Source: a virus. Taken from it: a DNA stretch of 36,803 bases. The DNA is taken from IMG/VR virus record IMGVR_UViG_3300042868_009078, positions 1 to 36,803 of that record. The stretch is one strand, 5' to 3'. The stretch's first letter is position 1, and every line of letters starts with the position of its first letter. Below are positions 1 through 36,803 of this stretch, one piece after another. The notes beneath the pieces are model-generated. The model worked only from the letters and a program-made list of their open reading frames with translations. It had not been told where the DNA came from and did no database searches. The position numbers were made by a program, and so were the translations under genes.

Positions 1-237
1 CAAAGTATTTCTAAGAGTCATCCGGATTATGAAATTTTGGCACCAAAAATGGCTGAAATTGAAAAACGAATCCGGAAAGTGATTTTGCAAAATATTACTG
101 ATATTGAAAAGGCGAAAAATGAAATTTATTATATTTTAATAAAAATTATGTGTCAACAATTTTTATTAGTTGATGCTATAATTCGAAATTATAACTTACA
201 TCCTTGCTTTGATTCTCAATTATTTTTACTTTTTTAA
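1..237 (+). CDS. 3' end of an unidentified protein (5' end outside window)
   Basis: The reading frame is open from the first base and stops at 237, so only about 78 C-terminal residues are seen. The first 50 residues are charged and helical (KMAEIEKRIRKVILQ), like a normal protein. The last 25 or so are hydrophobic, compositionally different, and lie antisense to the end of the exported-protein gene at 176-817. This may be a gene whose natural end was replaced, for example by element insertion, but I cannot identify the family. It could be a host gene at the phage edge or a phage gene. Confidence 0.35.
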   Translation, partial: QSISKSHPDYEILAPKMAEIEKRIRKVILQNITDIEKAKNEIYYILIKIMCQQFLLVDAIIRNYNLHPCFDSQLFLLF

Positions 238-817
238 TGTATATTTTTCCAGAATTTTCTGCAATATTTTTAACGCTTGTTCTGTTCTTCGATTTTATAT
301 ATACATAGTATGTTCCCGGAACAATAGAAAGTTTATAATTTCCATTCGCATCAACTGTTTTGGATGGAAGATCCTCGCTTAATTGGGTAAGTTGCATATA
401 TAAGTCTACACATATTTTAGCAGATTTTTCATTGCTATCAAAATTGTATAAAACCATTTGATTTTTATATCCTAGCATATCTTTGGTGGCATCATCCATT
501 CCTTTTTTAAAAGTTTCATTTTCTACTGCATGTTTTTTCTTTCCTTCAGTAGCTTTAAATGATTTTGAATATTTATCATATCTTTCCTGTGCTAGCATGT
601 ACATATTACTGTAAAAAGATCCGTAATGAAAATTTTCATAGAGTTTATAATCAAATCCTTTAACTTTTGCACTATCAATTAAAACTACAGTAGCTCCCAA
701 ATCAGGTTTGTTTCCTTGATATTTATTAAAATAATAAGTAACAACGCCCCCAACCTCTGTTTGTGAATACCCAAAAGCAGAAAGAAGAAATAAAACAATT
801 AATGTAATTTTTTTCAT
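176..817 (-). CDS. exported protein with signal peptide, possible carboxypeptidase-regulatory-like fold
   Basis: A 213-residue protein with a clear Sec signal peptide: MKKI, a hydrophobic core, then a likely cut after the FGYSQ region (residues 1-19). The segment after it (VGGVVTYYF...ATVVLID) and the later DANGNYKLSIVPGTYYVYI stretch (about 157-175) resemble the beta-sandwich CarboxypepD_reg-like repeats of Bacteroidota surface proteins. The middle is charged and helical. It lies directly downstream of the repressor on the same strand with an 17-base gap, so it is probably co-expressed with it in the lysogen. That position suggests a lysogenic-conversion gene. The family and the role are inferred. 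Confidence 0.8.
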   Translation of the reverse strand: MKKITLIVLFLLSAFGYSQTEVGGVVTYYFNKYQGNKPDLGATVVLIDSAKVKGFDYKLYENFHYGSFYSNMYMLAQERYDKYSKSFKATEGKKKHAVENETFKKGMDDATKDMLGYKNQMVLYNFDSNEKSAKICVDLYMQLTQLSEDLPSKTVDANGNYKLSIVPGTYYVYIKSKNRTSVKNIAENSGKIYIKKVKIIENQSKDVSYNFEL

Positions 818-834
818 GGTATGATAGTTTTAAA

Positions 835-1533
835 TTAAAATAAATGACTTGCAGCTTGCACTTTGAACAAAGCTGAAATATTTTGCTTTTTTATTTGCTG
901 AGGCGGAAATTCATCCTTTTTAGAATCCGTTGGCTTACTGATCAATGTGTAACTATCTTCATTTTCGCCTTTTGTAATCACTTTTACCATCCTAAAATTA
1001 TCTTTTGTCACAATCGCGTATATTTCGCCAAAAGGAAAGAACTCACGCCAATTCTCAATCTTTACTAATCCAATTGCATCACCATGGCATATCACCTTTG
1101 CCATCGACTGTCCAGATGCCCTAACTACATAATCACAACCTTTGAAAAAAGGGTGGCTTATATAGGAATCTGGAATATTACTACTGCTATTTTCCACTTC
1201 TAAGAATCCAGCTGTAAAATCTACATCATAATAAGGAACTCCTATTTTGGTAACTTCTTTTTTAGAAGTTTTGTATTTCTCAGGATCTTCTGCAACTTTA
1301 TCGATATTAGTATTTTCTTCATTAAACATTTTGCCTTCGCCAGTCAATAACCATTTAGCATTAACACCTAACACAATCGCTACTTTATCTAATCTTAGAT
1401 TATCAGGAATGCCGGTATTGTCAATATAATTTTTAACTGTACTAGGATGAATCTTAGCTAGTGTCGCTATTTTATTGGGATTAAGGCCCTTTAGCGTCAT
1501 TATTTTCTTTATTCGATCTCCTATGGTTTCCAT
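835..1533 (-). CDS. phage repressor, XRE-type HTH plus S24/LexA-like peptidase
   Basis: A 232-residue CI/LexA-type repressor. Residues about 5-65 form a helix-turn-helix DNA-binding domain (KIATLAKIHPSTVKNYI is the HTH). The C-terminal half is an S24 peptidase: probable self-cleavage bond Ala108-Gly109 (FTAGF), nucleophile Ser143 in ASGQSM, and general base Lys184 in RMVKVI. This architecture normally gives RecA*-dependent self-cleavage and SOS induction. The start at 1533 places the HTH at the expected N-terminus. It faces away from the early operon, and the region to its right carries repeated TTAGATA half-sites that are probable operators. It is the main evidence that the phage is temperate. 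Confidence 0.95.
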   Translation of the reverse strand: METIGDRIKKIMTLKGLNPNKIATLAKIHPSTVKNYIDNTGIPDNLRLDKVAIVLGVNAKWLLTGEGKMFNEENTNIDKVAEDPEKYKTSKKEVTKIGVPYYDVDFTAGFLEVENSSSNIPDSYISHPFFKGCDYVVRASGQSMAKVICHGDAIGLVKIENWREFFPFGEIYAIVTKDNFRMVKVITKGENEDSYTLISKPTDSKKDEFPPQQIKKQNISALFKVQAASHLF

Positions 1534-1568
1534 TACTCATTATTTAAATTGATTATAAATTACAATTA

Positions 1569-1627
1569 TTAGATAATTTTAGATAAAAAAATATCTAATA
1601 AAATTTTATTATATCTAACATTAGATA
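1569..1627. promoter_or_regulatory. probable repressor operator cluster (five TTAGATA half-sites)
   Basis: Five copies of TTAGATA or its complement TATCTAA occur in 59 bases: 1569-1575, 1579-1585, 1592-1598, 1612-1618 and 1621-1627. Two pairs are palindromes: 1579-1598 (arms 6 bases apart) and 1612-1627 (arms 2 bases apart). The last copy abuts the rightward -7 element at 1628. Position upstream of the repressor gene and between divergent units fits operators. Which protein binds is inferred. Confidence 0.7.
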
Positions 1628-1635
1628 TATATTTG
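1628..1635 (+). promoter_or_regulatory. rightward early promoter -7 element TATATTTG
   Basis: TATATTTG matches the Bacteroidota -7 consensus TAnnTTTG exactly and directly follows the operator half-site ending at 1627, so repressor binding would block it. I see no good TTG -33 element. Transcription would start near 1640 and read into the early operon. Confidence 0.5.
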
Positions 1636-1639
1636 CTAC

Positions 1640-2081
1640 ATCAAATTTTAATAAGACAAATGTAGTAAAATAAATTATTCAAAATTCACTTCACTGCAAT
1701 TGTTTTAAAATTAACCTACTCTAGTTCATTGACATATCGAATGTAAATTTTTAAAAGCAAGTCATATAGATACGCAAAGCTTCAGGCGACATTAATTTGA
1801 GATTGAGCTGAACGCCAAAAAAATAGTTCTGAAAAATGAACGGCCATGTCAGTATAGCTTTGTGCGAAATACGATACTACTTCTAAAAATTTATGCACAC
1901 AAAAAATATGATTATCCAAATGGATGATCTCAAAATAAAGTAGGTGGGTTGGATGATAACCTGTGGAGAGAATACTGAAAACAAAAAACATCAAAGCACA
2001 AAAACAGCCGTTGCGGTTTAGCCGTAGCATCGAAGCAACAACGGCCCGAAACTAATACTAAACCTTTTAAAATTTTCAACT
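1640..2081 (+). other. long untranslated leader of the early operon
   Basis: About 440 bases without a convincing gene. The 82-residue frame on the opposite strand (1782-2030) has no family resemblance. Inverted repeats are present: 1861-1865 with 1895-1899 (TGTGC/GCACA), a tight 8-bp hairpin 1910-1917 with 1922-1929 (loop AAAT, one G-T pair), and 2007-2013 with 2039-2045 (GCCGTTG/CAACGGC) around a small inner CGG/CCG stem. This could be a structured leader or a small RNA. No known riboswitch is recognised. Confidence 0.35.
1657..1664 (-). promoter_or_regulatory. leftward repressor promoter -7 element
   Basis: CAAATGTA on the plus strand is TACATTTG on the minus strand, a consensus TAnnTTTG. 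A possible minus-strand TTTG -33 element lies at 1680-1683, but the 15-base spacing is short. Transcription would start near 1652 and cross the operators before the repressor gene, consistent with autoregulation. Confidence 0.4.
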
Positions 2082-2294
2082 ATGGTAATGAAAGATGAAA
2101 TATACACGATTATCAGAAACGATATTCCGTTGCGAGACAAACTCAGAGCATTGTTTGGTATTACAGATGCGAGTGTTTGGAGGCTAGCTGCTAGAAAAGC
2201 GCCAAAGCTTATGGAATATCCAGCTATTAAGATAATCATGGAGCACACGGGAAAAGAAGAGCATGAGATTTTCGATATGGAACCTTCAAAATAA
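2082..2294 (+). CDS. small early regulator-like protein (Cro/CII position)
   Basis: A 70-residue basic and helical protein, the first gene of the rightward operon. Its middle (ITDASVWRLAARKAPKLMEYPAIKIIM) could form a helix-turn-helix, and the first-gene position opposite the repressor is where Cro- or CII-like regulators sit. No family is recognised with confidence. Two ATGs (2082 and 2088) are possible starts. The next gene follows after 6 bases. Confidence 0.65.
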   Translation: MVMKDEIYTIIRNDIPLRDKLRALFGITDASVWRLAARKAPKLMEYPAIKIIMEHTGKEEHEIFDMEPSK

Positions 2295-2300
2295 TGCGCT

Positions 2301-2519
2301 ATGAAAAGCATCACATTATCTCCAGATCAATACAAATGTTTGCGGGAACATTTAAACGCCATTGAGTTAATTCTCGGTGGCAAGGTTACGGCCGGCAGTT
2401 CGGCAAGTGAGCGTCGAGCTTCCAGGCCCGAACCGACAAGAAAAGCAAAAAAAGCAAACTACAGGGATTTGATTGAAAGCGGTAACCGCGGAAACAAACC
2501 TGAGTACCTAAAAAAATAG
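2301..2519 (+). CDS. small basic hypothetical protein
   Basis: A 72-residue protein. The N-terminal part (MKSITLSPDQYKCLREHLNAIELILGG) looks helical. The C-terminal half is low-complexity and very basic (Arg/Lys/Ser/Pro), suggesting nucleic-acid contact. It follows the putative regulator by 6 bases and ends inside a hairpin (2517-2542). Family unknown. The C-terminal YRDLIESGNRGNKPEYLKK pattern suggests a small phage DNA-binding protein, but this is an inference. Confidence 0.6.
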   Translation: MKSITLSPDQYKCLREHLNAIELILGGKVTAGSSASERRASRPEPTRKAKKANYRDLIESGNRGNKPEYLKK

Positions 2520-2542
2520 CCACTTCCGGCAAGAAGTGGCTA
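2517..2542. terminator. perfect 10-bp hairpin at the end of the small regulator pair
   Basis: TAGCCACTTC (2517-2526) pairs perfectly with GAAGTGGCTA (2533-2542) across loop CGGCAA. The stop codon of the preceding gene is part of the stem. On the plus strand no T-run follows. The A-run before it makes it an intrinsic terminator on the minus strand. On the plus strand it may be an attenuator or an mRNA 3'-end stabiliser. Confidence 0.55.
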
Positions 2543-2581
2543 AAGTCTAATAATGCACGGCAATGCATAAATATTAAAATC

Positions 2582-2737
2582 ATGACAAAGATAAACACTT
2601 TATCAGTTACAGCCAAAAGAAACGAACGGTTAAAAGAGTTGGCTAACGATCCAGCATTCAATAAACCGATTTCTCACTTGAAAAAAGAGTACACCGGTAC
2701 ACTCACATTAGTAACCAGAATTAAAATCTACAAGTAA
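2582..2737 (+). CDS. small hypothetical protein, 51 aa
   Basis: An ATG at 2582 opens a 51-codon frame (MTKINTLSVTAKRNERLKELANDP...) ending at 2737, one base before the next ATG. It is Lys/Arg-rich with amphipathic helices. The gene is tightly packed with its downstream neighbour, and the upstream hairpin separates it from the regulator pair. No family recognised. Confidence 0.55.
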   Translation: MTKINTLSVTAKRNERLKELANDPAFNKPISHLKKEYTGTLTLVTRIKIYK

Positions 2738-2738
2738 G

Positions 2739-2963
2739 ATGAGCATAGAAGAAAAAAAAGCACTAATCGCTCAATGGATGGGCGTTTCGGTTGTTCCAAA
2801 TTACAATGAATGCTGGAACAGTTTAATGGAAGTGGTTAATCGGTTAAAATTAGCAAGCACTTATTACCCAGTTTCTTTCACGGCAAATCAATTGAATTTT
2901 GATATCGAAATCGTGTTTGAAAATTGTTTTGATTATGTCAAACTTATAAATGGAATGTCATGA
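2739..2963 (+). CDS. small phage hypothetical protein
   Basis: A 74-residue acidic protein (MSIEEKKALIAQWMG...NECWNSLMEVVNRLK). The pattern of an acidic start, a conserved Trp and WNSLMEVV resembles small uncharacterised proteins common in Bacteroidota phage early operons. The function is unknown. The next short gene starts in the ATGA overlap at its stop, indicating translational coupling. Confidence 0.65.
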   Translation: MSIEEKKALIAQWMGVSVVPNYNECWNSLMEVVNRLKLASTYYPVSFTANQLNFDIEIVFENCFDYVKLINGMS

Positions 2964-3061
2964 TAACAGAATTCATCATCACCCTATGCATTGGAGGGAT
3001 CCTTTTTCTAGCTATGCTACACGTAGCAAAATGGATTTACGAAAATATTAATAAATACTAA
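2960..3061 (+). CDS. 33-aa single-pass membrane peptide
   Basis: ATGA overlap with the preceding stop. The 33-residue frame starts MITEFIITLCIGGILF and continues to KWIYENINKY. Residues 4-22 form one likely transmembrane helix, with a short charged tail. It is followed after 14 bases by the ATPase gene. A membrane role, such as superinfection exclusion, is only a guess. Confidence 0.5.
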   Translation: MITEFIITLCIGGILFLAMLHVAKWIYENINKY

Positions 3062-3075
3062 AAATTCACGGCAAA

Positions 3076-5082
3076 ATGAAAACAATTAAAATCACAAGCA
3101 TCAGACTTACCAACTTCAAAGGAATCAAAAACCAATTGATTGAATTTGACAACAACACCGATATTTTCGGAGCGAACGGAACTGGGAAAACAACAATTTA
3201 CGATGCATTCCTTTGGCTTCTTTTCGGTAAAAATTCCGAAGACAAAAAAGACTTCAACATTAAAAACACGGTCGATTTAAGTCTTAACCGTCAAGAGCAT
3301 GAAGTTCAAGCGGTAATGATTATTGATGGCGAAACCAACACATTGAAACGCATCTACAAAGAAAAGTGGCAGAAAAAAAGAGGTGAAGAAGTTTCTGAAA
3401 TGACTGGCAACGAAACATTGTACTACTTGAATGAAGTTCCGATGCAGCAAAAAGAATTTCAATCAAAAGTATCTTCTTTTCTGGAAGAATCAGTTTTTAA
3501 ATTGGTAACAAATCCTTACGCTTTCCATTCTTTAAAATGGCAAGATCGACGTTCTGTTTTGCTTCAAATGGCTGGCGAAATCACAGATGAAGAACTTGCC
3601 AAAGGCGTTCCGGAATATGAGGCTTTGGTGGCAAACCTTACACAAGGTAAAACGATGGAAGATTATCGCAAACAGATCATCGCTTCTGTAAAAAAGAAAA
3701 AAGATGATTTGAAAGCCATTCCAACGCGAGTTGATGAAGTTTTGAAAAGTATGCCAGATGCACTTGATTTTGTTGCTTTAAAATCTGATTTGGCAGTCAA
3801 AGAAAAAGAAGTTCTTGCAGTTGACAATCAAATCCAAAACAAGTCGGCCGCTTTTGATGAAAAGCTAAAAGCAATCAATGAAAAGAAATTGCAAGCCAAT
3901 ACGCTTAGATCAGAAATTCAAACCATTCAGGCCAATATAAAAGTTGCAGCCGAAAACAGCTTGAAACCTGATACTTCTGAAATCGATGGTTTGAATTCAA
4001 AACTAGCTACTAAAAAAGGCGAACTTCAAAGTGCCAACAATGCACTTGAAACTTTAGAAGGTAAAAAGACTTCTTTTGAAAATACCATTTCGGCTTTAGA
4101 TTCTATGATGGGAGCAAAAAGAAATGAGTGGAAAATTGAAAATTCAAAGGGACTTACTTTCGAAGATCAATCATTTTGTTGTCCTACTTGCAAGCGCGAC
4201 TTTGAAGCTTCCGATGTTGAGGATAAGAAAAAGGAAATGTTGGCTAATTTCACTCAAAATAAGCAAATTAAACTGAATGAAATTAACGCCAAAGGCAAAG
4301 CGCTTGCAGAAGAGAAAACAGCTACAGAAAAAGAACTTTCGGTAATTGTTTCGAGAATTGCTACAGGAAATGAAATGGTTACGGGACTAGAAACCGAAAT
4401 CAAAGAGATTGAAAGTGCAATTGAAATTGTAAAAGCCAAATCATTTACCAAAAGTGATTTGACCGTTGACCAGGTTATTACCAATATGCTTCTTGAAAAC
4501 GTGGATTACAATAGGAAATCAATCGAGCTTGAAAATCTAGTGGCAACTATTGAAGAAGTTCCCGTGGTTGACGTTGAAGATTTGAAAACTCAAAGAAGAT
4601 CTATTCAGATTGAAATTGACGAAATCAAATCTAAAATTCTACTTGAAACTCAAATTGCTTCTTGCAACAAAAGACTTGAGCAACTGAAATCAGAAGAAAA
4701 AAGTTTAGCCCAACAAATTGCAGATGTTGAAAAAACACAATTCACAATCGAACGATTTGAGAAACTGAAAATGACCGCCCTTGAAGAAAAGGTAAATTCT
4801 ATGTTCAAGATGGTAAAATTCAGAATGTTTGATACTCAAGTGAACGGTGGTGAAAGTCCAGACTGTGAAATCATGGTTAATGGAGTTCCTTTTTCAGATG
4901 CCAATACAGCTTCTAAAATTAACGCTGGTATCGACATCATTTCCACACTTTGTAATTACTACCAAGTATCAGCTCCTATCTTCATTGACGGTGCCGAATC
5001 TATCCACGACATTATCGGAACGGAAAGCCAGTTGATTAGATTGGTAGTTTCTAAAGAAGATAAAGCTTTGCGAGTAGCGTAA
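3076..5082 (+). CDS. SbcC/Rad50-like ATPase with zinc hook
   Basis: A 668-residue SMC-family ATPase. Walker A is GANGTGKTT (32-40), long coiled coils fill the centre, a CPTC zinc-hook motif lies at 369-372 at the turn, and Walker B is IFIDGAE (635-641) with Glu641 as likely catalytic base. Rad50/SbcC and T4 gp46 proteins pair with an SbcD/gp47 nuclease to resect DNA ends. This one is shorter than cellular SbcC (about 1000 residues), closer to phage gp46. No SbcD-type phosphoesterase is seen nearby. The MBL-fold protein and DnaQ-like exonuclease downstream are candidate nuclease partners. It overlaps the next gene by one base (TAATG). Confidence 0.9.
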   Translation: MKTIKITSIRLTNFKGIKNQLIEFDNNTDIFGANGTGKTTIYDAFLWLLFGKNSEDKKDFNIKNTVDLSLNRQEHEVQAVMIIDGETNTLKRIYKEKWQKKRGEEVSEMTGNETLYYLNEVPMQQKEFQSKVSSFLEESVFKLVTNPYAFHSLKWQDRRSVLLQMAGEITDEELAKGVPEYEALVANLTQGKTMEDYRKQIIASVKKKKDDLKAIPTRVDEVLKSMPDALDFVALKSDLAVKEKEVLAVDNQIQNKSAAFDEKLKAINEKKLQANTLRSEIQTIQANIKVAAENSLKPDTSEIDGLNSKLATKKGELQSANNALETLEGKKTSFENTISALDSMMGAKRNEWKIENSKGLTFEDQSFCCPTCKRDFEASDVEDKKKEMLANFTQNKQIKLNEINAKGKALAEEKTATEKELSVIVSRIATGNEMVTGLETEIKEIESAIEIVKAKSFTKSDLTVDQVITNMLLENVDYNRKSIELENLVATIEEVPVVDVEDLKTQRRSIQIEIDEIKSKILLETQIASCNKRLEQLKSEEKSLAQQIADVEKTQFTIERFEKLKMTALEEKVNSMFKMVKFRMFDTQVNGGESPDCEIMVNGVPFSDANTASKINAGIDIISTLCNYYQVSAPIFIDGAESIHDIIGTESQLIRLVVSKEDKALRVA

Positions 5083-5294
5083 TGAACGAGCATAGAGTTA
5101 AAAGAAATCCTGATGGTTGGGTGATCGAGAATTGCCCAACCAATATCGGGGTTAAGATTGGAAGCTTCGATTGTACGGCAAATTGCCCTCACAACGAGAA
5201 TACCAAAAAAGAAATTCAGGAGCAAGGATTTGACTTAGAATTCGTGCGATGCTCCAAAATTCAGAAAGAACAACAACTTAAAATTCAAATTTAA
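5082..5294 (+). CDS. small cysteine-containing hypothetical protein
   Basis: A 70-residue protein between the SbcC-like ATPase and RecT. Cys18, Cys31, Cys35 and Cys57 with a nearby His (ENCP, DCTANCPHN, VRCSK) could bind a metal. The start overlaps the previous stop by one base, so it is translationally coupled. No family recognised. Its place suggests an accessory recombination role, which is inference. Confidence 0.65.
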   Translation: MNEHRVKRNPDGWVIENCPTNIGVKIGSFDCTANCPHNENTKKEIQEQGFDLEFVRCSKIQKEQQLKIQI

Positions 5295-5305
5295 TAATTC
5301 ATAAA

Positions 5306-6355
5306 ATGAGTACAACAAGCCCAACCACTACAGAAAATAAGTCGAAACAAGAAGTTTCCACACAAGTGACACAATCTCCAAGTGAAAAATTTACCAATGC
5401 CGTAATGAAAAACTTTTCACAGGACAACGGCGGCGTTCAAATTACGCCTTTTCAAAAAAGACTATGTCAAGGTTATTTTATCAAAATAGATCAAATGCTT
5501 AAAGCAGCTGAGCTGAAAAGAATGGCCAAAACAGAACAGTATCGCGAGCCTTTGCCTTACAGGTGGGAAAACGTTAACATGAATAAGTTGGCGGTCGATG
5601 TGGTTTCGTACAGTTCGGTAGGATTAGATCCTATGCAAAAAAATCATCTGCATCCAATTCCTTACAAAAACAACGCCTTGAACAAATACGATATCAGTTT
5701 CACTAAAGGCTACAACGGAATTGAATTGGTTGCCAAAAAGTACGGCGTTGATGTTCCAGATGATGTAATTATCAGACTGGTTTACAAAAATGAAAATTTC
5801 ATTCCGATGTACAAGGATGCGGAAAATAAAAAAGAAACTTTCATTCACAAAGCTTCTGAAAACCCATTTGATAAAGGCGAAATTGTCGGAGGCTATTACT
5901 ACTTTGTTTATTTAGATGCTCCAGAAAAAAACAAACTTAGACTTTTTTCAATGCGAGATATTGAAAAGAGAATCCCTAAATCAGCATCAGTTGAGTTCTG
6001 GGGCGGTGAAAAAGAAGTTTGGAGAAACGGAAAGAAAACTGGTGAAAAAGAAACGATCGAGGGATGGAGAGATGAAATGTCATGGAAAACAATTAAACGC
6101 GCTGCATGGGATTCAATTAACATTGATAGCCAAAAGATTGATGATAACATCCAGAAGATTCTTTCACAAGAAGAAATCGCTGTCGATGTAGTTTCTGAAA
6201 ATGTTCAACACGAAATCAAAACTAAGGCCAACAAAAAAACCTTAGATTTTGATGATGCAGAAGAGATTGAAAGCACTGAGGTTGTTGAGCATGAAATTGT
6301 AAATCAGTCTCCTGAAATGGCTTTTGAAGTTCCGAATTCTGGACCAGGCTTTTAA
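5306..6355 (+). CDS. recT: RecT-family single-strand annealing protein
   Basis: A 349-residue RecT-like annealase that coats single-stranded DNA and anneals complementary strands in phage recombination and replication. Typical features: a disordered Ser/Thr-rich N-terminus, KFTNAVMKNF near residue 30, the LAVDVVSYSSVGLDP core (about 90-110), the KGYNGIELVAKK segment, and MSWKTIKRAAWDSI near the end of the folded core (about 260). The C-terminal 70 residues are acidic and probably interact with partners. It lies between the SbcC-like ATPase and two candidate nucleases, forming an end-processing and annealing set. Confidence 0.92.
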   Translation: MSTTSPTTTENKSKQEVSTQVTQSPSEKFTNAVMKNFSQDNGGVQITPFQKRLCQGYFIKIDQMLKAAELKRMAKTEQYREPLPYRWENVNMNKLAVDVVSYSSVGLDPMQKNHLHPIPYKNNALNKYDISFTKGYNGIELVAKKYGVDVPDDVIIRLVYKNENFIPMYKDAENKKETFIHKASENPFDKGEIVGGYYYFVYLDAPEKNKLRLFSMRDIEKRIPKSASVEFWGGEKEVWRNGKKTGEKETIEGWRDEMSWKTIKRAAWDSINIDSQKIDDNIQKILSQEEIAVDVVSENVQHEIKTKANKKTLDFDDAEEIESTEVVEHEIVNQSPEMAFEVPNSGPGF

Positions 6356-6357
6356 TC

Positions 6358-7098
6358 ATGAAACTTAAAATAATTGGAACGGGAAGTTCCGGCAATGCTT
6401 ACATCCTCAGTAATGGGGATGAAGCTTTGTTAATCGAATGCGGGGTCAACATAAATGAGATTAAAAAAGCATTGGATTTCGATTTAAGTAAGGTCGTTGG
6501 GTGCATAGTAACACATGAACACAAAGATCACTGCAAGGCTATTGAATGTGTAATGAAATTAGGAATAGATGTTTATTCTGGACCAGCTACGCTTCATTCA
6601 ATAGGACTGATAACACAACCTAGAGCAAGACCTTTCAAAGCACATCAAATAATCCAAATTGGCGGTTTCAAAGTCATGGCATTTGATGTAAAACACGATG
6701 CAGTTGAACCTTTAGGATTCATTATTCATCACCCTGATTGCGGCAAGGTTTTATTTTTAACCGACACCTATTTTTGCGAATACACTTTCAAAGGTTTGAA
6801 CAACATCATAATTGAAGCAAATTACTCAAAGCAAATCATTGACCAAAAATACGGATCCGATAGTGGTAAAGAATTTTTGAGAAATAGAATTCTAAGATCT
6901 CACTTTTCGCTTGAAAATTGTAAGGATATGTTGTCGGCAAATGACTTGTCAGCAGTCAACAACATTGTTCTAATCCATTTATCAGATAGCAACTCAAACG
7001 AAAAGCAATTTCAAAAAGAAGTTGCCGAACTGACTTGCAAAAACGTAACCGTCGCACGTAAAGGATTGGTTATTCCATTCTTTAAAACACCTTTTTAG
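6358..7098 (+). CDS. MBL-fold metallo-hydrolase, candidate recombination nuclease
   Basis: A 246-residue metallo-beta-lactamase-fold protein. The N-terminal GTGSSGNAYIL and the metal motif HEHKDH (53-58) are plain. Further likely ligands are His113, Asp136 (FLTDT) and His207 (IHLSD). It resembles the YycJ/WalJ-like group of MBL hydrolases, which includes nucleases. The gene begins 2 bases after recT, so it may supply the nuclease activity that RecT systems usually pair with (as RecE or lambda Exo do). The partnership is inferred. A cyclic-nucleotide or RNA substrate is not excluded. Confidence 0.85.
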   Translation: MKLKIIGTGSSGNAYILSNGDEALLIECGVNINEIKKALDFDLSKVVGCIVTHEHKDHCKAIECVMKLGIDVYSGPATLHSIGLITQPRARPFKAHQIIQIGGFKVMAFDVKHDAVEPLGFIIHHPDCGKVLFLTDTYFCEYTFKGLNNIIIEANYSKQIIDQKYGSDSGKEFLRNRILRSHFSLENCKDMLSANDLSAVNNIVLIHLSDSNSNEKQFQKEVAELTCKNVTVARKGLVIPFFKTPF

Positions 7099-7100
7099 TT

Positions 7101-7655
7101 ATGAGTAAAATATTAATCATAGATATTGAAACAACTGGATTTCAACATCAAGGCGGCAAAATAGTCGAGGTCGGAATTGTAGAACTTGACTTATCAAACG
7201 GTAATCGGGAAATCATTTTTGACCAAGTTTGTTGGGAATCCGGATTGACAGAGGAAGAAGTTGATAACAGCTGGATTGTGAAAAATTCAGACCTAACCAA
7301 AGAGCAAATTAGGACTTCTAAAAACTTACAGATTTTAAAGCCAGAAATTCAGGATATCATCAACAGGTACCCACTTGGAGCGACTGCATTTAATAATGCT
7401 TTTGACTTTGGTTTTCTTGAAAATAGAGGTTTTGTTTTTCCTAGAAAGTTACCGTGCCCGATGAAATTATCCACTGATATCTGCAAGCTTCCAAATGCTA
7501 GAGGTGGTTATAAATGGCCAAAGGTTGAAGAAGCGCACAAACATTTCTTTGGCGACGTTGGTTATGTTGAAAAGCACCGTGGAGCCGATGATGCTTATTT
7601 CGAAGCTCAGATAGTTTACAAACTTTATGAGTTGGCAATTTTTAAAATCTATTAA
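7101..7655 (+). CDS. DnaQ-like 3'-5' exonuclease (DEDDh)
   Basis: A 184-residue exonuclease of the RNase T/DnaQ superfamily. The DEDDh residues are visible: Asp8 and Glu10 (IIDIETTG), Asp102 (NAFDFGFL), and His159 with Asp164 (HRGADD). No polymerase domain or other extension is present, so it acts as a stand-alone exonuclease or proofreading subunit. It starts 2 bases after the MBL gene. In this block it probably trims 3' ends during recombination or supports replication fidelity. Confidence 0.9.
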   Translation: MSKILIIDIETTGFQHQGGKIVEVGIVELDLSNGNREIIFDQVCWESGLTEEEVDNSWIVKNSDLTKEQIRTSKNLQILKPEIQDIINRYPLGATAFNNAFDFGFLENRGFVFPRKLPCPMKLSTDICKLPNARGGYKWPKVEEAHKHFFGDVGYVEKHRGADDAYFEAQIVYKLYELAIFKIY

Positions 7656-7656
7656 A

Positions 7657-8097
7657 ATGATTTACGACCCATCAAATCCACTTCAAGTAAAGCAAGCCAT
7701 TGAAAAGATGAAGTACTTCCTATCTAAAGGAAAGCGATTTGAGCTCAAAGCAAAGCACTAAAAGCGTAGTATTTCCCAAAACAACTACTTACATCTTATT
7801 CTCTCGTTTTTTGGCGTAGAGACAGGCTACACGCTTCAAGAAGTCAAACAGGATATATTTAAAAAACATGTCAATCCTACTTTGTTTTATGAAGGCGAAT
7901 TTGATGGAGTGGTAAAAATTGAACGGTGGCGGAGTTCCGCAAGTCTCGACAAAGCCGAAATGACTTTGGCAATTGACCGATTCAGAAACTTTGCAAGTAG
8001 TGAGCTCGGGATTTATTTACCCGAACCAGAAGATCTAGTATTGCTTCAAGAAATTGAAAGAGAATTGAGTAAAACCAAAAATCAAGAGCATTTATGA
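7657..8097 (+). pseudogene. NinB-like recombination protein gene interrupted by in-frame TAA
   Basis: A 147-codon frame starting at ATG 7657, broken only by TAA at 7759-7761 (CAC TAA AAG). The 5' part encodes 34 residues (MIYDPSNPLQVKQAIEKMKYFL...). The 3' part continues in the same frame (KRSISQNNYLHLILSFFG...GIYLPEPEDL) with no good start codon. The QNNYLHL pattern resembles the SLDQN motif of lambda NinB/Orf recombination mediators, and the joined product has the length of such proteins. A single C-to-T change (CAA to TAA) would explain the break. Sequencing error or readthrough are alternatives. It sits among recombination genes, which supports the assignment. Confidence 0.7.
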
Positions 8098-8372
8098 AAC
8101 CAGAAATCAATTACGGTGATTTATTTCATGTTGAAAATAAAATTTCCAATCAGGAACATTTCGAAAGAAACAAAGATAGTTTTTCCAACCAATGCAGAAT
8201 AGTGTATGAGGCACTTCTTAGAGGCGAAAAACTTACAACAACAAAAGCATTGATTCAGTATGGAATAGGAGATTTACGTCGTAGAATCAAAGACCTCAAA
8301 GACATCTGGAATGTTGATATTTCAGACCAATATGTTGACGGGAAATTCAAAGAATATTTTTTAAACAATTAA
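8094..8372 (+). CDS. helix-turn-helix domain protein
   Basis: A 92-residue protein. Residues about 28-82 (NQCRIVYEALLRGEKLTTTKALIQYGIGDLRRRIKDL) match the pattern of the small winged-helix domain found in many phages, in which a local DNA element or gene order is controlled by 'rooted' HTH proteins (HTH_39-like). It starts in a 4-base overlap with the preceding frame. The role could be regulation or DNA recognition within the recombination block. Confidence 0.75.
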   Translation: MKPEINYGDLFHVENKISNQEHFERNKDSFSNQCRIVYEALLRGEKLTTTKALIQYGIGDLRRRIKDLKDIWNVDISDQYVDGKFKEYFLNN

Positions 8373-8385
8373 TATAAATACGATC

Positions 8386-9039
8386 ATGAACATTATTATC
8401 AAAAAGGCCGCCATTCGTAGCGGCATGTTTTTAAACTACGAATTTGAGCAAAGAGATGAAATCTCAAACAACAACATCAAAACGCAATCAGATGCGCCAA
8501 TTCATGATGATTTGGCAAAAGCATTTCGGCAACTGATTCCACACTTCGCTTTTATTACTGATGAAATATCAGAAGAGCTAGCGCGAAAATGCATCGACGA
8601 TCCAGAAACATTTATTTTTCAGCCATTGGAAGATGCTCCAGAGCCTAGAATCTATAATTTCCATGTTCATGAGTTTTCAATCATGGATAAAAAAGGATTG
8701 AATTTCGTTTCAATCTCAGGCTCAAAAACTTTGCTTTCAAAAGATACGATTAGTTTTTCAACTCCATCAGTTGACCTTGACAGCTTGAATGATTACAAGT
8801 TTGTTCAGCAGCTTTCAACTTTGGTAGAAGTTCTTAAAAAAGAAGTTCTGCTATACATGGAAGGTAAGCAATCAGAAAGACGTCAACTTGAAATGTTCAA
8901 AGATGAAGATTTAGAAGATGATGCAATTGAAATGACAATTTCCACAACCGATAAAAATGGAAATTTAAAAGAAGTAAAAACCAACACCAAAAAACTACAA
9001 AAGCTAGCTGAAAGTGTAAGCGCTTTTGAAGAAGATTAA
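8386..9039 (+). CDS. conserved phage protein of unknown function
   Basis: A 217-residue protein. The N-terminal half is mixed beta/alpha (MNIIIKKAAIRSGMFLNYEFEQ...), and the C-terminal 70 residues are acidic and helical (QSERRQLEMFKDEDLEDDAIE) with a Lys-rich stretch. Such proteins are common next to RecT and SNF2 genes in Bacteroidota phages, but no function is known to me. It follows the HTH gene by 13 bases and precedes the helicase by 12. Confidence 0.65.
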   Translation: MNIIIKKAAIRSGMFLNYEFEQRDEISNNNIKTQSDAPIHDDLAKAFRQLIPHFAFITDEISEELARKCIDDPETFIFQPLEDAPEPRIYNFHVHEFSIMDKKGLNFVSISGSKTLLSKDTISFSTPSVDLDSLNDYKFVQQLSTLVEVLKKEVLLYMEGKQSERRQLEMFKDEDLEDDAIEMTISTTDKNGNLKEVKTNTKKLQKLAESVSAFEED

Positions 9040-9051
9040 ATCTCAAACAAC

Positions 9052-10713
9052 ATGCAGATAATTGAACACCCAACTGAATTTCATGTAAAAATTGATTTCA
9101 ACAGGTTTAAAGTTGCTAATGAAAATAAAATAAAAAAGATTGACGGCACAAGGTTTTCATGGTCTCAAAAAGCATGGGTAGTTCCAATGTCAAAGCGTGA
9201 AGAATTGTTGGAAGTTCAGAAAATCACAAGAGCTGAGTGGATTGTAATTGATATTCGCCCCGAATTAACTGGGCCGATACCAACAATGCCAGATCTTGAC
9301 TTTGATATAGAAATTGTGAATTCTGACAACGGATATACTCCGCGGCCATATCAACTTCAAGGAATTGCCAGAGGTTTAGAACTCAAAAGGTTTATCAATG
9401 GTGACGAACAAGGTTTAGGAAAAACACTGCAATCTTTAGCTACTATTTATGCAGCACATTTGAAAGGCGAAGATGTTTTCCCATGCATAGTTGTAGCTCC
9501 ATCAACTACCAAAGTCAATTGGCAAAGAGAATGGAAAATGTGGACCGGTATTGACGCTTTAATTTTGGATAATAAAAACAAAGATACCTGGAATAGATTC
9601 TATGAAATGGGGATGAATAAAGTATTCATTGTCAATTACGAATCATTGAAAAAGTTCTTTGTAAAATCGATGCCAGCTAAAGGCCGTTACCGTTCATCTG
9701 ATATTGTAATGGATGAAAGGGTTAAGCTTTTCAAGTCAATCATTGTAGATGAAATTCACAGATTGAAAAATCCATCTTCTCAGCAAACCAAAATCGCTTT
9801 ACAACTTGCATTAGGCAAAAATTACAGAATTGGTTTAACCGGAACAATGGTGCCAAACAGACCTATCGAAGCAATGCCACAACTTGCAATTATCGGCAAA
9901 CTAAAAAGTGAAAAAGTATTTAAAGAACGGTATTGTGCCGGTGGTTCTGGAGCTTCAAATCTCAAGGAATTGAATTACATGCTTTACCAACATTGCTACT
10001 TTCGACGTGAGAAAAAAGAAGTTGCAAAAGATCTTCCAGAAAAGCAACGCCAAACAATTCTTTGCGATATCACAACTCGACTTGAATACAATAAAGCCAA
10101 GAATGAATTTGTTAGATGGCTTGAAGAACAAGGTTGTAACGATGAAGAAATTGCCAAAAAGATGCGAGGTGAAATCATGGTTAAAATGGGAGCATTGAAA
10201 CAAATTTCAGCAAAAGGAAAGTTAAATGAAGTCAAGGAGTTTGTTGAAGAAATTGTGGAATCAGGTGAAAAGATTATCATTTTCTGCAATCTTCATCATA
10301 TTGTTGACGAGGTTAAAAAATTGTTTCCAGGATCCGTTGAGGTTACTGGCAGATTATCTCAGGAAGAAAAGCAAAGATCAATTGATTCATTTCAGAACGA
10401 CCCAAAAGTAAAAGTAATTGTTTGTAACATAAAAGCTGCGGGTGTAGGAATTACATTAACAGCATCTTCCAGAGTTGCTTTTATCGAATATCCTTGGACT
10501 TATGCTGATTGTGCACAATGTGAAGATAGAGCGCACCGTATTGGTCAGAAAAATACCGTCATGTGTACCTATTTCCTAGGTGATAATACCATTGATGAAG
10601 AAATGTACCAAATGATTCAAAACAAGCGCCATATCGGCAACACAATCACTGGAGCTACCGACGAAATGGAAATGAGTTATATCGATAATGTTGTTAACAT
10701 TCTAAGAAAATAA
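9052..10713 (+). CDS. SNF2-family DEAD/H helicase
   Basis: A 553-residue SNF2-type ATPase. An N-terminal HARP-like or substrate domain (1-90) precedes the motor. Motif I is GDEQGLGKT (117-125), motif II is DEIH (233-236), motif III is GLTGT (about 264-268), and motif VI is near DRAHRIGQK (about 492-500), with AAGVGITLTASSR before it. Phage SNF2 proteins of this size act in replication-fork remodelling or recombination. The gene shares the tight spacing of the early operon (12 bases before, 3 after). Confidence 0.93.
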   Translation: MQIIEHPTEFHVKIDFNRFKVANENKIKKIDGTRFSWSQKAWVVPMSKREELLEVQKITRAEWIVIDIRPELTGPIPTMPDLDFDIEIVNSDNGYTPRPYQLQGIARGLELKRFINGDEQGLGKTLQSLATIYAAHLKGEDVFPCIVVAPSTTKVNWQREWKMWTGIDALILDNKNKDTWNRFYEMGMNKVFIVNYESLKKFFVKSMPAKGRYRSSDIVMDERVKLFKSIIVDEIHRLKNPSSQQTKIALQLALGKNYRIGLTGTMVPNRPIEAMPQLAIIGKLKSEKVFKERYCAGGSGASNLKELNYMLYQHCYFRREKKEVAKDLPEKQRQTILCDITTRLEYNKAKNEFVRWLEEQGCNDEEIAKKMRGEIMVKMGALKQISAKGKLNEVKEFVEEIVESGEKIIIFCNLHHIVDEVKKLFPGSVEVTGRLSQEEKQRSIDSFQNDPKVKVIVCNIKAAGVGITLTASSRVAFIEYPWTYADCAQCEDRAHRIGQKNTVMCTYFLGDNTIDEEMYQMIQNKRHIGNTITGATDEMEMSYIDNVVNILRK

Positions 10714-10716
10714 ATT

Positions 10717-11451
10717 ATGGCTAGACCTGAAAGAAATAGCGTCGATTATTTCCCATTTTTTTGCGAAGAAGGGAATAAGATGTTCTATTTAGAAGAAACT
10801 TACGGAAATGATGGATTTGCAGTATTTGTAAAGCTTCTAAGAGAGCTTGCAAAAACAGATTATCATTTCTTGAATTTATCAAAACCAAGCACAATGATGT
10901 ACTTATCTGCAAAGTGCAAAGTTCAAAAAGATGTACTTGAAGCGATCATAAATGACCTTGTTGATTTAGGGAAATTTGATGATGTTTTATGGAAGGAAAA
11001 TCGAGTTGTTTGGTGTCAAGATTTTATTGAAAGTATTCAAGATGCTTATAAAAAGCGAAATAATAAATGTATCACTTTTGACGGTTTACTCAGTCTTTTA
11101 GAAAGTTTAGGGATACGTAAACCCTCAAAAGGGACAACTATAGGACCCGTAAACACACAAAGAAAAGAAAAGGAAATAAAAGAAAAGGAAATAAAAGAAA
11201 ATTATGATGACAGAAAATTAAAATTTTCTTCCACACTCGAGCCTTATTTGAAAATTTATGGAAGGGAATTTCTGAATGATTTTTATAAATACTGGACCGA
11301 ACCAAACAAGTCAAAAACAAAATTCCGGCAAGAACTTGAAAAAACATGGGATTTAGAGCGGAGACTTGAAACATGGGCACGGAATGATAAAAACTTTAAA
11401 CCAATAACTCCAGATGGAAAACCAGCAACAACCTTCGCAAAAAACAGGTGA
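10717..11451 (+). CDS. replication initiator-like protein (DUF4373/DnaD-type)
   Basis: A 244-residue protein. Residues 1-110 (VDYFPFFCEEGNKMFYLEETYGNDGFAVFVKLL) match the Lin1244/DUF4373 winged-helix domain found at the N-terminus of phage replication proteins. A Lys/Glu repeat (KEKEIKEKEIKE, about 148-160, from a 15-base tandem repeat at 11164-11200) links it to a C-terminal region (residues 165-235) with a YKYWTE/WDLERRLETW pattern like DnaD/replisome organiser tails. It overlaps the DnaC-like gene by 38 bases, as expected for an initiator and loader pair. Confidence 0.85.
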   Translation: MARPERNSVDYFPFFCEEGNKMFYLEETYGNDGFAVFVKLLRELAKTDYHFLNLSKPSTMMYLSAKCKVQKDVLEAIINDLVDLGKFDDVLWKENRVVWCQDFIESIQDAYKKRNNKCITFDGLLSLLESLGIRKPSKGTTIGPVNTQRKEKEIKEKEIKENYDDRKLKFSSTLEPYLKIYGREFLNDFYKYWTEPNKSKTKFRQELEKTWDLERRLETWARNDKNFKPITPDGKPATTFAKNR

Positions 11452-12289
11452 AATCGAAATTCCTGATATTGGCATTCGAAAATACGAATATCTGAAAAGC
11501 CTCAAGCCTGAACTCAGAACTGAAACGCAAAAACAGCAAATTGAAACTTTTGAAGCAAAAAAAAGGCAAGCCACACCGGAACAAATCGACCTGCAGCACA
11601 ATTATTTCGACAAAATCCACGCGCCAAAAGATCAAAAGGAATTTTCAATTTCAGCTCGGCACCTTTGGGAGTTATTCAAATACAATTTTGAAAAAGTAAA
11701 CAAGCGGCCATTTGAGAAAGTTGCTGGAATAACAATTCCGAACCTAGAGCCGTTGATTTATTATTTTTCAAAAGATGATCGTTTTTTTGAATGTAAAAAT
11801 CTTTCGAAGTTGTCAGAACCTAGTTTTGACAAAGGTCTTTTAATCATCGGGACTTTTGGAAATGGCAAAACATCGACAATGAAAGTTTTTGAGCATATAT
11901 TCAAGGGAATTTCTGGAATCACTTTCAAAGGATATTCCGCAAATGAAGCGGTTGTAATGTTTGAAAAATGCAGTTCGGATATTCTTCGAGATGAATTTGA
12001 AAAAACTATGTTCAACGGAAATCGTTACTTCGATGATGTGAAAACCGAAAGAATGGCCAGCAACTTTGGCAAGGTAAATATCTTCAAAGAAATTTTTGAA
12101 GAACGATACAACCGAATGACTTCAAAAAATATTAAGACTTTCATCACTTGCAATTACAAAGATGGTTTTGAAGGCGATATCGAGGTTGCTGTTGATGAAT
12201 TTGGCGAAAAGTACGGAGGTCGCGTTTATGATCGGATTTTCGAGATGTACAACATCATTCTTTTCGAGGGCAAATCTTTCAGAAAATAG
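11414..12289 (+). CDS. DnaC-like helicase-loader ATPase
   Basis: A 291-residue AAA+ ATPase. Walker A is GTFGNGKT (146-153) and Walker B is probably RYFDDV (204-209). The N-terminal 100 residues would bind helicase or initiator. The C-terminus has FITCNY (sensor-1-like Asn) and an Arg-rich end (GRVYDRIFEM) typical of DnaC/IstB loaders. The overlap with the initiator-like gene supports a loader role. No phage DnaB-type helicase is present in the window, so the host helicase is the likely cargo. Confidence 0.85.
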   Translation: MENQQQPSQKTGEIEIPDIGIRKYEYLKSLKPELRTETQKQQIETFEAKKRQATPEQIDLQHNYFDKIHAPKDQKEFSISARHLWELFKYNFEKVNKRPFEKVAGITIPNLEPLIYYFSKDDRFFECKNLSKLSEPSFDKGLLIIGTFGNGKTSTMKVFEHIFKGISGITFKGYSANEAVVMFEKCSSDILRDEFEKTMFNGNRYFDDVKTERMASNFGKVNIFKEIFEERYNRMTSKNIKTFITCNYKDGFEGDIEVAVDEFGEKYGGRVYDRIFEMYNIILFEGKSFRK

Positions 12290-12291
12290 CC

Positions 12292-12513
12292 ATGACTTTC
12301 GCAACACAAAAAGCCAGACTTGTAAAGCAAATGAAACTTTACATTCAATTTTTGCAGCATTGTTCAACCGAAAAAGAACTTTTCAAACTACTTGCAGAAA
12401 TTCAATTTCTAAAATTGAAAATTGAAAAAATTAACCGAATGACCATGAGCGAAGCTTCTCAGGAAGCCCCATGCATTACCAAACAATTCGAAAGTAATTT
12501 CGAGAACATTTAA
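12292..12513 (+). CDS. small helical hypothetical protein
   Basis: A 73-residue protein, almost entirely helical (QKARLVKQMKLYIQFLQHC...LLAEIQFLKLKIEKINRM), likely a coiled coil. It starts 2 bases after the loader gene and ends 14 bases before the RuvC-like gene. No family recognised. The position suggests a replication accessory factor. Confidence 0.6.
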   Translation: MTFATQKARLVKQMKLYIQFLQHCSTEKELFKLLAEIQFLKLKIEKINRMTMSEASQEAPCITKQFESNFENI

Positions 12514-12527
12514 AACCCAAAACTTTT

Positions 12528-12953
12528 ATGGCAAAAATATTAATTGGCATCGATCCAGATGTTGATAAGTCGGGCTATGCTTTTATGATTGGCGACAAAA
12601 TCAAACTAGCCAATCTTACTTTTTTCGAACTGTTTGAAGAATTGAGTTTCTACAAAGAGCGAATTGAAAAGCCAACAGTATACGTAGAATGCGGTTTTTT
12701 AAACAAATCCAACTGGCACAAAAAGCAAGGCGGTTCATCAGCTGTTAACGCAATGATCGGCCAAAGAACCGGCGCCAACTTCGAAACGGCAAAAAAGATT
12801 TGTGAGATGTGTGAGTATCTAAATATCCCACATGTCAAAGTAAAACCAACAGCATCGAAAAAAGACGCTGCTTTCTTCAAGCAATTAACTGGCTCCAAAA
12901 TCAGGACCAATCAGGAGCAAAGGGACGCGTTAATGCTCATTGTAGGCCGTTAA
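12528..12953 (+). CDS. RuvC-like Holliday-junction resolvase
   Basis: A 141-residue RNase H-fold nuclease. Acidic residues in the RuvC pattern are Asp9 (IGIDPDVDKSG), Glu54 (VYVECG) and Asp133 (EQRDALML). Cellular RuvC is about 170 residues. This is a compact phage form. It would resolve recombination or replication junctions before packaging. It is the last gene of the first early operon, followed by a promoter and terminator region at 12975-13110. Confidence 0.85.
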   Translation: MAKILIGIDPDVDKSGYAFMIGDKIKLANLTFFELFEELSFYKERIEKPTVYVECGFLNKSNWHKKQGGSSAVNAMIGQRTGANFETAKKICEMCEYLNIPHVKVKPTASKKDAAFFKQLTGSKIRTNQEQRDALMLIVGR

Positions 12954-12974
12954 ACCTAAAAAAATTATTAATTC

Positions 12975-13011
12975 GTAATATTTATTATTACAAAGTAATA
13001 TATTTTATTAC
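12975..13011. promoter_or_regulatory. GTAATA/TATTAC operator array
   Basis: Half-sites GTAATA at 12975-12980 and 12995-13000 and TATTAC at 12986-12991 and 13006-13011 form overlapping palindromes, the last running into the -7 element. The same 14 bases TTTATTACATTTGT occur here (13004-13017) and before terS (20965-20978), so a common regulator is likely. It differs from the TTAGATA operators near the repressor. Confidence 0.6.
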
Positions 13012-13016
13012 ATTTG
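13009..13016 (+). promoter_or_regulatory. promoter -7 element TACATTTG
   Basis: An exact TAnnTTTG element. With the usual spacing, transcription would begin near 13020-13021, exactly where the first hairpin of the structured RNA opens. No clear TTG -33 element is visible, and the operator palindrome may recruit an activator instead. Confidence 0.6.
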
Positions 13017-13020
13017 TCGA

Positions 13021-13110
13021 GTTGAAAGTCGGAAGTCAACTTACATACGAAAAGACATCACAATCTTAAGCTAGTACCCGCCGACTCGGGGAACGCTTAA
13101 GATTTTTTTT
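13021..13110 (+). ncRNA. structured leader or small RNA with two kissing hairpin loops and a terminator
   Basis: Hairpin 1: AGTTGA (13020-13025) pairs with TCAACT (13036-13041). Its loop contains AGTCGG (13027-13032). Hairpin 2: CCCG (13077-13080) pairs with CGGG (13087-13090), with a six-base loop CCGACT (13081-13086) that is the exact complement of AGTCGG. Hairpin 2 is nested in a perfect 10-bp stem, AATCTTAAGC (13062-13071) with GCTTAAGATT (13095-13104), followed by eight T. A promoter lies directly upstream. It could be a stand-alone small RNA of about 90 nt or an attenuator in the leader of the methyltransferase gene 20 bases downstream. I do not recognise it as a known family. Confidence 0.65.
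13062..13110 (+). terminator. intrinsic terminator with extended stem
   Basis: A perfect 10-bp stem (13062-13071 with 13095-13104) followed by T8 (13103-13110). It ends the structured RNA that starts near 13021 and would also end read-through from the RuvC-like gene. If the kissing interaction competes with it, termination could be regulated. Confidence 0.8.
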
Positions 13111-13129
13111 ATTTTCTAAAAACACAATT

Positions 13130-14182
13130 ATGTTTCATCAAGAATTCTTCCCTACACCAGCTCACGTAATTGATTTAATGCAAATTGATGCATCGGGCAA
13201 GATTGTTTTAGAGCCACATGCCGGAAAGGGAGATATCGTGGATTACTGCATCAATCAAGGCGCTAGGCAAGTACTAGCTTTTGAAATCAATAAAGATTTA
13301 CAGCAAATTGTAAAGCAAAAAGCAACTCTTCTTGGCGAGGATTTTTTCGATTGTAAACCTGAACAGGTAAGCCATATCAACGCAATTTACATGAATCCGC
13401 CTTTCAGTAATGGTGAAAAGCACATCGTTCACGCATGGAACATCGCTCCAGAAGGATGCGAAATTATATCACTTTGTAACTATCAAACTATTGAAAACAA
13501 TAGTCGGTACGGTCAACTATCGAAAATCATTAGTTCTTATGGAATTTCGGAAAATCTAGGGGATTGCTTCTCTACGGCCGAAAGAACAACAGGAATTGAC
13601 ATTGGATTAATCAGGCTTTTTAAACCGATTGTTTCAAAAGAATTTGAGTTTGATGGTTTTTTCATGGAAGAAGATGAAGAGGAAATTCAAGGCGAAGGCA
13701 TAATGCAATATAATGAAATCAGAGCCTTAGTAAATCGCTATGTCGGTACTATGAAAATATTTGATCAGATGAAACTACAAGTTGATTCTGTCAATGCAAT
13801 GATTGGTCAGATAGGAATGACAAGGATAAGTATTGCAATTGGTCACGACAAGGATGTTACTACCAAAGAGCAGTTTTCTAAAATCATTCAAAAGAAGTCC
13901 TGGAACCACATATTTGCAAAGATGAATATGGAAAAATATGTGACTTCTGGCGTGATGAAGGACATAAATAAGTTTGTTGAAACTCAAGAGAAAGTTCCTT
14001 TCACAATGAAAAACATCTACAGAATGCTGCAAATAATTGTCGGTACCCGTCAAGAAACTTTTAATCGAGCACTGGAAGAAGCGATTGATAATTTCACAAA
14101 GCACACCCATGAAAATAGATTTTCAGTTGAAGGATGGAAAACCAATTTGGGCCACATGCTTAATAAAAAATTTATTTGCTAA
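13130..14182 (+). CDS. DNA adenine methyltransferase-like N-terminal part fused to DUF4942 (truncated by in-frame TAA)
   Basis: The 350-residue product starts with a class I methyltransferase: SAM-binding EPHAGKGDI (28-36) and the N6-adenine catalytic motif NPPF (89-92). From about residue 200 (YNEIRALVNRYVGTMKIFDQ) it matches DUF4942, a C-terminal domain common on Bacteroidota plasmids and phages. The frame stops at TAA 14180-14182, inside that domain, and continues in phase to 14539, so an intact protein would have about 469 residues. The methylase domain itself is complete and may still work. It lies 20 bases downstream of the terminated structured RNA and upstream of pcfK/pcfJ-like genes. 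Confidence 0.85.
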   Translation: MFHQEFFPTPAHVIDLMQIDASGKIVLEPHAGKGDIVDYCINQGARQVLAFEINKDLQQIVKQKATLLGEDFFDCKPEQVSHINAIYMNPPFSNGEKHIVHAWNIAPEGCEIISLCNYQTIENNSRYGQLSKIISSYGISENLGDCFSTAERTTGIDIGLIRLFKPIVSKEFEFDGFFMEEDEEEIQGEGIMQYNEIRALVNRYVGTMKIFDQMKLQVDSVNAMIGQIGMTRISIAIGHDKDVTTKEQFSKIIQKKSWNHIFAKMNMEKYVTSGVMKDINKFVETQEKVPFTMKNIYRMLQIIVGTRQETFNRALEEAIDNFTKHTHENRFSVEGWKTNLGHMLNKKFIC

Positions 14183-14539
14183 GGTATTATTGATACCGGA
14201 TGGAGTTTTTCAATACGTTACGATTCCTACAACAGCAGAAAAATAGATGATTTAGTGAAAGTTTTATGCAACATAACTGCAAAAAACTATAGTGATATTG
14301 GGGGTATTTACAGATTTAATTACAACAACAGAAACTTCGAAGTTGATGGAGTAAAGCCATTAGAAAAGAAATTTGATTTAGAGCCAAACAAGTGGTACCA
14401 GTGGGGATTTTTTGAAGTAAAATTCTTTAAGAAAGGCACTATGCATGTGAAATTCAGGGATGAAAACGAATGGTATTTGATCAATAAAGCATACGGAGAA
14501 TTAAAAGGCTTTTCGTTGCCAGAAACTTATAAAAAATAA
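14183..14539 (+). pseudogene. in-frame continuation of the DUF4942 protein after the TAA
   Basis: The same frame as the preceding gene continues for 118 codons. The first residues after the stop (GIIDTGWSFSIRYDSYNSRK) and then IDDLVKVLCNITAKNY carry on the DUF4942 pattern. The next stretch (NKWYQWGFFEVKFFKKG) is well-formed protein sequence. There is no ATG start. A GTG at 14255 is possible but not preceded by a good signal. Best explanation: one C-to-T change (CAA to TAA) or a sequencing error. Readthrough or re-initiation at GTG cannot be excluded. Confidence 0.65.
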
Positions 14540-14561
14540 TTACTAACCTAAAAATAAATTT

Positions 14562-14972
14562 ATGAAGACAACTACCGCATTCAAAGAAACCATCGAGCAG
14601 CATCTACAAGAAGTAGCATCTAAGGATGAACTATTCGCTAAAACTCTAAAAAAAGAAAACAAGAACATTCATGACTGCATTACTTACATTTTAAATCAGG
14701 TAAAAAGTTCAGGATGTAATGGTTTTGCAGATTCCGAAATATTCAACATGGCCATTCATTATTACGATGAAGATGATTTGAAACCAGGTAAAAAGATTGA
14801 CGCAAAAGTTGTTGTTAATCATACTGTAGAAATCACAGAACAGGACAAAGCTCATGCAAAAAAAATCGCTCTTGAAAAATTGATCGAAGAGGAAAAAGCC
14901 AAACTTACCAAAAAGAAAACTCCCAAAGTTGATATTGAGAATGAAGTCGAACAAGTTGATCTATTTTCCTGA
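14562..14972 (+). CDS. PcfK-like protein
   Basis: A 136-residue acidic, helical protein matching the PcfK family: MKTTTAFKETIEQHLQEVA at the start, IHDCITYILNQVKSSG in the middle, IFNMAIHYYDEDD, and a Lys/Glu-rich tail ending in VDLFS. PcfK was named from the conjugative plasmid pCF10 and is usually encoded directly before PcfJ in plasmids and phages. The role is unknown. It ends 2 bases before the PcfJ-like gene. Confidence 0.85.
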   Translation: MKTTTAFKETIEQHLQEVASKDELFAKTLKKENKNIHDCITYILNQVKSSGCNGFADSEIFNMAIHYYDEDDLKPGKKIDAKVVVNHTVEITEQDKAHAKKIALEKLIEEEKAKLTKKKTPKVDIENEVEQVDLFS

Positions 14973-14974
14973 TT

Positions 14975-16300
14975 ATGAAAGCGAGAACCAAACTACAACT
15001 TCGGGTAACCGAACTAAGTTTAGAGTTGCCTACAATAACTCAAGAACAAGAGAAATGGGCTTTTAAAGAATGTTTGCCTCACAAAGCTTTTGCAAATAAA
15101 TCTAGTGCTTTTTGTTTGGATTGTGGCGAAACCTTCTCCCTTGATTTGATAAATAGAAAACGAGCTACATGCCCAAATTGTCAAACTAAACTATCTGTTG
15201 AGTTTACTAAAAACAGAACACTGCAAGTAATCAACTATTTTGCAATTACTCATGTGGTTGAAGATTTTCAGGTAGTAGAAAATTTTGAATTAGTGGCAAA
15301 CTATAAAAAAGGCATTCCGGTTAAGCGTTATTTAAAACCAATTTTAGAAGATTGGATATTGCCAAACTTAAAAGTACAGAAAATTGGATTAATGCATAAC
15401 ATGCAAGGCTTCTGTGATTCATGGGGTGGTAATTGGGAGGTACGAGAAGAAAAAAAAAGAAGTTGGCAAGGTGCAAAATACGATGTTTATCCAAGGAAGT
15501 ATCACCCTGATTCAAAGTTTAAGCCAGAATACAGAAAGTACGGAATCAATTCAAATTTATCTGGAATAACATTATTTGAAGCCATTAAGCATGTACCTAC
15601 TAATCCAAAATTAGAGACTCTTTTAAAGGCAAAGCAGTATGCATTACTTGGTCAACTTGAATCATATAGAATCGGTAGTTTCTGGCAAACAATAAAAATT
15701 TGCCTTAGAAATAAATACATAGTTCAAGATGCTGCAATCTGGTTTGATTACCTAGATCTTCTTAAATTTTTCAAAAAAGATATCCGGAACGCAAAATTTG
15801 TCTGTCCAAAAAACATCAAGAAGGAGCACGATCTACTTATGAATAAAAAACGTGAGATTCATCGAAATGAAGAAAGAGAGCGCGAAAGGTTGAATGCCAT
15901 TAAGCGTCAAGAATCATTGGAAAAAGCCATTGTGGAATACGTTCAAAGAAATCAACATTTGTTCGATTTGGAATTTAAACAAGGTAACATATCAATACAG
16001 ATTTTGAAAAGCATTGATGAATTCAAAGAAGAAGGGGACGAGCTAAAGCATTGTGTGTTCACAAATGAGTACTATCTAAAAAAAGATTCTTTAATCCTTT
16101 CAGCTCGCGTGAATGGAGTTAGAACCGAAACAATCGAAATCAAAATCCCTTCATTAAAAATTGAGCAATCTAGGGGCTACGATAATAAGCCGTCAAAACA
16201 CAACGATAAGATTCTAGCATTAGTTAGAAAAAACATTTATCAAATCAGAAAAATAGTAATTAACTCCCGGCAAAGAAGCCAAAAAAAAGCAGCAGCTTAA
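14975..16300 (+). CDS. PcfJ-like protein
   Basis: A 441-residue PcfJ-family protein. An N-terminal zinc-ribbon-like module (CLDCGETF then CPNCQTKL, about 48-71) precedes a long region. The C-terminal core has ELKHCVFTNEYYLKKDSLILSA (about 350-375), the conserved PcfJ block, and a basic tail. The charged coiled segment EERERERLNAIKRQ lies before it. Coupled to PcfK by a 2-base gap. The biochemical function is not established. The zinc ribbon suggests nucleic-acid binding. Confidence 0.88.
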   Translation: MKARTKLQLRVTELSLELPTITQEQEKWAFKECLPHKAFANKSSAFCLDCGETFSLDLINRKRATCPNCQTKLSVEFTKNRTLQVINYFAITHVVEDFQVVENFELVANYKKGIPVKRYLKPILEDWILPNLKVQKIGLMHNMQGFCDSWGGNWEVREEKKRSWQGAKYDVYPRKYHPDSKFKPEYRKYGINSNLSGITLFEAIKHVPTNPKLETLLKAKQYALLGQLESYRIGSFWQTIKICLRNKYIVQDAAIWFDYLDLLKFFKKDIRNAKFVCPKNIKKEHDLLMNKKREIHRNEERERERLNAIKRQESLEKAIVEYVQRNQHLFDLEFKQGNISIQILKSIDEFKEEGDELKHCVFTNEYYLKKDSLILSARVNGVRTETIEIKIPSLKIEQSRGYDNKPSKHNDKILALVRKNIYQIRKIVINSRQRSQKKAAA

Positions 16301-16321
16301 AACTTTAAATTTAAATCAATT

Positions 16322-17434
16322 ATGAAATTCATTCTCAACAGCAAACAATTATTAGAGAGACTTCAAGGCCTTAGTGGTGTAATCAACGCAAAAGCAACAA
16401 TTCCAATATTAGATAGTTTTCTTTTCAAAATAGATGGAAACAAATTACAAATAACGGCCTCAGATTTAGAAACAACCATGACAACTGAAATGGTTATTGA
16501 GTCTGAGATGATTGGGAATATCGCAATCGAAGCGAGAATTCTAATAGAAACGCTTAAAACCTTAGCGGAACAACCTTTAACATTTAAAGTCGGTGTAAAC
16601 ACGGTTAAAATCGTTTCAGGTAACGGAGAATATGAAATCCCGTTTCAAGATGGGGAAAGTTATCCAAAAACAGCGGTAATTGAAAATGGATCAGTTACCG
16701 AAATTCCCGAAAAAACACTGCTAAAGGCTATTTCGAAAACAATCTTCGCAACTGGAACCGATGATTTACGACCGGTAATGTGTGGAGTTTTGTTCCAACT
16801 AACAACTGAGAAAGCCACATTTGTAGCTACTGATGCTCACAAGTTGGTTAAGTATGTCAGAAATGATATTAAATCATCTGAAGATGCTGATTTTGTAGTT
16901 CCAAAAAAACCGTTGAATGTTCTTAAGTCTATTTTAGGTAATTCAGATACTCCGGTTACAATTGAATTCAATCAATCGAACGCTGTATTTAAAACTGCAA
17001 ACAATTCTTTGATTTGTAGATTGATTGATCAGAAGTATCCAAACTACGAAGCGGTAATTCCAAAGGAAAATCCAAACGTTTTGACATTGGATAGAGGTAA
17101 GTTTTTGAGCTCGGTTAAATGTGTGGCTATCTTTTCCAACAAAACCACGCATCAAATAAGACTAGCAATCAAAGGCAACGAATTGAATCTTTCGGCTCAG
17201 GATGTTGATTATTCCAATAGGGCCGACGAAAGAATGAGCTGCAACTTTGAGGGCAACGATATGGAAATCGGTTTTAATTCCAGATTCCTTACTGAGATGC
17301 TTTCAAACATTCAATCTGATGAGGTTCAGCTTGCAATGTCAATGCCAAATAGAGCGGGAATTTTAACCCCGATTGATGGCCTTGAAACCGATGAATCTTT
17401 ACTTATGCTGGTTATGCCAGTAATGCTAAAATAA
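16322..17434 (+). CDS. dnaN: DNA polymerase III beta subunit (sliding clamp)
   Basis: A 370-residue full-length beta clamp: MKFILNSKQLLERLQGLSGVI at the start, three clamp domains, the RPVMCGVLFQ and TDAHKLVKY segments in domain 2, and an LVMPVML end typical of DnaN. It would form the dimeric ring that holds polymerase on DNA. Phage-encoded clamps support a host-polymerase-based or dedicated replisome. Overlaps the next gene by one base (TAATG). Confidence 0.96.
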   Translation: MKFILNSKQLLERLQGLSGVINAKATIPILDSFLFKIDGNKLQITASDLETTMTTEMVIESEMIGNIAIEARILIETLKTLAEQPLTFKVGVNTVKIVSGNGEYEIPFQDGESYPKTAVIENGSVTEIPEKTLLKAISKTIFATGTDDLRPVMCGVLFQLTTEKATFVATDAHKLVKYVRNDIKSSEDADFVVPKKPLNVLKSILGNSDTPVTIEFNQSNAVFKTANNSLICRLIDQKYPNYEAVIPKENPNVLTLDRGKFLSSVKCVAIFSNKTTHQIRLAIKGNELNLSAQDVDYSNRADERMSCNFEGNDMEIGFNSRFLTEMLSNIQSDEVQLAMSMPNRAGILTPIDGLETDESLLMLVMPVMLK

Positions 17435-17661
17435 TGATTCCACATGTTGATGACTGCTATTTCTACAGCAGAAAAGACAATGTAATTATTGCAAATCTTA
17501 CCGACGGTCAACAAGTTCCGTTGGTAAGATTAAAGCAAAATTTTATCGATGTAACGGTTTTGGAAGGTCAAGGCTTTGACTACATGAAGCGATACATGCA
17601 GATGTTCCCGAACTTATGGGAACTTATTGAAAAAGAACAATCACAACTAACTTTATTTTAA
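17434..17661 (+). CDS. small hypothetical protein after the sliding clamp
   Basis: A 75-residue protein. The pattern VDDCYFYSRKDNVIIANL...NFIDVTVLEGQGFDYMKRYMQMFPNLWELIEK suggests a small beta domain followed by an amphipathic helix. The tail QSQLTLF is a plausible beta-clamp-binding motif (Q-x-x-L-x-L-F). It is coupled to dnaN at its start and to the PP-loop gene at its end by one-base overlaps. A clamp-interacting role is inferred. Confidence 0.65.
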   Translation: MIPHVDDCYFYSRKDNVIIANLTDGQQVPLVRLKQNFIDVTVLEGQGFDYMKRYMQMFPNLWELIEKEQSQLTLF

Positions 17662-18515
17662 TGGCAACGGTAAATAGTTTATCAGGTGGCAAAACCAGCT
17701 CATATTTAGCAGTTCATCATCCAGCGGATGTTGAAATTTTTGCGATGGTTTGCATTGATGACCATAACGCTGGAAGGTGGTTAAAACACAACAAGAAGTT
17801 ACTGCAATATGCGAATGATAAACTTGAAAAGTTCATTCCAGTTTTTGGAGAATTCAAAGCTACTTCAGAAGATCCCATTATTATCCAAACTATGATGCAG
17901 CTAGAGCAAAAGATTGGTAAAGAAATTACATGGGTTCGTGGAAAGTCATTTGAGAAAATGATATCGGACCATGGAGCACTACCAAATCAAGCATGGAGAT
18001 TTTGCACAACTGATTTAAAACTCATTCCCATTTTCGAGCATTGCTACATGAATTATGGCGAAGATGTGAAAATGAGATTGGGCATTCGTTGGGATGAAGC
18101 CGAACGAGCCGAAACGATTATCAATGATTTTAAATTCCCATTTTCCTGCAATTTACATTTACAAAAAAGACAAAATTGGAAAACCGTCGAATGGAGAAAT
18201 GTAGAATACCCGCTTATAGATCAAAAAGCTACCAACTACAAAATAAATGAATATTGGAAAACAGAAAATATCATTTTCCCAGATGATAGTAATTGCGCCA
18301 ATTGCTTCTGGAAAGATTTTCAACAGTTACGCAAAAACTTCGAAAGCGAAAGAACTAGGCCAATAATGCAATGGGCTATGATTCAAGAAGTCATTAAAGA
18401 CAAAACTTTTAAAAAAGAAATGACTCTTTTGGAAACTGAAAAAATCGGAATTCAACAGGGCTTCAATTTTGGAACTGGAGCCGAAGGATGTAAGTCTGGA
18501 TGGTGTAGAGGTTAA
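17661..18515 (+). CDS. PP-loop ATPase of the PAPS reductase family with Fe-S-type cysteines
   Basis: A 284-residue protein. The PP-loop SGGKTSS (8-14) binds ATP. RFCTTDLK (113-120) is the family signature. Cysteines 115, 212, 215 (CANC), 277 and 282 (GCKSGWC) could hold an Fe-S cluster. Family members reduce PAPS, or make thio-modified DNA (DndC-like) or tRNA. No assimilatory sulfur genes are adjacent, so a nucleic-acid modification role is more likely than sulfate reduction. Starts in a one-base overlap with the preceding gene. Confidence 0.85.
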   Translation: MATVNSLSGGKTSSYLAVHHPADVEIFAMVCIDDHNAGRWLKHNKKLLQYANDKLEKFIPVFGEFKATSEDPIIIQTMMQLEQKIGKEITWVRGKSFEKMISDHGALPNQAWRFCTTDLKLIPIFEHCYMNYGEDVKMRLGIRWDEAERAETIINDFKFPFSCNLHLQKRQNWKTVEWRNVEYPLIDQKATNYKINEYWKTENIIFPDDSNCANCFWKDFQQLRKNFESERTRPIMQWAMIQEVIKDKTFKKEMTLLETEKIGIQQGFNFGTGAEGCKSGWCRG

Positions 18516-18571
18516 ATCAAAATAATTAAAAAATAGCCTTGGACGGGCTTTGTAAAATCCACCCCATGTTT

Positions 18572-18748
18572 ATGGAAAACATAGAAAAATTAGAAGTATT
18601 GGTTTCAGAAGCAAGGCTTGAAGCAACTAAGTTTTACGAGAAAGGAAACAAAACCGCTGGAACTAGATTAAGAGCTAAAATGGCCGAAATAACAGTTCTA
18701 TGCAAATCAGTGAGAGCAGATGTTTCTACAATCAAAAATGCTGTTTAA
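18572..18748 (+). CDS. histone H1-like (Hc1-type) small protein
   Basis: A 58-residue protein from ATG 18572 (MENIEKLEVLVSEARLEATKFYEKGNKTAGTRLRAKM...). The GNKTAGTRLR block and overall length match the Hc1-like histone H1 proteins of Bacteroidota. A longer frame from TTG 18539 or ATG 18566 is possible, but the added residues do not resemble the family. Such proteins bind DNA non-specifically and may compact it. Followed by an intrinsic terminator. Confidence 0.75.
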   Translation: MENIEKLEVLVSEARLEATKFYEKGNKTAGTRLRAKMAEITVLCKSVRADVSTIKNAV

Positions 18749-18753
18749 AAACC

Positions 18754-18784
18754 AAAAGCCTGCCATTAATTTGGTAGGCTTTTT
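18754..18784 (+). terminator. intrinsic terminator
   Basis: AAAAGCCTGCCA (18754-18765) pairs with TGGTAGGCTTTT (18772-18783), one G-T pair, then a short T-run. It ends transcription after the Hc1-like gene. Confidence 0.85.
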
Positions 18785-18799
18785 AAAACTTTTTTAGCA

Positions 18800-18955
18800 A
18801 TGGACATTCACTCAGAAGAACATCGAAACTACCATCTTAGACGCGAAAACAGAAATTTAAGGTCAAAGAAATACATTTTAAAACGGCTGTTATTGGTATT
18901 CGCGCTTATCGCAATACTTGAATTTATCACATTAATTTTTATTCACATCAAATGA
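18800..18955 (+). CDS. 51-aa single-pass membrane protein
   Basis: The frame from ATG 18800 gives MDIHSEEHRNYHLRRENRN..., a basic cytoplasmic part, then a transmembrane helix (about 29-48, LLLVFALIAILEFITLIFI). It overlaps the ASCH gene by ATGA, showing coupling. No family recognised. Confidence 0.6.
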   Translation: MDIHSEEHRNYHLRRENRNLRSKKYILKRLLLVFALIAILEFITLIFIHIK

Positions 18956-19365
18956 AAGCATTATCAATAAAACAACCGTGGGCAAGTTTAATCGCTCATG
19001 GTATCAAGGACATCGAGAACCGAACTTGGAAAACAAAGTATCGAGGTAAGATTTATATTCATGCTTGTCAAAATCTCCCGAAAGATCATTGGGGTTTATT
19101 GAATCCATTACAGTATCGTAAAGCGATGGATTTTATAATTGACAATAATGATCCTGTTTTACAATTAGGTGCCATCATCGGCGAGGTTGAAATCATTGAT
19201 TGTGTTATCAATCATCCGAGTATTTGGGCCGAAAAAACAACTTTGTTAGAGCCAAGTCTTGAAAAAACAATCTACAACTGGGTACTTGCAAATCCAACCC
19301 TCTACGACAAACCAATTCTAAACGTAAAAGGCAAACTTTCTTTCTGGGAGCCAGAACTTAAATAA
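18952..19365 (+). CDS. ASCH-domain protein
   Basis: A 137-residue single-domain ASCH protein: ALSIKQPWASLIAHGIKDIENRTW at the start is diagnostic, with RGKIYIHAC (about 31-39) and GAIIGEVEIIDC (about 63-75) completing the beta barrel. ASCH proteins are related to PUA domains and bind RNA. Some deacetylate N4-acetylcytidine. Phage copies are common and may act on modified RNA or in transcription control. Translationally coupled to the upstream membrane protein. Confidence 0.9.
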   Translation: MKALSIKQPWASLIAHGIKDIENRTWKTKYRGKIYIHACQNLPKDHWGLLNPLQYRKAMDFIIDNNDPVLQLGAIIGEVEIIDCVINHPSIWAEKTTLLEPSLEKTIYNWVLANPTLYDKPILNVKGKLSFWEPELK

Positions 19366-19371
19366 ATCCGA

Positions 19372-19608
19372 ATGAAAAATAAAATACAGCAAACTGCCAA
19401 GTTTCAAGAAATGGTTAAAAAAACACCATTCTTAAAAACTACCTACCTAAGCCCTGAAAATGTCAGATACATCACTGAATTAGTTGGTCAATGCGAAAGG
19501 CTCGGACGGGATTACCTGAACGATAAGAAAATCAACAAAAGAGATTTGGATATTGTTGACGAAATCGTTCAAATTAATTTAAATGAAAAATCAACCCTTA
19601 AAAATTAG
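19372..19608 (+). CDS. small hypothetical protein
   Basis: A 78-residue, basic, mostly helical protein (MKNKIQQTAKFQEMVKKTPF...YITELVGQCERLGRDYLNDKK). It begins 6 bases after the ASCH gene and ends 3 bases before the next. No family recognised. Confidence 0.6.
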   Translation: MKNKIQQTAKFQEMVKKTPFLKTTYLSPENVRYITELVGQCERLGRDYLNDKKINKRDLDIVDEIVQINLNEKSTLKN

Positions 19609-19611
19609 ATT

Positions 19612-19938
19612 ATGAAAACAGGAATAGAATTGATTACAGAAGAAAGAGAGAAGCAAATCTCGAAACACGGATTTACTGGCGAGCATCATGCTCAACATGC
19701 AGAATGGTATGATGAAGGTCAACTTATTGAAGCCGCTCATAAACTAAGTTTTGCAATTGCGAAAGATGAAGTTCCTAAAAATTGGGACTTAGAATGGTTT
19801 CAAAACTTATGCAATAGACCGCATAAAGAAAGACTTGTAATTGCTGGAGCTTTAATCGCTTCTGAAATTGACAGGATGAATGAAATCCAAATAAACAGTT
19901 TAGAAAAAAACAACTTCTCTTTTGAAACGGGAGTTTAA
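19612..19938 (+). CDS. phage protein with ITEERxKQIxKHGF motif
   Basis: A 108-residue protein. LITEEREKQISKHGFTGEHHAQH at residues 7-29 is the hallmark of a small uncharacterised family common in phages, with a later PHKERLVIAGALIASEIDR block. Members look like all-helical, MazG-like proteins, which would fit a nucleotide-pyrophosphohydrolase role. That function is inference. It overlaps nothing essential and precedes the exported protein at 19952. Confidence 0.75.
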   Translation: MKTGIELITEEREKQISKHGFTGEHHAQHAEWYDEGQLIEAAHKLSFAIAKDEVPKNWDLEWFQNLCNRPHKERLVIAGALIASEIDRMNEIQINSLEKNNFSFETGV

Positions 19939-19951
19939 CACAATTGAAATC

Positions 19952-20413
19952 ATGAAAAAATTATTTTTATTATTGCTTTTATTGCCTTTACTAGCAATTA
20001 GCCAGAACAAAGTTGGAATCAACACTCAAACTCCTAGAGCGACTTTAGAAGTTAACGGGGATGTAATGCTTAAGGCAGAAATTGGAACCGTAACAGATAC
20101 CATTCTCGTTATTAGAGAGGGCAAAGTTTACAAAGTTCCAGCATCTTATTACCAATACACCCCTCCAACAAATTGCCCTTTATTAGTTACGGGAGCTGGT
20201 CAAAGTACAGGTTATTATCTTAAATTTCAATCAGCCGTTCCAATTGTAAATCCTAATCAAACATTAGTCATTCAGGGCAAAGTATTTCAACCAGCGGGAA
20301 CGTGGGTAGCGGGTAATACTTATTTCTACAGCTACACAAATACGAGCGGACAACCTTTAAATATCAATCAACCTTTTACTGTGAACTTTACGGGACAACA
20401 GTGTAATTATTAA
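19952..20413 (+). CDS. exported protein with N-terminal adhesin/fibre-like repeat
   Basis: A 153-residue protein from ATG 19952, with a strong signal peptide (KKLFLLLLLLPLLAIS, cut near SQ). The mature start NKVGINTQTPRATLEVNGDVML is the repeat found at the start of many Bacteroidota surface and fibre proteins. The rest is Gly/Thr/Pro/aromatic-rich. An upstream start at 19922 would bury the signal peptide and is unlikely. Probably changes the host surface or is a secreted effector. Confidence 0.75.
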   Translation: MKKLFLLLLLLPLLAISQNKVGINTQTPRATLEVNGDVMLKAEIGTVTDTILVIREGKVYKVPASYYQYTPPTNCPLLVTGAGQSTGYYLKFQSAVPIVNPNQTLVIQGKVFQPAGTWVAGNTYFYSYTNTSGQPLNINQPFTVNFTGQQCNY

Positions 20414-20420
20414 AAACTAT

Positions 20421-20440
20421 AGTGGTCAAATTCGACCACT
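20421..20440 (+). terminator. 7-bp hairpin between the two exported-protein genes
   Basis: AGTGGTC (20421-20427) pairs perfectly with GACCACT (20434-20440) around loop AAATTC. Only TT follows, so termination would be weak. It may act as an mRNA processing or stability element before the gene at 20458. Confidence 0.4.
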
Positions 20441-20457
20441 TTAAAAAACTTAAGAAA

Positions 20458-20916
20458 ATGAAAAAACTATTATTAATGCTATTAGTTACGGGAGTAACTT
20501 TTGCACAGTACAATAACAAAATCAACTTTAATTTATTAGTTGATAAAACCGCCCACATGGTCGCAGAAGTCGAAGGAATGGAAGGGAAGATGTATTTCAA
20601 ACAGTCTTTGGAATATGCCCCAAACATCGAAGGTGGTTATTTGGCAACCGGAACCGCCGTTGGATTTAGCACGGAACTTGGAATGTTTCAGCACTACAGG
20701 ATTTACACAGCTCCGAAGCTTCAATTTATTTTACGTGGTGGAAATGTTTACCCGTCAGCTGGTTTTGAATTAGGAATAGATAAAACTTTTGATTCAGGAT
20801 TTATTATAGGAATTCGTGGAACCTACGATTATCGTTCGGACTTTCAATACTGGGATAAGTTTGCAGCCGAATGGAGACCAAGTGGATTTGTGAAAATTGG
20901 ATGGAGAATACGATAA
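20458..20916 (+). CDS. outer-membrane beta-barrel-like exported protein
   Basis: A 152-residue protein from ATG 20458 with a signal peptide (KKLLLMLLVTGVTFAQ). The mature part alternates short aromatic and polar strands (GYLATGTAVGFSTELGMF, LQFILRGGNVYPSAGFELGI, FIIGIRGTYDYR) and ends in a final strand (PSGFVKIGWRIR), as in small 8-strand barrels. It may modify the outer membrane of infected or lysogenic cells. The GTG at 20422 is rejected as start because the signal peptide would be internal. Confidence 0.75.
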   Translation: MKKLLLMLLVTGVTFAQYNNKINFNLLVDKTAHMVAEVEGMEGKMYFKQSLEYAPNIEGGYLATGTAVGFSTELGMFQHYRIYTAPKLQFILRGGNVYPSAGFELGIDKTFDSGFIIGIRGTYDYRSDFQYWDKFAAEWRPSGFVKIGWRIR

Positions 20917-20935
20917 CTTTTTTTAACTTCATTTT

Positions 20936-20977
20936 GTAATAATAAATATAACTAAGTTGTAATATTTATTACATTTG
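20936..20977 (+). promoter_or_regulatory. terS promoter with GTAATA/TATTAC palindrome
   Basis: GTAATA at 20936-20941 and the palindrome GTAATATTTATTAC at 20959-20972 overlap the -7 element TACATTTG (20970-20977). The last 14 bases plus T match the promoter at 13004-13017. Transcription would start near 20981-20983, right at the terS ATG. Confidence 0.65.
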
Positions 20978-20981
20978 TTTT

Positions 20982-21593
20982 ATGGATATGAAACTAACAA
21001 TCAAGCAAGAAGCATTTTGTCAAGCGTATGTACGTTTGGGGGATAAGTCAGCTGCTTATCGTGAGGCTTACAACTGCTCTAGGTTGAAAGATAAATCCAT
21101 TCATGAACTTGCATGTAAGCTATCAACTAACGTCAAGGTAACCGCAAGGATAGAAGAGCTTCAAGCTAAGGTTTCAAAGATTGCTGAAAAGAAGTTTAAT
21201 ATTACAGCAACTGAAATGCTTCGACACTTGAACATTCTTCGCCAGTCTCGAATTGATGAATATGTTGAGTATTATGAATTTGATGTAACCAAAACCGAAA
21301 CAACCGGAACTGGCAAGAATAAAGTCACATCTACAACGACCGAACGCAAAACCGAAATCAGGTTTAAGACTTTCGACAAATTAACTCCAGAGCAGTTGAT
21401 GTGTATTGAAAGCATAAAGCAAAACCGATACGGTGAAATTGAGTTGAAGCTTCACGGCAAAGAGTGGACCATCGAGAAGATCAATAAGCACATTGGCTTC
21501 TACGAAAAGGACAACGAACAAAAGAACTCCATCTTATCTGCTGAAGACAAAGAGAAACGTATTGCCGAACTAAAAGCTAAATTACTCAAGTAG
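20982..21593 (+). CDS. terS: terminase small subunit
   Basis: A 203-residue Terminase_2-type small subunit. The N-terminal helix-turn-helix region (LTIKQEAFCQAYVRLGDKSAAYREAYN) and the following helical block recognise packaging sites, and the C-terminal helices would oligomerise. ATG 20982 and ATG 20988 (MDMK) are both possible starts. The promoter -7 element ends only 5 bases before the first, so the mRNA is probably leaderless. TerL is 1470 bases away, past the RNA island, rather than adjacent. Confidence 0.88.
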   Translation: MDMKLTIKQEAFCQAYVRLGDKSAAYREAYNCSRLKDKSIHELACKLSTNVKVTARIEELQAKVSKIAEKKFNITATEMLRHLNILRQSRIDEYVEYYEFDVTKTETTGTGKNKVTSTTTERKTEIRFKTFDKLTPEQLMCIESIKQNRYGEIELKLHGKEWTIEKINKHIGFYEKDNEQKNSILSAEDKEKRIAELKAKLLK

Positions 21594-21612
21594 TTTATTT
21601 TAAATCTAAATA

Positions 21613-21649
21613 GTAATATTATTTATTAATTTGTTAGAAAATTTATTAC
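21613..21649 (+). promoter_or_regulatory. partial GTAATA/TATTAC operator before the RNA island
   Basis: GTAATA (21613-21618) and TATTAC (21644-21649) are present but 25 bases apart, and the -7-like TACTTTTA (21647-21654) lacks the final G. This is a weaker version of the promoters at 13009 and 20970, and could drive the small RNA that follows. Confidence 0.35.
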
Positions 21650-21654
21650 TTTTA

Positions 21655-21740
21655 TAACCTATTAAAAATTAACTAAACGATTTAGTCATGAAGTAATTTC
21701 AAACAATCTAAAAGCTGTTCAGATATGAATGGCTTTTTTT
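21655..21740 (+). ncRNA. candidate small terminated RNA upstream of the tRNA cluster
   Basis: Downstream of the weak promoter-like site lie a 6-bp hairpin (ACTAAA 21672-21677 with TTTAGT 21681-21686, tight CGA loop), a two-codon ATG AAG TAA at 21688-21696, and an intrinsic terminator. No larger frame exists. A short transcript of about 85 nt is the simplest reading. The start point is approximate. Confidence 0.4.
21710..21740 (+). terminator. intrinsic terminator
   Basis: AAAAGCTGTTCA (21710-21721) pairs with TGAATGGCTTTT (21726-21737) over loop GATA (two G-T pairs), followed by T-rich sequence to 21740. It separates the terS transcript from the tRNA cluster. Confidence 0.8.
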
Positions 21741-21745
21741 AAAAC

Positions 21746-21868
21746 GGGGAAGTAGCTCAGTAGGATAGAGCGCTTAACGTGTCTGTAGGGGAAGCTTTGA
21801 AAAGTCTAGGAAAGTAAAAGCACCGTAAAGCACTACAGAGGTCAGCGGTTCGATCCCGTTCTTCTCCA
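21746..21868 (+). tRNA. tRNA-like RNA with expanded anticodon domain (isotype unclear)
   Basis: Canonical parts: acceptor GGGGAAG (21746-21752) with CTTCTCC (21861-21867), D-arm GCTC (21755-21758) with GAGC (21768-21771), a 4-base variable segment GGTC before the T-stem, T-stem AGCGG (21844-21848) with CCGTT (21856-21860) and loop TTCGATC, then ACA. In place of a 17-nt anticodon arm there is a 10-nt linker (21772-21781) and a 7-bp stem, TCTGTAG (21782-21788) with CTACAGA (21833-21839), closing a 44-nt loop. The acceptor sequence GGGGAAG recurs at 21788-21794. It could be an intron-containing tRNA, a decayed tRNA, or a tRNA mimic. The anticodon cannot be assigned. Confidence 0.55.
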
Positions 21869-21870
21869 CA

Positions 21871-22018
21871 AATAAAGCATATTTACCCTGCAATAAGTGT
21901 AATGATTGGGGATAGTCAGGTAATACCCAGTTTGCCAAAGGACACGGCATATATTCTGCGAGCCGAAATGCGAAGAAGTCCAAAGTGTAGGTTGACAGCT
22001 CGGAAAGACGGGCAACAT
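21871..22018 (+). other. spacer in the tRNA-like cluster with local hairpins
   Basis: About 148 bases with no gene. Local pairings: TGGG with CCCA around 21917-21931, GGAC (21940-21943) with GTCC (21978-21981) enclosing CGGC with GCCG, and a hairpin from 21991 (GTTG...GGGCAAC). No acceptor-like 7-bp pair plus T-loop was found, so I do not call a tRNA here. Confidence 0.35.
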
Positions 22019-22102
22019 TGGAATAATGGTAAATGTGGTTAAATCAGCAGACTGTAAATCTGTCGCCTTTCGGCTTTGTGGGTTCGATTCCCTCTATTCC
22101 AA
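22019..22102 (+). tRNA. tRNA-Tyr (anticodon GTA)
   Basis: Acceptor TGGAATA (22019-22025) pairs with TATTCCA (22095-22101). The anticodon arm GCAGA-CTGTAAA-TCTGT carries GTA. A long class II variable arm (GCC-TTTC-GGC) fits tyrosine. T-loop TTCGATT (22083-22089) is normal, and the T-stem has one T-T mismatch. The D-stem is weak. The sequence after the acceptor is ACA, as in its neighbours. Confidence 0.85.
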
Positions 22103-22118
22103 CAACAACCAAAGGGAA

Positions 22119-22199
22119 GGATAACTGAAAGATTTGTTATTGATGTCTAGCTAACATCGAAAGTGAATTTTCTTAGAAGTACAATAAGATAGGTTATCC
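22119..22199 (+). tRNA. degenerate tRNA-like fold lacking a D-stem
   Basis: Acceptor-like GGATAAC (22119-22125) pairs perfectly with GTTATCC (22193-22199), followed by G-CA. An anticodon-arm-like hairpin GATGT (22142-22146), seven-base loop CTAGCTA, ACATC (22154-22158) is present, and a T-arm-like stem TCTTA (22171-22175) with TAAGA (22185-22189) has a nine-base loop without TTCGA. No D-stem is evident. Standard tRNA rules are not met. It may be a decayed tRNA, a tRNA mimic or a chance fold. Confidence 0.4.
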
Positions 22200-22209
22200 G
22201 CAGAAATAT

Positions 22210-22328
22210 AGCAGTATGGCGAAAATGGCAAACGCTCACAGGTTGGAATAGTAAAAGCTGAATTAACAGCCATCTCCAGTACATTTTATTCTGGTTATTC
22301 CTTACAGGTTCGAATCCTGTTACTGCTA
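22210..22328 (+). tRNA. tRNA-like RNA (leucine-type D-arm) with expanded anticodon domain
   Basis: Acceptor AGCAGTA (22210-22216) pairs perfectly with TACTGCT (22321-22327). D-arm GCG (22219-22221) with CGC (22233-22235) in a TGGCGAAAATGGCAAACGC context is like tRNA-Leu. T-stem ACAGG (22304-22308) with CCTGT (22316-22320) and loop TTCGAAT are canonical, then ACA. Between them a stem GGAATAGT (22245-22252) with GTTATTCC (22294-22301) encloses hairpins GCTG-AATTAA-CAGC (22257-22270) and CCAG...CTGG (22276-22294). The inner AATTAA loop could present a TAA anticodon, but the spacing is abnormal. Confidence 0.55.
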
Positions 22329-22334
22329 CAAAAT

Positions 22335-22521
22335 AAAAGCAATCCACCCCGATAAGTCGGGAATGTGAAACCTTTCGGGGAGTTGGTAAAGCCTCGTCAT
22401 ATCATTTCGCTAAGTGCCGATTATAGGTCCGGGGCATTGAAAATTTAAGTCGTGTGGCGTTAGGGTTAGATTTTAGAGCGTCGAAACCCTTATAAAAAAT
22501 TAAATGTGGATTGCTTTTTTT
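22335..22521 (+). ncRNA. candidate structured RNA closed by a 13-bp helix
   Basis: AAAAGCAATCCAC (22335-22347) pairs perfectly with GTGGATTGCTTTT (22506-22518), then a T-run to 22521. Inside are hairpins CCCGA-TAAG-TCGGG (22348-22361), CGGGG with CCTCG (about 22376-22396), TGCC with GGCA (about 22415-22437), and AGGGTT (22461-22466) with AACCCT (22485-22490). No protein frame fits. The ends suggest a 187-nt RNA, or the terminator of the tRNA transcript with a large loop. No known family recognised. Confidence 0.5.
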
Positions 22522-22540
22522 AAACTTTAAAACCAGAAAA

Positions 22541-22723
22541 ATGATAGGACTTAACAACGGGGCAATTTTTATAGACGGCAAGCATTGCACTAATCCAGAA
22601 CTCATCGGACTGGCATTATTAGACTTTGCTGAAACACTTGAAAATGATGGCATCGCAATTTCTTTAAAAGAAAGTGATGTGTTTGTTGAAAATGTAGGTA
22701 AATGCGTGTACTATGAAAATTGA
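22541..22723 (+). CDS. small hypothetical protein
   Basis: A 60-residue protein from ATG 22541 (MIGLNNGAIFIDGKHCTNPELIGLALLDFAETLENDGIAISL...), with a mixed beta/alpha pattern. The in-frame 22511 start is rejected because it lies within the T-run of the upstream RNA. It overlaps the next gene by 11 bases. No family recognised. Confidence 0.6.
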   Translation: MIGLNNGAIFIDGKHCTNPELIGLALLDFAETLENDGIAISLKESDVFVENVGKCVYYEN

Positions 22724-22898
22724 AAATGATTTCAGCATAGAAGATATTGTTTACCTAAAACACGATATCGAGCAAAAGCCAAGAATGATACACGCCATCG
22801 TAATTACCAAATACAATGTGATGTATGAATGTATTTCTGGTACCGAAGTCTCCACTCATTATAGCTTCGAATTGTCAAACCAAAAAAGAGTTTATTAA
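22713..22898 (+). CDS. small phage hypothetical protein (beta-rich)
   Basis: A 61-residue protein (MKIENDFSIEDIVYLKHDIEQKPRMIHAIVITKYNVMYECISGTEVSTHYSFEL). The D-x-V-YLK-HD start and the H-x-x-V-I/T-strand pattern resemble a small beta-barrel family common near terminase genes in Bacteroidota phages. Function unknown. It is overlapped by the previous gene and followed after 1 base by the next. Confidence 0.65.
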   Translation: MKIENDFSIEDIVYLKHDIEQKPRMIHAIVITKYNVMYECISGTEVSTHYSFELSNQKRVY

Positions 22899-22899
22899 G

Positions 22900-23052
22900 A
22901 TGAATAAATCCGAACTAGAATTAGAGCTTATTAAAAAAGTTGCTATTCAAGAATACTTATTGGAGCATGGCTCAAACGATGAAAAAATAAACTCCAAAAT
23001 CAGAAACATCAAATCTGAACTTTTGGAAATTGAGAAAAATAGAAATAAATAA
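22900..23052 (+). CDS. 50-aa helical hypothetical protein
   Basis: From ATG 22900: MNKSELELELIKKVAIQEYLLE... to IEKNRNK, a charged amphipathic helix pair. A longer frame from 22825 lies antiphase over the previous gene and is rejected. It ends 10 bases before terL. No family recognised. Confidence 0.6.
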   Translation: MNKSELELELIKKVAIQEYLLEHGSNDEKINSKIRNIKSELLEIEKNRNK

Positions 23053-23062
23053 TTGATTACAG

Positions 23063-24550
23063 ATGCGGGACATAACAGATGATGATATAAGGGATTCTGA
23101 AATATTAGAACTTGAAACTCTTTTGAAAGAAAGAGACATTGATATTTTCAGAAACAATCTAAATGTTATAACTGAAGAAACGAATCCAAATTACAAACTT
23201 CTTCATGACGCAATCTCTCAGCAAAAATACGGCATTGTAAACGGAAAACTAGATTTGATTTCTGGACATAGAGGAGCTGGACTTGAAGGCTCTTCCCGTT
23301 CTGGAAAAACATGGTCCGGAATAGATATTATCATTTGGCTATGTCTTTACGTTGAGGTAAACGGTTGCACAATCAACATCTATCGGGAAACCTACAACGA
23401 ATTCAAAACAACTCTGTACGATGATTTCAAACGTCGCCTTGACGATTTCGGATTACCTAATAAATTCCATGAAGCTGAAGAAATAAAAAGCTTCAAAATT
23501 GGCAAATCAAAGATATTCTTCATTGGTGACGGTAAGCATGGTGGAGGTTGTGATTACGCTTTTTTTAATGAGGTAATGTTTATCAAAGAGTCAGTATTTA
23601 ACCAGGTTAAAATGCGATGTCGAAAGTTCTGGTGGGCCGATTATAACCCGTCATTTACTGATCACTGGTTTTTTGATAAAGTGTTAGGTCGTCCAGATGT
23701 TGCTTTTCTTCGAACTACATTTCATGATAACAAACATATTTCGCCACAGGAACGACATGAGATTATTATAACCGAACCTTGGAAGCCAGGATCATATATC
23801 GTAAAAGACAATCTAATTCAATGCTACAATAAAGACACGGGAAAAGTTGAGCCAATCTCAAAAACAAACCAGCCGCCGCCTCATGTTGAAAACATAGCCA
23901 ACGGAACGGCCGATGAGGATTATTGGAAAATTTACGGATTAGGTTTACGCGGAGCTATGAAAGGATTGATTTTCCCGAATGTGTTTTGGATTGATAAGTT
24001 TCCAGAAGATAAAGCGCCAATATTTCCGAATGATTTTGGGTTTACAACAGATCCAAATACGTTGGTTAAGTATGGAGAAGATGATCACAACATATGGATT
24101 GAGCCGCTTTGTTACGAACCTATCGAAACTCCAGATGCTTTGGCTTCTTTACTCGATAGCTTAGGTATTGACAAATCAAAAGATATCATTCCGTGTGATT
24201 CGGCCGATAAATACACTGGCGAAAATAAGGGAACTGTTGAAATGGTCAAGGGATTGAAAAAGCTAGGGTATCAAAGAGCTTATAAAATAAGCAAAACAAA
24301 GTCAGTTATGTTCTGGCTTACATCGATGAAGAAAAAGAAAATCCACATTGTAAAAAACCATCTTTATAAGCAAGCATTGAAAGAACAGCAAAACTATAAA
24401 ATGAAAGAGATTGCCGGAATATCAATTAACCAGCCATCTGATAAATGGAACCACATTTGGGATGCCGCTCGTTATGGCCACATCGCTCACAATTCCCCAT
24501 CTCAAACATTTGCAACCGATGAAGAAACTATCAAATCAATAAATTACTAA
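23063..24550 (+). CDS. terL: terminase large subunit
   Basis: A 495-residue packaging motor. The ATPase has Walker A GSSRSGKT (76-83) and a Walker B-like YAFFNEV (about 165-171). The C-terminal RNase H-like nuclease shows CDSADKYTGENKG (about 378-390), and further acidic residues are present in DAARYGH near the end. It cuts and pumps DNA with the small subunit at 20982. TerL and TerS are separated by the RNA island. Start chosen at ATG 23063 because the long N-terminal region fits the family. Confidence 0.95.
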   Translation: MRDITDDDIRDSEILELETLLKERDIDIFRNNLNVITEETNPNYKLLHDAISQQKYGIVNGKLDLISGHRGAGLEGSSRSGKTWSGIDIIIWLCLYVEVNGCTINIYRETYNEFKTTLYDDFKRRLDDFGLPNKFHEAEEIKSFKIGKSKIFFIGDGKHGGGCDYAFFNEVMFIKESVFNQVKMRCRKFWWADYNPSFTDHWFFDKVLGRPDVAFLRTTFHDNKHISPQERHEIIITEPWKPGSYIVKDNLIQCYNKDTGKVEPISKTNQPPPHVENIANGTADEDYWKIYGLGLRGAMKGLIFPNVFWIDKFPEDKAPIFPNDFGFTTDPNTLVKYGEDDHNIWIEPLCYEPIETPDALASLLDSLGIDKSKDIIPCDSADKYTGENKGTVEMVKGLKKLGYQRAYKISKTKSVMFWLTSMKKKKIHIVKNHLYKQALKEQQNYKMKEIAGISINQPSDKWNHIWDAARYGHIAHNSPSQTFATDEETIKSINY

Positions 24551-24552
24551 AT

Positions 24553-24768
24553 ATGAATTTCATTAAAAAATATTTCCAAAAGCAACGTGAAAAAAAGGCG
24601 CGTATTCAATCGAAAGTCGAAAGCGTGATAAATGATTACGAAAAACTAATTGAGCAGTATAGAGCCGTACAAGAACGTCGAAGCGGATTATCTAGAAAAG
24701 ATCGTGAGTTTGTCGAAATGCGTGTGAAGTATTTAGTTTCAAAAGGTCATTTAACAATCAACAAATAA
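24553..24768 (+). CDS. small basic helical protein between terL and portal
   Basis: A 71-residue, Lys/Arg/Glu-rich, helical protein (KYFQKQREKKARIQSKVESVIND...SGLSRKDREFVEMRVKYLVSKGHL). It starts 2 bases after terL and ends 6 before the portal gene. No family recognised. A packaging or head-assembly accessory role is plausible by position only. Confidence 0.6.
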   Translation: MNFIKKYFQKQREKKARIQSKVESVINDYEKLIEQYRAVQERRSGLSRKDREFVEMRVKYLVSKGHLTINK

Positions 24769-24774
24769 TAAGTC

Positions 24775-26196
24775 ATGGAAGAATTAATTGAGTTAATTAA
24801 AACGAATCCAACAGAAGCGATTTCTGCAATTGCGTTACAAAATCCAAAGAAGCCGGAAACTATTGTCGAATATCGAAAAGAATATAAGGAGCACGACCGT
24901 GAACTTCGCGATACTCAGGTGGGTAAAATCCAGAAGGATAGACCAGTTGGGAATACTACCATTAAAGAAGTTCGTGTTCCTATCAACTTCGCTAAAAAGA
25001 TTGTCACAACCGCTGCGGCTTTCGAAGTAGGTAAGCCTGTTACTTTAATTCCATCAGAAGAAAATGAACTTTCAAATTTAATCAAACAGATCTGGAAAGT
25101 AAACCGTATGGATGCTATGGTGCAAAAACTTGTAACCATTAAGAAAAAAGAAACTCAGGTAGCAATTCAGTTCTACATAAATGATTTGTTGCCAACTTCA
25201 TTATTCAATCGAATAGTTACAAAACTAGGATTGAAAACTCAGAAGAAAGAAATAAAAACAGCTTTGCTTGAGAATGAAAAAGGATTGATGTATCCATATT
25301 TTGATAGTAATGGAGATATGATTATTTTCATGTGGAAATATGATATTGTAGTTGGCGACAAAACCATCAAAAATATAAAGATTTGGGATAAAGATAACAT
25401 GTACTTTTTCTCAGATGAATTAGGTTCTTTGGAAATGGTTGACAAATATCCAATGCCTCACGGTTTTGATAGAATTCCAATTGTTTACGTTTCACAAGAA
25501 GAGCCTGAGTGGTATGATGTTCGTGAAATGATTGATAGGTTAGAAACTTGTATTTCCAAACTTGGAAGCTCGAACGATTACATTGCATATCCTTTGTTGA
25601 TGATTTTTGGCGAAATTAAATCAATGCCAAGAAAAGAAGATACTTCTAAGATTTTGAACTTTCCTATTGTCAAAGATGACGAAGGTAAAGTTCATCATGG
25701 AAAAGCGGAGTTTTTGGAATCTGAAGGAGCTGGAGCATCACAGAAGTTAGAACTTGAAAAACTTGAAGAGTATATTTATTCAATCTCTCAAACTCCTAAT
25801 CTTTCATTCGATAATGTAAAGTCATTAGGTAACGTTTCTGGAGTTGCTTTAAAATTGATGTTCTTAGATGCTTTTATCAAAGCTTCAATGAATGAAGGAG
25901 AAAACCGTACAATGATTGAGAGAATGATCAACATCATTATATCTGGAATTATTAAAACAACCAACACGGGATTATCTGGTGCCGCTGCATCATTATTCTA
26001 CGATGTACAATTCAATTCAATCCTTCCAGATGATTTAAAAGAAGCTGTTGAAATTGTTTCAAATGCGGTTAATTCCAAAGTAATGTCTAGAAAAACAGCC
26101 GTTGAATATTTGGGAATGAATGAAGATTCTGAAGAAGAACTTGAGTTGATTAAATCAGATCAACCGATTGAAGCGAAACCGAAAACAGAAGTTTAA
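24775..26196 (+). CDS. portal protein (SPP1 gp6-like)
   Basis: A 473-residue portal protein of the SPP1 type. N-terminal ELIKTNP and the VRVPINFAKKIVTTAAAFEVGKPV block (about 65-90) are typical, as is the ISQTPNLSFDNVKSLGNVSGVALKLMF segment (about 335-362), which contains the crown/stem helix region. A dodecamer of it forms the DNA entry vertex. It lies after terL in the classic order. Confidence 0.93.
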   Translation: MEELIELIKTNPTEAISAIALQNPKKPETIVEYRKEYKEHDRELRDTQVGKIQKDRPVGNTTIKEVRVPINFAKKIVTTAAAFEVGKPVTLIPSEENELSNLIKQIWKVNRMDAMVQKLVTIKKKETQVAIQFYINDLLPTSLFNRIVTKLGLKTQKKEIKTALLENEKGLMYPYFDSNGDMIIFMWKYDIVVGDKTIKNIKIWDKDNMYFFSDELGSLEMVDKYPMPHGFDRIPIVYVSQEEPEWYDVREMIDRLETCISKLGSSNDYIAYPLLMIFGEIKSMPRKEDTSKILNFPIVKDDEGKVHHGKAEFLESEGAGASQKLELEKLEEYIYSISQTPNLSFDNVKSLGNVSGVALKLMFLDAFIKASMNEGENRTMIERMINIIISGIIKTTNTGLSGAAASLFYDVQFNSILPDDLKEAVEIVSNAVNSKVMSRKTAVEYLGMNEDSEEELELIKSDQPIEAKPKTEV

Positions 26197-26199
26197 GTT

Positions 26200-26385
26200 A
26201 TGAAAAAATTATTCACAACAATCCAGATGACGCTTTTAATGATTTCAGTATTAATGCTGGGTCATTACATCATTAATTTAATTGAATGCTACTTCAATTT
26301 AAGTTTATCGGGTTTTTTGCCCTTTGCATTAGTTTTAATCATGCTTTTAATAGCATCAACAATAGTTAGTAAATGGAAAAATTAG
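26200..26385 (+). CDS. small membrane protein with two transmembrane helices
   Basis: A 61-residue protein with two hydrophobic segments (about 10-28 and 39-57). Two-helix size and charge (basic C-terminal SKWKN) resemble a class II holin, but no endolysin lies nearby, so the lysis role is uncertain. It overlaps the DUF3127 gene by 13 bases. Confidence 0.6.
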   Translation: MKKLFTTIQMTLLMISVLMLGHYIINLIECYFNLSLSGFLPFALVLIMLLIASTIVSKWKN

Positions 26386-26651
26386 AAGTAGTTGGCAAGG
26401 TTTGCCACAAATCAGAAGTAGAGTTATTGGGTCAAAATCAAATCAAAAAACAAATTATCGCAGTTGAAACTGACGGCCAATACCCTCAGAAGATCCCTGT
26501 TGAGTTCTTAAAGGACAAAGTTGATTTGCTTAATAATGTTGAGGTCGGCCAAAGCGTGAAGGTAAGTGTTAATATCAAAGGTAAAGAATACACTGATCGA
26601 AATGGAGTTGTCAGATTTGGATTGAGTTTTCAAGGTTGGAAAATAGAATAA
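26373..26651 (+). CDS. DUF3127 protein (OB-fold, ssDNA-binding-like)
   Basis: A 92-residue protein matching DUF3127: MEKLEVVGKVCHKSEVELLGQNQIKKQIIAVETDGQYPQKIPVEF, ending in NGVVRFGLSFQGWKIE. Members are small OB-fold proteins thought to bind single-stranded DNA. Its place among head genes is unusual. It may bind phage DNA late in infection. It is followed by a terminator. Confidence 0.85.
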   Translation: MEKLEVVGKVCHKSEVELLGQNQIKKQIIAVETDGQYPQKIPVEFLKDKVDLLNNVEVGQSVKVSVNIKGKEYTDRNGVVRFGLSFQGWKIE

Positions 26652-26672
26652 ATAAACTTATAAGTTGATTAG

Positions 26673-26704
26673 AAACCACGCTAGAAATAGTCGTGGTTTT
26701 TTTT
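26673..26704 (+). terminator. intrinsic terminator
   Basis: AAACCACG (26673-26680) pairs with CGTGGTTT (26692-26699), loop of 11 bases, followed by a T-run to 26704. It ends the portal/DUF3127 transcript. Confidence 0.85.
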
Positions 26705-26754
26705 ATGTTTTTTATTCTTATTTAGTCTAAATAAAAATAATAGATATTTTTTTA

Positions 26755-26762
26755 TATATTTG
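26755..26762 (+). promoter_or_regulatory. late promoter -7 element TATATTTG
   Basis: TATATTTG matches TAnnTTTG and follows the terminator at 26673-26704. Start would be near 26767, 29 bases before the scaffold ATG. A palindrome ATTTAGtCTAAAT lies upstream at about 26720-26732. Confidence 0.55.
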
Positions 26763-26795
26763 TTTCTTAAAATCAACAATTTAATATTCAGAAAC

Positions 26796-27443
26796 ATGGC
26801 AGTAGAAAAATCAAAAGTGATCGCTAGACTTAAGGCATTATTCCCTAAGGCTAATTTATCACAAAAGAGGCTAGACGCTTTAGCGGATAAACTCGCGGTT
26901 AAACCAGCAGATGATGCAGATGATGTGGCAATTGATGTTGTAATTAATGACTTTAATTCTATTTTAAGTATTGAAGATATCGCCCGTGAGGATGATAGAG
27001 TCAGAACTTTGGAATCAAAGGCTAATCCACCAACACCACCGACACCTCCAACGCCACCATCTCCACCGACTCCAAAAGATGATGTCCCAGCATGGGCTCA
27101 AGCTCTTTTAGATTCTAACAATAAACTAAAAGAAGATCTTGAAGCCATCAAAACAGGCAAAACAATTGAAACTAAGAAACAAACAGCTTCTGAGTTGTTT
27201 GCTAAATCTGAGGTTTTAAAAGCAATGAAACCTGAATTGCAAGCAAAGTGGGTTAATCGTATCGACATCAATTCAGAGACTTCATTCGAAGATCAAATCA
27301 AAGAATTGGAAAGCGAATACTCTGAATTAGTTCAGGTAAGCGCCGATACTAACATTTATGCTGGTCCAGCGGGCGGAGGTTCTTCTATCCAGAAACCTGA
27401 TGAAAAAGTAGTTGAAGAAATTGTAAGTAATTTAAACATATAA
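26796..27443 (+). CDS. capsid assembly scaffolding protein
   Basis: A 215-residue protein from ATG 26796. N-terminal helices (residues about 5-75), a Pro/Thr linker (PPTPPTPPTPPSPPTP, about 78-93), a coiled segment (about 97-150) and an acidic C-terminus. The location between portal and capsid genes and the helical, low-complexity make-up fit a scaffold. A start at 26760 is not used since it would overlap the promoter region. Sequence family not recognised directly. Confidence 0.7.
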   Translation: MAVEKSKVIARLKALFPKANLSQKRLDALADKLAVKPADDADDVAIDVVINDFNSILSIEDIAREDDRVRTLESKANPPTPPTPPTPPSPPTPKDDVPAWAQALLDSNNKLKEDLEAIKTGKTIETKKQTASELFAKSEVLKAMKPELQAKWVNRIDINSETSFEDQIKELESEYSELVQVSADTNIYAGPAGGGSSIQKPDEKVVEEIVSNLNI

Positions 27444-27446
27444 CCT

Positions 27447-27842
27447 ATGTCAACAGTAGCAAATTTAACGTCACAAGGTCCTGATTACGGCACAAATAAC
27501 GACACAATCGTTATTGTCAATGTTTTAGAGACCATTCCAGGAGGTAAAACTCTTGATGTAACAGGTTTTGCTCCAGATGTAATTCCAGCGGGTCATTTGA
27601 TCATTGAGGAAACATCTACAGGAGTTTTAAAACCGATGCCAGTATCTGGAGCCGCTTATGGTTCTTTGCCAGCATCTCACACTTACAAAGGTGTATTGAT
27701 CTCAACAATCAAAACAAGTAAAGCCTTTGCGGGAATTATGGTACGTGGTACCGTAAACAAGGAGGCTTCTCATTACACAATCAGTTCAGTACTGAGTGCT
27801 GTAAAAACAGCGTTGCCTTTAATTCGTTTCACACAAGACTAA
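27447..27842 (+). CDS. head decoration/fibre-like protein
   Basis: A 131-residue beta-rich protein (TIVIVNVLETIPGGKTLDVTGFAPDVIPAGHLI...GVLKPMPVSGAAYGSLPASHTYKGVL). The 'I-P-A-G-H-V-I-I' strand pattern and position directly before the major capsid protein match head decoration proteins of lambda-like phages, which stabilise the shell. Starts 3 bases after the scaffold gene. Confidence 0.75.
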   Translation: MSTVANLTSQGPDYGTNNDTIVIVNVLETIPGGKTLDVTGFAPDVIPAGHLIIEETSTGVLKPMPVSGAAYGSLPASHTYKGVLISTIKTSKAFAGIMVRGTVNKEASHYTISSVLSAVKTALPLIRFTQD

Positions 27843-27853
27843 TCTAAAAGAAA

Positions 27854-29137
27854 ATGAAAGAGTCATTATTTGTAAAGTATTTAGGATGGATGAGCGCTAT
27901 CATCATCGGGGTTGTAAGCAAAATTAATGGAGGTAAGACCGAATTGTCTTATTTGCATAAAACGATGCTTACAGAAGAATTGTCAACTGATCTTAAGTGG
28001 TCAACATTGACAATCAATGGCACTATTGTTTCTGCGGATGTAGTTGCAATGGATTCTGCATTGCCTTTAAAATCGAGAGATTCTATTGGTACTGCGGATG
28101 GAGAGATTCCAAAGTTAGGAATGAAAAAAAGAATGTCAGAGAGACAACTTTCGGACATTGATATTCTAGTTAGTAGAAAAGTTGAAAACAGAGTAATTGT
28201 AGAGAAAATCTTTAATGATGCAGTAGCTTGTACGATGGGGGTTCATGAAAAGTTAGAGTATATCTTCTTGAAAGGACTTTCTACAGGTATTGGATTAGTT
28301 GAAGATACTGAAAATGTTGGTACCGGTATTCGTGTAGATTACGGATATAAAGCTGCTAATAAATTTGGAGTTACAAAAGTATGGTCAGATGCTGCATCTA
28401 AACCAATTGATGATATTAAGCGAGTTCTTAAAGCTGCAAAAGCAAAAGGAACAAACTTAAAGTTTATCATGATGGATGATGCTACTTTCGACAACTTCGC
28501 AGCTAATCAACAAACTCGAGAGCAGTATGCTTTTTCTCAAAACTTTGTAGGAAGTCAAATTCCAGTTCCAGACTTAGAGCAAACAAACATGATGATGATG
28601 AAGCGTTACAAGTTGACTATTGTAATTGTAGATCGTACAATCATAACTGAGCGAGATGGTAAACGTACCGTTCAAACTCCATGGGAAGAAAACATGGTTG
28701 TGTTCTTGGAAACTCAAAAAGTAGGTCGTTTGGTTTACGGTATTCTTGCAGAAGAAACCCGCCAATCAAAAGCCGCATCTTACGTAAAAGCCGGAAGCTT
28801 CATTCTATTGAAGAAATGGTCAAGCGAAGAGCCTTTTGCGGAGTTCACATCTTCTCAAGCTATTGCGGTCCCGGTTATCGATGGAGTGGATGATATCTAC
28901 TTATTGAATTCAAACGAAGCAACAGCTGGAGCAAGCGCACAAACTGAGGGAGATGCTAATTTAGCTTACAAGTCGGTTAACTATACTAGAACTTCTGTAA
29001 TTGCTGCAATCAACTTGGCAACTGGTAAAACAACTGCTAAAACAAGTAACACAGATGCTAAACTAGCTGAGTACATCGATACTTTGAACGAAGAGCAAGT
29101 ATTGGTATTTGAAGCCAACATCGTAGCATCAGCATAG
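27854..29137 (+). CDS. major capsid protein
   Basis: A 427-residue coat protein, HK97-fold by position and pattern. The N-terminal arm is followed by LSYLHKTMLTEEL, and the core has FDNFAANQQTREQYAFSQNFVG and PWEENMVVFLETQKVGRLVYGILAEE, resembling the lambda E-type capsid family. The C-terminal 60 residues (LATGKTTAKTSNTD...) look like an added small domain. It is the largest head gene after scaffold and decoration, which fixes the call. Confidence 0.9.
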   Translation: MKESLFVKYLGWMSAIIIGVVSKINGGKTELSYLHKTMLTEELSTDLKWSTLTINGTIVSADVVAMDSALPLKSRDSIGTADGEIPKLGMKKRMSERQLSDIDILVSRKVENRVIVEKIFNDAVACTMGVHEKLEYIFLKGLSTGIGLVEDTENVGTGIRVDYGYKAANKFGVTKVWSDAASKPIDDIKRVLKAAKAKGTNLKFIMMDDATFDNFAANQQTREQYAFSQNFVGSQIPVPDLEQTNMMMMKRYKLTIVIVDRTIITERDGKRTVQTPWEENMVVFLETQKVGRLVYGILAEETRQSKAASYVKAGSFILLKKWSSEEPFAEFTSSQAIAVPVIDGVDDIYLLNSNEATAGASAQTEGDANLAYKSVNYTRTSVIAAINLATGKTTAKTSNTDAKLAEYIDTLNEEQVLVFEANIVASA

Positions 29138-29138
29138 T

Positions 29139-29720
29139 ATGTATTTAGAAACAGCTATATCAACATTAATCGAAAGAATCTCTTGGGCTAACCCTCAAGA
29201 AGATTCTTTTGTAATTGCCTTGGATGAAGATAACCTAACCGGAACATCTGGAAGAAACTTTCAATCCTTTCATCAATTGGTTACTGTTGAGAATATATAC
29301 GCTGCAATATCTAACATCGATGCAAATGCAGAAGAATTTAATTTGATCTTATCAGATATCAGGAAACAAGCGGTACTTAAAATTTTACCGCTTGTTATTG
29401 ATTACAATCAGTTGTCGGTTTCGGCTACAGATTATACTGATTTGATAACTGATAATGCTATTCTTTTTGATGATGCGATTGGGTACCAAACAGCAATTAA
29501 TGTTCTCGAATTGTTTATTTCTACAAAAAGAAGCAACCTTTCAGAACGTAACGCAAAGTTGGCCATATCAAACCTGAAATTAGAAATTAACGGCTTCAAG
29601 AATGAAACCGGATACACCGTTGCAAAAGGATTGGTTTTCTTCTTAAATGAGGCAATCAAAACTGCAACAAATAAGCTTTTTCCAAATCCAATTATCGTTC
29701 AATCTCCTAAAGTCTGGTAA
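29139..29720 (+). CDS. head-tail connector-like protein (DUF6712-like)
   Basis: A 193-residue helical protein (MYLETAISTLIERISWANPQEDSF...) with LSDIRKQAVLKILPLVIDYN and LELFISTKRSNLSERNAKLAIS blocks, like the uncharacterised connector family (DUF6712) found after capsid genes in Bacteroidota phages. It would sit between portal and tail. Starts 1 base after the capsid gene. Confidence 0.75.
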   Translation: MYLETAISTLIERISWANPQEDSFVIALDEDNLTGTSGRNFQSFHQLVTVENIYAAISNIDANAEEFNLILSDIRKQAVLKILPLVIDYNQLSVSATDYTDLITDNAILFDDAIGYQTAINVLELFISTKRSNLSERNAKLAISNLKLEINGFKNETGYTVAKGLVFFLNEAIKTATNKLFPNPIIVQSPKVW

Positions 29721-29721
29721 A

Positions 29722-30252
29722 ATGAATTACAACAATTATCCAGGCATTGGAATTGATAAGAAGCTCTTAGACTTACAAAATGCTTTGAGTTCTCACTTAG
29801 GCTTTTTAAATGTTGACTTTTACGGACGTGTTCAAAAAACACTCAACAAAGATGGTAAATCATTTGTTCCAGAAGTACACATTTCAAACTCTGAACGAAA
29901 GGAAGTTTATTATGATGATAGGAATGCGCCTGGCGGGAATGTTTTCTTTGTTGATTCAGAAGAGCACACTACCAAAGACGGTAAATTGTTTTCATCAAAA
30001 ATTAAGGTTGTTTTCATGTTGAATTTAGACAAACTTTATCAGGATAAGAACTACAGAGCCGATGTTGAAGTTCAAGAGCATTGCGTTAAGTTGATCAATA
30101 AACTAAGAATCTTTGATGTAACTGGAATTGAAAAAGGACTTTCAAACGTATTGAAAGGATTCAATATTGAAGGGATAAAAAAAAACGATTTACAACCATA
30201 TCACACTTTTGCCGTGGTTGGTAATTTGAATTATATTTTTAATTGTAAATAA
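29722..30252 (+). CDS. neck/tail-completion-like protein
   Basis: A 176-residue protein from ATG 29722 (MNYNNYPGIGIDKKLLDLQNALSSHLGF...). It has a beta-sheet core (VFFVDSEEHTTKDGKLFSSKIKVVFMLNLDKL) and resembles tail-terminator or completion proteins only by position between the connector and tail tube. The longer frame from 29647 overlaps the previous gene and is rejected. Confidence 0.7.
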   Translation: MNYNNYPGIGIDKKLLDLQNALSSHLGFLNVDFYGRVQKTLNKDGKSFVPEVHISNSERKEVYYDDRNAPGGNVFFVDSEEHTTKDGKLFSSKIKVVFMLNLDKLYQDKNYRADVEVQEHCVKLINKLRIFDVTGIEKGLSNVLKGFNIEGIKKNDLQPYHTFAVVGNLNYIFNCK

Positions 30253-30263
30253 CAAACAAAACT

Positions 30264-31133
30264 ATGGGAATTATAGTTGAATGCGCTCAAGAGGGCGTAC
30301 AAAATAGAAATACCGGAGCAAAGGAGCAATGCTTAGAAGGTGTTGTTATTCGTCACGCATTAGCATCTGACGAACAAGAATTTGCGACCGTGGAAGCTGC
30401 CAAAACTTTGGCAAATTGGAAAGCTGATATTGCATCCAAAGACATCATTCCTCTTTACGAGATTGAAGAATTGGCGGTTGCCGATACAGAAGATACTTTC
30501 TTTGAAGGTAGAGAGAAACGTTACAAAACAGCAAGTGGAAAGAAAATCAGAACTTTCAATTGTTTTTTAGGTTTATGTTCTCATAATGCTTTGAAATCTT
30601 ACAACGGTAAGAAAATGCGCATCTATGAGTTTACAGATGCTCAGGAAATCAAAGCGATCAGTCCAGATGGCTCTAAAGTCAAAGGTCAGTTAGTGACTAT
30701 TGAGGTTGGAAAAAGGGTAGACGCTATGCCGGATAAGCCAGCTCACACGCCAGTAACTTTGACTTATGCTGATTTCAACGAATTCGAAAACGACGGTGCA
30801 ATTTTGAAACCAACTTGGTCTCAAATTGAATTGAACGGGATTTTTGATGTTGAAATTTCAATCGTTTCTGCATCTGCAACTTCTGTGAAGTTTACCGTTG
30901 ATGCTGGATGTGCTGGTGATATCGTAACTTCTTTGGAAAATGCTGATTTGACCTTCAAAAAACCAGATGGAACCCCAGTAACTCATTCTTTTGTTGCGGC
31001 TGATGCCAATGGTGTTTATGAGTTCACAGGAACTGGATTCGCTACTGGTGACCTAGTTGGTTTGAATGGTGTGGTTTCTCAACCAGAAGCCGATTATGAA
31101 GCTATTGCGGCCAAAGCAATTACAGTATCGTAA
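30264..31133 (+). CDS. major tail (tube) protein
   Basis: A 289-residue protein. The N-terminal part forms a tail-tube-like beta domain (VECAQEGVQNRNTGAKEQCLEGVVI...). The C-terminal part, from about residue 165 (VTLTYADFNEFENDG...), looks like an extra Ig-like domain, often found at the end of siphovirus tail tubes. Position between neck and tape-measure genes fits. Cysteines at 7, 23, 99 and 105 are scattered. Confidence 0.8.
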   Translation: MGIIVECAQEGVQNRNTGAKEQCLEGVVIRHALASDEQEFATVEAAKTLANWKADIASKDIIPLYEIEELAVADTEDTFFEGREKRYKTASGKKIRTFNCFLGLCSHNALKSYNGKKMRIYEFTDAQEIKAISPDGSKVKGQLVTIEVGKRVDAMPDKPAHTPVTLTYADFNEFENDGAILKPTWSQIELNGIFDVEISIVSASATSVKFTVDAGCAGDIVTSLENADLTFKKPDGTPVTHSFVAADANGVYEFTGTGFATGDLVGLNGVVSQPEADYEAIAAKAITVS

Positions 31134-31137
31134 CATC

Positions 31138-31344
31138 ATGCCTAGAAACAAATACAAGGGAATAACCTTTCAAGAGAATTATTCCCGAACATTTGACCAG
31201 TTTAAATCTGAGTTTGAGGGCGTATGGGTGTTTAGAGAAATGCCCGAAAAGGAACGGTTATCAGAACTAAAAAAAGCATTTGCCATCGCTACAAAGGACA
31301 ATTTGCCAGCGAAAACCGCAAAGAATGTTACTGAAAAGGAATAA
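31138..31344 (+). CDS. small hypothetical protein after tail tube
   Basis: A 68-residue basic protein from ATG 31138 (MPRNKYKGITFQENYSRTFDQFKSEFEGVWVFREMPEKERLSELKKAF...). It is followed by a terminator. No family recognised. By place it might be a tail assembly factor. The 31066 frame is rejected because it runs antiphase in the tail gene. Confidence 0.6.
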   Translation: MPRNKYKGITFQENYSRTFDQFKSEFEGVWVFREMPEKERLSELKKAFAIATKDNLPAKTAKNVTEKE

Positions 31345-31364
31345 GTAATAAAAATTTATTGTAG

Positions 31365-31404
31365 AAGAGGTGTGGAGATAGTTAGGTTCTCGCACCTCTT
31401 TTTT
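31365..31404 (+). terminator. intrinsic terminator
   Basis: AAGAGGTG (31365-31372) pairs with CACCTCTT (31393-31400), with an inner GAGA/TCTC pairing (31375-31378 with 31388-31391), then T6. It marks a possible drop in transcription after the tail-tube gene. Confidence 0.85.
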
Positions 31405-31422
31405 GTTTAAAGCCACATTATC

Positions 31423-31548
31423 ATGATAAAATTAAAGAAATCATTGTTAGTAATTTATTTCCAAATAGGTGTAAATGTTATCGGTATTCCTAAAATCATC
31501 AATCACTACAAAGTAAGTGTTACAACTTTCAAAAATAGAATTGCATAG
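31423..31548 (+). CDS. 41-aa hypothetical protein
   Basis: ATG 31423 to TAG 31548 encodes MIKLKKSLLVIYFQIGVNVIG... , basic with a hydrophobic stretch and ending KVSVTTFKNRIA. Not in a known family. Its next gene starts 6 bases later. The lack of other coding possibility supports it weakly. Confidence 0.45.
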   Translation: MIKLKKSLLVIYFQIGVNVIGIPKIINHYKVSVTTFKNRIA

Positions 31549-31554
31549 TTAATA

Positions 31555-32004
31555 ATGGCAACATTCGAAGAACAATTAGAGAAATCAAAAAGGATAGATG
31601 CTGACACAATATCAGATCAGTTATTTGCTTTCATCAAGTCATTGAGTAAAGAATTGATTCAGTTGAATAAGGATCAAATCAATATCAATTCAGAAGATAT
31701 CTACGGCAAAGCAATTGGCTTCTACTCAAAAGCTACTGAATTCATAACCGATGGAGAAAAAAGAGCGGGCCAACCATTTACCGGGAAAGATACCGGCGAT
31801 TGGTTAGATGCATTCTACATGACGGTTTACGATGGCATATTCTATTTTGGAAGTACCGACCCAAAAACCGATGATATTTTAGATTCTCCTAATTGGTTGT
31901 CAAAAGATTTATTTGGACTTACAGAAGATAACTTATATGTGTTTACACATGAAAAAATCAAACCTTTCATTATTAATTATTACCGTAAAAGTTTAGACTT
32001 ATGA
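31555..32004 (+). CDS. tail-module hypothetical protein
   Basis: A 149-residue, mostly helical protein (MATFEEQLEKSKRIDADTISDQLFAFIKSL...). It overlaps the next gene by 4 bases (ATGA). Position two genes before the tape measure suggests a tail assembly role. No known domain seen. Confidence 0.7.
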   Translation: MATFEEQLEKSKRIDADTISDQLFAFIKSLSKELIQLNKDQININSEDIYGKAIGFYSKATEFITDGEKRAGQPFTGKDTGDWLDAFYMTVYDGIFYFGSTDPKTDDILDSPNWLSKDLFGLTEDNLYVFTHEKIKPFIINYYRKSLDL

Positions 32005-32582
32005 TTTACAAAACACTCCGAACACTTCCAATGGTAGTATTTTTTGAGATTTCAAATACTGGTGATTTGACGCTTTTATCAGATGAAGAAACTCCCATTG
32101 AAGAGCTAGCGGAAATCTGGGAAAACTTAGAGCAAAAGCATCAAGAATTAAGCGGCAATACGAACGCAAATAAAGTATTCAATTTGAGTAAAGAAATCGA
32201 ATTCCAAGCGAACAGATACGAAATTATACATAATTGTTGTGAGGCTTTGGCTTTTGACCAAAACGATGATCTCATTGCTATTTTGCGCGAATACGGATAC
32301 ACAATTAATGACACTAACTACATCAATGACCTCAATAAAATAGTTCGATTAAGCGAAGGTATTTTAACCAGGATTAATCAATTGCGAGATAGTTTACCAA
32401 AGCAATCAAACTCACAACAAGAATCTTCTATAGTGGATGTAATGGCCAGTTATGCGGCAATACTTGGATTTGATTTTGATTTCTTTTTATGCTCAGTCGA
32501 AAAATTCTACGCGCTCGAAAAAATGGTAAAAGCAAAAATAAAATCTATTGAAAGTAGTAACAAAAAATCTAAGAAAAAATGA
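32001..32582 (+). CDS. tail-module protein preceding the tape measure (possible assembly chaperone)
   Basis: A 193-residue helical protein (MIYKTLRTLPMVVFFEISNTGDL...LEQKHQELSG...). The place directly before the tape measure, with 4-base ATGA coupling on both sides, is where tail assembly chaperones (lambda G/GT type) lie. A C-terminal Lys/Ser tail (SSNKKSKKK) ends at an A-rich stop region. Whether it acts as a chaperone is inferred. Confidence 0.7.
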   Translation: MIYKTLRTLPMVVFFEISNTGDLTLLSDEETPIEELAEIWENLEQKHQELSGNTNANKVFNLSKEIEFQANRYEIIHNCCEALAFDQNDDLIAILREYGYTINDTNYINDLNKIVRLSEGILTRINQLRDSLPKQSNSQQESSIVDVMASYAAILGFDFDFFLCSVEKFYALEKMVKAKIKSIESSNKKSKKK

Positions 32583-35500
32583 GTGGTCAAATAACTAGAA
32601 AGGATATAATTACCGATGATGCTTTACAATGGAGCAAAGAATACGGTAAAACTTTGGATGAAGCCATTGCAAAAAATAAAGAGTTTGTTGATTCAATCAT
32701 TTTATTAAATGCAGAAAATGTAAAGCTTCGACGTGCGGAAAATCAAACGGAATTTTTAAAGCAAAAGAATGAAGTTCGATTATTGACTGAGAAAGCTAAT
32801 TCAGCGATAAAAGAGCAACTTGCATTAGAAACATCTGCGGAAAAAATAAGGCAAGAAGCAATCAGGACTGAAAAACTTGCCTTGGATGTGGAAGCCAAAA
32901 AAGCCGCTGCATTAAAACGTAACAACACTTTGAGCCTTGAAGAAAGGGTTTTAAATGAAGCCAAAAACAAAGCATTGAAGTTACAAGCTCGTGAAAATGC
33001 TGGATTAGTTGGAACGTATGAGAAGTTGAACAGATTAAGAACTGAAAGCCAAAAGCGATTGGCCGATTTGCTTGCAGCTGAAAATAGAAATACTGCTGCA
33101 ATAAAAGCCGCCAAATTAGAATATGACAAACTAGATGCCAGAGTAAAGGCCGTAGATGAAACAACCAGAAATTATACTAAAAACATTGGTAATTATAAAA
33201 GCGCGTTCGATGGGCTTAATTCTACAATGCGTGAAGTATTGTCTACTTTCGGATTAGTAACCGGTATTGCATTATTTGGAACTATTGTAAAAGATGCTTT
33301 TAACACAATCAAGGAATTTGACCGACAATTAATTGCCGTTGGAAAAACTACTAACATTTCAGGCGAAGACTTAAAAGCTTTCGGACGTGAAGTTGTTTTG
33401 TTGGGAGATCAGTTGGATGGGATTTCGGTTCAAGGGCTTTTGCAATCTGCTGAGGTTGCGGGAACGCTTGGAGTAAAAGGCACTGATAATATTCTAAAGT
33501 TCTCAACTGCAATTGAAAAATTAAAGTTAACCTCTGATATCATTTCAGAAGAACAAGTTCAAAACTTTGCAAAGTTCATCGAAGTATCTTCTGATGGATT
33601 TGAAAATGCTGATAAACTAGCATCTGTAATTACTCAATTAGGTAATAATTTCGCTACTACTGAGGCTCAGATTCTAGGGAACTCAACAGAAATACAAAAA
33701 GGTATTGCAGTATATAATACATCGGCTCAAGGTGTTCTAGCACTTGGAGCTGCTACATCATCATTAGGTTCTGAGGCTGAAAGTTCAAGAAGTGCAATTC
33801 AATCGACTTTTGCAATTATAAACGATGCGGTTGCTACTGGTAAGAATTTAGAAAATGTTTTAAAACTAACCGGATTAACTCAAAAAGAACTATCAGATCA
33901 ATTCAATAAAGATGCAACAGGTGTATTCCAAAAATTTGTAAAAGGGTTGAATACTGCAAAAAATGAGGGCGAAAACCTTTCGTTAGTTCTGGAAGATTTG
34001 GGACTGACCGAAAAAAGAGCGTTTACCGTCGTGGGTTCGTTGGCGGCTAATTATTCGGTTCTTGAAAATGCAATGATTTCGGCCAAACAAGAATACATCG
34101 ACAACATTGCGTTAAACAAAGAAGTTGAGGCGGCATCTCAATCGGTTTCTTCTATTATTGGCGACATTAAAGACAGGTTCGACGCGTATATTTTAACCGC
34201 AAATGATGCCAACGACGGAACCAGGAAAATAGCATCTGCATTAAAATTTGTTCGCGATAATCTTTCAGGAATTATTGAGGGATTTATAAAATACGGATCC
34301 GTTTTACTTACTTTCTTAGCTGTTCAAAAAGCGGTTTCTTTTGCTACAGGAGTGTGGACAGCTTTAAAAGTAGCGGGCACGGCTGCTCAAATATCATTTA
34401 CAACAGCTACTGGCATCGGTACCGCTGCAATGAAAGCACAAGCTTTGGCCGCTCAGCAAGCTGCTGCATCTCAAACAGCTTTGAATGTCGCCACTAAGGC
34501 AACTCCTTGGGGTATTATATTAGCGGCCGTTTCGGCTGTTGTTGTTGCTTATATTGCTTTCAACGAGCAATTAACTGAGAATGAAATATTAGTTGAAAAA
34601 ATAACGGCCGCTAATAAAAGGTTAGCGGATTCAGAAAAAACTACTAACGAACAATCAGATCAGTTTAGAGATAAAAGATTTAAGCAAATTGAACAGGAAA
34701 TAGAATTACGAAGAGCTCAAGGCGAAAACTCGAAAAAACTTGATGATGAAGAATCTGCAAGGAAGAAAAAAATAATACAGGATGAAATTGATACTTTTAA
34801 TCAGGGAAAAAAATTCCAATTAGAGTTTACAAAAAGCGAAATTAAGAATTCCGAAGAAAGAATTAAGCAAGCTGAAGCTGAAAAATCGGCTTTAATAAAA
34901 GCCAATTTCAGAAGAAGTGCCAACGGAAATACAGTTGATGATTTAGATGAAACGATAAAAAACGAAAAGGAAAAAGTAGCAATTAAATCCTCATTACTTC
35001 GTGAGAATTCAAAACTCACTATTACAGAGCAACAGCGATTGGCGGCAGCTTTGGCTGATTTAGACAAGAACAAAGCCATTAAAGATGCTGAAAACCAAAC
35101 CGAACAAAATAAAAAAGCAATTGAAGATAGGAAAAAAAGATTAAAAGAGATTTTTGATTTAGAGAAAAAAGCGCAAGATGATGATTTTAAATTAAGACAA
35201 TTCCGTTTAGGTGTCGCGATTGATGTTGAAAATGAAATCGCTAACAATGAAAAGAAAAATCTTGATGATAGAATCGAGGCTTTGCTTTCATTTCAGCAAT
35301 TAAAAGCAGCTAAAACCAAAGAGGCTGCTGAATTCGAATTACAGCAACTTGGAAAGTATAATGAATCGAGCGGTAAGTTTGTTCGTCAATTATCGGATAA
35401 TGAAATCAAAGCTTTACTTGAAGGTAATTCTATCAAAAAGAAGATCACCAATGAACAACGCCTAGTTATTGAAAAATACCAGAACGAAGTAACTGAAAGC

Positions 35501-36742
35501 GCTCGAAAAAATGAAGAAGCCCGTCGGAAAATAATCGATGCTGAAGTTGAAGCAATTCAAAAAAGAACAGATGCCGAAATTCAATTACAAACCAATCAGC
35601 AAAACAGAGATATTGTCGGAGAAAATAACCGATATGCCGATGAACTAGAAGCGGCTGGTGAAAACTTCAAACTCATTGAAGCGGCCAGAGAAGAACATGA
35701 GCGACGTATTCTTGCTATTCAGAAAAAGTATGCGTTAGAAGCTATTCAGTTGCAAATTGACAACTTACAATCTACATTAGACAATAATGATTCTAAAGAT
35801 TCTAGCGAACAAATATCCGCTGAAAAAAGAGCCGAGATAGTTGCCAAATTAGAACAATTTAGACGTGAGGCATCTGATTTAACGACTGAAAAAATTAAGG
35901 AAAACGCTGAAATCACTGTCGAACAGCAGAAACAAATTAACGAAAGGCTCATTGATCTAGGAATGTCATTAAAAGACGCTCTCACAGATTTAACCAATGC
36001 CATTTTTGATGCCAGAATTTCTAACATAGATGCTGAAATCGAGCGAAATAACGAGTATTATGATGCTGAGATTGCCAAAGCCGGTGACAATGAACGACAA
36101 AAGAAATTACTTGAAGCTGAACGTGAAAAAAAGAATGCTGAACTTGAAAAGAAACGTAAAAAAGAAGCCTATAAAGCCGCTGTTTTTAATAAAGTTATGG
36201 CATTAGCGGAAATCGCAATTAATACTGCAATTGCTATTTCTAAAGTAGCAGCTCAAACCGGAATATTTGCATTAGCAGGAATAGGCCCAATAATCGCGCT
36301 AGGTGCCATTCAAGCCGCCACAGTTTTAGCCACACCATTGCCAAAATATAAACACGGTCGTAAAGATGGTCCAGATGAATTCGCAGTTGTGGGTGACGGT
36401 GGCCGTCGTGAGGTTATTTCTGATGCTGACGGTTCAAATCCAGAAATCACACCAAACAAACCTACTGTAATGTTTCTTCGAAGAAAACAAAAAGTACACC
36501 GTTCTGTTGAAGATTACAAAAAGTACATGCGAGATTCTTTCTTGTCAGATATTGAGGTTAATCACCAAAAAGCCAAAGAATTTCAGGCAAATATAAGTGT
36601 GAATAATGAAAATAGCGACTTACTTGAAGAAATGAAATTGACTAGGAAGACATTTGAGAGAATGAAAACAAACGTAACGGTAAATGTTCCTAAAAATGAC
36701 ATCAATCACCAATTATGGAAATTTAAAAATACAAACTGGTAA
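32579..36742 (+). CDS. tape measure protein
   Basis: A 1387-residue tail length protein. The N-terminal 220 residues form coiled coils. Then comes the TP901-type core (EFDRQLIAVGKTTNISGEDLKAFGREVV, about 245-280), hydrophobic membrane-active segments (about 565-600 and 640-660), long helical coils (670-1200), and near the C-terminus a hydrophobic stretch followed by KHGRKDGPDEFAVVGDGG, a typical tape-measure end. Length predicts a tail of roughly 200 nm by the usual 0.15 nm per residue. Confidence 0.93.
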   Translation: MSGQITRKDIITDDALQWSKEYGKTLDEAIAKNKEFVDSIILLNAENVKLRRAENQTEFLKQKNEVRLLTEKANSAIKEQLALETSAEKIRQEAIRTEKLALDVEAKKAAALKRNNTLSLEERVLNEAKNKALKLQARENAGLVGTYEKLNRLRTESQKRLADLLAAENRNTAAIKAAKLEYDKLDARVKAVDETTRNYTKNIGNYKSAFDGLNSTMREVLSTFGLVTGIALFGTIVKDAFNTIKEFDRQLIAVGKTTNISGEDLKAFGREVVLLGDQLDGISVQGLLQSAEVAGTLGVKGTDNILKFSTAIEKLKLTSDIISEEQVQNFAKFIEVSSDGFENADKLASVITQLGNNFATTEAQILGNSTEIQKGIAVYNTSAQGVLALGAATSSLGSEAESSRSAIQSTFAIINDAVATGKNLENVLKLTGLTQKELSDQFNKDATGVFQKFVKGLNTAKNEGENLSLVLEDLGLTEKRAFTVVGSLAANYSVLENAMISAKQEYIDNIALNKEVEAASQSVSSIIGDIKDRFDAYILTANDANDGTRKIASALKFVRDNLSGIIEGFIKYGSVLLTFLAVQKAVSFATGVWTALKVAGTAAQISFTTATGIGTAAMKAQALAAQQAAASQTALNVATKATPWGIILAAVSAVVVAYIAFNEQLTENEILVEKITAANKRLADSEKTTNEQSDQFRDKRFKQIEQEIELRRAQGENSKKLDDEESARKKKIIQDEIDTFNQGKKFQLEFTKSEIKNSEERIKQAEAEKSALIKANFRRSANGNTVDDLDETIKNEKEKVAIKSSLLRENSKLTITEQQRLAAALADLDKNKAIKDAENQTEQNKKAIEDRKKRLKEIFDLEKKAQDDDFKLRQFRLGVAIDVENEIANNEKKNLDDRIEALLSFQQLKAAKTKEAAEFELQQLGKYNESSGKFVRQLSDNEIKALLEGNSIKKKITNEQRLVIEKYQNEVTESARKNEEARRKIIDAEVEAIQKRTDAEIQLQTNQQNRDIVGENNRYADELEAAGENFKLIEAAREEHERRILAIQKKYALEAIQLQIDNLQSTLDNNDSKDSSEQISAEKRAEIVAKLEQFRREASDLTTEKIKENAEITVEQQKQINERLIDLGMSLKDALTDLTNAIFDARISNIDAEIERNNEYYDAEIAKAGDNERQKKLLEAEREKKNAELEKKRKKEAYKAAVFNKVMALAEIAINTAIAISKVAAQTGIFALAGIGPIIALGAIQAATVLATPLPKYKHGRKDGPDEFAVVGDGGRREVISDADGSNPEITPNKPTVMFLRRKQKVHRSVEDYKKYMRDSFLSDIEVNHQKAKEFQANISVNNENSDLLEEMKLTRKTFERMKTNVTVNVPKNDINHQLWKFKNTNW

Positions 36743-36803
36743 TGAGTGCAAACAATCCAATAATGAACGAAAGGGTTCGATTTACATTGAATCATTCAGA
36801 ACT
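36742..36803 (+). CDS. 5' end of next tail gene (partial)
   Basis: ATG at 36742 overlaps the tape-measure stop (TAATG). The 20 codons seen (MSANNPIMNERVRFTLNHSE) continue past the window. In siphoviruses the gene after the tape measure is usually a distal-tail or baseplate protein, but too little is visible to say. Confidence 0.5.
   Translation, partial: MSANNPIMNERVRFTLNHSE

Follow-up and report, generated by a model that had tools for sequence, protein, structure and literature searches.

Phages encode tRNAs that counter tRNA-targeting defences (PMC11555353, PMC10264068), and the phage RNAs GOLLD and ROOL are conserved structured RNAs that stand beside tRNA islands (PMC12286853). Non-canonical tRNAs have been reviewed with no mention of phages (PMC7609411). 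In bacteria, alanine identity is conferred by A73, G2-C71, G3-U70, and G4-C69, and leucine identity by A73, A15-U48, G18G19, and A20a, independent of the anticodon; E. coli tRNA-Leu without its anticodon and variable arms is still charged (PMC9976931). The locus described here is an island of tRNAs, tRNA-like RNAs without a decoding arm, and structured RNA modules. A search of the open-access literature returned no report of such phage RNAs.

The window, which is the whole stretch of DNA analysed, is a 36.8-kb viral record (IMGVR_UViG_3300042868_009078; 36,803 nucleotides), and the island sits in its terS-terL gap, with all island features and flanking genes on the plus strand. The left border is terS, encoding the small terminase subunit (20982-21593; Pfam PF03592, 5e-13; PHROG terminase small subunit), and the right border is terL, encoding the large subunit (23063-24550; Pfam PF03237, PHROG 2). 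The first small gene of the terL operon (22541-22723) begins MIGLNNGAIFIDGK and has no PHROG match. Relatives of the window TerL sit in Flavobacterium and Psychroflexus genomes and at 79 viral-contig loci, which places the phage, by sequence relationship, in a flavobacterial group. A CI-like S24 repressor encoded in the window suggests a temperate lifestyle. One relative, L462 (RXKI01000139.1), has a TerL 73% identical to that of the window phage and is binned as a Neisseriaceae MAG, probably wrongly. Nekkels_1, with a terL 61% identical, has no island, and its terS and terL abut.

A terminator-like hairpin (11 bp, score at least 20) with a U-run lies at 21711-21740 and ends 5 nt before the first tRNA-like RNA, T1. 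Two similar terminator ends border the island, ATATGAATGGCTTTTTTTAAA at 21723-21743 and ATGTGGATTGCTTTTTTTAAA at 22504-22524 (86% alike), and the island cassette looks as if inserted between these copies. Elsewhere in the window, a metallo-beta-lactamase-fold protein (PHROG 392; 6358-7098) is encoded in the recombination gene cluster beside a RecT-like protein. It was considered as a phage-own RNase Z and rejected, since it matches only generic MBL-fold or metal-dependent hydrolase families.

T1 (21746-21868) is a class-I tRNA-like RNA with an Ala-type acceptor (G3-U70, A73) and intact D- and T-arms, in which a 72-nt structured domain takes the place of the anticodon domain. T3 (22210-22328) is a Leu-type tRNA-like RNA in which 68 nt stand where the anticodon and variable regions belong; the distance from D-arm to T-arm is normally about 22 nt. 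Read directly from the sequence, T3 carries A73, U48 before the T-stem, and a D-loop AAAAUGGCAAA with A15, G18G19, and A20a. Between them lies a canonical class II tRNA-Tyr with a GTA anticodon (22019-22103). All three exceed the RF00005 gathering score of 29 bits, at 41.7 bits for T1, 35.3 bits for tRNA-Tyr (at 22020-22101), and 35.1 bits for T3. In its default mode, ARAGORN sees only tRNA-Tyr in the island, which has the 5-bp stem and 7-nt loop that T1 and T3 do not, and it misses both of the latter. Its intron option yields two "tRNA-Ser" calls whose introns are artificial.

An earlier note, made from the sequence alone, had proposed an island of tRNA-like RNAs between terS and terL, and Rfam covariance models and relatives bear this out. 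Its near-canonical tRNA-Tyr and its two RNAs with complete acceptor, D-, and T-arms around an expanded anticodon domain both hold up. Its suggestion that N-C-A directly after the acceptor is a shared feature fails, since relatives carry ACG, ACT, or TCA and a three-way junction carries ATA or GAT at this place. Single-sequence folding energies of the two expanded tRNA-likes are unremarkable (z -0.4 and -1.6), and the case for these RNAs as tRNA-likes rests on comparison rather than on folding energy.

Expanded RF00005 matches occur in about 15 related phages. Two approaches, RF00005 and a composite pattern that combines acceptor, T-arm, and D-stem, reveal many RNAs of 97-149 nt in the terS-terL gap of relatives; with the composite pattern, 765 kb of related loci contain about 30 tRNAs and tRNA-likes, and the shuffled loci none. 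The 27 island tRNA-likes parsed for a decoding arm comprise 22 Ala-type and 5 Leu-type members, labels that derive from sequence features. Their inner region spans 14 to 96 nt, compared with about 22 nt in a normal class-I tRNA. A decoding arm was taken as a 5-bp stem closing a 7-nt loop, together with U33 and purine 37; it appears anywhere in this region in 0 of the 27, and shuffled inner regions yield 0.8 by chance. At the canonical place of the anticodon stem, T1 and T3 reach at best 3 of 5 pairs.

What stands in place of the decoding arm varies among relatives, from a 60-nt domain to a UUCG tetraloop or a 3-bp hairpin. The arm of L007 is a C(UUCG)G hairpin. Four relatives (L009, L047, L090, L037) have an anticodon arm reduced to a 3-bp hairpin (UCA/UGA, CCA/UGG, CUU/AAG) and a hairpin inserted in the D-loop, and L018 combines such a D-loop hairpin with a long inner region. 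The cultured Polaribacter phage Danklef_1 encodes a 58-nt tRNA-like RNA without the entire anticodon arm that scores 50.4 bits against the tRNA model and is annotated in its record as "tRNA-OTHER", undetermined. In Danklef_1-5, this RNA (L492:2511-2568; MT732458.1 43546-43603) lies about 1.8 kb upstream of terS and immediately follows a terminator-like hairpin. On this comparative evidence, T1, T3, and their relatives are real, conserved, non-decoding tRNA look-alikes. The tRNA mimics offered by the earlier note are thereby well supported, with stems kept and the decoding arm absent in 27 of 27.

The folds also bear the marks of selection. Acceptor, D-, and T-stems are kept in relatives while inner stems change compensatorily, and random decay of the stems, the refutation set beforehand in the earlier note, did not appear. 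Compensatory cells number 8, against 4 broken ones, in L083/L462/L085 (including an acceptor-stem swap in L462), 4 against 4 in L009/L047/L090, 2 against 0 in both L018/L037 and L011/L036, and 1 against 0 in L089/L101. T-stems of island tRNA-likes vary in sequence and stay paired. The inner domain of T1 has a homolog in L490 that shares the core UUGAAAAGYCUAGRAAAGUA and replaces GCUUU/AAAGC with GUCUU/GAGAC. In L489, the tRNA-like RNA in the slot of T3 has an identical acceptor (AGCAGTA/TACTGCT) and a different inner domain.

Isotype identity is retained in the parts that remain. G3-U70 is present in 20 of 22 Ala-type island members, T1 included and L462 and L473 excepted, although these counts are not independent because relatives share ancestry. 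The same members carry A73 in 20, G2-C71 in 22, and G4-C69 in 20 of 22 cases (end bases of T1 and L007 read directly from sequence), which matches the bacterial alanine identity set (PMC9976931). T3 has the features of bacterial tRNA-Leu identity, and its relatives share A15, U48, G18G19, A20a, and A73. Charging of the island tRNA-likes with Ala or Leu is plausible because these identities are kept and because the truncated tRNA-Leu described above is still charged.

RNA module C (22332-22521) is a 187-190 nt RNA with a 12-bp closing helix and a U-run that ends 19 nt before the next start codon in the window. The earlier note had seen a terminated structured RNA of 187 nt here, and it proves to belong to a conserved, strongly covarying family of about 40 homologs. 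In alignment A1 (19 sequences), 95.2% of cells are paired and 29 of 47 pairs have changed on both sides; when the structure is slid by 1-3 columns, pairing falls to 33-45%. Covariance model R1 finds the roughly 40 homologs among many TerL relatives and Flavobacterium prophages; F. cupreum CCM 8825 and Flavobacterium sp. 1355 are lysogens with RNA C. A wide spread of RNA C in Flavobacteriaceae chromosomes was considered and rejected, as it occurs in 1 of 397 genomes, that of a known prophage host. BLAST of the island or of RNA C against annotated phages returns only tRNA-Tyr matches and no RNA C. By its covariation, RNA C is a conserved RNA family without an Rfam entry, and none of modules A, B, and C has an Rfam match even at E up to 5.

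RNA module B (22119-22199) was described in the earlier note as a D-less cloverleaf. As a tRNA, it is rejected: it has no T-arm, and its fold is a three-way junction in which the AAGUACAA loop is conserved. Its alignment is 96.6% paired, with 7 pairs changed on both sides, and slid controls reach 39-49%. Homologs in L007, L018/L023, and L489 show, by this comparison, that the junction is maintained in three further phage lineages. RNA module A (21872-22018) contains in its 3' part a hairpin (21991-22016) of the form ACAG-NNNN-GGAAAGAC-NNNN-AA that recurs in relatives. Its 4-bp stem differs in nearly every phage and covaries fully while the GGAAAGAC loop is fixed, and it stands directly upstream of tRNAs in L043, L462, L473, L101, and L026. 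No homolog was found for the rest of module A. Further conserved, structured-looking modules occupy the terS-terL gaps of relatives, namely D (L005, L026, L031), E (L083, L480, L489), and F (L011, L042, L490).

The order of these elements, read in 14 phages, is one of RNA modules alternating with tRNAs or tRNA-likes (T). The window reads T1-A-Tyr-B-T3-C. Relatives that share module B read T-B-Met-C (L007), T-B-Met (L018), and Phe-B-T(Leu)-E-C (L489), those with module A read T-Phe-A-Leu-C (L101), Met-T(Leu)-A-Tyr-C (L043), and T-A-Leu-C (L462), and the others read T-E-T(Leu)-C (L083), E-Phe-C (L480), D-Ala-C (L005), D-T-C (L031), T-F-Leu-C (L011), T-F-Ile-C (L042), and T-F-C (L490). The same slot is filled by genuine tRNAs (Tyr, Met, Phe, Leu, Trp, Ala) or by tRNA-likes, which are interchangeable, and tRNA units directly flank the RNA modules, as a punctuated layout demands. 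A terminator-like hairpin (score at least 20) with a U-run precedes, by a few bases, 14 of 26 Ala-type tRNA-likes, that of Danklef included, compared with 48 of 7800 random positions (0.6%).

Conserved folds, the absent decoding arm, the alternation of modules with tRNA units, and the RNA C family are established at the level of sequence comparison. The best explanation, to which we assign a probability of roughly 55%, is that the region is a non-coding RNA array whose modules are punctuated by non-decoding tRNA mimics that are processed like tRNAs and perhaps charged. T1 would derive from a tRNA-Ala-type and T3 from a tRNA-Leu-type ancestor, each having lost codon reading but not the features that tRNA-processing enzymes recognise, namely acceptor stem, T-arm, D-stem, and D/T-loop elbow. 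Host RNase P and RNase Z would cut the array at each tRNA or tRNA-like, and these cuts would set the ends of the RNA modules. CCA would be added to the tRNA-likes, which might then be charged with Ala or Leu, as AlaRS and LeuRS do not read the anticodon, yet could not deliver the amino acid to a codon. Because such punctuation needs only the top half of the tRNA, the region below the elbow would be free for other, rapidly changing RNA domains. Transcription of T1 would need read-through, since a terminator-like hairpin precedes it; these hairpins and the closeness of RNA C to start codons point to transcription through terminator-like signals. Against this explanation stand the read-through that T1 would require, the RNA C copies with no upstream tRNA unit, and the elaborate inner domains, which punctuation alone leaves unexplained.

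RNA C may also be a candidate cis leader of the terL operon, judging from its positional regularities. In this tentative reading, which could extend to the whole array, the closing helix and U-run would terminate transcription unless late conditions allow read-through; it is compatible with the tRNA-punctuated array and does not exclude it. The distance from the end of RNA C to the next start codon has a median of 22 nt and is at most 60 nt at 32 of 36 loci, despite differences in the gene families that follow, and this gap leaves no room for a promoter. The start of RNA C lies -2 to 31 nt after the 3' end of a tRNA or tRNA-like in 23 of 33 copies. About 10 of 33 have no upstream tRNA unit, so punctuation is not needed for RNA C, and four distinct ones among them have a promoter-like TAnnTTTG motif just upstream. 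The 12-bp closing helix followed by a U-run fits such a leader, but an RNA that acts in trans and ends in a terminator of its own would have the same appearance, and RNA C contains no recognised ligand or signal and has no match in Rfam.

A role as decoys or sponges appears unlikely, although several observations point toward it. By mimicking the acceptor, elbow, or CCA end of Ala- or Leu-tRNA, the tRNA-likes would absorb a host tRNA-directed factor, such as a synthetase or a defence toxin acting on the acceptor end or elbow by modification or cleavage, and shield the real tRNA pool. Consistent with this, the acceptor sequence itself is conserved, unlike T-stem and inner domain, which diverge, the inner domains diverge between phages at a speed resembling an arms race, and phage tRNAs are known to act against tRNA-targeting defences, of which the canonical tRNA-Tyr that shares the array is a known target. 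Anticodon nucleases, however, are excluded as the factor because the tRNA-likes have no anticodon loop to serve as substrate. The analysis identified neither a defence partner nor a host toxin that would match, and a logic based on the acceptor alone leaves the alternation with RNA modules unexplained.

Chance survival of decaying pseudo-tRNAs is very improbable: highly variable inner regions and one acceptor mismatch in some copies (L044, L018) would fit it, but acceptor, D-, and T-stems are kept in about 20 phages while T-stem sequences change, compensatory changes occur, T1 and L490 have an inner core in common, and shuffled sequence gives no matches. Least credible of all are functional tRNAs whose introns are spliced out to yield an anticodon, the first suggestion of the earlier note; 5 of 22 Ala-type relatives (L035, L042, L044, L071, L103) do keep a 5-bp stem at the normal place, where a loop intron is formally conceivable, but T1 and T3 have no such stem, the inserts are far too short for group I or II introns, the window proteins scanned with Pfam include no splicing endonuclease or RNA ligase, and no anticodon could be regained by splicing in relatives that have a UUCG hairpin (L007) or a 3-bp hairpin (L037, L090, L009) for an arm, or no arm at all (Danklef_1). 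The absence of a decoding arm in all 27 island tRNA-likes, with varied replacements, makes introns and random decay alike unlikely.

Expanded tRNA-likes extend beyond this phage group. Viral contigs were scanned with an exact pattern for class-I tRNAs whose D- and T-arm are 42-72 nt apart, and at least 120 stretches matched. Among the matches listed, which hold 1 of the 10 matching loci from a complete scan, probably cover a small part of the viral collection, and may form a mixed set, there are 85 expanded forms whose acceptor stem is sound; a canonical anticodon arm is missing from 63 of the 85, compared with 8 of 132 normal-length controls. Among the same listed matches, G3-U70 occurs in 6 of 85 expanded and 5 of 132 normal-length class-I forms. 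With these counts, and with L473 and L462 lacking G3-U70, alanylation is not a general requirement; a rule that expanded forms arise only where the synthetase ignores the anticodon holds in this phage family, with those two exceptions, and was rejected in general. The expanded pattern occurs in 2 of 100 Flavobacteriaceae genomes, and the normal-length pattern in 100 of 100.

Several individual cases stand out. In two Flavobacteriaceae genomes, an expanded class-I tRNA-like (L477:1494-1605, L478:1494-1611) has a sound acceptor stem and no obvious phage gene within 1.5 kb. A set of unrelated phages (L228, L249, L263, L279, L284, L294 with two copies, and L310) carries a recurrent type of expanded class-I tRNA, distinguished by an additional hairpin and an ACAGCAA-like joint ahead of the anticodon region, and some of these have a displaced, normal-looking loop (CUGUUAA, CUGGUAA). 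The 68-kb viral contig L086 has 36 tRNA genes in a 14-kb stretch, one of which is a 108-nt Ala-type expanded form.

A broader proposition, to which we give somewhat less than even odds, is that tRNA-like RNAs of phages form a broad class that has gone unrecognised, in which the top half is kept, with its determinants for processing, for the elbow, and often for charging, and the anticodon half is an exchangeable domain, and that flavobacterial phages array these with new non-coding RNA families between terS and terL in a tRNA-punctuated layout. If true, shedding the decoding arm while keeping charging and processing signals would be a new phage use of tRNA architecture, and the tRNA-likes would give easy access to the long-standing problem of what phages need tRNAs for. 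Such forms are easily mis-annotated, as in Danklef_1, or missed, as by ARAGORN without its intron option. Studies of late-gene control or packaging could readily take up the conserved RNA C family at the head of the terL operon, and the cultured Danklef_1 with its arm-less version makes the idea directly testable.

Among known systems, the island resembles canonical phage tRNA arrays and defence-countering phage tRNAs (PMC11555353, PMC10264068) in its phage-encoded clustering, its genuine tRNA-Tyr, and its complete acceptor, D-, and T-arms. Unlike those tRNAs, T1 and T3 have no anticodon arm with which to take over decoding from a cleaved tRNA. Archaeal and eukaryotic intron-containing tRNAs likewise carry extra sequence in the anticodon domain, whereas the island forms have no anticodon stem to restore and have relatives with deleted or tetraloop arms. 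tmRNA shares with the island forms an Ala-type acceptor with G3-U70, a tRNA-like top half, and another RNA domain in the anticodon region, but the island forms have a normal D-stem, only about 70 nt of inserted RNA, and no recognised tag reading frame. Identity with tmRNA was rejected, the best Rfam match being permuted tmRNA at a chance-level 13 bits against a cut-off of 47. GOLLD and ROOL parallel the modules as conserved structured phage RNAs beside tRNA islands, but RNA C is about 190 nt long and without an Rfam match, and the tRNAs of its island are partly non-decoding; these and other Rfam families were likewise rejected for A, B, and C. Finally, mitochondrial armless tRNAs and other non-canonical tRNAs (PMC7609411) have a missing or remodelled arm on which processing and charging enzymes nevertheless act; these tRNAs have given up the D- or T-arm and retained the anticodon, and the island forms do the opposite.
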